A stretch of DNA of 50,302 nucleotides, from the NCBI GenBank assembly GCA_018645405.1, contig JABGOQ010000068.1, forward strand, positions 1 to 50,302, read 5' to 3'. The position numbers and the translations under genes were made by a program. Below the pieces are notes generated by a model. The model worked only from the letters and a program-made list of their open reading frames with translations. It ran no database searches and was not told the DNA's origin. The stretch is from Anaerolineae bacterium. Lineage in GTDB: Bacteria; Chloroflexota; Anaerolineae; Anaerolineales; Villigracilaceae. This document shows, one piece after another, positions 1-50,302 of this stretch. The stretch's first letter is position 1; every line of letters starts with the position of its first letter.

Positions 1-1515
1 CAAGTAATCACTAAAACAACGGATGAAGACCAGTTAATTGAACAGGTAACAAAACTATTTGGAGATAACCAATTCTCTGATAATTTTGGCATTTTGTTGG
101 TGGATGAAAAGGATGGAGTATTGCGGGTGCACCCATCCTGTACATTTAATGGAAATCTATCAGAAAAAGTGGTTTTCACCTCTTTCGAGGGGAGCGTCAT
201 ATGGCATGTTGCCAAGACAGGGAATTCGGAACGAGTTCCAGATGTAACAGCAATCCCAAATTGTATAATTTTTGACCTTGAAACGCGATCTAAACTGGTT
301 CTACCCCTTAATCTAGGAAAAACCACCATCGGGGTCATAAATGCTGAGAGCAAGATACCGAATGGTTTTTCCGATTCGGACGAACGCTTTTTAGTTATCC
401 TTGCCAGCCAAATCTCTATGACAATTGCACACTTACGGGCAGCAAAAAACGAGAATAGATATAAAGAGCAAACCTTTCTTCGAGACGCATTTATATTATT
501 GTCATCTACTTTAGATTATAAAGCGGTCCTCAAGGAACTTACAAGGCAACTCTGTTTAGCCGTTGATGCTACCAGCGCGTATATCAATGAAGTAGATGAA
601 AAGCAGGGAGTATATATTAGTATCGCAGAATACATCAGTCCCAAAGCCGGTGATGAAGAAAAGGTTTCTGATTTAGGGGAACCGTATCCGATGTCCTTGT
701 CCTCCGAAGCAGTGGGTGGAAATTCACCAATTGACGAATTTCAGTGGGTGGAAGAGCTTCGACAAGGCATCCCCGATGTTGATCATTTTGATGATCTGGA
801 CATTCCCAAAACACAATATGAAGAGATGGAGCACTATGGGGTCAAATCAATTTTGTACATCCCTCTGATAGCCAAGGGACAGTTGGTAGGGTTTTCTGAG
901 ATATGGGAAAGTCGGCATAAAAAAGAATTTTCTGACGCCGAAATCAACCTCTGTACTATATTGTCACAGCAGGCCGTGATAGCACTCGAGAATGCCCACA
1001 TGTTCGATCAAGTAAAGCATTATGCATCCCATGATGAATTAACGGGATTATACAATCGCCGCTGGCTTCTAGAACTCGCTCAAGCAGAATTCAATCGATG
1101 CATCAGATATGATCGATCAATATCCCTATTGATGCTGGATATCGACAATTTTAAAAATTTCAACGACACTTACGGACATGCGATCGGTGATGAGGTATTA
1201 CAAGCTGTTGCCAATTTTTGTAAGGAGAGCATGCGTGACTCAGATTTTTTGGGCCGCTATGGTGGAGAAGAATTTGTACTTGTTCTCACTGAAACCCTGC
1301 AAGAAGAGGCCAAAATTTTTGCAGAACGACTGAGGAAAAACATTGCCAAGACAATGATACCAACAGACAAGGGAGAACTTAGTGTAACCGTAAGTATTGG
1401 CTTGGCTGAGAACGATGGGATTACTCCCAATTTGGAAAAATTGATTGATCGCGCTGACCAGGCTATGTATGTCGCAAAAAAGAAGGGACGTAACCGGATT
1501 GTAGTCGGTGCCTAA
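1..1515 (+). CDS. GAF-GAF-GGDEF diguanylate cyclase, 5' end cut by the window
   Basis: The frame is open from base 1, so the gene begins outside the window; internal TTG/GTG codons near base 94 are not a convincing start because GAF-like sequence already precedes them. Of the 504 residues visible, about 1-140 are the end of a first GAF domain, about 160-335 a second GAF domain, and 345-504 a GGDEF domain. The signature is GGEEF at residues 421-425, so the active site looks intact and should make c-di-GMP from two GTP. An RDSD motif (412-415) lies exactly five residues upstream, the position of the inhibitory I-site, so product feedback is likely. The GAF ligand is unknown. Confidence 0.93.
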   Translation, partial: QVITKTTDEDQLIEQVTKLFGDNQFSDNFGILLVDEKDGVLRVHPSCTFNGNLSEKVVFTSFEGSVIWHVAKTGNSERVPDVTAIPNCIIFDLETRSKLVLPLNLGKTTIGVINAESKIPNGFSDSDERFLVILASQISMTIAHLRAAKNENRYKEQTFLRDAFILLSSTLDYKAVLKELTRQLCLAVDATSAYINEVDEKQGVYISIAEYISPKAGDEEKVSDLGEPYPMSLSSEAVGGNSPIDEFQWVEELRQGIPDVDHFDDLDIPKTQYEEMEHYGVKSILYIPLIAKGQLVGFSEIWESRHKKEFSDAEINLCTILSQQAVIALENAHMFDQVKHYASHDELTGLYNRRWLLELAQAEFNRCIRYDRSISLLMLDIDNFKNFNDTYGHAIGDEVLQAVANFCKESMRDSDFLGRYGGEEFVLVLTETLQEEAKIFAERLRKNIAKTMIPTDKGELSVTVSIGLAENDGITPNLEKLIDRADQAMYVAKKKGRNRIVVGA

Positions 1516-1591
1516 AAGGTGAAGCGCCTAACAACTGATCTAGCAAAGTATAGATTATTTCTTTGGAAAAGAAGGCGAAAACATATACCGC

Positions 1592-1597
1592 TATAAT
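1592..1597 (+). promoter_or_regulatory. Candidate -10 box for the DUF4332-like gene
   Basis: A perfect TATAAT lies 63 bases before the ATG at 1661 in the 145-base gap after the cyclase gene. I do not see a good -35 at 16-18 bases, so this is a weak call resting on the -10 hexamer and its position. Confidence 0.35.
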
Positions 1598-1660
1598 GAA
1601 CATAGTCCGCACCCACCAGCAAATAACGCAAGTCGTTGGGGTGCTATCAAAGGACAGAAA

Positions 1661-2329
1661 ATGGAAAAGCAATATCACATAAATTTAGAGAAATATACTT
1701 TGCAGAAATTCAAGAATAATCTTAAGTCGCGGGATATGATCCCGAGTCGCGTCAGCTTAAAAGACGAATTGGATGAACGCTTCAAGATATTGGAATCCAG
1801 TGGAATTAGAAATCTTAAGGAACTGATTGAGAAGTTAAAAACGAAGCCGAAAATTGAACTCTTTGCAAAGGAAACAGGCTTATCAATAGAATATCTAACA
1901 CTTCTCAAGCGAGAAGCAAAAAGCTACCTGCCAAATCCAATTCGATTGGATAAATTCTCTGGAATTCCAACGAAATATGTGCAGAGATTGGATGCTGAAG
2001 GTATCAAAAATTCTCGGCATTTATTCAACACGGCGCAAGATAAAAATCAAAGAGAGAGCTTGGCGCAAAAGACAGAAATCCCGATCGAAGTGATGGATGA
2101 GCTTCTATGTTTATCTGATTTAGTCAGGGTCTATGGCGTTGGCCCAATATTTGCGAGAATGATCTACGACGTTGGTGTAAAAACCGTCAAAGATTTTATA
2201 GAAAACACCGCCGAAGAATTTATAAAAATCTACGAAGAAAAAGAGCAAAAGAAAGCAGATTTTGGAGTCGGCGAGATTCAGTTTAGTCTCCAATTGGCGA
2301 AAGAGTTAGATATTGGTATTGAGATATAA
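1661..2329 (+). CDS. DUF4332-like helix-hairpin-helix protein
   Basis: A 222-residue soluble protein rich in Lys and Glu, without signal peptide or membrane segment. It contains at least two similar helical units, each with an alternation such as GIRNLKELIEKL or GIKNSRHLF followed by a helix-turn, and near residue 160 a clear helix-hairpin-helix motif (VYGVGPIFARMIYDVGVKTV). This pattern is that of DUF4332-like proteins, whose tandem HhH folds resemble DNA-binding or scaffold domains; the function is unknown. The ATG at 1661 follows AAAGGACAG, a weak Shine-Dalgarno. It stands alone, with a palindromic repeat just downstream. The family name is from pattern recognition, not a search. Confidence 0.75.
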   Translation: MEKQYHINLEKYTLQKFKNNLKSRDMIPSRVSLKDELDERFKILESSGIRNLKELIEKLKTKPKIELFAKETGLSIEYLTLLKREAKSYLPNPIRLDKFSGIPTKYVQRLDAEGIKNSRHLFNTAQDKNQRESLAQKTEIPIEVMDELLCLSDLVRVYGVGPIFARMIYDVGVKTVKDFIENTAEEFIKIYEEKEQKKADFGVGEIQFSLQLAKELDIGIEI

Positions 2330-2340
2330 GAAGTGGAATA

Positions 2341-2432
2341 CTTTTTAACACGAATGTTCGCGAATGGACGAATGACGCGAATAAAAAACGTTAAAAAAAT
2401 CGTGAAATTCGCACATTCGTTTTTAGCGTAGC
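2341..2432. repeat. Intergenic palindromic repeat, family A, copy 1
   Basis: This AT-rich block has imperfect inverted arms built from ACACGAATGTTCGCGAAT on the left and ATTCGCACATTCGTTTTTAG on the right. Related blocks with the words TTTTTAAC(A/G)CGAAT and ATTCGCGTT(A/T)A occur at 4651-4692 (partial), 14741-14826 and 16150-16240, always between genes. It may act as an RNA hairpin at transcript ends or be a small mobile palindrome. Confidence 0.6.
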
Positions 2433-2609
2433 AACATTCCCGTTGAGAAAGCTCATGCCGAAATAGGGAGGCTCTTCAGATGGGCTCAAAATCATCTCAA
2501 CTCTACGTATCAAGATTCATTTCCTTCATTAACACCCGCAAACCTAAAAATCCTCATGGTAAAATTACAGACTTATTTTACCTATCCCTCCCAAAATGGA
2601 GTTCCCCTT

Positions 2610-4577
2610 ATGAAAAAAACTGATTACCTTTTTAAGAACGCCATTGTCCTGACAATGGACAAAGACCTTAAACAATACGATCCCGGCGCAGTAGCTGTGA
2701 GTGGCGATAGTATCGTCGCAGTTGGTGCAGAGGACGAAATTCTTAACGCCTATGATGCAGCCGAAGTAATTGATTGCGGCGGCAAAGTGCTAATGCCCGG
2801 TTTGGTGAACGCGCACACCCACGTCCCGATGACGCTGCTGCGCGGTCTCGCCGACGACCTTCGGCTGGATGTTTGGCTAATGGGCTATATGATGCCCGTT
2901 GAGCGTGAGTTCGTCACCCCCGAGTTTGTTCGTTTGGGCACAAAGTTGGCTTGCGCCGAGCTAATTCGCAGTGGTGTAACAGCCTTTGCCGACATGTATT
3001 ATTTTGAAGACGATGTTGCCGAAGCCACCGCCGAAGCAGGGCTACGCGCACTCTGTGGGCAATCGGTCATGAAATTCCCCGCCCCAGATGCCCCATCTTA
3101 TGAAGACGCTCTCGTCTACGCACGCAACTTCATCGAACGCTGGAAAGACCACCCCTTGATCGTCCCGGCAGTAGCTCCCCACGCCCCATATACCTGCACG
3201 CCAGAAATCCTGAAAGCCTGCGCCGAATTAGCAAATGAATTTGATGTCCCCCTCCATATCCATCTCGCAGAAACATCCTTTGAAGTCGAAAATATGCGCG
3301 AAGCTGAGGGCATTCCTGTCATCCCTTATGTCAAAAAGCATCACCTCTTCGAGGCCAAAGTCCTCGCCGCCCATTGTGTTCATATTGACGTAGGAGAAAT
3401 TCGCACACTCTCAAACCTTGGTGCTGGCGTGGCACATAATCCCTCATCCAACATGAAGTTAGCTTCGGGCGTTGCGCCTGTCCAGAAAATGATCGATGAA
3501 AATGTCCCTGTCGGGATCGGGACAGATGGCCCCGCCTCGAATAACGATCTCGATATGTTCGAAGAGATCCGCTTAGCCGCATTTATCGCGAAGGGATTTA
3601 GTGGGGACCCCACCTCTATCCCGGCTGCTACCGCGCTGACAATGGGAACCCGCCTGGGAGCGGAAGCGATGCACATCGGCAATTTGACTGGCTCATTGCA
3701 AGTGGGCAAACGTGCCGACCTGATCTTGATCGACATCTCCAAATCCCATAATGCCCCCCATTTCCGCCGCGACCCAAATAATATCTACGTTCAACTTGTT
3801 TACGCCGCAAAATCAACCGACGTGACCGACGTAATGGTCAACGGTGCCTTCGTAATGCGTGAGAAAAATCTGCTTACGCTAGATGAAGCGGATCTGATGG
3901 AAAAAGCACAAGTCTACGCTGAAAAGATCGATGCCTTCCTGCTCGAACGGGAACAATCGCTCTTCTCGAAACTGGTCGCTTTAGGCGGCTCGTCGGAGGA
4001 AGAATCCTTCGAGGTGCAGACCAAGGTCAAGGTGACCGAGCAATTTGACGTCGAAGCTGCGCTCGCGGCTTCTAATCTAGAAATCATCCGCTCACGTCGT
4101 TATCGTGAATATGATCTCTACTTCTCCTTTGATGATCCATCACAAGGACGCTTGCGCTATCGCGAGGATGAATTCATCGACGACGAAGGCAACGTGGAAC
4201 ACGTCCGCGCTCGCCTGACGCTAATTGGGCAAGCAAGAAAAGAAGAATTTAAAGACGATGTCCTTCTCTCACGGAGCCGCTATCTTGCACCGGCCACAAA
4301 TTCACGTCGTTTCTACCGCGAATATTTCAAACCGAAAACGGAGCAAACCATCCAGAAAGAACGGATGCGCTGGTTGGTTGAGTTTGAAGGCACAGAATTT
4401 TTCATCAACTTCGACCTCTTCAATAAACCTGATCTTGGCAGATTTCTTGAGATCAAGACACGCACTTGGAGCCGAAAAGATGCCAAACGCAAAGCAAAAA
4501 TGACTTCAGAATTACTCGCACTACTGAACGTGGAAGAAAAAGCGATAATAACCGACGACTATATTGAGCTTGTCTAA
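2610..4577 (+). CDS. MTA/SAH-type deaminase (MtaD-like amidohydrolase) fused to a CYTH domain
   Basis: The 655-residue protein has two parts. Residues 1 to about 455 are an amidohydrolase with the full MtaD/SsnA signature: NAHTHVPMT (metal His 69 and 71), HIHLAET (His 216 and 218), AAHCVHI, NPSSNMKLASG and GTDGPASNNDLDMFEE. That family deaminates 5'-methylthioadenosine or S-adenosylhomocysteine to the inosyl form. From about residue 466 follows a CYTH (triphosphate tunnel) domain: EVQTK at 468-472 matches ExExK with the middle Glu changed to Gln, then RLRYRE, an ERMRW segment and DLGRFLEIK. The start at ATG 2610 has GGAG eight bases upstream; an ATG at 2556 in the same frame lacks one. The CYTH substrate is unknown. 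Confidence 0.88.
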   Translation: MKKTDYLFKNAIVLTMDKDLKQYDPGAVAVSGDSIVAVGAEDEILNAYDAAEVIDCGGKVLMPGLVNAHTHVPMTLLRGLADDLRLDVWLMGYMMPVEREFVTPEFVRLGTKLACAELIRSGVTAFADMYYFEDDVAEATAEAGLRALCGQSVMKFPAPDAPSYEDALVYARNFIERWKDHPLIVPAVAPHAPYTCTPEILKACAELANEFDVPLHIHLAETSFEVENMREAEGIPVIPYVKKHHLFEAKVLAAHCVHIDVGEIRTLSNLGAGVAHNPSSNMKLASGVAPVQKMIDENVPVGIGTDGPASNNDLDMFEEIRLAAFIAKGFSGDPTSIPAATALTMGTRLGAEAMHIGNLTGSLQVGKRADLILIDISKSHNAPHFRRDPNNIYVQLVYAAKSTDVTDVMVNGAFVMREKNLLTLDEADLMEKAQVYAEKIDAFLLEREQSLFSKLVALGGSSEEESFEVQTKVKVTEQFDVEAALAASNLEIIRSRRYREYDLYFSFDDPSQGRLRYREDEFIDDEGNVEHVRARLTLIGQARKEEFKDDVLLSRSRYLAPATNSRRFYREYFKPKTEQTIQKERMRWLVEFEGTEFFINFDLFNKPDLGRFLEIKTRTWSRKDAKRKAKMTSELLALLNVEEKAIITDDYIELV

Positions 4578-4650
4578 ACAAAAACCAGACTTGATAGTTG
4601 TGATTTAACCTTTGTAGAAAAATGTGTAACACAAAAAGGTCAAAACACGA

Positions 4651-4692
4651 GTTTTTAAGTTTTTTCGCGATATTCACGTAATTCGCGTTAAA
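4651..4692. repeat. Palindromic repeat family A, partial copy 2
   Basis: Only the right-hand part of the family A sequence is clear here (TTTTTTCGCGATATTCACG then ATTCGCGTTAAA), very like the right arm of the copy at 14741-14826. The preceding bases 4608-4641 hold a separate weak inverted repeat, ACCTTT/AAAGGT. It lies in the gap between the deaminase-CYTH gene and a membrane protein gene. Confidence 0.45.
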
Positions 4693-4802
4693 GATTTCTG
4701 TGACTATTCATTTCCAAAATAATTCTCACGATTAACTACCGTGCCGCCAACGAAAAAACAAGCTCAAACTAAAACCATAATTATCAAATCAGAGAGAAAA
4801 CT

Positions 4803-6017
4803 ATGAAGACATTAGCAAAATTCATCGCGGTACTTTCCGCAATTCTATTTGTCATATCACTGGTTGCCGCGCTCTTTTTATACAGCCTTGAAAAAAACGC
4901 CTTCGACGCAGAGACTTATAAAGAAGCCCTCCAAGATGAGGGTGTCTATGAGCGTTTACCAGCCGTGATCGGAGATCAACTTGTCTCTACCATGGGCATT
5001 GATCGCTGTGCTGAAAACCCAGTTACCTGTGATCTTGAAAACCGCAGCCCAACACTGGATATCTGTCTCGAGAAAGCACTCGGTAGCGAAGCGTATCAGG
5101 CACTATCAAATAATGAACGCTCTCCTTCTGATGCAGAAAAAGTACGATATATACCCTGCTTCAACGAATACGGTTATCCTGCAATAGAAAAAAACGATAA
5201 CCCAATTACACCTCTGATCGGAAACCTAACAGCCAAAGATTGGGAATTGTTGATCATCGCACTCATCCCGCCAGATGATCTTGAAAATATGAGTGAAGAG
5301 ACTATAGATCAACTATTTGCTTTTCTCAATGGCAGTACTGATTCTGCATCAATATCTTTTCGTAGCCTAAAAAATCGTCTCGTGAGCGAAGCAGGCACAG
5401 ACGCAGTAATGAGACTCATCGAAGCACAACCTTCTTGTACCGCATCCGATCTTCTAAAATTAGCCAATCTCTCAGCAGAAAGCGCAATGGTATTCTGCAA
5501 TCCACCAGAAATAACCAAACCTTTACTAAGACCCTTCATCGAAATTAAACTAAAAATTGCCTCGGCGACAATTCCTGAAGAAAAAGTTTTTCTCCAAAAA
5601 ACAAATATGGGCAATGATTTTATTGATGCACAATCCACACGTCTGCTAATGCGCTTAAGCCCTCTCCTCCCGATCATATTGCTTTTGCTCATCACCATGC
5701 TTGTCGTCCGCTCCCTCTATTCATGGCTACGCTGGTGGGGCATTCCCCTACTCACAACTGGCATTATCTCTTTGATTCTCAGCTTAATGACAGCCCCCAT
5801 CCTACAGGTATTTTTTAGCATGCCCTTTATCGGAGGCATGTCAATGGATGTTTCCGGGAGCGTAACTGAACTGATATACGACCTTCTCCAAACAATCACC
5901 CACCGTCTTGTTGAAAATATTGCCATCTACGCACTCATCCTCATAGTTCTGGGATTAGTGATGACAATTGGTTCAATATTTGCAAAAAGGATGGAAGAAT
6001 CGATCGAGGTAATTTGA
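4803..6017 (+). CDS. Membrane protein with large extracytoplasmic domain, unknown function
   Basis: I do not recognise this 404-residue protein. It has a hydrophobic segment at about residues 5-30, a polar region of some 250 residues carrying several cysteines (around residues 64, 70, 82 and 105, then 216 and 232), and three hydrophobic segments near 285-305, 315-340 and 370-395. That suggests an N-terminal anchor, an outside domain possibly held by disulfides, and a C-terminal membrane bundle. AGAGAG precedes the ATG. The stop overlaps the next start as TGATG, so it is probably cotranscribed with the nitroreductase gene. Confidence 0.8.
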   Translation: MKTLAKFIAVLSAILFVISLVAALFLYSLEKNAFDAETYKEALQDEGVYERLPAVIGDQLVSTMGIDRCAENPVTCDLENRSPTLDICLEKALGSEAYQALSNNERSPSDAEKVRYIPCFNEYGYPAIEKNDNPITPLIGNLTAKDWELLIIALIPPDDLENMSEETIDQLFAFLNGSTDSASISFRSLKNRLVSEAGTDAVMRLIEAQPSCTASDLLKLANLSAESAMVFCNPPEITKPLLRPFIEIKLKIASATIPEEKVFLQKTNMGNDFIDAQSTRLLMRLSPLLPIILLLLITMLVVRSLYSWLRWWGIPLLTTGIISLILSLMTAPILQVFFSMPFIGGMSMDVSGSVTELIYDLLQTITHRLVENIAIYALILIVLGLVMTIGSIFAKRMEESIEVI

Positions 6018-6781
6018 TGGATAATCCAACCCTAAACTTGATCCACGCACACGGATCTGTTCGACGGTACAAACCCGACCCTGTGCCTGCTTCCGCTATA
6101 GAAAGAATCGTTGCCGCCGCACAACGCGCATCCACATCGTCTAATATGCAAATATATAGCGTAATCGCTGTCACTGATGCAGACAAGCGCAATCAACTTG
6201 CCGAGCTATGTGGTGGGCAAAGCCAAATCCGTGAAGCCCCCGTTTTCTTGGCATGGTGCGCCGACCGCGCCCGTCTCGACCAAGTCTGTGCCCTGCGCGG
6301 CTATATGCAAAGCTCAGAAACCCTCGAAAACTTCCTTGTCGCCGCAGTAGACGCAGCCATCGCAGCCCAAACTGCCGCGCTCGCCGCCGAATCAGTGGGA
6401 TTAGGCATCTGCTATATCGGCGCAATTCGGAATAATTCTACTGAAGTAATCAAACTACTTGAACTGCCAAAAAGCGTTTTCCCCATCACAGGCATGACAG
6501 TTGGCGTACCTGTACAAGCGCCACGCATCCGTCCGCGTTTGCCGCAAGAAGCCATTCTACACTGGGAGAGTTATAACCCCGACCAGGATGCTGCCTTACT
6601 TTCCTACGACCAAACCATGATAGAGACAGGAATCTACAAAGACCGCCAAGTCCCCATTCCCGGCAAAGAAGGCCAAACAGAATCCTACGGCTGGATGGAG
6701 CACACCGCCCGACGCGTATCTCAAAAAGTAAGGCCAGAAATGCGAGCAATCATCGAAAAACAGGGGTATGGGTTGAAATAA
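6017..6781 (+). CDS. NfsA/FRP-type NAD(P)H-dependent nitroreductase
   Basis: A 254-residue flavoprotein of the nitroreductase superfamily, expected to bind FMN and reduce nitroaromatics, quinones or flavins with NAD(P)H. The FMN phosphate-binding Arg/Ser motif is at the N-terminus (HGSVRRYKPDPVP), followed by AAQRASTSSNMQIYSV, which is the typical second FMN-binding stretch. AAESVGLGICYIGAIRNN and a C-terminal YGWMEHTARRV segment match the NfsA/FRP branch. The start is the ATG overlapping the upstream stop, with GAGGT ten bases before; a TTG one codon earlier is possible. The physiological substrate cannot be told from sequence. Confidence 0.88.
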   Translation: MDNPTLNLIHAHGSVRRYKPDPVPASAIERIVAAAQRASTSSNMQIYSVIAVTDADKRNQLAELCGGQSQIREAPVFLAWCADRARLDQVCALRGYMQSSETLENFLVAAVDAAIAAQTAALAAESVGLGICYIGAIRNNSTEVIKLLELPKSVFPITGMTVGVPVQAPRIRPRLPQEAILHWESYNPDQDAALLSYDQTMIETGIYKDRQVPIPGKEGQTESYGWMEHTARRVSQKVRPEMRAIIEKQGYGLK

Positions 6782-6915
6782 AAGATGGCCCAAAACAACC
6801 AATAGCCACGACCTTCGAAAATCGTGCGTTTTCGTTAGGAAAAACTCTCACTCAACAAACTCTGAAACAACCCCTCGACTTGACGCTCTGCCTCCCGCGC
6901 CGGTTTTGACAAATT

Positions 6916-7250
6916 ACCTCAGACTGGTCTATAAGCCGCATCTTGTTCAGGGATTTTCATCCCCTTGGCGATTATCTATCTATGCAGTCTACCTGAGACT
7001 TAGGGAGCGGGCAGCTCATCGTCTCTGCTTGACCTTGCTTCTGGTGGGGGTTATCTAGCCATGCACATTGCTGCACATGCTGGTGGTCTCTTACACCGCC
7101 TTTTCACCCTTACTCTCGCGAGAGAGTGGTTATTTTCTGTGACCCGATCCGATAGATCTCTCCATCCCGTGCTTTCCACGGCACCATGCCCTACGAAGTG
7201 CGGACTTTCCTCGACGCTTTCACGCCGCAACCGCCCGACCAGCCCGAGGT
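6916..7250 (-). ncRNA. rnpB: RNase P RNA
   Basis: Read on the minus strand, this stretch carries the conserved RNase P signatures: GAGGAAAGTCCG near the 5' end, AGGGTGAAAAGG...GTAAGAG in the middle, CAAGGTCAAG, and CGGCTTATAGACC close to the 3' end. The ends are set by helix P1: ACCTCGGGCTGGTC at 7250-7237 pairs with GACCAGTCTGAGGT at 6929-6916, allowing two G-U pairs. The length, about 335 bases, is usual for the bacterial ribozyme that matures tRNA 5' ends. No protein-coding gene overlaps it. A strong promoter stands directly upstream (7257-7285). I see no convincing terminator beyond 6916. Confidence 0.95.
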
Positions 7251-7256
7251 GATGTG

Positions 7257-7285
7257 ATGATACTCTTTCGACGAAGAAGCGTCAA
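7257..7285 (-). promoter_or_regulatory. Promoter of the RNase P RNA gene
   Basis: On the minus strand TTGACG (7285-7280) and TATCAT (7262-7257) are separated by exactly 17 bases, a near-consensus housekeeping promoter. Transcription would start at about 7250, which coincides with the first base of helix P1 of the RNA. Confidence 0.8.
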
Positions 7286-7467
7286 CTCTGCGCGCTATTT
7301 TAACGAGTTTTGCTTATCGTCTGGATATCGTTATTAAAGGATAACAAGTCAAAATCAGGTGCGATTCATCTTAATCCAATTAAAATCTTCAAAAAGTCCA
7401 TACTCGCATAAGTTTTTATACGGTAAAATAGAGGGGTCTCAAAAGTTTATCTATCAGGAGTTTTATT

Positions 7468-8601
7468 GTGAGTCAATGGCCCGGAAAATATGTGATTGGT
7501 TTAACTGGAAATATTGCCACAGGAAAAAGCGTGGTTCGCAAAATGCTTGAACACTTAGGCGCCTACAGCATTGACGCCGACGCACTTGCCCACCGCACCA
7601 TGGCAAAAGGTGCACCAGCATACCAGCCCATTGTGGATATTTTTGGCAACTGGATTCTGGGAGAAAACCAGGAAATTGACCGCACCAAACTGGGGCAAGT
7701 TGTCTTCAGCGCGCCAGAGGCAATGCAGAAACTTGAAGAAATCACCCATCCTTTTGTGAGACAAGCCATAGATTTGTTGACCAAACGCTCCAAGCATAAA
7801 GTGGTCGTCATCGAAGCGATCAAGCTCCTCGAGGGCGAGCTCGCATCTTATTGCGATAGTGTCTGGGTTGCAGATGCTCCAGAATCTTTGCAACTTTCTC
7901 GGATAATGAAAAAACGAGGATTAAGTGATGCGGATGCACGCCAACGCATTCAGGCTCAAAACCCACAAAAAGACAAAATAGACGCAGCCGATATTGTGAT
8001 AGACAACTCTGACTCTTTTGAGGAGCTTTGGAAACAGGTCGTTGCTGGTTGGGAGAAAATTGAACTTAGCAGTGTGAAAGACGCCGCTTCAGAAATTGTA
8101 GAAGAAGCAAAAAGCGGTGATTTTGCTGTCAAGCGCGGTCTCCCGAGAGACTCCGAAGCGATTGCTGCGTTGATGACTCGACTTGGCAAGATTGAGATGA
8201 ACTCAAGCGATGTAATGGCAGCTTTTGGAGAAAAAGCCTTCTTCATCCTTAAGTTGGATGAGAAGCTGGTCGGGCTTGCCGGTTGGCAGGTTGAAAACCT
8301 CGTCACCCGCGTTTCTGACCTCTATATTAACGATGGTATTTCAGCAGACGATGGATTAAAAGCCCTCCTTGAAGAAATTGAAAAAGCATCAAATTCTTTG
8401 CAGAGCGAGGCCGCACTCCTTTTCCTTAATTCAGAACTTGCAACGCACGAAAAGACCTGGAAAAACCTCGGCTATGAAAAACGTACATCCCAATCTCTGG
8501 GCGTGCAAGCTTGGGAAGATGCAGCAAATGAAAGGCTCAATGCCGATAGAACGCTCTTTTTCAAACAACTTCGTATGGACCGGGTACTCCGCCCGATTTA
8601 G
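7468..8601 (+). CDS. coaE: Dephospho-CoA kinase with C-terminal GNAT-like domain
   Basis: CoaE phosphorylates dephospho-CoA with ATP, the last step of coenzyme A synthesis. The P-loop is GLTGNIATGKS at residues 11-21, and the DADALAHR, HP and VIEAIKLLE segments fit the kinase, which ends near residue 205, a normal CoaE length. A further 170 residues follow; VKRGLPRDSEAIAALMTRLG, then AFFILKLDEKLVGLAGWQ, look like an acetyltransferase (GNAT) fold with the usual beta-beta core, though the acetyl-CoA loop is not well kept. GTG is the start, with AGGAG seven bases upstream. The fused domain may use or sense the CoA product; that is inference. Confidence 0.92.
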   Translation: MSQWPGKYVIGLTGNIATGKSVVRKMLEHLGAYSIDADALAHRTMAKGAPAYQPIVDIFGNWILGENQEIDRTKLGQVVFSAPEAMQKLEEITHPFVRQAIDLLTKRSKHKVVVIEAIKLLEGELASYCDSVWVADAPESLQLSRIMKKRGLSDADARQRIQAQNPQKDKIDAADIVIDNSDSFEELWKQVVAGWEKIELSSVKDAASEIVEEAKSGDFAVKRGLPRDSEAIAALMTRLGKIEMNSSDVMAAFGEKAFFILKLDEKLVGLAGWQVENLVTRVSDLYINDGISADDGLKALLEEIEKASNSLQSEAALLFLNSELATHEKTWKNLGYEKRTSQSLGVQAWEDAANERLNADRTLFFKQLRMDRVLRPI

Positions 8602-8649
8602 TTATTCAATGGGCTGGCTTTCCAACCCACTTTTATCTCATTTAATCCT

Positions 8650-9519
8650 GTGACCAATTTTCTCAGCGATATTCTCTTTTTCTTTGAACGACTTGATTGG
8701 CTAAGCGTTGTTGATATTCTCCTCGTTACGTTGATCTTTTTTGCCCTGCTTTATATTCTACGAGATACGCAGGCGATGGCGCTTTTGCGCGGCGTTCTCT
8801 TTTTAGTTGTCTTCATCATTTTTCTTACCAGTTTGCTTAATTTGCCCGCTTTTTCGTGGCTAATTAATACCACTCTCCCCGCACTACTTTTGGCAATTCC
8901 GGTTATCTTTGCCCCAGAAATTCGCCGCACGCTTGAGCGAATTGGACGCGCAGGTGCAATCTACCCGACCAGTAGCCAAAACACAGAAACGAAAATAGAA
9001 GCGATGATTGAGAGCATCATTAGTGCGACAGCGCGCCTCTCTGCTCGTCAACATGGGGCATTGATTGTTTTGCAGCGCCTGGATAACCTTGAAGCCTTTA
9101 TCTCAACAGGTGTGCGGATGGATACCACCATCTCACCTGAAATTTTATTGCAGATTTTTTACCCCAACACCCCTCTTCACGACGGCGCCGTGATCATCTC
9201 GGATTTTGAAATTGCTGCCGCTTCCTGTATTATGCCTCTCTCCTCGAGCGGAATCTTGGCACGCTCCCCCGAACGTGAAATGGGACTTCGACATCGTGCC
9301 GCTCTGGGCACATCCGAGGTGAGCGATTCACTCGCATTAGTAGTCTCGGAAGAAAATGGCGATATTTCCATTGCCCAAAGTGGGCGGATCATTCGTCAAC
9401 TTAGCCCAGAACGATTAAAGAATATCCTCTTGGCTTTTTATCGCCCTACAGGGCTAAATCGCAGTGTAGGAATATTGGAACGTTATCTACCTTTCCTTTT
9501 TAGGCGCAAAGAAGAATAA
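8650..9519 (+). CDS. cdaA: Membrane diadenylate cyclase CdaA
   Basis: CdaA makes c-di-AMP from two ATP at the membrane. Three hydrophobic segments occupy about residues 15-100, followed by a DisA_N cyclase domain with both signature motifs: DGA at 178-180 (in LHDGAVII) and RHR at 214-216 (in GLRHRAALGTSE). The length of 289 residues is typical. The start is a GTG without a clear Shine-Dalgarno. The gene is followed two bases later by a cdaR-like gene, the classic pairing; glmM, the third usual member, is not adjacent, although a phosphohexomutase lies at 31.3 kb. c-di-AMP usually controls potassium and osmolyte transport. Confidence 0.96.
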   Translation: MTNFLSDILFFFERLDWLSVVDILLVTLIFFALLYILRDTQAMALLRGVLFLVVFIIFLTSLLNLPAFSWLINTTLPALLLAIPVIFAPEIRRTLERIGRAGAIYPTSSQNTETKIEAMIESIISATARLSARQHGALIVLQRLDNLEAFISTGVRMDTTISPEILLQIFYPNTPLHDGAVIISDFEIAAASCIMPLSSSGILARSPEREMGLRHRAALGTSEVSDSLALVVSEENGDISIAQSGRIIRQLSPERLKNILLAFYRPTGLNRSVGILERYLPFLFRRKEE

Positions 9520-9520
9520 T

Positions 9521-10768
9521 ATGTTTCGCTGGCTTGGCAAAAATATCGGTACTTTTTTACTCGCGCTCGTTCTCTCGATCGGTGTTTGGGTTGCAGCAGT
9601 TAACGCATCAGACCCAGACGAGGAACTCATCTATCCAGCACCGATCACGCTCGAGGTGGTAGGGCAAGATACTGATCTTCTGATTACAAATATTCATTCG
9701 GAAGAAATCGAGTTAACCCTGCGCGCACCGCGCTCCATTTGGGCACAGCTCACCGCAGATGAAAGTAGCATCCATGCTATTCTCGATCTATCTGGTCTCA
9801 AGGCTGGACAATACTCGCTGGAGCCACAGATTCAGATCGGCATCCAGCCAACACGGATTATTTCTTTCTCACCCGCCTCGATCACTATAATACTGGAAGA
9901 GTTAATTACGCGCAGTTTCCCCATTCAACTAAATCTTGTTGGGGAACCTTCAGTTGGCTATCAAGCTGGCCTCCCCAAGATCAACGTCGACGAAGTAATA
10001 ATTTCTGGCCCAAAATCACTGGTAGAACGTGTTGAATCCGTGCGAACATCCTTTAATTTAGATGAATCCCGAGAGAATATAAGTGAAAATCTCTCGCTAG
10101 AGGCTGTAGACGAAAACAACCAAATTATGCGCGGTGTGAATCTTAATCCGGAAGAGATTGAGTTAGAAATCCCGATCAGTCAGCAAGGCGGCTATCGAGA
10201 TGTGGCAGTCAAGGTAACGGTAACAGGGCAAGTTGCTAACCTCTACCGATTAACAAATATTTCTGTTTTTCCACCGGTTCTAACAATTTATTCTGCTGAT
10301 ACTCAACTGGTCAACGATTTACCCGGTGTTATCGAAACAGAACCACTTGATATTAACGGCATCAACGAAGATTCTTCTACTCGCCTGAAGCCGGTTTTAC
10401 CAGAAAATATCCTCATTGTCGGTGATCAAAGTGTTCTCGTAGAGGTTAGCGTAGAAGCGATTTTAGGGAGCCTGACTATTTCTGAAAAACCCCTTGAAAT
10501 CATCAATCTTGACCCCGCGTTGGCCGCCGAACTTTCATCAGAAACTGTAGATATAATCATCTCTGGGCCACTATCTGAACTGGACACACTCAGTGCCAAC
10601 GATCTACGCGCAGTGATAGACGTAGAAGGGCTTACCAATGGTAGCCACCAGCTCACACCCCTGATTGAGATATTAAACAATGCCATCAAGGTTGAATCCG
10701 TTTTACCCGAAAGCATTGAAATAACCCTAAGCGATGCACCACCCGTAACGCCGACGGCAGAGCCTTAA
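9521..10768 (+). CDS. cdaR: YbbR-domain protein, CdaA regulator
   Basis: A single membrane segment (residues 8-30) anchors an extracytoplasmic part made of about four YbbR repeats of roughly 80-90 residues; recurring elements are a strand ending VxGP (VIISGPKSLVERV, IIISGPLSELDTL) and LPExIxI. CdaR proteins bind CdaA through the membrane and modulate c-di-AMP synthesis, mostly lowering it. The gene begins two bases after cdaA, so translation is probably coupled. The C-terminus is a short Pro/Thr-rich tail (PPVTPTAEP). Length 415 residues, in the usual range. Confidence 0.9.
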   Translation: MFRWLGKNIGTFLLALVLSIGVWVAAVNASDPDEELIYPAPITLEVVGQDTDLLITNIHSEEIELTLRAPRSIWAQLTADESSIHAILDLSGLKAGQYSLEPQIQIGIQPTRIISFSPASITIILEELITRSFPIQLNLVGEPSVGYQAGLPKINVDEVIISGPKSLVERVESVRTSFNLDESRENISENLSLEAVDENNQIMRGVNLNPEEIELEIPISQQGGYRDVAVKVTVTGQVANLYRLTNISVFPPVLTIYSADTQLVNDLPGVIETEPLDINGINEDSSTRLKPVLPENILIVGDQSVLVEVSVEAILGSLTISEKPLEIINLDPALAAELSSETVDIIISGPLSELDTLSANDLRAVIDVEGLTNGSHQLTPLIEILNNAIKVESVLPESIEITLSDAPPVTPTAEP

Positions 10769-10824
10769 TTCAAACCCTCGCCCAGATAGGGAGAGGAAAA
10801 CTCAAAGAAACTTAAGAAAATCTT

Positions 10825-12198
10825 ATGCAAAAACCAGTAGTCTCATTAGTAGGTCGCCCCAATGTGGGTAAAAGCTCTCTTTTCAATCGCCTTGTGGGGG
10901 AGCGCCTTGCGATTGTGGATGATGTCCCCGGCACCACCCGTGATCGGATTCTCTCTGAATCAGATTGGAACGGGATTTATTTTGACGTGATCGACACCGG
11001 CGGAATTGACCCGACACACGGCGGAAACACTCCCCTTTCAACTGGCTCGGCGGACTTCATCACGGACATTCGATCCCAGGCGCAAGTTGCAATCGAAGAA
11101 TCCGACGCAGTCCTTTTTTTGACAGATGGCGGCACAGGACCCACCTCCCCAGATCGTGAAGTTGCACAGATTTTACGGCGCAGCCAAAAGAAACTCGAAG
11201 ATGGTAGCCTTTGGCCCCCGATCTATCTCATCGTCAATAAATGCGAAAATAAAGCCCGTCGTGAAGCCGCAATTGATTTTTACGAACTCGGCTTGGGCGA
11301 GCCCCACCCCATCTCAGCCATGCACGGGACAAATCTCGGCGACTTGCTCGATTTAATTGTCGCTGCCTTCCCAGAGACAGAAGCCGAAGCCGATGATTCT
11401 GTGAAATTTGCGATTGTCGGCAAACCCAACGCAGGGAAATCAAGCCTCTTGAATAAATTAGTTGGGAAAGAACGCGCCATCGTCAGCCCGATTGCGGGAA
11501 CAACACGTGATGCAGTCGATACTCAATTTGAATACGAGGGAATCCCGCTCACCCTGATCGATACAGCGGGCATTCGCAAACGTGGCAAAATTGACCCTGG
11601 TGTAGAGCGCTACAGCGTTGTACGTGCCAAAAAGGCGATTGAACGCGCAGATGTTGCCTTACTAATGATTGATGCTGAAACCGGTATCACTGCTCAAGAC
11701 CTGCATATTGCCGGTTTTATTCTTGATGCTTGGAAAAGTACGATTGTTGTTGTTAATAAATGGGATTCCATTGAAAAAGATTCCTATACAATGAATTATT
11801 ACACCGAGAAAATTCTGTACGAACTGAATTTTATGCCTTATGTGCCTCTGCTTTTCATCTCAGCTTTAACTGGACAGCGCGTGGAAAAAGTTCTCCCACT
11901 TGCATTGAAGGTACAAGAAGCACGGCTGACGCATATCTCCACATCCAAACTAAATAAAATCCTTCGCGACGCATTGGATGCACACCCTGCTCCATCGAAG
12001 GGTGGACGGCAGTTAAAAATATACTACGCTACTCAGGTTCGCTCTGATCCACCGACCTTCCTTGTCTATGTCAATGACCATAAACTGATGCACTTCAGTT
12101 ACAGGCGCTTCCTTGAAAATCAAATCCGCGCTGCTTATGAATTTATCGGGACGCCGATCAGGATTGTGTTGAAAGGGAAGGCGAAAAAAGAGAAATAG
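10825..12198 (+). CDS. der: Ribosome assembly GTPase Der (EngA)
   Basis: Der is a double-GTPase needed for 50S ribosome assembly. The first GTP-binding domain has GRPNVGKSS (residues 10-18), DVPGTTRDRI and DTGGID; the second has GKPNAGKSS from residue 199, GTTRDAVDT, DTAGIRKRGK and VVNKWD. A KH-like domain closes the protein (residues about 350-457). The G4 motif of the first domain is NKCE (138-141) rather than NKxD, which is unusual. The start ATG at 10825 has only a weak A-rich Shine-Dalgarno. The gene lies 56 bases after cdaR and may be in the same transcript. Confidence 0.96.
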   Translation: MQKPVVSLVGRPNVGKSSLFNRLVGERLAIVDDVPGTTRDRILSESDWNGIYFDVIDTGGIDPTHGGNTPLSTGSADFITDIRSQAQVAIEESDAVLFLTDGGTGPTSPDREVAQILRRSQKKLEDGSLWPPIYLIVNKCENKARREAAIDFYELGLGEPHPISAMHGTNLGDLLDLIVAAFPETEAEADDSVKFAIVGKPNAGKSSLLNKLVGKERAIVSPIAGTTRDAVDTQFEYEGIPLTLIDTAGIRKRGKIDPGVERYSVVRAKKAIERADVALLMIDAETGITAQDLHIAGFILDAWKSTIVVVNKWDSIEKDSYTMNYYTEKILYELNFMPYVPLLFISALTGQRVEKVLPLALKVQEARLTHISTSKLNKILRDALDAHPAPSKGGRQLKIYYATQVRSDPPTFLVYVNDHKLMHFSYRRFLENQIRAAYEFIGTPIRIVLKGKAKKEK

Positions 12199-12209
12199 AT
12201 GCGTTTTAC

Positions 12210-12584
12210 CTATTTTTCTCTATCTGATCGCCAAGCCAACCACCCAAAGAAAACAATCCCTGCGTAGCTGCAGAGAAGATCGAGCAGGGAAAATGTTCTT
12301 CTAGGGAAAAACTGTTGGGAGAGTTCTTCGAGGGTCACAAAAAATGCCAAGGTCAGACTCACTATCCAAATAAGGGTAGCAGGTTTCAAATTTGCGCGCG
12401 AGGCGAGAGCTGTCCTATTGAGAACGTAGCTGAGTAATCCCATCAAAAGGAAATGCCCAACTTTATCCCCGCAGGGAAAATCATATAAATTTCGGATACT
12501 GCGCGGCAGGTGTCCACTATCGGCGAGAACAACAATAACTAAAGCGAAGATTACAAGAAGGATCGCGAACCAATTTTTCTTCAT
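12210..12584 (-). CDS. VanZ-like membrane protein
   Basis: A 124-residue protein with four hydrophobic segments and the VanZ-like hallmarks DKVGHFLLMGLLSY and EELSQQFFPRRTFSLLDLLCSYAG. VanZ homologues are linked with teicoplanin resistance in enterococci, but most members have no known role. The ATG at 12584 is preferred: the upstream alternative at 12608 lies inside the terminator hairpin of the preceding dedA gene. No clear Shine-Dalgarno is visible. It converges on der with an 11-base gap. Confidence 0.82.
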   Translation of the reverse strand: MKKNWFAILLVIFALVIVVLADSGHLPRSIRNLYDFPCGDKVGHFLLMGLLSYVLNRTALASRANLKPATLIWIVSLTLAFFVTLEELSQQFFPRRTFSLLDLLCSYAGIVFFGWLAWRSDREK

Positions 12585-12594
12585 ATAGATATAG

Positions 12595-12620
12595 AAAAGC
12601 CCCGACAATGCGGGGCTTTT
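12595..12620 (-). terminator. Rho-independent terminator after dedA
   Basis: AAAAGCCCCG and CGGGGCTTTT form a perfect ten-base stem around a six-base loop. It lies 19 bases past the dedA stop on the minus strand and just before the VanZ-like start, so it probably separates the two genes. T-runs flank it on both strands, so it could work in either direction. Confidence 0.85.
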
Positions 12621-12638
12621 TGATTTTTGTAGAGAAAT

Positions 12639-13292
12639 CTATTCGGCTTTTGCCGCAACAGCTTCTTTACGTGCTTTCCAAGCCTCTATAAAAACAGGGA
12701 CAAGGGAGATGGCGATAATGACCAAGATGACCACAGAGAAGTTGTGTTTGACAAACTCGATATTGCCAAAGAAGTAGCCAGCAAAAGCGAAGAGGGGAAC
12801 CCAAACCAAGCCGCCAATCACATTATAAGAAAAGAAATATTTATAAGACATTTTACCGATGCCTGCGACGAAAGGCGCAAAAGTCCGGATAATAGGCACG
12901 AAACGAGCGAGGAAAATTGTTTTTCCGCCATGTTTTTCAAAGAACTCGTGGGTTTTATCTATATATTCTTTTTTGACCCATTTGCTTTCGTAGGCTTTTT
13001 CGCCAAGGCTATGACCGATCCAATAATTGACGGTATCGCCCAAAATTGCAGCAACCATCAATAAAACAACCATCAGGAAGATGTTCAAACCACTGCTTCC
13101 GATTGCGGCGATAGCACCAGCAGCAAAAAGGAGGGAATCACCAGGCAAGAAGGGCATAATGACAAGCCCCGTCTCGACAAAGATGATCGCGAAAAGGATG
13201 GCATAAGTCCAGGTGCCATATTGGGAAATAATCTCGCTCAGGTGAACGTCAAGGTGGAGAAAGATGTCTACAAATTGGGTTAGAAGTTCCAT
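12639..13292 (-). CDS. DedA family membrane protein
   Basis: A 217-residue integral membrane protein with the DedA/SNARE-associated signatures: FVETGLVIMPFLPGDSLLF near residue 40, GDTVNYWIGHSLGEKAY, and FLARFVPIIRTFAPFVAGIGKMSY near residue 130 with the conserved Arg residues. DedA proteins act as lipid scramblases or flippases, for example recycling undecaprenyl phosphate, and affect membrane potential; which lipid this one handles is not visible. A TATAAT on the minus strand at 13455-13460 could drive it, giving a leader of about 150 bases that contains an inverted repeat. Confidence 0.93.
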   Translation of the reverse strand: MELLTQFVDIFLHLDVHLSEIISQYGTWTYAILFAIIFVETGLVIMPFLPGDSLLFAAGAIAAIGSSGLNIFLMVVLLMVAAILGDTVNYWIGHSLGEKAYESKWVKKEYIDKTHEFFEKHGGKTIFLARFVPIIRTFAPFVAGIGKMSYKYFFSYNVIGGLVWVPLFAFAGYFFGNIEFVKHNFSVVILVIIAISLVPVFIEAWKARKEAVAAKAE

Positions 13293-13333
13293 TTTTTTAC
13301 TCTCTTTTTTATTTAGGTATTTTTATAGTTCTT

Positions 13334-13384
13334 GTCCCAATGCTCTGCGTTGGGACACTGTAGAAAACTGCAACGCAGAGCGTT
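13334..13384. repeat. Palindromic repeat, family E, copy 1 (double)
   Basis: TCCCAA and TTGGGA flank the nine-base core TGCTCTGCG; 16 bases further an inverted version of the core (CAACGCAGAGCGTT) allows a larger stem with CTCTGCGTTG. The same core, with different but still complementary arms (ATCCAA/TTGGAT), lies at 44372-44392. It falls in the leader of dedA. Confidence 0.6.
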
Positions 13385-13454
13385 ACAGTTGAAAAGCACA
13401 AAAATTATTTTTACGTTTCATGCTTTATTTATCAATTTTTTCCAACAGCGGGCG

Positions 13455-13460
13455 ATTATA
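13455..13460 (-). promoter_or_regulatory. Candidate -10 box for dedA
   Basis: A TATAAT on the minus strand, just beyond the stop of the upstream cyclophilin lipoprotein gene at 13463 (it overlaps nothing essential). No matching -35 is evident. It would give dedA its own transcript with a long leader. Confidence 0.35.
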
Positions 13461-13462
13461 CC

Positions 13463-14737
13463 TTATCGCTCTTCAATCGTCACGTGAAGAAGAGTATCTC
13501 CGGGCGGGAGGGTTTCGCCAAACTGAGGGTCTCGTGGAGAAATTTCTTTGAGTACATCCATCCCGCTGAGTACCTGGCCGAAAATCGTATAATTTCCATC
13601 GTAAGAGGGGGCAGCTTCAAAGGTGATGAAGAATTGGCTGCCGTTTGTATCTCCCCCGACACTTTTCATTGCGACTACACCGGGGCGATCAAAAGAAAGC
13701 GTGGAATCAATCTCGTCCCTGACAAAATAGCCGGGATTTCCCTGCCCCGTTCCACTGGGGTCACCGCTTTCAGCGAAAAAGCCAGAGAGAACGCGATGAA
13801 AAGTGATTCCATCAAACCAGCCTTCCCTTGCAAGGAAGATAAAATTATTCACCGCAACAGGAGCTTGCTGAGGGTAAAACTGGATGGTAATTTCGCCTTT
13901 TTCAGTTTCCAATATCGCAAGGTATTCTTTTTCAGGATCAATGACAAGTGGCGGGCAGGAAGTAAATTGACGCTCGCCCAAAGCGATCAGCGCGATAATT
14001 TGGTCGAGGCTATCAAAATTTAAAAGCCCAGTATAAATTTGCCCATTAATTAATACGAAGGGTGTCCCGGGCACAGAAATTTCGGTGGCTTTAATAAAGG
14101 ACTCTTTTACTTTTTCAATGATCTCTTCGCGCTCCATATCTTCGGCGAGTTGAGTTGCATCTATGCCGAGCCATGTTGCTTCATCGGCAAGCCAAGTCTG
14201 AAAATCTTTTATCGAAAGTGGAGACCATTCTGCTTGTTTTTCAAAGAGGCTATCGTGCATTTCCCAATATTTTCCTTGTAGGGCAGCGGCGTGGGTTGCA
14301 TGAGCGGCGAAAGTCGCCTTTTCGTGACTAAGATTTGTGTAAAGCGGAAAGTCTCGGAAAACGATTTGCAATTCTTCAGGATATTTTTCAGCAAGTTCGG
14401 CTAAAACAGCGGCAAAAGCTGCCGAAGGAGGGTCTTGAAAATCGCCATATTCTATCAAGGTCACTGTTGCGTTTTCGTCTCCGCGCGCCATATCAGAATC
14501 GTTGACTGGCGGGAAGAGAGAGCCCTCAGATGCCGCAGGTGTGGGAGCAGCTTCTATAGAAGTGCATTCAGGCAGAGATGGTGATGGAGTTGCTGTTTCG
14601 GGGAGGATAAAAGCGCTTTCAGTAGGTGTGGGAGTTAAAACAGGGCTGGGTGTGCAAGATGGCAAAAAGGAAATTATCAATATAAAGAAAAAAATATATC
14701 CTATTTTAGATTGCCGTTTTTTAAAGACTGTAATCAT
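13463..14737 (-). CDS. Lipoprotein: cysteine-less DsbA-like domain fused to a cyclophilin
   Basis: The 424-residue protein starts with a lipoprotein signal (FLPSC, Cys28) and a Thr/Pro/Ser-rich linker to about residue 75. Residues 85-260 have a DsbA-like thioredoxin fold: EYGDFQ, a helical insert and the cis-Pro loop VPGTPFVLING (Pro226). At the redox site, where DFQCPxC is expected, the sequence is DFQDPPS (102-105), so both catalytic cysteines are absent. Residues 270-424 form a peptidyl-prolyl isomerase with FHRV (Arg315), a changed FFAESGDP in place of FxIQGGDP, and GSQFFIT. It is probably an outside chaperone/foldase. It starts right after a family A repeat, with no Shine-Dalgarno. Confidence 0.88.
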   Translation of the reverse strand: MITVFKKRQSKIGYIFFFILIISFLPSCTPSPVLTPTPTESAFILPETATPSPSLPECTSIEAAPTPAASEGSLFPPVNDSDMARGDENATVTLIEYGDFQDPPSAAFAAVLAELAEKYPEELQIVFRDFPLYTNLSHEKATFAAHATHAAALQGKYWEMHDSLFEKQAEWSPLSIKDFQTWLADEATWLGIDATQLAEDMEREEIIEKVKESFIKATEISVPGTPFVLINGQIYTGLLNFDSLDQIIALIALGERQFTSCPPLVIDPEKEYLAILETEKGEITIQFYPQQAPVAVNNFIFLAREGWFDGITFHRVLSGFFAESGDPSGTGQGNPGYFVRDEIDSTLSFDRPGVVAMKSVGGDTNGSQFFITFEAAPSYDGNYTIFGQVLSGMDVLKEISPRDPQFGETLPPGDTLLHVTIEER

Positions 14738-14740
14738 AAG

Positions 14741-14826
14741 TTTTTAACACGAATTACACGAATTTTGCGAATATCGCGAAAAAAACTTTGTGTCTTTCGT
14801 CTTTTTCACGATATTCGCGTTAAAAA
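14741..14826. repeat. Palindromic repeat family A, copy 3
   Basis: TTTTTAACACGAATTACACG on the left faces CACGATATTCGCGTTAAAAA on the right, with CGAATATCGCGAAAAAAAC in between; the arms can fold back on each other. It fills almost the whole gap between two minus-strand genes, so it forms the 5' leader or the intercistronic spacer of the cyclophilin lipoprotein gene. Confidence 0.65.
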
Positions 14827-14836
14827 GAAGTGTGTC

Positions 14837-16111
14837 TTAGTCAGTTTTTACTATGATCATTTCTTCCAATTTTTCAAAAGAATTGACCCACATAACTTTA
14901 TGCACAAAGTCTGCCAACGAGTCGTTTTGCTCGCGCAGCGTACGCACGGCAGGGCCAACGGGATCTTCTCCCGCTGCGCCACCAGGCACATCGGCATATG
15001 CGCCATAAAAAGCAAAATATGCCTGATTTAATTTGCGAATTGCGTAGCCATTCTCCCACATAAATTGACGGCGAGTTTCCATATAGGCTTCAGCTTCTTC
15101 AATTTCCTCAGCCGCGAGGAGTTCGTCCACGTGCAAGCGCGTTTCGTGCATCTCGGCGCGGTAGCTAAAGGGAGGCGGTTCAGGGTCGAGATTCTGATCA
15201 TATAACGAGAGCAAGTTTAAAGGCGGGTGTTTGTGCGACAGAAGTTCGGGGTAAAAACGCGCCAGCACCATCTCTCCCACTTCCCCGCCAACAATCGAGG
15301 CAACCGTCTCGTTAATTGTCCGCAATTCTGGCGTGGTGTCATAATTCCAACCAAGCGGATGCCAGGTTAGATAATTATGCATCCATTCGTGCGCCATCGT
15401 GTCTACAATCCAGGGTAAATTTGTTGAGCGCATGCCCATCGTTGGGTAAATTCCAATCCCGCCGACTGGTACGACAAGGGCAGAAAGATCAAGCTCTGCG
15501 GTGATTTTTTCTTCGAGTGTATCTTGTTTATCAACAGGAAAATCAACCAGAAGAGAGATATTTTTATCTTGACGAATGGTCTCGCGGGGTGAAATAATGA
15601 GCGCCATTGGCAAGGGGGAAATATGATAAAGCGGACGCGGGAGTGGTTGCCCCCCCGTAGTCAGGTTTGCTTCCGCTAAAACGATGCTGATCTGTTCCTC
15701 GAGAACGGATTCGGCAAAAGGCGCCAATTGACGTTGTTCGGCATAAAGAGCATCGAGGCGCGCCCGCAACGTTGCCGAAGCGGATTCAGGGTCGGTGATC
15801 TCAGGATTGGTATAGATTTGGTCCAGCTCCCACTCGGCTTGCAAAACCAGCCCCATCTGATGGAGATATTTCGTGACGATTTCTTTGCGACCAGCGTGTT
15901 CAAGATAATAAGGGCTGCCCAGCGCAGCTTGTTGGAGCTTGATCCAGGAGGCGTCTGCGACCCAGCTTAAAAAATCGTATCGGATGCCGCGCGTATAATC
16001 GCCGAGCTTATCTATTTCTGCATCAGGCAGAGGCGTGCTCCCGCCAAGCGTGGCGGCAAAAAGGATGCTGATGAGGAGGTAGCTAAGAATAGAGTAGATG
16101 CGATCAGACAT
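14837..16111 (-). CDS. Membrane-associated HExxH metalloprotease-like protein
   Basis: A 424-residue protein with an N-terminal hydrophobic segment (about residues 5-22, signal or anchor) and a zinc-protease motif HEWMH at 241-245, inside DTMAHEWMHNYL, followed about 30 residues later by NETVASIVGGEVGE, which could give the glutamate ligand. I do not recognise a named family. The region before the motif is helical and acidic. The ATG at 16111 is preferred over one at 16198, which lies inside a palindromic repeat. A TATAAT ends only seven bases before this ATG, so the message may be leaderless. Confidence 0.78.
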   Translation of the reverse strand: MSDRIYSILSYLLISILFAATLGGSTPLPDAEIDKLGDYTRGIRYDFLSWVADASWIKLQQAALGSPYYLEHAGRKEIVTKYLHQMGLVLQAEWELDQIYTNPEITDPESASATLRARLDALYAEQRQLAPFAESVLEEQISIVLAEANLTTGGQPLPRPLYHISPLPMALIISPRETIRQDKNISLLVDFPVDKQDTLEEKITAELDLSALVVPVGGIGIYPTMGMRSTNLPWIVDTMAHEWMHNYLTWHPLGWNYDTTPELRTINETVASIVGGEVGEMVLARFYPELLSHKHPPLNLLSLYDQNLDPEPPPFSYRAEMHETRLHVDELLAAEEIEEAEAYMETRRQFMWENGYAIRKLNQAYFAFYGAYADVPGGAAGEDPVGPAVRTLREQNDSLADFVHKVMWVNSFEKLEEMIIVKTD

Positions 16112-16118
16112 GGGTGGG

Positions 16119-16124
16119 ATTATA
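16119..16124 (-). promoter_or_regulatory. -10 box placed for a leaderless start
   Basis: On the minus strand TATAAT is followed by CCCACCC and then the ATG at 16111. A start point seven bases after the -10 would be the A of the start codon. There is no Shine-Dalgarno in between. Confidence 0.5.
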
Positions 16125-16149
16125 ACGTGTAAAGAAGTCTCTTCCAAAG

Positions 16150-16240
16150 TTTTTAACGCGAATTTTCGCGAATGAACAAATGGCGCGAATTTTTTCAATA
16201 TTGTTTATTCGTGTCATTCACGCTATTCGCGTTTAGAAAA
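16150..16240. repeat. Palindromic repeat family A, copy 4
   Basis: TTTTTAACGCGAATTTTCGC and, about 60 bases on, ATTCACGCTATTCGCGTTTA make the arms; the middle has GGCGCGAAT. It sits between the divergent metalloprotease and Lrp-type genes, upstream of both promoters. Confidence 0.65.
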
Positions 16241-16287
16241 CTACACATCAAAACAAACAAAAGGAAAGGCTAACTACAACGCTTTTA

Positions 16288-16349
16288 ATTTTGTATTTTT
16301 GTAAAATCACAAAATTATCATTGACATTTTCTTGATTTTCATATAAATT
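16288..16349 (+). promoter_or_regulatory. Promoter and possible operator of the Lrp-type regulator gene
   Basis: TTGACA at 16321-16326 stands 17 bases before TAAATT (16344-16349); an overlapping TATAAA (16342) would give 15. Immediately upstream is an inverted repeat, TTTTGT (16297-16302) and ACAAAA (16309-16314), with a wider ATTTTGT/ACAAAAT pair (16288-16315). Lrp/AsnC proteins often control their own gene from such AT-rich palindromes; that use here is inference. Confidence 0.55.
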
Positions 16350-16383
16350 ATATTTACGCTTAAGTTATAAAACGGAGTCCCAC

Positions 16384-16842
16384 ATGCTAGACACCCTCGA
16401 TAAAAACATCCTGACCGAATTACAACGCGACGCCCGTATCAGCAATACGGAATTAGCACGGCGAATCAACCTATCCCCGCCTGCGACATTGACGCGCGTA
16501 AAACGTCTGGAAAAAGATGGTTTTATCCAAAACTACGCTGCCATCATTAACCGCCAAAAAGCGGGCTACGATTTGCTCTGCTTCATTAGCGTCAGCTTGC
16601 AATTGCATGATACAGATCAAGTGACTGGCTTCATCAAAATCATCCAAGAAATGTCAGAAGTCTTGGAATGTCACCACGTCACAGGTGAATATGATTATTT
16701 GCTCAAAGTGGTCACACGCAATACAGAAGATTTGGAGCATTTTCTGATGCACCGCTTAACGCCTGTTTCTGGTGTAGCACGAATTCATACAAATTTGGTC
16801 TTGCGAGAAGCGAAGTCTACAAGTGAAATTCCGTTGAAATAA
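16384..16842 (+). CDS. Lrp/AsnC family transcriptional regulator
   Basis: A 152-residue protein of the leucine-responsive type. An N-terminal helix-turn-helix (LDKNILTELQRDARISNTEL, then ARRINLSPPATLTRVKRLE) binds DNA and a C-terminal alpha/beta RAM domain (from residue 65, with HHVTGEYDYLLKV) forms the oligomer and senses an amino acid. CGGAG seven bases before the ATG serves as ribosome site. It is directly upstream of the tyrosine phenol-lyase gene on the same strand, so regulation of that gene, perhaps by tyrosine, is a sensible inference. Confidence 0.92.
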   Translation: MLDTLDKNILTELQRDARISNTELARRINLSPPATLTRVKRLEKDGFIQNYAAIINRQKAGYDLLCFISVSLQLHDTDQVTGFIKIIQEMSEVLECHHVTGEYDYLLKVVTRNTEDLEHFLMHRLTPVSGVARIHTNLVLREAKSTSEIPLK

Positions 16843-16845
16843 TTC

Positions 16846-16960
16846 CCACCACGGAGAACACAGAGTCCACAGAGATTTAATATATTGTTGAGAAGAACAG
16901 AGCTACTTTTTCTCAGCTTTAAAGTTTTTCTCAGTGTTCTCCGTGCTCTCTGTGGTGAAA
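16846..16960. repeat. Palindromic repeat, family B
   Basis: CCACCACGGAGAACACAGAG begins the left arm and GTTCTCCGTGCTCTCTGTGG ends the right one; the arms pair over about 25 bases with some mismatches around a 50-base AT-rich middle. It fills the space between the Lrp-type gene and the lyase gene and could attenuate transcription into the latter. Confidence 0.65.
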
Positions 16961-16989
16961 AAACACCCACCTAATAAAAGGAGCTAAAA

Positions 16990-18399
16990 ATGTCAGATTT
17001 CAAAACAATGGGACAACAATTCGGTCGCCGTTCATGGGCAGAGCCGTGGAAAATCAAGATGGTCGAACCCATCCATATGATCACCCGTGCTGAGCGCGAA
17101 AAAGCCGCCGCAGATGCTGGCTATAACACCTTCCTGCTTCGCTCAGAAGATGTGTACATTGATCTTCTCACCGATAGCGGAACCAGCGCAATGTCCGACC
17201 GTCAATGGGCTGGCATGATGATGGGAGACGAAGCTTACGCAGGTAGTCGCAACTTCTATCATTTAGAAGAAGCAATTCAAAAATACTATGGCTATAAACA
17301 TATCATCCCCACCCATCAGGGGCGCGGTGCGGAGCATCTCATCAGCCAAGCGATTATCAAAAAAGGCGATTATATCCCCGGCAATATGTATTTCACGACC
17401 ACGCGGCTGCATCAGGAGCTGGCGGGCGGCACCTTTGTTGACGTAATCATCGACCAAGCTCACGACCCGCTCGATCCGCATCTCTTTAAGGGCAACGTGG
17501 ACATTGACAAACTCAAAGCACTTGTCAAAAAAGTCGGCGCGGAAAATATCCCCTATGTGAGCCTCGCCGGAACCGTCAATATGGCAGGCGGACAACCTGT
17601 CAGTATGCAAAACGCTCGTGAATTACGCGCTTATTGTGATTCGCAAGGCATCAACGTGTATCTTGACGCAACCCGCATGTACGAAAATGCTTTCTTCATC
17701 CAAGAAAGAGAAGAAGGCTATGCCGAGAAAACCATCGCCGAAATTTTGCTTGAGTTCTGCTCCTACACCGATGGTGCGTGGATGAGCGCAAAAAAGGATA
17801 ATCTCGTCAATATCGGCGGTTGGCTGGCTGTCAACGATCCCAAAGTTGCCGAGCAAGCCCGCACGATGGTCGTGGTTTATGAAGGTCTGCATACGTATGG
17901 CGGTATGGCTGGGCGCGATATGGAAGCTCTCGCCATCGGCATCGCAGAAGGCGTGCAAGATGACCACGTTGCCTCCCGCGTGCGCCAGGTGCGTTATTTG
18001 GGCAAATTGCTCCTCGATTGGGATATCCCCATCGTGCAGCCTATCGGCGGTCATGCTATTTTTGTGGATGCAAAACGCTTCTACCCCCACATCCCCCAAG
18101 ACCAATTCCCCTCGCAAACTTTGGCGGCGCAACTTTATCTCGATTCTGGTGTCCGCACGATGGAGCGCGGTGTCGTCAGCGCGGGGCGCAACCCCGAAAC
18201 TGGAGAGCATCGTTATCCCGCCCTCGAACTGACCCGCATCACCATTCCCCGCCGCGTCTATACGCAGGCGCACATGGATGTGGTCGCCGAAAGTCTCAAA
18301 GCCGTTTACGATCAGCGCGAGAGCACGAAAGGTCTCAAAATGGTTTATGAGCCTGAATATCTGCGCTTTTTCCAGGCAAGATTTGAGCTGTTGCATTAA
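16990..18399 (+). CDS. tpl: Tyrosine phenol-lyase
   Basis: A PLP-dependent beta-eliminating lyase that splits tyrosine into phenol, pyruvate and ammonia. The PLP lysine is Lys269 in MSAKKD. Residues that separate this enzyme from tryptophanase follow the phenol-lyase pattern: Phe135-Thr136 in MYFTTTR (tryptophanase has Asp), Arg393 in TMERG (tryptophanase has Ile) and Phe460 in LRFFQARF (tryptophanase has His). The 469 residues are slightly longer than the 456 of the Citrobacter enzyme because of an N-terminal extension. AAGGAG precedes the ATG. The upstream Lrp-type gene is the likely regulator. It would let the cell ferment tyrosine. Confidence 0.9.
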   Translation: MSDFKTMGQQFGRRSWAEPWKIKMVEPIHMITRAEREKAAADAGYNTFLLRSEDVYIDLLTDSGTSAMSDRQWAGMMMGDEAYAGSRNFYHLEEAIQKYYGYKHIIPTHQGRGAEHLISQAIIKKGDYIPGNMYFTTTRLHQELAGGTFVDVIIDQAHDPLDPHLFKGNVDIDKLKALVKKVGAENIPYVSLAGTVNMAGGQPVSMQNARELRAYCDSQGINVYLDATRMYENAFFIQEREEGYAEKTIAEILLEFCSYTDGAWMSAKKDNLVNIGGWLAVNDPKVAEQARTMVVVYEGLHTYGGMAGRDMEALAIGIAEGVQDDHVASRVRQVRYLGKLLLDWDIPIVQPIGGHAIFVDAKRFYPHIPQDQFPSQTLAAQLYLDSGVRTMERGVVSAGRNPETGEHRYPALELTRITIPRRVYTQAHMDVVAESLKAVYDQRESTKGLKMVYEPEYLRFFQARFELLH

Positions 18400-18416
18400 T
18401 TAGCTAAAACTACATT

Positions 18417-18488
18417 GCATCCGCTTTTGGATGCGTTGCAGGTCGGATTATTTCACGAGACCCGATGTGCAGCGCATCTTTCAGATGC
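18417..18488. repeat. Cluster of short hairpins after the lyase gene
   Basis: Within the 343-base gap between convergent genes lie two small inverted repeats with a shared GCATC(C/T) word: GCATCC/GGATGC (18417-18434) and GCATCT/AGATGC (18474-18488). Neither has a following T-run. The rest of the gap holds the two stronger hairpins listed next and nothing else I can read. Confidence 0.45.
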
Positions 18489-18535
18489 AATATCATGCCC
18501 TTTGGGTACGCACATCTCTCTTCTCGACAGAAAAA

Positions 18536-18564
18536 TCCCTAAAGGTTCCAAAAACCTTTAGGGG
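18536..18564 (-). terminator. Hairpin, likely minus-strand terminator
   Basis: CCCTAAAGGTT and AACCTTTAGGG pair perfectly around a short A-rich loop. On the minus strand the stem is followed by ATTTTTC, so it is a possible second terminator for the ABC operon ending at 18743; on the plus strand the T-run is poorer. Confidence 0.6.
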
Positions 18565-18667
18565 CTTCTCTTTTAAGGGGGATGTAAAACCGCAACGCGC
18601 GTGACCTTTGGCTTGATACCGTTAAGTCAACATTGTCTAGCAAAAATAGTGTTTCCCCAAAACAAAA

Positions 18668-18700
18668 AGACCTGACAGGTTTTGAAAACCTGTCAGGTCT
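18668..18700 (-). terminator. Palindromic repeat family D, copy 1, acting as a terminator
   Basis: AGACCTGACAGGTTTT and its exact complement form a 16-base stem with a one-base centre. On the minus strand it is followed by TTTTGTTTT, 43 bases after the last gene of the ABC operon. The same GACCTGACAGGT palindrome recurs at 26978-27008 and, inside a coding region, at 33105-33137. Confidence 0.8.
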
Positions 18701-18742
18701 TTACCAGACTGATTACTGATTTACCGAAAACTGAACACTGTC

Positions 18743-19972
18743 CTACTCGTATCGCAACGCCTCGACTGGCACCAAATTTGCGGCACGGTTGGCGGGGTAG
18801 ATGCCGAAGAAGAGTCCGACTGCGGCGGAGAAAAGAGTGGCGAGAAGGACTGCGTCTAAGCCAACGACAGGTTCAAAGGGTGTGCCGGAGTTTGTGGCCA
18901 CAATCCCGACCACGAAGCCGATGCCCCACCCCAAGGCGATGCCTATTAATCCGCCAACCAAACTGAGCAGAGATGACTCGATGAGAAATTGAGTGAGAAT
19001 ATCGCGTTTGCGCGCTCCTAATGCTTTACGCAAGCCGATCTCACGAGTCCTTTCGGTGACGGAGACGAGCATGATGTTCATGATGCCGATCCCGCCCACG
19101 AGCAGGGAGATGGCGGCAATCCCACCGATGAAAACCGTCAAAATGCCGGTAATCGAGGAGGCGGTGTCCACCATATCCTGTTGAGAAAAAACGGTGAAAT
19201 CATTTTCGCCAACCGCCGTACGATGCCGCTGAGAGATGATTTGAGAAATCTCTTCTTCGGCTGAAATCACAGAATCTGCGTCTGTGGCTTGGACAAAAAT
19301 AATATCCACTTTATCGGCAGGGCTACGGCGAAGAATACGCGCTTGGGCGGTGCTAAAGGGAATCAGGATTTCATTATCCTGACTGCCCATCATGCCCCCA
19401 CCACGCTCTTCGAGAACGCCAATAACACGAAAAGGCTGTCCTTCTACACGGATAATCTCTCCGGTAAGACCTTCTCGGCGATCAAAGAGCTTATCGGCAA
19501 CTTCAACGCCGAGCAAAACGACAGAGGCACGACCTAAAATATGCTCTTCTGTAATTTCTTCTCCTTCATCGATCTTATAGTTTCGTGCAGGAAAGTATGC
19601 AGGTGTCACACCTGTTAAGGTAACAGTACTCGCCTCACCACTAAAAGAGACTTCGGCATTTCCCTGAATAACAGGGGCCACCGCTTCAATGGATGGAGCG
19701 GCAAATTCATCTGCCAATGCCTCCGCATCCCCAATGGTGAGGGGCTCTGGATTGCGAATAGATTCATCTTCGCCACCACGAAAAACAAATAAGAGATTGG
19801 TGCCAATCCCACTCAACGAGCCAAGAATTGTATCTTGTGCACCAGCACCAAGAGCTAACATGGCGATAACCGCTGCAACGCCGATAACAATCCCTAAAAT
19901 TGTTAAACTAGAGCGTACTTTATTGCCGTTCAAGCTTTCAAGTGCTTCAATTACTGGTTGCCAGATATTCAT
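18743..19972 (-). CDS. MacB-like ABC transporter permease
   Basis: A 409-residue membrane protein: one N-terminal membrane helix (residues 20-45, in SSLTILGIVIGVAAVIAML), a large outside MacB core domain, and three C-terminal helices of the FtsX fold starting at about residue 270, with the conserved GGIGIMNIMLVSVTERTREIGLRKALGA. MacB-type transporters drive export by mechanotransmission, moving peptides, toxins or lipoproteins from the outer face of the membrane. The ATG overlaps the stop of the upstream ATPase gene as ATGA. The substrate is unknown. Confidence 0.93.
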   Translation of the reverse strand: MNIWQPVIEALESLNGNKVRSSLTILGIVIGVAAVIAMLALGAGAQDTILGSLSGIGTNLLFVFRGGEDESIRNPEPLTIGDAEALADEFAAPSIEAVAPVIQGNAEVSFSGEASTVTLTGVTPAYFPARNYKIDEGEEITEEHILGRASVVLLGVEVADKLFDRREGLTGEIIRVEGQPFRVIGVLEERGGGMMGSQDNEILIPFSTAQARILRRSPADKVDIIFVQATDADSVISAEEEISQIISQRHRTAVGENDFTVFSQQDMVDTASSITGILTVFIGGIAAISLLVGGIGIMNIMLVSVTERTREIGLRKALGARKRDILTQFLIESSLLSLVGGLIGIALGWGIGFVVGIVATNSGTPFEPVVGLDAVLLATLFSAAVGLFFGIYPANRAANLVPVEALRYE

Positions 19973-20655
19973 TCTGTTTTCTCCTCGCGAACACGCCCAT
20001 CGTGCAAGCGGATAACACGCTCAGTTTGTGCGGCAATTTTGGGATCATGCGTAATGATAATGAGCGTTGTGCCGCTTTTCTTATTTAGGTTGAGGAGCAA
20101 ATCCATAATTTCTTGCCCAACTTTTGAATCGAGATTACCCGTTGGCTCGTCTGCCATCACAATAGATGGATCATTTACCAATGCGCGCGCAATGGCTACA
20201 CGCTGTTGCTGACCACCAGAGAGCTCTGTGGGGCGATGCTTGATGCGGTCGCCAAGCCCAACCGCTTCGAGGGCAAGGCGTGCTTTTTCTTTGCGCCCTT
20301 CTGTTGTGCTGGAATAGCGAAGCGGAAGCTCAACGTTCGACAATGCTGAGGAGCGTGGAAGCAAGTTGAAACTCTGAAAAACAAAGCCCACTTTGCGATT
20401 CCGAATATCGGCCAGCTGATCATCGTTCAAATCGGCAACCACTTCGTCATCCAAAATATATTCGCCACTGGTGGGCAAATCGAGACATCCCAGCGTATTC
20501 ATCAAAGTAGATTTACCCGAGCCAGATGCGCCCATAATAGCGACCACTTCGCCGCGCTTAATCTCCAGAGAGACTCCCCGCAGAGCATGGACTTCCATTT
20601 CGCCCATTTTATACACTTTCTTCAAATCACGTGCAGTAATAACAATATCTTCCAT
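19969..20655 (-). CDS. ABC transporter ATPase, MacB/LolD type
   Basis: The 228-residue nucleotide-binding protein has Walker A GASGSGKST, Q-loop VGFVFQSFNLLP, signature LSGGQQQRVAIARAL, Walker B IVMADEPTGNLD and the switch His in IIITHDPKIA. It belongs to the LolD/MacB ATPase branch and pairs with the permease that follows with a four-base overlap. GGAGG lies ten bases before the ATG, inside the end of the adaptor gene. Confidence 0.95.
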   Translation of the reverse strand: MEDIVITARDLKKVYKMGEMEVHALRGVSLEIKRGEVVAIMGASGSGKSTLMNTLGCLDLPTSGEYILDDEVVADLNDDQLADIRNRKVGFVFQSFNLLPRSSALSNVELPLRYSSTTEGRKEKARLALEAVGLGDRIKHRPTELSGGQQQRVAIARALVNDPSIVMADEPTGNLDSKVGQEIMDLLLNLNKKSGTTLIIITHDPKIAAQTERVIRLHDGRVREEKTE

Positions 20656-21936
20656 CTAATTACCTCCTGGGCGACCACCGGGAGGTCCATCACCAAAGCT
20701 GGCTTCACTTGGCGGGTTAAGAATAACTTGCGCTCCTTCTTCGATATTGTCAGAAACAAGGACGCTCATGCCATCAGCTGATGCGCCCAAACGAACTTCT
20801 ACCATCTCAGGGAAGTCGTCTTTGAGCAAGTAAATTGCTCTATCACCATCTACCAAACGAACGGCTTTATTCGGGATCAGAAGCACATTTTCAATTTCTT
20901 TGACAACGATATTGACAGCAGCGGTCATACCTGGGCGGACGAGGTCATCGGCATCACTTAATTCAACGGTCACGGTGAAATTGATCACGCCTTGAACATC
21001 TTTACCGATGCGCCCAACTTCAATCACTTTGCCCTGATATTCTTTATCTAAAATTGCATCAAAAGAAAGGGATACTAATTGCCCAAGCTCAACGCTATTG
21101 ATGTCAATTTCAGATAGTTCAACATCAACGAGGAGCTTACTAAAATCATCCACTCGAAAAGCCAAAGTTCCAGCGGAAACTTGATCCCCGCCCATGATAT
21201 CAACTTGCGTAACTGTCCCCTCGAAAGGAGCAGAGAGACTTGCGAGATTCAATGTCGCTTGCGCTGCATCGACGCGGGCTTGGGCGGCGTTCACATCTGC
21301 TTCATTCACCCCATCGGCTACGCGTTCCCACGCACGCAAAGCATCATCATATTGCGCCTGTTTTAAAGCGAGGTCTTGTTCAGCTTCTTCTTTTGTTTCA
21401 TCATCTGCTTCATCAACACTAACGGTCTTTAACGTTGGCACCCTGCTGCCATTGATTACCGTGTATACGATCTTTTCGTATTTATAAGGCTCATCCAGAG
21501 AATCGCGATAGTTTTGTGCCGTTTCAAGGACTTCGTCAGCTTTACGCAAATCCACGCGAGCCTGTGCTTCTGCTGTACCCGATTGGAGCAAGTCAGTTAA
21601 TGCTTTCTCTGCACTGACAATATCTGCCTGCGCCAAGATAATGCTCTGCGACAAAGATGTGCTCTCTAAAGAAGCAAGGGTAAGATCCTCACTCACTCTA
21701 TCGCCAACACTCACATTGACAACTTCTACGGTTCCAGTTGTTTGCCAGCTTAATAATGCGTTCTGATTGGAGCGCACAGTTCCTGTTGCGCCAACAGTTG
21801 CGGTCAGATTGCCACGCTCAATTTTCTCAGTCCGATATTCGCTTCCAACTTTATTATTTGCGTTATTTCTTACCACAAAAAATGCGCCTGCAGCAATAAC
21901 GATTACCACGGCTATAATAATTAAAGTTCTTTTCAT
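20656..21936 (-). CDS. MacA/HlyD-like membrane-fusion protein
   Basis: A 426-residue periplasmic-adaptor-type protein with an N-terminal membrane helix, a lipoyl/barrel-sandwich half (IERGNLTATVGATGTV), a long coiled-coil hairpin (about residues 95-235, rich in Ala, Glu and Lys), the second lipoyl half (LSAPFEGTVTQVDIMGGDQV), a beta-barrel and a Gly/Pro-rich tail (GGPPGGRPGG type). It would carry substrates with the ATPase and permease encoded next. ATG 21936 has GGAGG eight bases before and is better than an in-frame start at 21996. In a monoderm the adaptor may act without a TolC partner. Confidence 0.92.
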   Translation of the reverse strand: MKRTLIIIAVVIVIAAGAFFVVRNNANNKVGSEYRTEKIERGNLTATVGATGTVRSNQNALLSWQTTGTVEVVNVSVGDRVSEDLTLASLESTSLSQSIILAQADIVSAEKALTDLLQSGTAEAQARVDLRKADEVLETAQNYRDSLDEPYKYEKIVYTVINGSRVPTLKTVSVDEADDETKEEAEQDLALKQAQYDDALRAWERVADGVNEADVNAAQARVDAAQATLNLASLSAPFEGTVTQVDIMGGDQVSAGTLAFRVDDFSKLLVDVELSEIDINSVELGQLVSLSFDAILDKEYQGKVIEVGRIGKDVQGVINFTVTVELSDADDLVRPGMTAAVNIVVKEIENVLLIPNKAVRLVDGDRAIYLLKDDFPEMVEVRLGASADGMSVLVSDNIEEGAQVILNPPSEASFGDGPPGGRPGGN

Positions 21937-22318
21937 TCTTGATGCCTCCATCATGATGCAGAGGTGAAATTCACCTCCAAATTCGCCATTTAACACCTTC
22001 TCAGTTTCTCACGAACTCGTGAAGAAAAGATGAATATTTTATGAAAACTTAGTTTTCCATTTTCACGAGCTGTATTATAAAGGGAATCTCAAGCTTCGGT
22101 GTATAAACCTTATTAACGTAATTAACAAAAATACAAGGTGCCTCGTCGAAGGTTTACGTTTCAGTAATAGATAAGGTTGCAAATATAAGAACCCTTGCTT
22201 CATTTATTTTTGAATATGACCATTGTCGCCCGATTTGGTGACATAAAAACCTGTGTGCATCTATCAAGATTAGGTATCATCATTCTGTAATTTTTAGAAG
22301 ATCCCGCCGGAGGTAAGT
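21937..22318. promoter_or_regulatory. Divergent intergenic region between the export operon and the GltD-like gene
   Basis: On the minus strand TATAAT at 22079-22074 is a candidate -10 for the export operon, with a leader of about 130 bases; its -35 is unclear. The plus-strand side (22100-22300) is AT-rich, with no box I would defend. CCGGAGGT at 22309-22316 is a good Shine-Dalgarno for the gene at 22319. I see no small gene or RNA here. Confidence 0.45.
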
Positions 22319-23755
22319 ATGCAAGCTGTTCCAAGCGAAAACTTGGCTATAGACCGCAAAAAACGTGCTAAAGAGCCTTTTCTTGAATTAGATTTACGAC
22401 CTGCTGAGGAGCGGGTTTGTGATTTTCATGAAGTAGTTATTGGTTTTACTCCTGAACAGGCAAAAATAGAAGCTGCTCGTTGTATCCATTGCCCTGATCC
22501 CGCGCCCTGTATGCTCGGTTGCCCAACGCATAACGATATTCCATCTGCGATGTGGCTGATTGAACAAGGCAAATTTTCAGAAGCGGCAAAAATTTATCAC
22601 AAAACCAGTTCACTTCCTGAAGTTTGCGGGCGTGTTTGCCCTCACGAACAACTCTGCGAAGGTGCCTGCGTTCTGAATAAAAATGGTGAGCCAGTCATCA
22701 CTGGTCAACTCGAAGTATTTGCCCTTGAGCAAGAACGTGCCAAAGAGCCCTATGTCCCAAAAATTGCTCCTTCTACAGGCAAGAAAGTTGCTATTGTAGG
22801 CGCAGGGCCAGCTGGACTTGGGTGTGGTGATGAGCTACTCAAGCTAGGACACGAAGTCACCTTCTATGACTCCAAACCTGCCCCTGGTGGTTTGCTTGTT
22901 TACGGTATTCCCAATTTTAAAATCTCAAAAGATGTTTTCTTTGAGCGCTGGAACGACATGGTGAAACTCGGCGCAAAATTTGTTGGCAACACTTATATTG
23001 GGCGAGACAAAAGCATTGACGATATCCTTACTGAAGGTTTTGACGCAATGTTCGTTGGCGTTGGCTCCGGGATTGATGCGCCAATGAATATTGACGGTGA
23101 AGATTTACCCGGCGTTTACGAAGCGACAGATTTTCTCATTCGCGGAAATGTAAGTGGCGATAACCTTCCCAAGGATAAAGAGCCGCTCCCCGACCTTGGC
23201 AATGACGTGGTCGTCATTGGTGGTGGTGATACCGCATCCGATTGTTTGCGCACTTCCGTTCGCCGTGGAATCGACAACGTGACCTGTCTCTACAGGCGCA
23301 CCGAAGCCGAGATGCCAGGCAGTGCAAAAGATCGTAAACTCGCCACGCAAGAAGGCGCAAAATACCGCTTCCTGACCCAACCTGTAAAATTCATTGCTGG
23401 CAAAGATGGGAATTTAGCAGCCGTCGAGTGCATCGAAATGAAGCTCGGCGAGCCCGATGATAGCGGACGCCGCCGTCCAGTAGCTGTTGAGGGAACAAAT
23501 TTCAGCGTCCCCGCAACAACTGCGGTAAAGGCTCTTGGCTATTGGCCCGACGAAATTATCGGCAAGACAACGCCCGATTACGATGTAGATAAGTGGGGGC
23601 TTACCATCGTCAAAGATTCAGAAACGGGTCAAACTTCGCGCGAAAATATTTTCGCCGGTGGTGATGGCGTCACAGGACCCGATCTCGTCGTTACTGCAAT
23701 GGTCGCTGGTAGAAAATCAGCAATAGCTATTGACGAGTATTTGAAGAGTAAATAG
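22319..23755 (+). CDS. GltD-like NADPH-dependent flavoprotein (glutamate synthase small-subunit type)
   Basis: A 478-residue protein with an N-terminal Fer4_20 domain holding two sets of four cysteines for [4Fe-4S] clusters (AARCIHC, PCMLGCP, then EVCGRVCP and LCEGAC), an FAD site VAIVGAGPAGLGCGDELLKLG (about residue 158) and an NADPH site VVVIGGGDTASDCLRT. Such subunits pass electrons from NADPH to GltB or to other partners. No gltB lies within the window, so it may serve glutamate synthase encoded elsewhere or another oxidoreductase. A strong Shine-Dalgarno precedes the ATG, and a terminator follows. Confidence 0.9.
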   Translation: MQAVPSENLAIDRKKRAKEPFLELDLRPAEERVCDFHEVVIGFTPEQAKIEAARCIHCPDPAPCMLGCPTHNDIPSAMWLIEQGKFSEAAKIYHKTSSLPEVCGRVCPHEQLCEGACVLNKNGEPVITGQLEVFALEQERAKEPYVPKIAPSTGKKVAIVGAGPAGLGCGDELLKLGHEVTFYDSKPAPGGLLVYGIPNFKISKDVFFERWNDMVKLGAKFVGNTYIGRDKSIDDILTEGFDAMFVGVGSGIDAPMNIDGEDLPGVYEATDFLIRGNVSGDNLPKDKEPLPDLGNDVVVIGGGDTASDCLRTSVRRGIDNVTCLYRRTEAEMPGSAKDRKLATQEGAKYRFLTQPVKFIAGKDGNLAAVECIEMKLGEPDDSGRRRPVAVEGTNFSVPATTAVKALGYWPDEIIGKTTPDYDVDKWGLTIVKDSETGQTSRENIFAGGDGVTGPDLVVTAMVAGRKSAIAIDEYLKSK

Positions 23756-23772
23756 ATATATCCATAATCGTG

Positions 23773-23810
23773 AAACGGGTCGATGTCAACTACATCGACC
23801 CGTTTTTTTT
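23773..23810 (+). terminator. Strong rho-independent terminator
   Basis: AAACGGGTCGATGT and ACATCGACCCGTTT make a perfect 14-base stem with a five-base loop, followed by eight T residues. It ends the GltD-like transcript 18 bases after the stop, and lies immediately before the next ATG at 23815, so the next gene needs either read-through or its own promoter. Confidence 0.93.
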
Positions 23811-23814
23811 GACA

Positions 23815-24336
23815 ATGAACAAAACTAAATTCACGCGGCGATACTATCGTCATCCAAAAACATTTTTCACAGACATCCGTCATATTTTCGGCCAAAGGAA
23901 ATTCATCCGCCATACCATGCGTGAGTTGATTTCTTTTGAGTTTCGCGAGCGACTAATGATGGTCGTCACCGAAGTAAACGGTTGTCGATATTGCCGAGAT
24001 TTTCATCTCAAAGAGTCGCTCAAGAGCGGCGTTTCTGAAGCCGAGTTGGCAGAATTGCTCGAAGGACGCATCCCCAAAGATACGCCACCCGATGAATATC
24101 AGGCACTCGCCTACGCACAACATTGGGCAGAAAGTAATACCCATCCTGACCCTGAAATCAGAGAAAATCTTTTCAAAACTTATGGGCAAGAGAAAGCAGA
24201 AGCCATCGAGCTTGTATTGCACATGATTCGCATGGGCAATTTAGCGGGTAATTCCTTCGACTATATCATCTACAAACTCAGTTTTGGGAGGCATGGGCTA
24301 GTTGAAAACGAAGAGCGTTTCTCTATAATGGGGTAA
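23815..24336 (+). CDS. AhpD/carboxymuconolactone decarboxylase-like protein
   Basis: A 173-residue helical protein with the AhpD core EVNGCRYCRDFH: Cys57, Cys60 and His64 match the CxxC-x3-H redox site used in alkylhydroperoxidase relay proteins. Members act as peroxidases or thiol reductants; the substrate here is unknown. The ATG at 23815 is chosen because an in-frame GTG at 23770 would run through the terminator stem of the previous gene. No Shine-Dalgarno is seen in the short gap. A TATAAT at 24324-24329, at its very end, probably starts the next gene. Confidence 0.85.
   Translation: MNKTKFTRRYYRHPKTFFTDIRHIFGQRKFIRHTMRELISFEFRERLMMVVTEVNGCRYCRDFHLKESLKSGVSEAELAELLEGRIPKDTPPDEYQALAYAQHWAESNTHPDPEIRENLFKTYGQEKAEAIELVLHMIRMGNLAGNSFDYIIYKLSFGRHGLVENEERFSIMG
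24324..24329 (+). promoter_or_regulatory. -10 box for the lipoprotein gene at 24362
   Basis: TATAAT inside the last codons of the AhpD-like gene, 32 bases before the next ATG. Start of transcription would be near 24336, leaving a 25-base leader with AAGGATT as ribosome site. Confidence 0.5.
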
Positions 24337-24361
24337 ATTTACCGAAGAAAAAGGATTCGAC

Positions 24362-25447
24362 ATGAAAATCAAATTTCTCGCTCTTTTGGCACTACTTCTT
24401 CTTGTTCTTGCATGCTCCTTGCCTGGGATGACGACATCTGCGCCGCCAGATGCCAGCGCAACTCAACTTCGTGAACTTGAGATACAAGTCGCTCTCGCTG
24501 GGACACAAACCGCGCTCGCACTTGCTCAACCCCAACCCAACGCGACTCTCATCCCAGAGCAGGCTACCGCCATACCACCATCCACCCCGACGATTGTGCA
24601 TTTAACAACACCCGGTGAACCCCCAGCATTTTACGAAAGTTGGGTCACAGACCGAGATTCGTCTAGCACTGCACCGCAACGTGCCGCGAATGGAGGGGAG
24701 AATTTCGACCAAAATCTCTACGAACGCCCCTTCAATGCCACCGCAATGGATATTTACTACCCCGACCTTGATATCGTCTACGCACGCCTTGACCGTGGCG
24801 GGGGATGGGTCTATGTAGAAATCGAAACATCTAATGTTCGTCAAAGCGGCGGGATGCTGGGAAATTACGGTGTTGAATTTGACTTAGACGTAGACGGGCG
24901 TGGCGATTGGCTGATTCTCGCATCGCAACCCAAAGCGACCTGGTCTACAGAAGGCGTGCGCGTTTGGCAGGACACAAATAATGATGTCGGGAACGATTTT
25001 CCTGTTAGCTCCGACCCACCCCAAAAGGGGAACGGATACGATCAGCTCTTCTTCGATCAGGGAAATAACCCAGATGCAGATATTGCTTGGGCGCGGGTAT
25101 CCCCATCCAATCCAAACTATATCCAAATAGCCTTTAAACATTCGTTGATTGCAAATGATAACGCCTTCATGTGGGGTGCGTGGACAGATCAGGGCGTTTT
25201 CAAACCTGCCTTCTACGATTATAATGATCACTTCACCCACGCCGAGGCGGGCTCGCCTTTGCCGGGATTGACAAATTACTATCCGCTCAAAGCTCTTTTT
25301 GAAGTAGATAATACATGCAGAATGTCTGTTGGTTTTGCGCTCACAGGAGAAGAACCAGGAAGCTGCCCCGTTTTTGTACCTACTCCAGTGCCGCCTACAC
25401 ATGAACCGCCAACACCCGAACCTACGCCTACTATAGGACTATACTAA
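24362..25447 (+). CDS. Lipoprotein, unknown function
   Basis: A 361-residue lipoprotein: signal with lipobox VLAC (Cys18), an Ala/Gln/Thr/Pro-rich linker to about residue 85, a compact domain of about 240 residues rich in Trp, Asp and Gly, and a Pro/Thr-rich tail (PTPVPPTHEPPTPEPTPT). The middle part contains GVEFDLDVDGRGDWLI and other Asp/Asn/Gly-rich loops, which would suit calcium or carbohydrate binding in a beta-sandwich, but I cannot assign a family. Such Thr/Pro linkers recur in the other lipoproteins of this window. AAGGATT lies before the ATG. Confidence 0.82.
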   Translation: MKIKFLALLALLLLVLACSLPGMTTSAPPDASATQLRELEIQVALAGTQTALALAQPQPNATLIPEQATAIPPSTPTIVHLTTPGEPPAFYESWVTDRDSSSTAPQRAANGGENFDQNLYERPFNATAMDIYYPDLDIVYARLDRGGGWVYVEIETSNVRQSGGMLGNYGVEFDLDVDGRGDWLILASQPKATWSTEGVRVWQDTNNDVGNDFPVSSDPPQKGNGYDQLFFDQGNNPDADIAWARVSPSNPNYIQIAFKHSLIANDNAFMWGAWTDQGVFKPAFYDYNDHFTHAEAGSPLPGLTNYYPLKALFEVDNTCRMSVGFALTGEEPGSCPVFVPTPVPPTHEPPTPEPTPTIGLY

Positions 25448-25466
25448 TTTTCAGGAGAAAATTTTA

Positions 25467-26969
25467 ATGTCAGAGAAATTCACAAAACTCAAAAGCCTTA
25501 TCTCAGAAGTTACTGATTTGAACGCCGCTCAAGCCCTTCTTGAGTGGGACCAACAAACCTATATGCCCTCCGGTGGCGCAGAAGTGCGTGGGCATCAACT
25601 CGCTACACTCGGTAGCTTAACACACCAAAAATTTACTGCCGAAGAAGTTGGCATACTCATTGAAGACTTGAAAAAAGAATTTGCCAGTGCTGACGTGGAT
25701 TCTGATGATGCGCGTTATCTGAAAGTGCTCTCAAAAGATTATGATAAAGCCACAAAAATTCCTTCTGAATATGTGGCGGAATTTACGCGATTGACCGCGC
25801 AAGGACACGAATCTTGGGCAAAGGCGCGAGAAGCATCTGATTTCTCAATTTTCCAAGCCGACTTGGAAAAAATTGTTGATATGCGTAAAGAATACGTTGG
25901 CTTTTTCCCGCCGGCTGACCACCCTTACGACACTTTGCTCGATGAATTTGAGCCGGGCATGAAAACTGCCGAAGTGCAAGAGATTTTTGGAGTGCTACGC
26001 GAAAGACAAGTCGAATTGCTCAAAAATATCGCTGATGCGAAACAAGTGGACGATAGTTTTATGCATGTCAATTATCCCGAAAAGCAACAATGGGATTTCG
26101 GTGTAGAAGTTGCCACTGCTTTTGGCTACGATTGGAAACGTGGCAGACAAGATAAATCCGTGCATCCTTTCACCACATCTTTCGGAATTAGCGATGTACG
26201 CATCACCACCCGCTTTATGGAAGATTTCTTCCCCTCCGCGCTATTTGGCACCATGCACGAAGCCGGGCACGGTCTTTACGAAATGGGCGTTAACCAAGCA
26301 TATGAACGCACACCGCTCAACAGCGGTGCATCTCTCGGCGTACACGAATCGCAATCCCGGCTCTGGGAAAATCTCGTTGGGCGCTCCATGCCTTTCTGGG
26401 AACATTTTTACCCACGCCTGCAAGAAACTTTCCCCACACAATTGGGCAATATCGCTCTCCCCAACTTCTACAATGGCATCAATAAAGTTGAGCCTTCACT
26501 CATCCGTGTAGAAGCCGATGAAGCCACCTATAATATGCACATCATGTTGCGTCTCGAACTCGAAATCGCCATGATCGAAGGCAGCGTAGCAATCAAAGAC
26601 CTGCCCGAACTCTGGAAGAGCAAATTTGAAGAATATCTCGGCATCACCCCACCCGATGACGCGCAGGGCGTTCTTCAAGACATCCACTGGTCATTCGGTG
26701 GCTTGGGTTACTTCTCTACTTATGCCCTCGGCAATTTGATTTCCGTTCAACTTTGGGAGAAAATCAACGAAGCTATCCCCGATCTTGACGAGCAACTCCG
26801 TCAGGGAAAATTTGGTGCTCTACTAAACTGGCTACGCGAAAATATCCACATATTCGGACGCAAATATGAACCACAAGAACTCGTCCAGAAAGTGACTGGC
26901 TCCAAAATCACCCCAGAACCTTATTTGCGCTATCTCGAAGGCAAATATAGCGAAATTTATGGACTATAA
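25467..26969 (+). CDS. M32 family thermostable carboxypeptidase (Taq type)
   Basis: A 500-residue zinc metallocarboxypeptidase, nearly the standard size of the M32 family, which trims C-terminal residues from peptides in the cytoplasm. The metal site is HEAGH at 264-268 (in TMHEAGHGLYEMG) with the third ligand in HESQSRLWEN; HPFTTSFGISDVRITTRF and NLISVQLW near the C-terminus are further M32 signatures. AGGAG lies nine bases before the ATG. It is 19 bases downstream of the lipoprotein gene and overlaps the start of the next gene. Confidence 0.95.
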   Translation: MSEKFTKLKSLISEVTDLNAAQALLEWDQQTYMPSGGAEVRGHQLATLGSLTHQKFTAEEVGILIEDLKKEFASADVDSDDARYLKVLSKDYDKATKIPSEYVAEFTRLTAQGHESWAKAREASDFSIFQADLEKIVDMRKEYVGFFPPADHPYDTLLDEFEPGMKTAEVQEIFGVLRERQVELLKNIADAKQVDDSFMHVNYPEKQQWDFGVEVATAFGYDWKRGRQDKSVHPFTTSFGISDVRITTRFMEDFFPSALFGTMHEAGHGLYEMGVNQAYERTPLNSGASLGVHESQSRLWENLVGRSMPFWEHFYPRLQETFPTQLGNIALPNFYNGINKVEPSLIRVEADEATYNMHIMLRLELEIAMIEGSVAIKDLPELWKSKFEEYLGITPPDDAQGVLQDIHWSFGGLGYFSTYALGNLISVQLWEKINEAIPDLDEQLRQGKFGALLNWLRENIHIFGRKYEPQELVQKVTGSKITPEPYLRYLEGKYSEIYGL

Positions 26970-27897
26970 AGTACAGAAACCTGACAGGTCTTCGAGACCT
27001 GTCAGGTTTTTTAATTTAATCTTCATACTATTTTTTCTACTTGGATGTGAGCGTTCGGGGGCATCTTCCCCTACACCCATCCCTGAGAATTATGTGCTCA
27101 CAGTAGTCGCCGAGACGATGGCTGCGCTCCCAAGCCCCACACAGGCTGAGGCCCTCCCTACATTTACCGCAACCCCGGCAAATACCGCTACCCCCTTCCC
27201 CCCAACATCTACACCGACCATCATAGCAACTGCCGCGCCCGAAATTCCGCGCCCTGCCATACAAATACTCTCGCCTGGTGCAATCTCTAAAACCATCTCG
27301 CCAATTTTGCTAAAAAGCTACGTCCGCCCCGGCGCAAATGGGATTATCTTAATCCAGCTACATGGTGAAGATGGGCGCTTATTGTCCCATGACCTGTTTC
27401 CTCGAGAGAGCGTTTTGGCAGAGGGCGCGTATATCAGCATTGAAATCCCCTTCGAGACACGCGCCGCCGCCGAGCTGGGACGAATCCAAATCAGCACCAA
27501 AGATGATTTAGGTCGCCCGCTAGAAACAGAAAGTGTTCACCTTTTGCTACTCTCCGTAGGCAATAACGATATTAATCCTGGCGCAAACGAATATGCCCGT
27601 GCGGCTTTCTTTTACCCCACCAAAAAGACTGAGATTTTCGGCGGAACGCTCCCCATCATCGGTGAGATGCAGGCTTATAACGACAACCCCGTCATTTTAG
27701 AGCTACTTGATGAAGAGGGCAAAAAGCTCGGAACACGCACCCTCTCATTAACCGCGGGGAGCAGAGAAAAATTCGAAACCACGATTCAGTATGATGTGGA
27801 CAAGCAAGTTGAAGCACGTTTGCTTATCCGCCAGGCTGATGAAAAATTTGAAGGCGATGTTTATATCCACAGCCAGATTATCTTAATCAATCCATAA
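26959..27897 (+). CDS. Lipoprotein with Ig-like (Gmad2-type) domains; start runs through a palindromic repeat
   Basis: A 312-residue lipoprotein. Lipobox LLGC has Cys30, followed by a Pro/Thr/Ala linker to about residue 95 and two beta-rich domains (from ILSPGAISKTISPILLKSYV and GGTLPIIGEMQAYNDNPVIL) of the sort seen in Gmad2 immunoglobulin-like modules. The only start codon in frame before the hydrophobic core is the ATG at 26959, 11 bases inside the M32 gene. From there, translation passes through the CCTGACAGGT palindrome (26978-27008), which encodes KPDRSSRPVR, the positively charged n-region of the signal peptide. There is no Shine-Dalgarno. Confidence 0.72.
   Translation: MDYKVQKPDRSSRPVRFFNLIFILFFLLGCERSGASSPTPIPENYVLTVVAETMAALPSPTQAEALPTFTATPANTATPFPPTSTPTIIATAAPEIPRPAIQILSPGAISKTISPILLKSYVRPGANGIILIQLHGEDGRLLSHDLFPRESVLAEGAYISIEIPFETRAAAELGRIQISTKDDLGRPLETESVHLLLLSVGNNDINPGANEYARAAFFYPTKKTEIFGGTLPIIGEMQAYNDNPVILELLDEEGKKLGTRTLSLTAGSREKFETTIQYDVDKQVEARLLIRQADEKFEGDVYIHSQIILINP
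26978..27008. repeat. Palindromic repeat family D, copy 2, at the start of a gene
   Basis: AACCTGACAGGTCT and AGACCTGTCAGGTT form a 14-base stem with a TCG loop, followed by TTTT and AT-rich sequence, exactly the look of a terminator for the M32 gene whose stop is at 26969. Yet it lies within the reading frame of the next gene, codons 7-17. Confidence 0.85.
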
Positions 27898-27956
27898 GTA
27901 ATGCTCTTGCACTTAAACTTTTTAACATCTCTATGTCATAAACAAAAGGTGAAAAA

Positions 27957-28148
27957 ATGAACATTGATGAAGCTCGTCAAATTTTATGGTTAAAAAATAA
28001 TCCACGCCCTTTGGGAGAGTTGTACGATGAAGGATATCTTACAAAGAGAAGGTTAGAATGGGCGGCTCAACGAGCTTACAACTCCGAATTAAAACAAGCT
28101 GCTCAAGTCTTACTAAATGCGCTGCACCCTTCCCCAATAAGTAAATAA
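27957..28148 (+). CDS. 63-residue protein, unknown function
   Basis: A small, helix-rich protein without membrane segment. Its residues 17-58 (PLGELYDEGYLTKRRLEWAA and on) align without gaps to residues 19-60 of the NERD protein encoded next, sharing about ten identical positions of forty plus many similar ones. It has an AAAAGGTG ribosome site upstream. The pair lies in a stretch that is more AT-rich than the neighbours. It may be a partner or a stand-alone copy of the NERD protein's N-terminal domain. Confidence 0.7.
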   Translation: MNIDEARQILWLKNNPRPLGELYDEGYLTKRRLEWAAQRAYNSELKQAAQVLLNALHPSPISK

Positions 28149-28187
28149 GAACTGAACCAAAAAGATACTTTTGAACTAGGAGTTTCT

Positions 28188-29222
28188 TTGAGGGATGCTA
28201 AAAAGGTAAATTGGCCATTTAAACCTTATATAGGTCAATCAATGGGCTCTCTAGTTGCTTCTCAACAACTTTCTTTAAAAGATTTAGGCTATGCTATTGA
28301 AAATGCTTGGGATCCAAAAGTCAAGCGAGCAGCAATTACATTATCTTTAGTTCGCTTGAAACAAGCTGTAAGCGAACCAGAATCACCTGCAGGGAGAGTA
28401 AAGGTTATTTCAGGCGGCAGAAGCTATGCAAATAAAAAGCAGTCACAGTTAACCTATTTAGAAGGAATGGTTAGCGGCGCCTTTTTTACAATTATGCTAA
28501 CAGGGAGCGTATTGCTTTTGAACGCATCTAGGCATCAGGATACTACCTCAAATACTACATTAAAACAGATACTCTCGTCACCTGAAGGAATTCTTGCACT
28601 TCTCGTTATTTTGGGCGTTTCTGTATTATACATATGGTTAATATCTAGCTTCATACCAAGCCAAATCGAAAAAAGATTTGAAAAACAAATTGAAGCCTAT
28701 CGTCTTGGAGAAGAGGGGGAGCAAAGGGTTGTGCAAGAAATTATTCAGGCATTGGATGGCAATTGGAATGTGTTTCAGAATATTAGCTTACCCGGTCGTA
28801 ACAAAGGAGATCTGGATATTATCCTTGTTGGATCTCCAGGAGTCTGGGTGCTAGAAGTTAAAAATTATAGTAGCGGAAATTATCGAAATATCGGCGATCG
28901 CTGGGAATATCGTCAAGATAAAATATGGAAAGCAGCAAGTTCTAATCCAAGTCTGCAAGCTCTTAAAGGTGCTGTTCGCTTAGCTAATTTTCTAAAAGCA
29001 GACCACCTGAATATATTTGTTAATCCTGCGATTGTTTGGGCTAATGAAGAAGGGAATCTTCTAATCGAAAACCCATCCATTGTAATCTGGCCATACGATC
29101 GCCTATCAGATGAACTAGGGAATATTTGGCAAGGAAAAAAGCTATCTATAGAAGAACAAGAAAAAATCACAAGAAAACTTTCAAAACTATGTGATGAAAA
29201 AAAGGTGCAGCAAAAAACATAG
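28188..29222 (+). CDS. Membrane protein with C-terminal NERD nuclease-like domain
   Basis: A 344-residue protein: an N-terminal helical domain (residues 15-65) like the preceding small protein, two membrane helices (about 95-115 and 130-155), and a NERD domain from residue 172. GEEGEQ begins the domain and the nuclease residues are in place: Asp210 in GDLDIILVG, and Glu223/Lys225 in LEVKNY, as in PD-(D/E)xK enzymes. NERD domains are thought to process DNA. TTG is the start, with TAGGAG six bases before. It is 39 bases after the 63-residue gene, so an operon is likely. The role is unknown; a defence role is possible but unproved. Confidence 0.85.
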   Translation: MRDAKKVNWPFKPYIGQSMGSLVASQQLSLKDLGYAIENAWDPKVKRAAITLSLVRLKQAVSEPESPAGRVKVISGGRSYANKKQSQLTYLEGMVSGAFFTIMLTGSVLLLNASRHQDTTSNTTLKQILSSPEGILALLVILGVSVLYIWLISSFIPSQIEKRFEKQIEAYRLGEEGEQRVVQEIIQALDGNWNVFQNISLPGRNKGDLDIILVGSPGVWVLEVKNYSSGNYRNIGDRWEYRQDKIWKAASSNPSLQALKGAVRLANFLKADHLNIFVNPAIVWANEEGNLLIENPSIVIWPYDRLSDELGNIWQGKKLSIEEQEKITRKLSKLCDEKKVQQKT

Positions 29223-29293
29223 AGACAGATTGATATCTCTGCAATATAAGAAAAACAAGGAAGCAACAGAAGATGCTACCGTGTATCATACTT

Positions 29294-29551
29294 TTACTCT
29301 ATCTTCCCCAACCAATCCCCTACCAAAAGAAAAATCGCTGCGCCCAGCAAGGCAAAGCCCAAATTAAGTGCGCCGAGGGGGTAAATATACCAGTTTTGCC
29401 ATTGCGCCAAAAAGTGCCCCCCCAAAAAACCCGCCCAGGCCAAAAGCAAATTAAAAAGGATGCGTTTAGGCCCGCCCCCACGCCAAAGATGGTAAAACGC
29501 GCCGAGAAAAGAAGCGATAAGAAAAGCCAGCAAAATAGAAGGAATACTCAT
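29294..29551 (-). CDS. Small membrane protein, unknown function
   Basis: An 85-residue protein with three hydrophobic segments (about 3-20, 28-46 and 58-80). I do not recognise it. Its ATG overlaps the stop of the upstream gene as ATGA, so it is translated together with that gene and mnmA lies further upstream on the same strand. Confidence 0.75.
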   Translation of the reverse strand: MSIPSILLAFLIASFLGAFYHLWRGGGPKRILFNLLLAWAGFLGGHFLAQWQNWYIYPLGALNLGFALLGAAIFLLVGDWLGKIE

Positions 29552-30003
29552 AAAAGCTCCGAAACACTTTCAAGCTCGCTCAAGAAATAATCGCGATCAT
29601 CTTTTTTAGCAATATCATCTTTCGCACTCTCCGTCATAACAAGATAGCCACGCCCTTTATCAATATCGCCCGAAACCGCGCTGGCACGCGCCAACGCTTC
29701 GTAGGCAAAGGCTAAATCGAAGTCTCCGATCTCATTGTTTTCGCAATGCTCGAGGCTTGTTTTGGCATATTTAAATGCCATCACACCAAATCCCAGCACG
29801 GCATAAACGCGCGAAATCTGCCAATCACCACGTGCGAATTCGAGCGGTGTGCCAATTTCTCCCCAATGATAACGAGAAGCGTGCGCCATGCGAACCATCT
29901 GCGCATCTTCATTTTTAGTGCGCTCTTTTTTATCGAGCAAATTCCAAACGTCATTAAAACATTCTTTGGCAAATTTAAGGTGCAGTTCTTTTTTATCTGA
30001 CAC
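29548..30003 (-). CDS. Helical TPR-like protein, unknown function
   Basis: A 151-residue soluble, all-helical protein; alternating helices such as MAHASRYHWGEIG, WQISRVYAVLGF and DFDLAFAYEALARASAVSG resemble tetratricopeptide repeats. I cannot name a function. GTG is the start, with GGGAG eight bases before it. It follows mnmA by 58 bases on the same strand and overlaps the small membrane protein gene by four bases. Confidence 0.78.
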   Translation of the reverse strand: MSDKKELHLKFAKECFNDVWNLLDKKERTKNEDAQMVRMAHASRYHWGEIGTPLEFARGDWQISRVYAVLGFGVMAFKYAKTSLEHCENNEIGDFDLAFAYEALARASAVSGDIDKGRGYLVMTESAKDDIAKKDDRDYFLSELESVSELL

Positions 30004-30060
30004 TATACGCTCCCATTCAAGTGCAACGTATCAAAAGCAGATGCAATGCACTTTTTTCTT

Positions 30061-31131
30061 TTAATTGGATGACTGGATTGTCCCGCCGCCGAGGCAAATT
30101 TCTCCGTTATAAAAAACAGCCGCCTGCCCAGGGGTGATATCGCGTTGCGGCGCATCAAACGTGATTTTAGCTTGGTCAGCGCCAATGGGCATTATCTCTG
30201 CCCATGCTTCTCTCGCCGCATACCGAATTTTGACCTCAGCACGGAAGGTTTCTTTGGGCATTTTTCCGCTAATCCAATTTCTCTTGTTAACAAACATCTC
30301 ACTACTTCCAAGCTCCTCTGCCTCCCCAACAATAAGTCGATTAGATGCCATATCCTTCCCTAACACATAAAGCGGGTTTGGCGCGGCGATGCCCAATCCT
30401 TTGCGCTGACCGATAGTATAGGAGGCTAAACCTTGATGCTCCCCCAAGATTTTGCCTGCGCTGGTCACAATTTCGCCTTTTTTCGTAGTTTGCGGGGCAT
30501 ATTCACTCAGAAAATCTCGGTAGTCGCCACCAGAGAGAAAACATAAATCTTGGCTATCCGATTTTGTTGCAACGGGCAAGTTAAAATCACGAGCGAGTGC
30601 GCGAATATCCAATTTAGAGTATCCGCCCACAGGGAAAAGCGATCGCTTTAGCTGATCCTGTTTAAGAACATGCAAAACATAGGCTTGGTCTTTGCCACGA
30701 TCCACGCCGCGCAGAAGTTGGATTTCCCCATCATCTTTTTTGTTCAGACGCACATAATGCCCGCTAGCAATGAAATCTGCACCTAGCTTGAGTGCTTCTT
30801 CGAGCAAAATTCCCCAGCGGATGTGGCGATTGCACATCAGGCAGGGATTTGGCGTTTGCCCCTGCTCATAGCTTTGGAGGAAATAATCCACAACCACATC
30901 ACGAAAGGGTTGCTTCGCGTCAATGGTGTGAAAAGGAATATCAAATCGCTGTGCCACCTGCTCTGCCAAAGAGACAGATTCAAGGGTGCAGCAAGCGTTT
31001 TCACTCTCTTTACCGGGTTGAGACCAGAGGCGTAGCATCATCCCGATTACCTCGTGGCCCTGCTCCTTGAGCAACGCCGCGGCAACGGATGAATCTACCC
31101 CGCCAGACATAGCAACTACTATTTTAGACAT
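30061..31131 (-). CDS. mnmA: tRNA-specific 2-thiouridylase MnmA
   Basis: MnmA thiolates U34 of tRNA for Lys, Glu and Gln, using ATP and a persulfide relay. The PP-loop is SGGVDSS at residues 9-15; the catalytic cysteines are Cys97 (in NPCLMCN) and Cys197 (in SQDLCFL), the expected spacing. The C-terminal domain has YTIGQRKGLG and the barrel. The ATG at 31131 is preferred to one at 31242, because the latter adds an unrelated hydrophobic stretch. The mature 356 residues are the normal length. TATAAT on the minus strand at 31225-31220 is a likely -10. Confidence 0.96.
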   Translation of the reverse strand: MSKIVVAMSGGVDSSVAAALLKEQGHEVIGMMLRLWSQPGKESENACCTLESVSLAEQVAQRFDIPFHTIDAKQPFRDVVVDYFLQSYEQGQTPNPCLMCNRHIRWGILLEEALKLGADFIASGHYVRLNKKDDGEIQLLRGVDRGKDQAYVLHVLKQDQLKRSLFPVGGYSKLDIRALARDFNLPVATKSDSQDLCFLSGGDYRDFLSEYAPQTTKKGEIVTSAGKILGEHQGLASYTIGQRKGLGIAAPNPLYVLGKDMASNRLIVGEAEELGSSEMFVNKRNWISGKMPKETFRAEVKIRYAAREAWAEIMPIGADQAKITFDAPQRDITPGQAAVFYNGEICLGGGTIQSSN

Positions 31132-31219
31132 AATTTTAAAATATGATATTTTTGAGTCGATATTCGGGATTATGAAGAAACTATAAATGCCGAATATTAA
31201 TTTACGAATTAGATTTTTT

Positions 31220-31262
31220 ATTATACCCGCATCCCCAGCCACCTGTTATAATACTTTTTATC
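31220..31262. promoter_or_regulatory. Divergent -10 boxes for mnmA and the phosphohexomutase gene
   Basis: TATAAT occurs on the minus strand at 31225-31220 (towards mnmA) and on the plus strand at 31257-31262 (towards the gene at 31325). The -35 boxes are not clear on either side. Confidence 0.45.
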
Positions 31263-31284
31263 AAGAAAAAGCAATAAATATGAA

Positions 31285-31303
31285 GTCACGCTAAAAGCGT
31301 GAC
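31285..31303. repeat. Short hairpin in the leader of the phosphohexomutase gene
   Basis: GTCACGC and GCGTGAC form a perfect seven-base stem with a TAAAA loop, ending 21 bases before the ATG and ten bases before the GCAGGAG ribosome site. It might be a remnant of another palindromic repeat family. Confidence 0.6.
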
Positions 31304-31324
31304 CTACTTTTCTGCAGGAGAAAA

Positions 31325-32746
31325 ATGGTCACTAAAATCAAATTTGGCACAGATGGCTGGCGCGCGGCTGTCGCAGAAGATTATACTTTTGAAAATGTAC
31401 GCCGATGCACACAAGGGTTTGCATCTTATCTTATCGAAGAAGGCAATGCTGGGAAATCGGTTGTTGTCGGACACGACAAACGCTATCGCGGCGAAGATTT
31501 CGCCGTAGCGGTCGCTGAGGTTTTGGCAGGGAACGGATTGAAAGTTTATCTCACTGATGATGCTTCCCCAACACCTGTTATATCCTACGCGGTTGTAGCC
31601 CAAAAAGCAGTTGGTGCGGTGAATGTGACCGCATCTCATAACCCGCCTACCGACAACGGCTTCAAAGTCCGCGACAGTATGGGCGGCGCCATTGACCCCG
31701 ATGGTCTCGTAAAAATAGAAGCCCTCATCCCCGATGATATTGCCGATGTGAAAATCAAGAAAATAGAAGAAGCCCAAGAAGATGGCACAATTGCTTATTT
31801 CGACTCCACCATTGACTATATCGCCCACATCAAAAAACTGATTGACCTACAGCCCATCAAAGACGCGGGCTTAACTGTAGTTGTTGACGCTATGTGGGGC
31901 AATGGCGCAGGTTGGTTCTCTGGCTTACTCAATGGCGGGAAGACCAAAATTATCGAAATTCACAACGAACGCAATCCCATTTTTCCAGAAATGGCTCGCC
32001 CTGAGCCAATTCCACCCAATGTGGATGTTGGCTTACAAGCCGCCAAAGACCACAACGCCGATATCTTCCTTGTCAACGATGGCGATGCAGACCGCGTCGG
32101 CTTTGGCGATGAAAATGGCGAATTTATTGACCAACTCCGTGCTTATGGATTGCTCGCCTATTACATGCTCGAAGTACGTGGTGATCGCGGTGCAATTGTC
32201 AAAACGCTCTCGACAACCACGATGCTCAATAAATTGGCAAAAGTATACGATGTCCCCATTCACGAAACTGGCGTGGGCTTTAAATACATTGCCCCAAAAT
32301 TCCTCGAAACAAACGCCTTAATCGGCGGCGAAGAATCAGGCGGATACGCTTTTCGTGGCAACGTCCCTGAGCGCGATGGTATTCTCGCCGGTCTCTATAT
32401 GCTCGATTTCCTCGTTCGCACCGGTAAAAAGCCCACTGAACTCCTCGCAGATCTTTTCGAAAAAGTCGGCGGCGAGCATTTCTATAATCGTATCGACACA
32501 CCTTTCGAAGGCGATAAGCAAGAAAAAATCGACACCATTTTAGCCGCAAATCCCGAAACTTTGGGCGGGCTCAAAGTCACTAAATTGGTCACGGTCGACG
32601 GCTTCCATTTCCATCTCGAAGATGGCGGCTGGATGCTCATTCGCTTCAGCGGCACCGAGCCGATTATCCGCGTTTATTGCGAAACCATGCATGAAGATAA
32701 AGTAGACGCCATTTTACAAGATGGCTTGAAAACTGCTGGAATTTAG
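31325..32746 (+). CDS. Phosphoglucomutase/phosphomannomutase family protein
   Basis: A 473-residue alpha-D-phosphohexomutase interconverting hexose 1- and 6-phosphates. The phosphoserine is Ser104 ([13 protein letters not shown]), the Mg loop is NDGDADRVG, the sugar-binding loop [10 protein letters not shown] and the phosphate-binding loop [18 protein letters not shown] favours glucose/mannose phosphates rather than glucosamine phosphate (GlmM usually has GEQSGH), so this is probably not the missing GlmM partner of cdaA. AGGAG lies seven bases before the ATG. It could supply sugar phosphates for polysaccharide or glycan synthesis. Confidence 0.93.
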
Positions 32747-32767
32747 AAAAATTTATATTGCGTAAAA

Positions 32768-32815
32768 CGTATTGCGTAATGTTTTTTCTTACGCAATACG
32801 CAATACGCAATACGA
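32768..32815. repeat. Hairpin with tandem CAATACG units after the phosphohexomutase gene
   Basis: CGTATTGCGTAA (32768-32779) and TTACGCAATACG (32789-32800) form a perfect 12-base stem with a nine-base loop. CAATACG is then repeated in tandem about three times, the last one being AAATACG. It may end the upstream transcript and lies just before the TatD start. Confidence 0.7.
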
Positions 32816-32828
32816 AATACGCCCAACC

Positions 32829-33710
32829 TTGAACCTTAAACTTGAAACCTTCCCCCTCACCGACACTCACGCCCACCTTTATTGGGATAGATTTGACAAA
32901 GACCGGGATGCCGTTATTGCGCGCTGTACCGACTTCAACGTGAAGCGTATCCTCATCCCCGGAACGACCGTGAAGACAAGTCTTGCTTCCGTTAAGTTGG
33001 CAGAATCTCACCCTAATCTTTTTGCCGCAATTGGCATTCATCCCACTGATGCCCTAGAGTGGGCGGATGAGACAAAAGATGAATTAAGAAAACTAGTAGC
33101 AACCAGGCCTGACAGGTTTTCAAAACCTGTCAGGCCTCAATTACACTCTAAAATCGTCGCCATCGGTGAAATTGGATTAGATTATTATTGGGATCGCGCC
33201 CCACATGAGATCCAAAAGCGCGTTTTGCAAGAACAACTTTCTCTCGCCGAAGAACTTGAACTGCCGGTGGTCTTACATTTACGGGAGAAGGGCGATGCCC
33301 CCGAGGGCGACTGCGCTGTTGACTTGCTCGAGATGCTATCGAAATGGGTAGCAAGCCTAAGGTCACGTGCGCACTCATTAGCTACTAATCCAGGTGCATT
33401 ACACTCTTTCAGCGGTACAATTACGGCAGCAGAAAAAGCCATCCAACTCGGATTTATGATCGGCGTGACGGGACCCATCACATTTAAGAAAGCGTCAAAA
33501 CGTCGCGAGATAATTGCATCCCTCCCGATGGAAAAAATATTGATAGAAACAGATAGCCCATTTTTAACCCCGCACCCAAAACGTGGGAAGAGAAACGAAC
33601 CAGCAAACGTTCGTTTTATAGCCGAAAAAATTGCCGAAATACATGGCAAAGAGACGCGAGAAATTGCGGCGATTACCACCGCAAACGCCGCTCGCTTATT
33701 TAATTGGTGA
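32829..33710 (+). CDS. tatD: TatD family metal-dependent DNase, with a palindromic repeat inserted in frame
   Basis: A TIM-barrel hydrolase of the TatD family. The metal-binding residues are present: DTHAHLYWD near the N-terminus, GEIGLDYYWD (Glu), HLREKGD, LHSFSGT and ETDSPFLTP. The start is uncertain; TTG 32829 gives 293 residues beginning at the conserved barrel, whereas TTG 32772 would run through the upstream hairpin. Between LRKLVAT and KIVAIGEIGLD, where TatD proteins normally have a short loop, lies RPDRFSKPVRP, the exact 11-codon translation of the family D palindrome (33105-33137). A second extra segment precedes ALHSFSG, explaining why the protein exceeds the usual 260 residues. 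Confidence 0.88.
   Translation: MNLKLETFPLTDTHAHLYWDRFDKDRDAVIARCTDFNVKRILIPGTTVKTSLASVKLAESHPNLFAAIGIHPTDALEWADETKDELRKLVATRPDRFSKPVRPQLHSKIVAIGEIGLDYYWDRAPHEIQKRVLQEQLSLAEELELPVVLHLREKGDAPEGDCAVDLLEMLSKWVASLRSRAHSLATNPGALHSFSGTITAAEKAIQLGFMIGVTGPITFKKASKRREIIASLPMEKILIETDSPFLTPHPKRGKRNEPANVRFIAEKIAEIHGKETREIAAITTANAARLFNW
33105..33137. repeat. Palindromic repeat family D, copy 3, inside tatD
   Basis: A perfect 33-base palindrome: AGGCCTGACAGGTTTT, one central C, then the exact complement. It spans 11 codons exactly in phase with the TatD frame, so it neither shifts nor stops translation. The core is the same as the intergenic copies at 18668-18700 and 26978-27008. Confidence 0.92.
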
Positions 33711-33714
33711 TATT

Positions 33715-34671
33715 TTGAGCACGACACTTTTGGTAAAAACAAATATTGAAAAAGTAGAAGAGCGGATGCGCGCCCAAGCGGATGAGCGACACACCGACTT
33801 GCGCGCTGCCTTCGAGAATTTGCTTGCTGCTGGCGGTAAACGCGTCCGCCCAAGGCTTGTCCTTTTAGTCGGCGATATGCTTGGCGCCGATTCTGAACGG
33901 CTGATCACGCTTGCCGCCGCAATCGAAATGTTGCATACTGCCACATTGGTACACGACGATCTGATTGATGGCTCTCTAATGCGACGTGGAAACGCAACCA
34001 TAAACGCTAACTGGTCTCCCGCCGCAACTGTGCTGACGGGTGATTTTGTTTTTGCCCGGGCGGCCAAACTTGCCGCGCAAACTGGTTCGTTAACCGTAAT
34101 GGAAGCTTTTGCCGAAACATTGGCGATCATGGTTAACGGCGAATTAACACAAATGTTTGATGCACGCGGCTTGGCAAATAGAGAAAATTATTACGAAAGA
34201 ATTTACGCAAAAACAGGTTCTCTTTTTGAGCTTTCCACGCATGGGGCAGCAATAATTAGCCCTGTGGACGCAAAAACTGTTGAGAATTCTCGCAACTTCG
34301 GACGTGAACTTGGCACCGCCTTCCAGATCGTAGACGACATCCTCGATTTCACTGGCGATCAAGCTGCTGTAGGCAAACCTGTAGGCAGTGATCTTCTGCA
34401 AGGGCTAATCACCCTGCCTGCACTTTATTATATTGAAGCCAACCCCAACGATGAAAAGGTTAAATCTCTCTTGAATGGCAATTACCACAATTCAAAAGAA
34501 ATAGCAGCCCTCGTTGAAGATATCCGCAATAGTGATGCCATTCAGCTCGCGCTTGATGAAGCCAAAGAATACGCCAACCGCGCCTTGCAATCACTAAACG
34601 GGCATCCACCAAGCGAAGAACGCCATGCCCTTGAAAAACTAACCCAATACGTCACTAATAGAAATGTCTAA
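33715..34671 (+). CDS. trans-Polyprenyl diphosphate synthase
   Basis: A 318-residue isoprenyl chain-elongating enzyme. The Mg-diphosphate motifs are DDLID at 81-85 and DDILD at 207-211, with GGKRVRP near residue 38 binding IPP. The chain-length region before the first motif (MLHTATLVHDD) has small residues, as in medium/long-chain enzymes making octa- or decaprenyl tails for menaquinone or lipid carriers; the exact length cannot be told. TTG 33715 is chosen as start: GGTGA lies six bases before, and it follows the tatD stop by four bases. Confidence 0.92.
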   Translation: MSTTLLVKTNIEKVEERMRAQADERHTDLRAAFENLLAAGGKRVRPRLVLLVGDMLGADSERLITLAAAIEMLHTATLVHDDLIDGSLMRRGNATINANWSPAATVLTGDFVFARAAKLAAQTGSLTVMEAFAETLAIMVNGELTQMFDARGLANRENYYERIYAKTGSLFELSTHGAAIISPVDAKTVENSRNFGRELGTAFQIVDDILDFTGDQAAVGKPVGSDLLQGLITLPALYYIEANPNDEKVKSLLNGNYHNSKEIAALVEDIRNSDAIQLALDEAKEYANRALQSLNGHPPSEERHALEKLTQYVTNRNV

Positions 34672-35188
34672 CACCAACCCTTTTATCCTAAGATTAGGCT
34701 CTTTCCTCCCACAAACAGCAGGATATAGCCGTGAATACTCTTTTGAACAATCAGAAATTCAGCTCAAAAACGACTTTATCTTGCGCGACCTTAAAGGTCT
34801 TTTAACGGCATCTCGCACCCAACGCGGCCTTCTTTTACAAGGGGATTTTAAAGGCAATCTCAAACTCGAATGTGGGCGTTGTTTATCAATTTATGAACAT
34901 TATCTAAATTGGGAGCTAACCGAGTTTTATGTTTTCAACCAACGAGATGCAGAAGAAGATGATCTGGTTTTATCAGACAATGCAGAAATCAATTTGACCG
35001 AATCTGTCACTGAAGAAGCGCAACTAGACATCCCCATCAACCCCGTTTGTAAAAATAATTGTCAGGGGCTTTGTCAAACTTGTGGCACCAATCTAAATAT
35101 TGAAGACTGCAAGCATAAAGATATTCCCCTCGAAGAAATTTCAGATGAAGATAACTCCCCCTTTGCAGGGTTGAAAGATTTGCTCTAA
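34664..35188 (+). CDS. YceD/DUF177 family protein
   Basis: A 174-residue protein with the DUF177 hallmarks: CGRCL near residue 68 and PVCKNNCQGLCQTCGTNLN near residue 124, two zinc-binding cysteine pairs. YceD proteins are linked to 23S rRNA and ribosome assembly and normally lie directly before rpmF (L32). Here rpmF does not follow; the next gene encodes a membrane receiver-like protein. The start overlaps the prenyl synthase stop by eight bases, so the pair is probably cotranscribed. Confidence 0.88.
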   Translation: MSNTNPFILRLGSFLPQTAGYSREYSFEQSEIQLKNDFILRDLKGLLTASRTQRGLLLQGDFKGNLKLECGRCLSIYEHYLNWELTEFYVFNQRDAEEDDLVLSDNAEINLTESVTEEAQLDIPINPVCKNNCQGLCQTCGTNLNIEDCKHKDIPLEEISDEDNSPFAGLKDLL

Positions 35189-35297
35189 TATTTGGGGAGA
35201 TAAAAAACCGCTCCGCACGTAGTTTAGGCTTGCTTCCGTTTAAAAAACATATACAAAGCGTAATCATTCTCTCTTTTCTCACCCTCAGGAGGTAATA

Positions 35298-36047
35298 ATG
35301 GAAGGCATTTCAAATATCATCAGCAGCGTCGCCACCATATTGTGGCCTTTGATCGTTATCGTTATCCTGATTCTTTTCCGCAAAAGCGTACAAGCGTTGA
35401 TCGAATCTGCGCGTGGTCGAAAGTTCACCGTCAAAATCGGGGAAATGGAACTCAGCATGGATGAGTTCAGCAAACAACAAGGCGATATGATCAAAGATTT
35501 GCAAAATCGCGTTAATGAACTACAACGAAAAATAGAAGCAAAGACAGATCTTCCAGTAGCAGATTCACCAAAAGCAGAAGAACTTAGCTTCGAGGAAAGA
35601 AGAGTAGAAATCAGACGTGAAGCCGATGTTCCTCTCGTAGAGAGCATGTTCAACGCCGAGATCGTAACCTTAGATATTGACGATGATATTTCTGATATTT
35701 TATGGGTAGATGATAACCCCAGAAATAACGCCTTCTTAATCGATTCCCTGCACAATCAAGGAATTTCTGTCTCAACAGCAGCAAATACAAATGAAGCTCT
35801 GGAACGTTTTAAGCGCGGCACTTTCGATTGTGTCATCTCCGATTCTTGTCGCCATGAAGGCAAAGAAGTTGATAATTGCCAGGCCGGCTTTGAACTATCC
35901 AGTGCGATCCGTGAGCTAAACGAAGATGTCCCAATTTATATCTACACAGATGAAGTAGACGAAAAAATGAAAGAAAAAGCCCATAACGTAGGTGCAACAG
36001 CGATCACATCTTCACCCTCGGAGTTGCTAAAATTGCTGAGTGATTAG
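35298..36047 (+). CDS. Membrane-anchored receiver-like protein
   Basis: A 249-residue protein with one N-terminal membrane helix (residues 12-28), a basic stretch (GRKFTVKIGEMEL), a coiled coil (about 50-80), a variable linker and a CheY-like receiver domain from residue 132. The acidic pair is Asp138-Asp139 (WVDDNP), the phosphoacceptor is probably Asp182 (VISDSCRHEG) and the switch Thr is Thr217 (IYTDE). The conserved lysine is absent: GATAITSSP stands where xxKP is expected. There is no output domain and no histidine kinase nearby. CAGGAGGT makes a strong ribosome site. The partner is unknown. Confidence 0.82.
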   Translation: MEGISNIISSVATILWPLIVIVILILFRKSVQALIESARGRKFTVKIGEMELSMDEFSKQQGDMIKDLQNRVNELQRKIEAKTDLPVADSPKAEELSFEERRVEIRREADVPLVESMFNAEIVTLDIDDDISDILWVDDNPRNNAFLIDSLHNQGISVSTAANTNEALERFKRGTFDCVISDSCRHEGKEVDNCQAGFELSSAIRELNEDVPIYIYTDEVDEKMKEKAHNVGATAITSSPSELLKLLSD

Positions 36048-36120
36048 CAACAGTTCCACTATCAGATAAATAAAAATCCATATTCTTTTTTGAGGGGATT
36101 AATCCCTTCACTTGCTTGTT

Positions 36121-37659
36121 ATGAAAAAAAATTTTTTTGTCTTGATCTTGATTGCCCTCCTCAGCGCGTGTACCCCAACGCAACCTGAGCCCGCACCCAT
36201 TACGCCAACATCTCCCGCTGTTGAAGAAGTTCCGACACCCTCAAACATCTCGTGGTGGGATGATGCAATCTTCTACGAAATTTTCGTCCGCAGCTTCTAC
36301 GATAGCGACAATGACGGTATCGGCGATTTCAACGGCATCACTGCCAAACTTAATTATCTCGAAGACCTCGGCATTAACGCGATTTGGCTGATGCCCATTC
36401 ACCCCTCTCCCTCCTATCATGGCTACGATGTGATTAACTATTATGCCGTCAATCACGAATACGGCACAATGGACGATTTTAAAAATCTCCTCGAAGAAGC
36501 CCATAAACGTGATATCCGTATCATCATAGATTTAGTGCTCAACCATACATCCAGCCAACATCCCTTTTTTGTGGATGCGAGCAATAACCCCGAATCTCCC
36601 TACCGCGATTGGTACGTCTGGTCAGATGAGTACCCCGGCTGGGGCGGTAAGCTGTGGCACGAAACAAATCATGGCTATTATTACGCCCTCTTTTGGGAGA
36701 GGATGCCTGATCTAAATTATCAAAACCTCGAAGTGACCGAACAAATGGAGCAAGTGGCGCGATATTGGCTTGATGATATTGGCGTAGACGGGTTTCGTTT
36801 GGATGCCATCAAACATCTGATTGAAGAAGGTGGAATCACCGAAAACACGACAGCCACGCATAAATGGCTTAAAGAGTTTTATAGAAATTACAAAGCAGAA
36901 AACCCAGAAACATATGTGGTCGGCGAAGTCCATGGCGCAGGCGGGACTATTGCCAGTACCTACATTAACCAGATGGATCATGTTTTTAACTTTGAACTCG
37001 CGTCAGGATTTGTGAATTCAGCCAACGGTGGCTCAAATACAGGCATCAATAGTGCCTATCATTTCACCCTTGAAAAGATGCCAGATGGCAATTATGCAAC
37101 TTTCCTCACCAATCATGACCAAAATCGCGCTATGAGTGTATTTTATGGGGATGTGGGCAAAGCAAAAGTTGCCGCATCTTTGATGCTGACCGCGCCCGGC
37201 ACGCCCTTCATCTATTATGGCGAAGAGATCGGAATGTTGGGGAAGAAACCGGATGAAGACATCCGTTTGCCAATGAGATGGTCGGGCACAGAAAATGCCG
37301 GATTTAGCGGAAGCAAGCTCTGGCACACGGGCGAATCGGGCGATTCTGCCACAAATGTTAAAATACAAGAAAATGATCCAGCCTCATTATTGTCCCATTA
37401 CCGCACGCTAATCGCCCTCCGCAAAAAATATCCTGCACTTCGTACAGGCGAGACGCATATTCTGGAAACAGGCACATCTGCCATTTACGCCGCACTTCGT
37501 GAAGATATGCTCATTCTTATCAACCTTAGTGATGAAGACGTGAGCGATTATGAGATTGAGGGAAGTTACGCGTTAGAGCAGATTTTCGGGAAAGATTTTG
37601 AGCTGGGGGAAGTTATCCCCGCTCACGAGATGATGATTTTTCTCGTGCTTGACAAATAA
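36121..37659 (+). CDS. Extracellular alpha-amylase family (GH13) lipoprotein
   Basis: A 512-residue lipoprotein (lipobox LLSAC, Cys17, then a Pro/Thr linker) carrying a GH13 barrel that cleaves or transfers alpha-glucosides. The three catalytic acids are Asp228 (GFRLDAIKHL), Glu269 (VVGEVHG) and Asp333 (TNHDQNR). YEIFVRSFYDSDNDGIGDFNGI and NHTSSQHPFF match the alpha-glucosidase/amylase neighbourhood. It acts on the outer side of the membrane. ATG 36121 is preferred to TTG 36112. GAGGGGATTAATCCCTT upstream is a small palindrome, but no Shine-Dalgarno is near. Confidence 0.93.
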   Translation: MKKNFFVLILIALLSACTPTQPEPAPITPTSPAVEEVPTPSNISWWDDAIFYEIFVRSFYDSDNDGIGDFNGITAKLNYLEDLGINAIWLMPIHPSPSYHGYDVINYYAVNHEYGTMDDFKNLLEEAHKRDIRIIIDLVLNHTSSQHPFFVDASNNPESPYRDWYVWSDEYPGWGGKLWHETNHGYYYALFWERMPDLNYQNLEVTEQMEQVARYWLDDIGVDGFRLDAIKHLIEEGGITENTTATHKWLKEFYRNYKAENPETYVVGEVHGAGGTIASTYINQMDHVFNFELASGFVNSANGGSNTGINSAYHFTLEKMPDGNYATFLTNHDQNRAMSVFYGDVGKAKVAASLMLTAPGTPFIYYGEEIGMLGKKPDEDIRLPMRWSGTENAGFSGSKLWHTGESGDSATNVKIQENDPASLLSHYRTLIALRKKYPALRTGETHILETGTSAIYAALREDMLILINLSDEDVSDYEIEGSYALEQIFGKDFELGEVIPAHEMMIFLVLDK

Positions 37660-37762
37660 GACAAGGTTGGTAGAATATCGCTTATGAATAAAAATTATAA
37701 AGTTCTCTCAAAATATTGCTCGTGTCTGGGGCGGGGTTCGTAACCACCGTCTCTTCAAAGCC

Positions 37763-37843
37763 AGCCAACAGTTGAAAGATAGTGGACGAATTCCGCATCA
37801 AACAGATGTCCTTCGCACTATCTTTTTTTATTTCCTGTTGGCT
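37763..37843 (+). ncRNA. Nested hairpin upstream of the cysteine synthase gene
   Basis: Three pairs of arms nest inside each other: AGCCAACAG/CTGTTGGCT (outer), AAAGATAGTG/CACTATCTTT (middle, ten perfect bases) and GGAC/GTCC (inner). The middle stem is followed by TTTT, so one folding could act as terminator. It may be an attenuator, a small RNA or a mobile palindrome. The same stretch is also open as a frame without a start codon (about 37700-37855), reading ARVWGGVRNHRLFKASQQLK and on. Confidence 0.5.
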
Positions 37844-37867
37844 ATTATTTTTTAAAGAGAGAATATA

Positions 37868-38815
37868 ATGAATATTTTAACCTTGGAAAAGAATTTTTTA
37901 GATTTGCAGGTGGATAGTTTATCTGCCCGCGTGGGGAATACCCCTCTGCTGCCGCTTCGCCGCGTGACCTTAGGCTTGCCTCCGTCTGTAAAGATCTACG
38001 CCAAAGCAGAATGGTTCAACCCCGGTGGCTCGATCAAAGACCGTGCCGCATTAAATATCATCCGAACTGCGATCGCGAAGGGAGAGTTGACCGCAAATAA
38101 ACGTCTACTCGATTCGACATCGGGCAACACCGGCATCGCCTATGCGACCTTCGGCGCGGCAATGGGAATCCCCATCACGCTCGCCCTGCCCGAAAATGCC
38201 AGCAAAGAGCGAATTGCCATTTTAAACGCACTTGGTGTGGAGCTAATTTTAACAGATGCCCTTGAAGGTCCTGAAGGCTCAATGCAAGTTGTGCGCGAGA
38301 TGCTCGAAAAATCACCAGAGAAGTATTTTTACGCCAATCAATATGGAAACCCCGCCAACTGGATGGCGCATTATAATAGCACGGGACCTGAAATTTATGC
38401 TCAAACGGCTGGGCAAATTACTCATTTTGTCGCTGGGCTGGGCACATCTGGCACGATGATGGGCACAGGGCGTTATTTGCGCGATCAAAACCCACAGATA
38501 AAATTAATTGCTGGTCAACCCACAAAACCACTTCACGGACTAGAAGGTTTGAAACATATGAAAAGCGCGGAACATCCCGCCATTTATGAAGCCGATTTAT
38601 CCGATCGTTACGTTGAAGTCGAAACCGAAGCCGCGCACGAGATGGTGCGTCGCCTTGCACGCGAAGAAGGTCTCTTTGTGGGGCTTTCTTCTGGCGCGGC
38701 GGCTATAGCGGCATTGCGCGTGGCAGAAGAACTGGATGAAGGTACGGTCGTGACCATTTTCCCTGATGCAGGGTATAAATACTTGAGCCATGAAACTTTG
38801 TGGAATGATGCGTAA
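37868..38815 (+). CDS. Cysteine synthase, CysM-like
   Basis: A 315-residue PLP enzyme of the O-acetylserine/O-phosphoserine sulfhydrylase type. The PLP lysine is Lys57 in NPGGSIKDRAA; STSGNTGIAYA binds the substrate carboxylate, and GTSGTMMGTG binds the PLP phosphate. In this locus the sulfur is probably the thiocarboxylate of the CysO-like protein (39542), as with CysM of Mycobacterium tuberculosis; the genes for the JAMM peptidase, the carrier and the activating enzyme follow in order. Whether it prefers O-phosphoserine cannot be read from the sequence. AAGAGAGAA precedes the ATG. The nested hairpin at 37763 could control it. Confidence 0.92.
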   Translation: MNILTLEKNFLDLQVDSLSARVGNTPLLPLRRVTLGLPPSVKIYAKAEWFNPGGSIKDRAALNIIRTAIAKGELTANKRLLDSTSGNTGIAYATFGAAMGIPITLALPENASKERIAILNALGVELILTDALEGPEGSMQVVREMLEKSPEKYFYANQYGNPANWMAHYNSTGPEIYAQTAGQITHFVAGLGTSGTMMGTGRYLRDQNPQIKLIAGQPTKPLHGLEGLKHMKSAEHPAIYEADLSDRYVEVETEAAHEMVRRLAREEGLFVGLSSGAAAIAALRVAEELDEGTVVTIFPDAGYKYLSHETLWNDA

Positions 38816-38849
38816 TTCTGCATAAATTTCAATCTACTCAGCAAAACAA

Positions 38850-38921
38850 TTAACCGCGAAGATACGAAGAACACGAAGAAAAACATTTTAAATCTTTGCG
38901 ATCTTCACTTCTTCGCGGTTC
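38850..38921. repeat. Palindromic repeat, family C, copy 1
   Basis: AACCGCGAAGATACGAAGAA on the left faces TCTTCACTTCTTCGCGGTT on the right; the outer ends AACCGCGAAG/CTTCGCGGTT are exact. A second member is at 42667-42751. It lies eight bases before the JAMM peptidase gene. Confidence 0.7.
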
Positions 38922-38929
38922 AAAAACAC

Positions 38930-39352
38930 ATGCTTAAAATCTCAGCACGCTTTCTTGAAGAAATCTATGCTCTTGGAGAAAAAGCTTATCCCGAAGAAGG
39001 GGTAGGCTTTCTCTTCGGCACGGATGAAGGGAAAGCGCGCGAGATAAAAGTTATCCATCCCGTCAAAAACGCGCGTGAAAAAGAAGCGCGTCACAATCGC
39101 TACGATGTTGCCCCGCAAGATATAATTGATGCGGACGAAAAAGCAGAAGAAATGGGATTGAGCATCATCGGTGTTTTCCACTCACACCCCGACCACCCAG
39201 ACAAACCCTCTGAATTTGATTTGAAATGGGCAAACACCTACTTTTCTTATATCATCACAAGCGTACAAGACGGAAAAGCCCTCGCATCCCGTTCGTGGCG
39301 ATTACAGGAAGATCGCAGCGGATTCACGGAAGAAGAGATTGTCAAAAGCTGA
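38930..39352 (+). CDS. JAMM/MPN+ metallopeptidase, Mec-like
   Basis: A 140-residue single-domain JAMM peptidase. The zinc motif is complete: Glu23 (YPEEGVGFLFG), His84 and His86 (HSHP), Ser94 and Asp97 in the HxHPxxPxxPSxxD pattern. Mec of Mycobacterium tuberculosis frees cysteine from the CysO-cysteine adduct, and the locus suggests the same job here. Because the CysO-like protein has five residues after its Gly-Gly, this enzyme may also remove that tail, as QbsD does for QbsE. The ATG has no Shine-Dalgarno and follows a family C repeat. Confidence 0.92.
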   Translation: MLKISARFLEEIYALGEKAYPEEGVGFLFGTDEGKAREIKVIHPVKNAREKEARHNRYDVAPQDIIDADEKAEEMGLSIIGVFHSHPDHPDKPSEFDLKWANTYFSYIITSVQDGKALASRSWRLQEDRSGFTEEEIVKS

Positions 39353-39360
39353 AGAACAGC

Positions 39361-39510
39361 AGCGGTTGAGTAGAATGACATCCCCATCGTCATTCGTATC
39401 GAAACCAAAGCGGATTTGTGATTATCTCGCTCTGGTTTACCCTGAAGGGCATTATATCGATACGCTACAGCACGAAAATACTGTGCCTCCGCTACTCAAT
39501 CGCCGCTATA
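39361..39510. repeat. Long nested palindromic element, family F, copy 1
   Basis: Outer arms GCGGTTGAGTAG and CTACTCAATCGCCGC, with inner pairs CGTATCGA/TCGATACG and AAACCAAAGCG/CGCTCTGGTTT, make a many-armed fold of about 150 bases between the JAMM gene and the cysO-like gene. It shares the words GTATCGAAA and CTACTCAA with the element at 39842-39953. Confidence 0.65.
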
Positions 39511-39541
39511 CAATGACATATTAAACAACAATAAAAACACT

Positions 39542-39829
39542 ATGCCAATTATCAAAATCCCCACTCCCTTACGCTCATACACAGACGGCTCAAAAGAAAT
39601 CAGTGTAGAAGGCGAAACCGTTGGTGCTGCACTCGGTTCATTACTCTCTCTCTATCCTGATTTGAGCAAAAACATCTATAATGACGACGGGCAACTACGT
39701 GCCTTTGTTAATCTCTTTTTAGGCAAAGACCATATCAAAAACCTACAAGGATTGGATACACCACTAGATCAAAAAGATATTTTGCGCATCCTCCCCTCCA
39801 TTGCAGGCGGAACACACAATTCAGACTAA
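39542..39829 (+). CDS. CysO-like ubiquitin-fold sulfur carrier protein
   Basis: A 95-residue MoaD/ThiS-fold protein (MPIIKIPTPLRSYTDGSKEI...) typical of CysO. The C-terminus reads RILPSIAGGTHNSD: the functional Gly-Gly is followed by five more residues instead of ending the chain, so a peptidase must expose the glycine before adenylation and thiocarboxylation. The carrier delivers sulfur to the cysteine synthase at 37868. There is no Shine-Dalgarno before the ATG. Palindromic elements flank the gene on both sides. Confidence 0.9.
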   Translation: MPIIKIPTPLRSYTDGSKEISVEGETVGAALGSLLSLYPDLSKNIYNDDGQLRAFVNLFLGKDHIKNLQGLDTPLDQKDILRILPSIAGGTHNSD

Positions 39830-39841
39830 AATGCCACTACG

Positions 39842-39953
39842 ATTTCGATACGGACGATGAAAAACAATCGTCCTACTCAATCTCCCTTCTCTATAAAAAA
39901 CGCAATGTTGGTTGAGTAAGGCTGAGTATTTTTACGAAGCCTGTATCGAAACA
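39842..39953. repeat. Long nested palindromic element, family F, copy 2
   Basis: Outer arms TTTCGATAC and GTATCGAAA, inner pairs GGACGAT/ATCGTCC, ACTCAA/TTGAGT and AGGC/GCCT. It is arranged like copy 1 but inside-out: the CTACTCAA words lie inside and the GTATCGAAA words outside. It separates the cysO-like gene from the activating-enzyme gene. Confidence 0.65.
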
Positions 39954-39971
39954 AACTTAGGGTAAAAACTA

Positions 39972-41120
39972 ATGACAACACTCACAGATCAAGAATTTCT
40001 CCGATACTCACGCCATCTGCTGATTCCTGATGTGGGATTGGCTGGGCAAGAAAAGCTGAAAGCCTCCTCCGCGCTCATCATCGGGACGGGTGGACTTGGC
40101 TCTCCGATCGCTCTCTACCTCGCCGCGGCAGGGATAGGTCGAATCGGTTTAGTGGATTATGACGTGGTCGATAAATCTAATTTACAACGGCAAATTATCC
40201 ATAGCCTCGACACAGTTGGCGAGTTAAAAATAGAATCGGCTCGTGCGCGGATGTTGGGCTTAAATCCCGGTATTCAGGTCGATATCTACAACGAAGCGTT
40301 TACATCTGAAAACGGAATGGGAATCGCCAAAAACTACGACATCATCATCGACGGGACGGATAATTTCCCCACCCGTTATTTGAGTAACGATATTGCCGTT
40401 TTTCTTGGCATCCCCAATATTTACGGATCGATCTACCAATTTGATGGGCAAGCCAGTGTTTTCTACGCAAAGGAAGGCCCTTGCTATCGTTGTCTCTTCC
40501 CCGCACCGCCGCCTCCACATCTGGTTCCCTCCTGTGCAGATGGTGGCGTCCTGGGCGTTTTACCCGGCACGATTGGCTCAATTCAGGCAACCGAAGCGAT
40601 CAAGATATTGCTCGGAATCGGCTCATCCCTCGTGGGCAGATTGATGCTCTACAATGCGCTGGATATGACTTTTGATTATGTCAAACTCAAGAAAAACCCC
40701 AAATGCCCCGTTTGCAGTGAAAACCCGACCATTACCAAACTGATTGATTACGAAGAATTCTGCGGCGTTCCCGGACATCATACAGACGAAATGCCCAGCG
40801 AATGGGATATCAGCGCACTCGAGCTTGAAAAGTTGCTAAAAGAATCTTACCCTACTCCTATTCTGCTTGACGTACGAGAACCTCATGAGTTGGCGATCTC
40901 TTCCATCCCCAACGCTGTCAATATCCCTTACGGAGAACTTGCCAGCCGCATGTCTGAATTTGATACAGCCCAAGAACTTATCATCTTCTGCAGAAGGGGA
41001 AATAGATCGCTTTACGCCCTCGAACTTCTTCTTGGCTCAGGCTTCCGCAAACTCAAAAATCTCGAAGGCGGGATTAACGAATGGGCAGAGGATGTGGATA
41101 CGAGTTTGCCGATTTACTGA
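39972..41120 (+). CDS. MoeZ/ThiF-like activating enzyme with C-terminal rhodanese domain
   Basis: A 382-residue protein. Residues 1-250 are an E1-like adenylyltransferase: GTGGLGSPIALYLAAAG (ATP site), DGTDNFPTRYLSND, Cys188 in PSCADGGVLG and zinc cysteines CYRC and CPVC. Residues 275-382 form a rhodanese domain with the persulfide Cys340 in IIFCRRGNRS. Together they adenylate the carrier's C-terminal glycine and hand over sulfur, as MoeZ does for CysO. Location right after the carrier gene supports this use, although such enzymes can also serve MoaD or ThiS. Confidence 0.93.
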   Translation: MTTLTDQEFLRYSRHLLIPDVGLAGQEKLKASSALIIGTGGLGSPIALYLAAAGIGRIGLVDYDVVDKSNLQRQIIHSLDTVGELKIESARARMLGLNPGIQVDIYNEAFTSENGMGIAKNYDIIIDGTDNFPTRYLSNDIAVFLGIPNIYGSIYQFDGQASVFYAKEGPCYRCLFPAPPPPHLVPSCADGGVLGVLPGTIGSIQATEAIKILLGIGSSLVGRLMLYNALDMTFDYVKLKKNPKCPVCSENPTITKLIDYEEFCGVPGHHTDEMPSEWDISALELEKLLKESYPTPILLDVREPHELAISSIPNAVNIPYGELASRMSEFDTAQELIIFCRRGNRSLYALELLLGSGFRKLKNLEGGINEWAEDVDTSLPIY

Positions 41121-41162
41121 TCGGTCTACCGTCCATCATCTATTGTCCACCGTCCAATCTGC

Positions 41163-41168
41163 TATAAT
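41163..41168 (+). promoter_or_regulatory. -10 box placed for a leaderless start
   Basis: TATAAT is followed by eight bases (CCCCCTGC) and the ATG at 41177, with no Shine-Dalgarno. Transcription would begin at or beside the start codon. TTGTCC at 41143 is a poor -35. Confidence 0.5.
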
Positions 41169-41176
41169 CCCCCTGC

Positions 41177-42667
41177 ATGAAAACACAGATCATTCAACTC
41201 GAACCCCACGACGACCAACTCTCCATTCGCGACAAGATGAACTGGAGCAAAACTCCGCGCATCTTGTTAGTTTTGCCGCGTCGGCGTAAATTCAAATTAG
41301 ATACCCTTGACCTCAAACTTCTCCAACGCCATGCCATTAATCTTGGCGCAGAATTGGGCTTGGTCACCAAATCGTCCAAAATAATTCGTGCCGCCACTGA
41401 GTTGAATATCCCTTTTTTTGAGAGCAATCTCATGGCGCAGCGCGAAGCCTGGATACCGCAAAAACGCACTCGTTATAAAAAGCCTAATGTACAAATAAAC
41501 CTGCGCGAAGCTCGCAAAGAGCTTCACTCCCCTGAAGCAAAATGGAAATCACATCTCGCCACACAGCTGGTCTTTTTCTCCCTCGCCACACTCGCCCTGC
41601 TCAGCCTTGCTTTTGCCTTTATCCCTCGGGCAGAGATCAAGCTAGAGCCAGAGAAACGCACCCAAAGTCTCACCATTCCTGTACGGGCAAATATCAATAT
41701 CGACGAGGTTTTTCTTTCGGGCAGCATCCCTGCCCATCAGTTGCACGCCAATTTAACGCACCAACGTTCACTCACGGCAACTGGTCAGGTGGCGATTCCA
41801 GTTCAAATCGCGCGCGGTTCCGTCATCTTCCGAAATTTAACTGATTCGCCTACCAAAATCCCCGCAGGGACAATCATCCGCAATATTGAAGATGATGAAA
41901 TCCGATTTGAGACATTGGATGATGCAGAGATCGAGGCCGGTGTGGATGCGGAGGTCGAGATCCGCGTCAAGTCTTTGGTTTTCGGCGAGCGTGGCAATCT
42001 TGACCCGAACTTGCTTCAGGCCATTGAAGGTGAACTGAGCCTTTGGCTGGCTGCCACCAATCCCGAACCGACAAGCGGCGGCAGCGACGATTTTGTAAGC
42101 GCCCCCACCGACCGTGACCGCAACGATCTACGTGATTTAATGATGGCCTACTTCAACAAAGAAGCCGAAGAAGAGATAAAAAAAGAGCTTGCAGAGGGTG
42201 ATCTCATTTTCCCTGACTCATTTAGCGAAATTGAAATTCTCGAAGAAACTTATGACCCGCCCGAAGGAGAAACGGGCAACCGCCTAACACTAACGATGAG
42301 TGTTGCTTATGAAATTCTCTTTGCCAAAAATGAAGATTTAACCGAGCTGGCACACTCTGCCCTTACTGCCTCTGCGCCATCAGGATTTGACCCTGTGCCT
42401 AATTCACTAGAGATTACACCAGCAAGCGAATTTGAGAGCAATCTACTTGGCATCACCGCCTGGCAAATGCACGTAGAACAAGAGCTGCTCCCAAATATTT
42501 CAGCCGCACAGGTTGCCGCGCTCACGCAAGGTCGCAACCCGGAAATTGCCATAGACAATCTACATAAAAGTTATGCCTTAGCCTCCGAGCCAGGAATTAC
42601 CATTTCCCCCACATGGTGGAAGTGGCTGCCCCTCGCACCTTTTAGAATTGATGTTGTCGTGAAGTAA
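41177..42667 (+). CDS. Single-pass membrane protein with baseplate-J-like domain
   Basis: A 496-residue protein: a cytoplasmic N-terminal part of about 130 residues with a basic stretch, one membrane helix (about 133-155), and an outside beta-rich region. Residues 210-290 (GSVIFRNLTDSPTKIPAGTI, then AGVDAEVEIRVKSLVFGERGNLD) resemble the conserved strand and GexGNv turn of baseplate J/gp47 domains. It is not part of a phage cluster: ruvX and mltG follow, so a cell-envelope role is more likely. The message seems to be leaderless. Confidence 0.78.
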   Translation: MKTQIIQLEPHDDQLSIRDKMNWSKTPRILLVLPRRRKFKLDTLDLKLLQRHAINLGAELGLVTKSSKIIRAATELNIPFFESNLMAQREAWIPQKRTRYKKPNVQINLREARKELHSPEAKWKSHLATQLVFFSLATLALLSLAFAFIPRAEIKLEPEKRTQSLTIPVRANINIDEVFLSGSIPAHQLHANLTHQRSLTATGQVAIPVQIARGSVIFRNLTDSPTKIPAGTIIRNIEDDEIRFETLDDAEIEAGVDAEVEIRVKSLVFGERGNLDPNLLQAIEGELSLWLAATNPEPTSGGSDDFVSAPTDRDRNDLRDLMMAYFNKEAEEEIKKELAEGDLIFPDSFSEIEILEETYDPPEGETGNRLTLTMSVAYEILFAKNEDLTELAHSALTASAPSGFDPVPNSLEITPASEFESNLLGITAWQMHVEQELLPNISAAQVAALTQGRNPEIAIDNLHKSYALASEPGITISPTWWKWLPLAPFRIDVVVK

Positions 42668-42751
42668 AACCGCCAAGAACGCAAAGTTTATTCTTTTCTT
42701 GGTGTCTTTAAAAACTCTTGGCGCTCTTCGCGCCTTCGCGGTTAAAAACCT
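42667..42751. repeat. Palindromic repeat, family C, copy 2
   Basis: AACCGCCAAGAACGCAAAG faces CTTCGCGCCTTCGCGGTT; between them TCTTGGTGTCT and ACTCTTGGCGC give further pairing. It begins at the stop codon of the baseplate-J-like gene and ends 11 bases before the ruvX start. Confidence 0.65.
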
Positions 42752-42761
42752 TGCTACCCTT

Positions 42762-43172
42762 ATGAAAATACTCGCCGTAGACCCCGGACAAAAAAATATC
42801 GGACTCGCCATCAGTGATGAGCTTGGCATCAGTGCCAGACCCTTAACGATCATCAAACATATAAAACGAGAGATAGATGCTGCTCAAGTCGCTGCAATTG
42901 CTGCCGAAAACGACGCAAAACTAATCATCATCGGGCAATCTCTTGATGAAGAAGGCAAACCTACCTTCGAGGGACGCCGCTCCGCTCGTTTTGCAAAAGC
43001 CCTCCGCGCCCAAACCGACCTCCCCGTCGAACTCTGGGATGAAGCCTATAGCACACAAGATGCACGTCAAAGCTATATAGACATGGGCATTTCACGCAAA
43101 AAACGCCGCGGGCATTTAGATGATGTAGCTGCGGCAGTTATCTTACGCTCTTATCTGGAAAGTAAGAATTAG
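42762..43172 (+). CDS. ruvX: RuvX/YqgF-type RNase H-fold nuclease
   Basis: A 136-residue protein of the YqgF/RuvX family, implicated in 16S rRNA 5' processing and Holliday junction resolution. The RNase H-like active site is visible: AVDPGQKNIGLAISD at residues 5-19 (Asp7), GQSLDEEGKPTFEGRR, and the C-terminal Asp in RRGHLDDVAAAVIL. ATG 42762 is chosen because the conserved sequence starts there; an earlier in-frame start would run into the family C repeat. No Shine-Dalgarno. It precedes mltG, a common arrangement. Confidence 0.93.
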   Translation: MKILAVDPGQKNIGLAISDELGISARPLTIIKHIKREIDAAQVAAIAAENDAKLIIIGQSLDEEGKPTFEGRRSARFAKALRAQTDLPVELWDEAYSTQDARQSYIDMGISRKKRRGHLDDVAAAVILRSYLESKN

Positions 43173-43250
43173 AAAACAGGAAACCTTGTTTCCAATTCCC
43201 AACTCCCGACTCCCAATTTTTCTTTCAACCTTAAACCTTAAACATTTCCC

Positions 43251-44360
43251 ATGCGCCGTTTTTTTATCGTAGTCACCCTCCTCATCATCATCATAGCCCT
43301 CGTAATCATCCTCGCTATCTCTGTATTTGCAAAATCCAAATATGGTGAAGCCTCCTCCGCGCTCGGCAGCTATCAACGCCTAAGCTATGCAACAAAAATC
43401 CTTTGGCACGACTCTAGCATCAAACGCGCTGCCGACCCTTATGGCATAGAGCAAAATTTCAACGTAGAGATCGGCGAATCTCCCTACCAAATCGCGGCAC
43501 GCCTCGAAGAAGAAAATCTCATCCTCGACGACGAAGCCTTCCTGACCCTCCTCATCTACACCGGCATGGACACTCACCTCATGCCCGGCAACTACCGCCT
43601 CAGCCCCTCCCTCTCCATGCAAAGCATCGCAGGAATGTTACAAGATACGCGTGCCAGTCAGATTATTTTTGTCGTCCTACCCGGATGGCGGATGGAAGAA
43701 ATCGCCGCGTCGCTCCCCACCTCTGGCTTGTTCATTGCAGAAGAATCATTTCTGGAGGCTGCAGGATCTCCGCCTCCCCTTGTTTTCTCCGAAGGTGATG
43801 CAAGAGATGCAACGAGCAGTGAAGGCTTCTTCTTCCCCGATTCTTATCTTTTATCTCGCAACCTGACTGCCGATCAACTTATCAGCGAGCTGACGTTAAA
43901 TTTCGCCCGCAATCTCACTCCTGAAATCAAGGCCGGTTTCGCTACGCAAGGGTTAACGGTATACGACGCAGTCAAACTCGCGTCCATCGTCCAGAGAGAA
44001 GCGGTCGTCGCGGATGAACGGGCGATGATCGCGTCGGTATTTCTTAATAGACTCCGAGCAAGCCAAAAATTGGAGACTGATCCGACTATCCAATATGCGC
44101 TCGGTTACGATGAAATCAGTCAAAATTGGTGGAAAGCGCCACTCACTTACGCCGATCTCGAAGTCATCTCTCCGTACAATACTTATCTCCATGCTGGGTT
44201 ACCGCCCACACCGATCTGCAACCCCTCGCTGGGATCGTTGGAATCGGTCGCCTTCCCCGCTGAAACGCCCTACTTTTATTTCCGCGCTAGCTGCGATGGG
44301 AGCGGGCTACATGCCTTTGCCGAGACCTTTGAAGGACATCTGGCAAATGGTTGTGAATAA
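43251..44360 (+). CDS. mltG: Endolytic murein transglycosylase MltG (YceG)
   Basis: MltG cleaves nascent peptidoglycan strands at the membrane. One N-terminal membrane helix (residues 4-27) is followed by a LysM-like domain (FNVEIGESPYQIAARLEEENLI) and the YceG domain: the catalytic Glu250 in SIVQREAV, then TDPTIQYALG and YNTYLHAGLPPTPICNPSLGSL. The length of 369 residues is normal. No Shine-Dalgarno before the ATG; the 78-base gap after ruvX holds a small GGAAAC/GTTTCC hairpin. Confidence 0.95.
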   Translation: MRRFFIVVTLLIIIIALVIILAISVFAKSKYGEASSALGSYQRLSYATKILWHDSSIKRAADPYGIEQNFNVEIGESPYQIAARLEEENLILDDEAFLTLLIYTGMDTHLMPGNYRLSPSLSMQSIAGMLQDTRASQIIFVVLPGWRMEEIAASLPTSGLFIAEESFLEAAGSPPPLVFSEGDARDATSSEGFFFPDSYLLSRNLTADQLISELTLNFARNLTPEIKAGFATQGLTVYDAVKLASIVQREAVVADERAMIASVFLNRLRASQKLETDPTIQYALGYDEISQNWWKAPLTYADLEVISPYNTYLHAGLPPTPICNPSLGSLESVAFPAETPYFYFRASCDGSGLHAFAETFEGHLANGCE

Positions 44361-44371
44361 GACTACTCTAC

Positions 44372-44392
44372 ATCCAATGCTCTGCGTTGGAT
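44372..44392. repeat. Palindromic repeat, family E, copy 2
   Basis: ATCCAA, the core TGCTCTGCG, then TTGGAT. The core is identical to the copy at 13335-13355, whose arms are TCCCAA/TTGGGA: the arms differ by changes that keep pairing. Confidence 0.6.
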
Positions 44393-44426
44393 ACTTTTCT
44401 GATTATACAAATACGGAGCACGCTCA

Positions 44427-44990
44427 ATGAAACGCTTCTTCTTCAACTTTAGATATTTCCGCAACAATATCCCCTGGGACAGTGGCATCTCCCCGCCCGA
44501 ACTGCTTGAGTTTATTACCAAATATCCACCAGGGCGCGCGATAGATCTCGGCTGTGGCACAGGCACAAATGTGATCACTCTCACCGAACATGGCTGGCAA
44601 GTCAGCGGCGTAGACTTTGTTCCACGTGCCATCAAAATCGCTCGACGCAAAATCAAAGCTGCCAAAATTGACGCCGATTTACATGTTGGTGATGTGACAA
44701 AATTGCGACAAATTCAAAGTAAATTTGATCTTGCCTTAGATATGGGCTGCTTCCATAATTTAGAAAAGAAGAAAGGGGATTATCTCAATCGTCTTGACGA
44801 AATTCTTGCCCCAAGCGGATACTGGCTCTTATACGCTCATATGCTCTCACCCCAATTTAGCGATCCAAATCATGGGCTTTCTACTGATGATTTCAAAATG
44901 ATAGAAAGTCGATTTGATTTAATCTCTCGCACAGATAGCCACGATAAAATCGGTCGTAACGCAGTCTGGGCTTTATTTCAGAAAAAATAA
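44427..44990 (+). CDS. Class I SAM-dependent methyltransferase
   Basis: A 187-residue methyltransferase with motif I AIDLGCGTGTNVITL, the acidic residue at the end of strand 2 (VSGVDFVPRAI) and motif III-like LALDMGCFHNL. It resembles small methyltransferases of the TehB/UbiE-like group; the substrate is unknown. GGAG lies nine bases before the ATG. It follows mltG and may share its transcript. Confidence 0.88.
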   Translation: MKRFFFNFRYFRNNIPWDSGISPPELLEFITKYPPGRAIDLGCGTGTNVITLTEHGWQVSGVDFVPRAIKIARRKIKAAKIDADLHVGDVTKLRQIQSKFDLALDMGCFHNLEKKKGDYLNRLDEILAPSGYWLLYAHMLSPQFSDPNHGLSTDDFKMIESRFDLISRTDSHDKIGRNAVWALFQKK

Positions 44991-45014
44991 TTTCCCTACC
45001 GTTCCCCAAACATT

Positions 45015-45968
45015 ATGCATCTACTCTTCCTCTTCCTCGACGGTGTCGGTCTCGGCGCGAATAACCCTGAAATCAATCCCTTTGCTCGCGCGAAAATGCC
45101 AACATTGCACGCCCTACTCGGCAATCAAACTCTCATTGCAGACAGTGCTCCTTATCACGATGAGGCTGCTACCCTCCTCGCGCTGGATACAACACTCAAC
45201 GTAGCGGGGATGCCCCAATCTGCGACGGGGCAGGCAACTTTGCTGACAGGCATCAATATCCCCGCTGAGATTGGCTATCATTATGGGCCCAAGCCAAATG
45301 CTGACGTAAGACAATATTTAACCTCATCACAGAGCACACAGAAAATCACAGAGAAAAAGTTTGGTATCACCATATTTTCATGGCTACGCGCAAAAAACAA
45401 GACTGCTGCGTTGCTAAATGCCTATCCAGATGGCTATTTTAAAGGGATTAATTCTGGGAAACGACTCTATTCAGCTATTCCGCTGGCTGTCACACAGGCG
45501 GGATTTCCCCTCTTCACAGCCGAAGATCTATATGCGGAACGTGCGCTCTCTGCTGATTTTACAGGCGAGGGCTGGCGAAAAATGCTCAAAGATGAAGATG
45601 CGCCCATCTTCGCACCAAAAGCTGCTGGAGAAAAATTGGTAGAACTTTGCAGTCAAGATGATTTCTCTTTCTTTGAATATTGGGCAAGCGATTACGCCGG
45701 TCATAAACAAGATATGGAATGGGCTATCAAACAACTCGAAGTTTTCGATGGTGTCTTGGCGGGGCTAATTAAAGCCATGCCCAAAGACCTGCTTGTTTTA
45801 GTTACATCTGACCATGGGAATATGGAAGATCTATCCACACGCAGGCACACAATAGCAAAAGTGCCTTGCTTATTAATTGGCACAGAAGAAATTAGAGAGA
45901 AATTTGTAGAGGAAGGCTTGAAAAATTTAGCAGATATCACGCCTGCAATAAAGAGGGTCTTTCCCTAA
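45015..45968 (+). CDS. Alkaline phosphatase superfamily metalloenzyme
   Basis: A 317-residue protein with the metal-binding pattern of the phosphoglycerate mutase/alkaline phosphatase superfamily: FLDGVGLG at the N-terminus, the nucleophile region SATGQATLLTG, YWASDYAGHKQD, VTSDHGNMED and RHTIAKVP. It is much shorter than iPGM (about 510 residues), lacking most of the transferase domain, so it is likely a phosphatase or phosphomutase of unknown substrate rather than a glycolytic mutase. The ATG has no Shine-Dalgarno. Confidence 0.86.
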   Translation: MHLLFLFLDGVGLGANNPEINPFARAKMPTLHALLGNQTLIADSAPYHDEAATLLALDTTLNVAGMPQSATGQATLLTGINIPAEIGYHYGPKPNADVRQYLTSSQSTQKITEKKFGITIFSWLRAKNKTAALLNAYPDGYFKGINSGKRLYSAIPLAVTQAGFPLFTAEDLYAERALSADFTGEGWRKMLKDEDAPIFAPKAAGEKLVELCSQDDFSFFEYWASDYAGHKQDMEWAIKQLEVFDGVLAGLIKAMPKDLLVLVTSDHGNMEDLSTRRHTIAKVPCLLIGTEEIREKFVEEGLKNLADITPAIKRVFP

Positions 45969-46041
45969 AATAAAAAACTCTAAGGTATTTAGACATCACC
46001 CTCTACCATCAATTGTCGCGACATAGAACTCCATGAAGCAT

Positions 46042-47577
46042 CTACGGGGTCATATCATAGAGATAGGCATTCGCTCCATTCGAAGCAGCACCCCCAACGC
46101 TATCAATAAGCGTACCATATTTGTTAATGAAACTAAGATAATAAGATTGTGTATCCTCGTCTTCACAGTTTGGACAATCTGCAACCTCAGAAAAAATAAA
46201 CCAAACTCTTTCCTCTCCAGCGAGAACATCCACATCATCTCTAAAACCTTGATGGGCATCTTGCTTAAAAGGACCATCAATACCAATAATAATATTTTCT
46301 TCATCAATCCCATATAGTGGCGCGTAATAACTAACCACAGAGTTTGATCTATAAAAGACATACACAATATCATCTGGATGCTTCTTCTCAGCTACATATT
46401 CAATAACTGGTCGAATATTAACAGTCCTTCCCGAAAACACCCTTTCATAAGTAATAGGTACTATCTGCCAAACGATGAAAAAGGCTAACATTCCAGTCAA
46501 AACTATAGCAAAATCACGATTCCACTTGGAAAAAACCCAGTATATTCCTCGAAAACCTTCTGCTGTCAACAATATAATAAAAGGAATAAGAAATAAGAGG
46601 AAACGATCTTTAAGGGGGTAAAGATGTAAAGCGGAGGCCATATAAACAATAACAAAAGGAGAAATCAACAAGAAAGCAATTTTCCGGTTTCTTATTAAGG
46701 CTGATAAAGCTCCAATAGGAATCAATATTAATGTAGCCCATGTCATTATCTGGTCAGGTTTATGGTATGTATAGTCCAAAAAATATAGAAAAGTTCTTCC
46801 ATACCATGCCTTATTGCTCCAAGGAGGAGATGGAACATAGGCTTTCCGCCAGTATTCGATCAAATAACCATCCGCGACGATATGCCGTAAAGAAACCAGA
46901 TATTCTATCCCGAAGCTGAACAACCATCCAAGCCCAATACTAAGTATCCAAGCCCAAGGCACATATTCTTTTTGCGTAATTTTCTCAAATGCCAGTGTTA
47001 TCCCAATACCTGCCAAAATAAAAACCGATGGGTGCGAAATCCATATCACCACGGAACCGACAATACCCAACAAGAAAAATTCTTTACTCTTCGCTTCTTC
47101 CTTGAAACAATTACCTGCCAAAAATATTAGTAAAGATGCGACCATGATGTCACTAGAATATTGCTTAGCCTCTGAAGAATGGTATACAAACCACCAAGTA
47201 ATAGAAGCGATTGCAAGAGCAAATAATCCTGCTGGTCCAAGATGCGTCCGAGCAAAGCGGTATATAAAATAAATAACCAGAACACCCGATATCAACGGGA
47301 AAATTCGGAAGACATAATCATGGTTTCCAAAAATAGTAATAAAAAATTTCTCAACAAATAAAAAACCTACGGGAGCTGCTTGATGATAGTCTAGCAATTG
47401 AGCCAATTCACTGAAGTCTCGAGTAACCAAATTGATTGCCAAACTGGCTTCATCTGCCCACAAAGAACGATTGAGAAAATATAAATATGACCGCAAAAAG
47501 ATACCTAAAAGGATTATTCCCCACCACATGTACCTTGAGACTAAAAAAGATTGAATTTGATTCCATGTTTTCCGCAT
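46042..47577 (-). CDS. Multi-pass glycosyltransferase, GT39/ArnT-like
   Basis: A 511-residue protein with about 10-12 membrane helices. RSLWADEASLAINL near residue 35, an Asp-Glu pair in the first outside loop, is the hallmark of GT-C enzymes such as PMT/ArnT that use polyprenyl-phosphate sugars on the outer face. The C-terminal soluble domain has four Cys, two in ADCPNCED. ATG 47577, with GAG nine bases before it, is preferred over TTG 47637. The gene is more AT-rich than its neighbours. Acceptor and sugar are unknown. Confidence 0.84.
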   Translation of the reverse strand: MRKTWNQIQSFLVSRYMWWGIILLGIFLRSYLYFLNRSLWADEASLAINLVTRDFSELAQLLDYHQAAPVGFLFVEKFFITIFGNHDYVFRIFPLISGVLVIYFIYRFARTHLGPAGLFALAIASITWWFVYHSSEAKQYSSDIMVASLLIFLAGNCFKEEAKSKEFFLLGIVGSVVIWISHPSVFILAGIGITLAFEKITQKEYVPWAWILSIGLGWLFSFGIEYLVSLRHIVADGYLIEYWRKAYVPSPPWSNKAWYGRTFLYFLDYTYHKPDQIMTWATLILIPIGALSALIRNRKIAFLLISPFVIVYMASALHLYPLKDRFLLFLIPFIILLTAEGFRGIYWVFSKWNRDFAIVLTGMLAFFIVWQIVPITYERVFSGRTVNIRPVIEYVAEKKHPDDIVYVFYRSNSVVSYYAPLYGIDEENIIIGIDGPFKQDAHQGFRDDVDVLAGEERVWFIFSEVADCPNCEDEDTQSYYLSFINKYGTLIDSVGGAASNGANAYLYDMTP

Positions 47578-47721
47578 AATATTTCTCGTTTCTAGCCATT
47601 TAATAATCAAAAGATCTTTTGGTGGGTTCCAAAACAAATATTTTTCAGTAGGACAATTTCAATATATACTAGCAGAATGATTACCTTAATATCACACTGC
47701 GAGATTTTCCAACAGATCGAA

Positions 47722-48906
47722 TTATGCTGAAAAAGCTTGAATACCCGTCTGCGCTCGACCGAGTATTAGGGCATGGATATCATGTGTGCCTTCATAAGTG
47801 TTTACTGCTTCAAGATTCATAACGTGGCGGATGACGTGGTACTCATCTGCAATGCCATTACCACCGTGCATATCGCGCGCATGGCGAGCGATTTCTAGCG
47901 ATTTACCGCAAGAATTACGTTTGATCAGGGAGATCATTTCTGGGGTGGATTTCCCCGCATCCATCAAACGCCCGACTTGTAGAACACCTTGTAATCCCAG
48001 TGTGATTTCGGTCATCATATTTGCTAGTTTGAGCTGAATTAATTGGTTTGCCGCAATCGGGCGCCCAAACTGTGGGCGGTCTAGGGTATATTGACGGGAT
48101 GCGTGCCAACAGAATTCTGCCGCACCCAGCGCACCCCAAGCGATGCCGTAACGTGCCTTATTCAAACAGCCAAAGGGTCCTTTTAAACCATCTACATTGG
48201 GAAGCAGGTTTTCATCGGGGACAAAGACTTCGTCCATGACAATCTCGCCTGTGATGCTGGCACGCAAACTAAACTTGCCTTCAATTTTGGGCGCGCTTAA
48301 GCCTTTCATGCCTTTATCAAGGATAAAGCCGCGGATTTTCTCATCTGTGCTGGCTTTTGCCCAAACAATGAAGACATCCGCGATGGGCGAATTTGTAATC
48401 CATGTTTTGCTACCGTGTAATATCCAGCCCTCGTCTACTTTCTTGGCACGGGTTTCCATGCTACCCGGATCACTGCCATGATTAGGCTCAGTCAGACCGA
48501 AACAGCCAATTAGTTCTCCCGTTGCCAATTTCGGGAGATATTTTTGGCGTTGTTCTTCTAATCCATAGGCATTAATGGGGTGCATAACCAGCGAACTTTG
48601 CACGCTCATTGCACTACGATAGCCACTATCTACGCGCTCTACTTCGCGAGCGATTAGACCATAAGTCACATAATTTAAACCTGCCCCGCCATATTCTTCT
48701 GGAATGGTGGAACCAAGAAACCCCATTTCGCCCATCTGGTTCATGATAGATCGGTCGAAGTGCTCTGTGCGATTTGCCTCGACAATGCCGGGCATTAATT
48801 TCTCCTGGCAAAATCTACGCGCTACGTCACGGATCATGCGTTCTTCATCGTCGAGTTGGTTGTTGAATAAAAGGGGATCATCCCATTTAAATTTTTGCTT
48901 TGCCAT
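47722..48906 (-). CDS. gcdH: Glutaryl-CoA dehydrogenase
   Basis: A 394-residue acyl-CoA dehydrogenase that follows the glutaryl-CoA dehydrogenase family closely: [20 protein letters not shown] (Arg binding the substrate's free carboxylate), [25 protein letters not shown], and the catalytic Glu372 in [17 protein letters not shown]. The Tyr beside the catalytic Glu is kept, which fits the decarboxylating enzymes yielding crotonyl-CoA and CO2. The reduced FAD passes electrons to an electron-transferring flavoprotein, encoded divergently at 49223. It would serve lysine, tryptophan or aromatic degradation. AGGTAATT precedes the ATG. Confidence 0.95.
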
Positions 48907-48937
48907 AATTACCTCGTGTTATTTTTTCTAGAAGCCC

Positions 48938-48943
48938 ATTATA
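48938..48943 (-). promoter_or_regulatory. -10 box for the glutaryl-CoA dehydrogenase gene
   Basis: TATAAT on the minus strand, preceded by TTGG, 31 bases before the ATG at 48906. The ribosome site GAGG lies between. No -35 box is clear. Confidence 0.55.
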
Positions 48944-48973
48944 CCAAGTTGGTGATACAGTTTGGAGTGCAAA

Positions 48974-49147
48974 ATGGCTCAATTTTCTTCGCGATCGGAG
49001 AGCTTCAGATTTCCGCCTCGGCAGCAAAAAGTCTACGTCTCCCAAATGCTAATCGAAGGCAATCAAGTTCAAAACACGTGCGAATCTGCTACATATCCGA
49101 GAAAAACCTACCGAACGGTTGGGGGATTTGTGAGTTTTAAGATATAA
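48974..49147 (+). CDS. Possible 57-residue protein between gcdH and etfB
   Basis: An ATG at 48974 with TTGGAG seven bases before it opens a 57-codon frame (begins MAQFSSRSESFRFPPRQQKV). The protein is polar and basic, resembles nothing I know, and its end overlaps the candidate etfB promoter. It may be real or chance; I give it only because the ribosome site is good and it fills the 316-base divergent gap, which otherwise holds only the two promoters. Confidence 0.25.
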   Translation: MAQFSSRSESFRFPPRQQKVYVSQMLIEGNQVQNTCESATYPRKTYRTVGGFVSFKI

Positions 49148-49148
49148 T
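49119..49148 (+). promoter_or_regulatory. Promoter of the etfBA operon
   Basis: TATAAT at 49143-49148 with TTGGGG 18 bases upstream (49119-49124). It leaves a leader of about 70 bases before etfB, which has the strong ribosome site AAAGGAGG at 49209-49216. Confidence 0.6.
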
Positions 49149-49222
49149 CGATTTCATATTCAAAACAATAAGAACGCTTCAACTTTCAAACGCTCAACCT
49201 TAAGATTCAAAGGAGGAACACC

Positions 49223-49975
49223 TTGAAAATCGTAGTCTGTATTAAAGAAGTTCCTGATTCTGCCGCGACCCTTGTTGCAGAAGATGGAGAAGCCACCTGG
49301 GGCGATGCACCATTGGTCATCAACCCCTGGGATGAGTACGCGGTAGAAGCAGCCCTCAACATGGGCGGCGATGTGACCGCCATCAGCATGGGCGGCGACA
49401 AAACCGCGCTCAAACATGCCTTAGCAATGGGCTGCAAAGAAGCCATTTTGGTCTCTGACGATGCACTCGGCAATATCGATACGCAAGGGGCTGCCAAAGT
49501 TCTTGCCGCCGCCATTTCAAAAGTTGGCGATGTAAGCATGGCATTTTTCGGCAAACAAGCCATCGACGGTGATGCGGGCATCACGCCAGCCCAAACCGCG
49601 CGCGTTCTTGGTTGGTCTGCTTTGACCCTCGCCGCCTCCATTGATGTAGATGATGAAAGTGTCAAAGTCGAACGCTCCATCGAAGAAGGCATCCAAACCA
49701 TTAACGCAAATCTCCCCGCTGTTTTTAGCATTGTCAAAGACTACGGCGAGCCGCGCTACCCCTCCTTCATGGGCATTCGAAAAGCCTCCCGTGCTGAAAT
49801 TCCTGAATGGAATCTGGCAGAACTCGGCATCGAGGCCCCCGCTTCTATCGTCGAATTTATCGAAATTTTTAATCCCCCCACCCGCGAAGTCAGTATCGAA
49901 ATGATCGAAGGCGGTAGCCCCGCTGAAATCGCCGAAACCCTCGCAGAAAAAATTATGGCGGAGAAAATCTTATGA
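49223..49975 (+). CDS. etfB: Electron transfer flavoprotein beta subunit
   Basis: A 250-residue ETF beta chain: VCIKEVPDSA at the N-terminus, INPWDEYAVEAALNMGG, the GCKEAILVSDDALGNIDTQGAAKVLA stretch, and the signature GKQAIDGDAGITPAQTARVLGW followed by RYPSFMGIRKASRAEIPEW. ETF takes electrons from acyl-CoA dehydrogenases, here most likely the glutaryl-CoA dehydrogenase transcribed divergently. The start is TTG, supported by the perfect AAAGGAGG seven bases upstream. Its stop overlaps the etfA start as ATGA. Confidence 0.95.
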   Translation: MKIVVCIKEVPDSAATLVAEDGEATWGDAPLVINPWDEYAVEAALNMGGDVTAISMGGDKTALKHALAMGCKEAILVSDDALGNIDTQGAAKVLAAAISKVGDVSMAFFGKQAIDGDAGITPAQTARVLGWSALTLAASIDVDDESVKVERSIEEGIQTINANLPAVFSIVKDYGEPRYPSFMGIRKASRAEIPEWNLAELGIEAPASIVEFIEIFNPPTREVSIEMIEGGSPAEIAETLAEKIMAEKIL

Positions 49976-50302
49976 AAACCTGGGTATATATTGACCATTT
50001 CAAAGGCGAAGCTCTCGCCGCTTCTTGGGAAGCCATCGGCGCAGCCAAAGCGCTCGGTAGTGATGTTTCCGCTGTTATTCTCGGTGCTGGCGTAGAAGCC
50101 CTTGCCAATACCGCTTTTGAATATGGCGCGGATGAAGTCCTGCTGGGAGATAATGCCGCCCTCGAAGATTTTCGCGTCGAAAACTATGCGACCGCTCTAT
50201 CCGCGCTCGCATCAGACGTGGATTTAGGCTTGCTACTCTTCCCCACCACATCTCGGGGACGTGAACTTGCCGGCATGACCGCCATCGACCTGAACAGCGG
50301 CG
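49972..50302 (+). CDS. etfA: Electron transfer flavoprotein alpha subunit, 3' end cut by the window
   Basis: The first 110 codons of an ETF alpha chain: MKTWVYIDHFKGEALAASWE, then ELIGAAKALG-like AIGAAKALGSDVSAVILGAG, YGADEVLLGD, and LLLFPTTSRGRELAG, which begins the typical fold. The FAD-binding C-terminal domain lies outside the window. It starts with an ATG overlapping the etfB stop by four bases. Confidence 0.93.
   Translation, partial: MKTWVYIDHFKGEALAASWEAIGAAKALGSDVSAVILGAGVEALANTAFEYGADEVLLGDNAALEDFRVENYATALSALASDVDLGLLLFPTTSRGRELAGMTAIDLNSG

Follow-up and report, generated by a model that had tools for sequence, protein, structure and literature searches.

An amidohydrolase fused to an altered CYTH triphosphate-tunnel domain in Chloroflexota, a candidate nucleoside deaminase with a triphosphate reader

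The window analysed here, the whole 50,302-nucleotide stretch of DNA from an Anaerolineae bacterium, carries one uninterrupted forward-strand frame at 2610-4577 that encodes 655 residues followed by a stop. An earlier in-frame ATG at 2556 in the open-frame list is also possible as the start; the Met at 2610 was preferred because the alignments of relatives begin there. The sequence-only reading of this DNA had described a fusion of an MtaD-like deaminase with a CYTH domain, a description that profiles, family comparison and the predicted fold all supported. The motifs it quoted were all present, with HTH at residues 69-71, HIHLAET at 216-222 and GTDGPASNNDLDMFEE at 304-319 in the N-terminal half and EVQTK at 468-472, RLRYRE, ERMRW and DLGRFLEIK in the C-terminal half. 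Residue conservation was counted in 131 unique sequences from 152 full-length fusion loci, and the features of the protein are as follows.

2610..4577, + strand: fused protein, 655 residues plus stop, by translation; relatives share the start at 2610
2610..3944, + strand: amidohydrolase half (MTA/SAH/5'-deoxyadenosine-type deaminase), residues 1-445
2814..2822, + strand: HxH metal ligands H69 and H71, fixed in 131/131
3180..3182, + strand: H191, fixed in 131/131, His in 8/15 unfused relatives
3261..3272, + strand: H218 and E221, fixed in 131/131
3372..3374, + strand: H255, fixed in 131/131
3525..3527, + strand: D306 of GTDG, fixed in 131/131
3945..4004, + strand: linker, residues 446-465, with R447, E448 and K454 fixed in 36/36 members
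4005..4574, + strand: CYTH / triphosphate-tunnel domain, residues 466-655, from family profiles, predicted fold and hhalign
4011..4025, + strand: ExQxK (E468, Q470, K472), an altered ExExK, 131/131, aligned by hhalign to the canonical ExExK
4155..4169, + strand: RxR strand R516-x-R518-E519-D520, with R516 and R518 in 131/131, E519 in 130 and D520 in 129
4278..4280, + strand: R557, at the site of an invariant Glu of canonical CYTH proteins (the least sure placement), 131/131, by hhalign
4356..4370, + strand: basic strand K583-x-R585-x-R587, 131/131
4407..4415, + strand: N600-x-D602, 131/131
4449..4457, + strand: E614-x-K616, an altered last ExE with the metal-1 Glu retained and the second Glu changed to Lys, 131/131, by hhalign; roles assigned by motif order (from excerpts of PMC4641920)

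Pfam profile search of the window protein matched the amidohydrolase half to PF01979 at 238.4 bits against a curated cut-off of 25. The protein also carries the HxH...H...E...H...D series of the amidohydrolase superfamily, and the N-terminal half is unambiguously an amidohydrolase. The deaminase catalytic residues were invariant in 131/131 unique sequences. We take H218 to be a metal ligand and E221 the general acid/base, and H191 presumably has a substrate-pocket role as in TM0936, to whose substrate contacts we assume E98 and H191 correspond. Both of these residues were invariant in the fused set and were kept in 6 and 8, respectively, of 15 unfused relatives. Scores fell short of the equivalog cut-offs for NF012037 (MTA/SAH deaminase, 305.8 vs 779 bits) and NF005557 (5'-deoxyadenosine deaminase, 343.4 vs 522 bits), and all 25 NCBIfam models shown for the window protein stayed below their curated cut-offs. 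Among the structure chains listed, known MTA/SAH/adenosine deaminases (4dzh, 4dyk, 4f0r and TM0936, 1p1m) align with the fused protein only to about residue 450. Comparison of fused with unfused deaminases identified C56 and F106 as the only residues specific to the fused set, too few to indicate an interface.

This half, a metal-dependent amidohydrolase, probably deaminates 5'-substituted adenosines, 5'-deoxyadenosine and MTA first, with adenosine possible. The earlier assignment to an adenosyl-nucleoside deaminase was kept; SAH as its substrate was weakened. AhcY was found in 279/298 genomes drawn from the class, and 19/20 AhcY loci taken carried HxTxE or HxTxQ and none carried HxExK, with one locus (G280) cut by the extracted region so that its motif was unread. 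Fourteen of these 20 genomes carry the fusion, 13 of them with a readable AhcY motif. The available portion of PMC10978960 assigns HxTxE/HxTxQ to SAH-preferring and HxExK to SIH-preferring enzymes. As AhcY with the motif predicted to prefer SAH is widespread alongside the fusion, SAH is unlikely to be the sole substrate, and on this motif-based prediction the route from SAH to inosylhomocysteine (DadD plus SIH hydrolase) was rejected as the main role. MTA phosphorylase (TIGR01694, over cut-off) was detected in 50/60 relatives and canonical adenosine deaminase (PF00962) in 53/60, and with both common, MTA or adenosine as the sole route appears weakened as well. The MTA phosphorylase residue pattern was read at L228 alone (TDYDVW), and one locus is not enough to draw on. 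5'-Deoxyadenosine is a by-product of radical-SAM enzymes and is, weakly and by elimination, our best single guess for the substrate. The window's genome, listed with 5.07% contamination, encodes a classical AhcY at G000:C79:8165-9544 (L171; PF05221 E 1.9e-148, HMTIQ); nearly all of the class genomes listed have a far lower PF05221 score and a shorter, divergent AhcY unlike this one.

The earlier expectation of a CYTH profile match for residues 456-655 held clearly for the family and weakly for the window protein alone. No Pfam family matched the C-terminal half of the window protein alone at E<=1, and TIGR00318 (cyaB) matched its last 49 residues only (E 8.2e-4, 19.3 bits, cut-off 57.95). Neither single-sequence nor profile search of this half against PDB sequences gave a match up to E 10. 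Among the 36 fusion family members, PF01928 matched 19 and TIGR00318 matched 29 at E<=1, and three members tested singly (L141, L142 and L154) were all over the PF01928 cut-off of 23.2 bits. Alignment of the family C-terminal half to 17 canonical CYTH proteins with hhalign gave a probability of 95.8% and E 7.3e-9, and the predicted structure of this half showed the eight-stranded CYTH tunnel fold. The model of the whole two-domain protein had a pLDDT of 90.9 and a pTM of 0.84; these scores and the three invariant linker residues would fit a fixed arrangement of the two predicted halves. The fused copy is not the sole CYTH domain in the cell, as the same genome encodes a separate protein with the canonical EIEAK motif. 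This protein lies at G000:C62:24486-25076 (L137) in an 888-residue open frame with 729 residues inside the locus, and its long C-terminal part resembles CHAD by eye.

Within the CYTH half, E468, Q470, K472, D502, Y504, R516, R518, R557, R567 and E571 and, towards the C-terminus, K583, R585, R587, N600, D602, E614, K616, W620 and D624 were invariant in 131/131 sequences. By hhalign, E468-x-Q470-x-K472 falls on ExExK, R516-x-R518 on RxR, K583-x-R585 on KxR and E614-x-K616 on the last ExE, placing Q470 and K616 each at the second Glu of its own motif. The canonical ExExK is thus ExQxK, and the last-strand ExE of catalytic TTM/CYTH proteins is ExK, in every sequence; by comparison, PH1819 (2een), SaTTM (7ns9), YpCyaB (3n10) and ygiF (5a60) have ExExK and ExE. 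I539 aligns with the lysine of TxKG, which canonical CYTH proteins have and this deaminase-linked tunnel does not, and R557 aligns with an invariant Glu, a placement that adjoins alignment gaps and is the least sure of the set. In excerpts of PMC4641920, metal 1 of ygiF is bound by Glu-160, described there as invariant among TTMs, and metal 2, the proposed activator of the attacking water, by Glu-4, Glu-6 and Glu-162; PPPi hydrolysis is reduced in AtTTM3 Glu-2, Glu-4 and Glu-169 mutants and in ygiF Glu-6 and Glu-160 mutants. Transferring these roles by motif order, not by superposition, the fused tunnel would retain the metal-1 Glu (E614) and lose two of the three ligands of metal site 2. The earlier suggestion from ExQxK, that this domain might bind its ligand without cleaving it, gained support from the invariance of that motif and from the second change, ExE to ExK, at the same metal site. 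Site 1 may likewise be impaired, since E7 of SaTTM, which occupies the second Glu position of ExExK (Q470 here), makes contact with metal 1 as well (excerpts of PMC8233210). Triphosphate affinity could be poor because the TxKG lysine, by motif order a substrate contact in other TTMs, is I539 here. The window protein lacks the signatures that the same excerpts of PMC8233210 give for two specific activities. Class IV adenylyl cyclases have HFxxxxExExK, a small residue at the first Arg of RxR and ExA; here residues 462-463 are S-E, R516 is invariant and ExK stands instead. Thiamine triphosphatases have W/YxRxR; residue 514 of the window protein is Arg, with Tyr in 5 of 131 relatives and the residue not read for 6.

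Gene neighbourhood was assessed in 88 loci of at least 8 kb with a full-length fusion (from L057-L136 and L141-L160) alongside the window. A gene that resembles CinA, judging by one representative (L130, MoCF_biosynth plus CinA_KH), lay upstream on the same strand in 57/88 loci (L126, L130 and 55 others), often touching the fusion gene, and an M14 carboxypeptidase-like gene was also upstream in 28 loci. The window lacks the upstream CinA-like gene. No link to triphosphate was seen in the genes neighbouring the fusion in the 88 loci and the window, and the neighbourhood is not informative for mechanism. In the window, a DUF4332 / helix-hairpin-helix protein of unknown role (1661-2329) lies directly upstream of the fusion, and CoaE (PF01121, residues 8-184) is encoded at 7468-8601 with about 190 more residues that have no Pfam match at E 0.001. 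At 8650-10768 a diadenylate cyclase (DAC, CdaA_N) is followed directly by a YbbR-repeat protein, which we take to be the gene order of cdaA-cdaR pairs.

Our proposal, made with middling confidence, is that the fused protein deaminates purine nucleosides and reads a triphosphate through its own second domain. The tunnel appears to retain the metal-1 Glu and most of the triphosphate-binding basic residues and to have lost the water-activating metal-2 site. Sensing rather than destroying triphosphate is probable because the phosphate-cutting metal site is replaced by other fixed residues. The tunnel would hold a triphosphate or metal-triphosphate (ATP, PPPi or short polyphosphate) uncut, and its occupancy would raise or lower deaminase activity via the conserved linker. 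It is unlikely that the CYTH half is instead a second enzyme of changed chemistry, a one-metal pyrophosphatase/phosphotransferase like plant TTM1/2 or a polyphosphate polymerase like Vtc4. Loss of the motifs is no proof of inactivity, as pyrophosphate use is reported for AtTTM1/2 although the signature motifs are missing there (in the accessible sections of PMC8233210). Vtc4p has a basic patch in place of the acidic one, and site 1 only (from PMC4641920). Against such an enzyme, no counterpart of the Vtc4 catalytic lysine was identified by eye and the neighbouring genes held no pointer to polyphosphate. We consider it improbable, too, that the CYTH half is a scaffold for a partner protein, RNA or oligomer, with tunnel residues kept for folding or for the partner. 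The positions invariant here belong to the triphosphate-binding part of the tunnel, which a pure scaffold need not retain. A precedent for the reader is RESC1-RESC2, described as inactive for lack of two of its three metal residues (extracts of PMC10201420), and both it and the Vtc4p core have metal-2 acidic residues replaced as in the fused tunnel (parts of PMC4641920 and PMC10201420). Vtc4p acts in polyphosphate synthesis and RESC1-RESC2 in a guide-RNA binding complex, and no amidohydrolase partner is mentioned for either in those parts. 

For the deaminase with a triphosphate reader, the joining of CYTH to another module has parallels in CYTH-CHAD proteins and the plant kinase-TTM proteins TTM1/2, where CYTH is likewise one module of a larger protein; their partner is CHAD or phosphoribulokinase-type whereas the partner here is an amidohydrolase (excerpts of PMC8233210). 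The portions available of PMC6537752 and PMC3440374 mention neither an amidohydrolase partner nor Chloroflexi. No description of a CYTH-amidohydrolase fusion or of a Chloroflexi CYTH-deaminase was found in the open-licence literature searched, where absence is no proof.

The full-length fusion, whose spread the sequence-only reading had suggested surveying, was present in 59/60 relatives, counting the window's genome; in the sixtieth (G017) its two ends lie on different contigs. The C-terminal half was matched in 183 of the 298 class genomes sampled; two of these matches lie near threshold (G166, E 4.6e-4; G298, E 9.3e-4) and may be other CYTH proteins. Among the class matches listed, G338:C134 lies in a 203-residue frame and G277 in a 538-residue frame. 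Of 301 genomes drawn from the phylum, 62 gave a match, and 29 of these belong to other classes; 61 of the 62 matches lie in frames of at least 658 residues and the remaining one (G473) reaches a contig end. These counts and the named strain records of Longilinea arvoryzae KOME-1 and Leptolinea tardivitalis YMTK-2 refute an assembly artefact and leave it next to no probability, and a frame joined by sequencing error, which the sequence-only reading had allowed for, is excluded because 59/60 relatives carry the full fusion. A search with peptide patterns of the fused protein (P0001) gave 256 loci, and the titles of the best 80 among them refer to Chloroflexi/Chloroflexota, to Anaerolineae or to a genus such as Longilinea, Leptolinea or Anaerolinea. 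On plasmids, the C-terminal half had no match at E 0.01, and P0001 matched 327 records at E 1e-20, 0 of which covered 80% of the query. A maximum-likelihood tree of the deaminase half, midpoint rooted and with several long-branched unfused rows, placed 36 fused rows in one group vs 15 unfused (support 100/99), and the group was recovered in all 200 bootstrap trees. One origin of the fusion is the simplest reading of this tree, short of proof. No de-fused ancestor was seen in 25 genomes without the C-terminal half (16 of 115 such class genomes and 9 from other classes); an amidohydrolase was matched in 20 of the 25, with 43% identity for the top match by E-value and none extending beyond residue 457.

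Much of Chloroflexota has maintained the fusion, with the tunnel retained and the absence of a water-activating metal site apparently fixed. Naming the protein from its first half alone, as an amidohydrolase, conceals the CYTH half. CYTH domains mostly cut or cyclise triphosphates in the available parts of the cited literature, and whether they act as readers is directly testable in one purified protein. We offer only tentatively, as a rather doubtful generalisation, that a CYTH subfamily with its acidic patch fixed neutral-to-basic reads ATP, PPPi or short polyphosphate allosterically, without hydrolysis, and gates deamination of purine nucleosides, SAM by-products, across Chloroflexota. If true, this would give a salvage enzyme an integral sensor of energy or phosphate, of a new kind, and would show how these bacteria link nucleoside salvage to a triphosphate signal.
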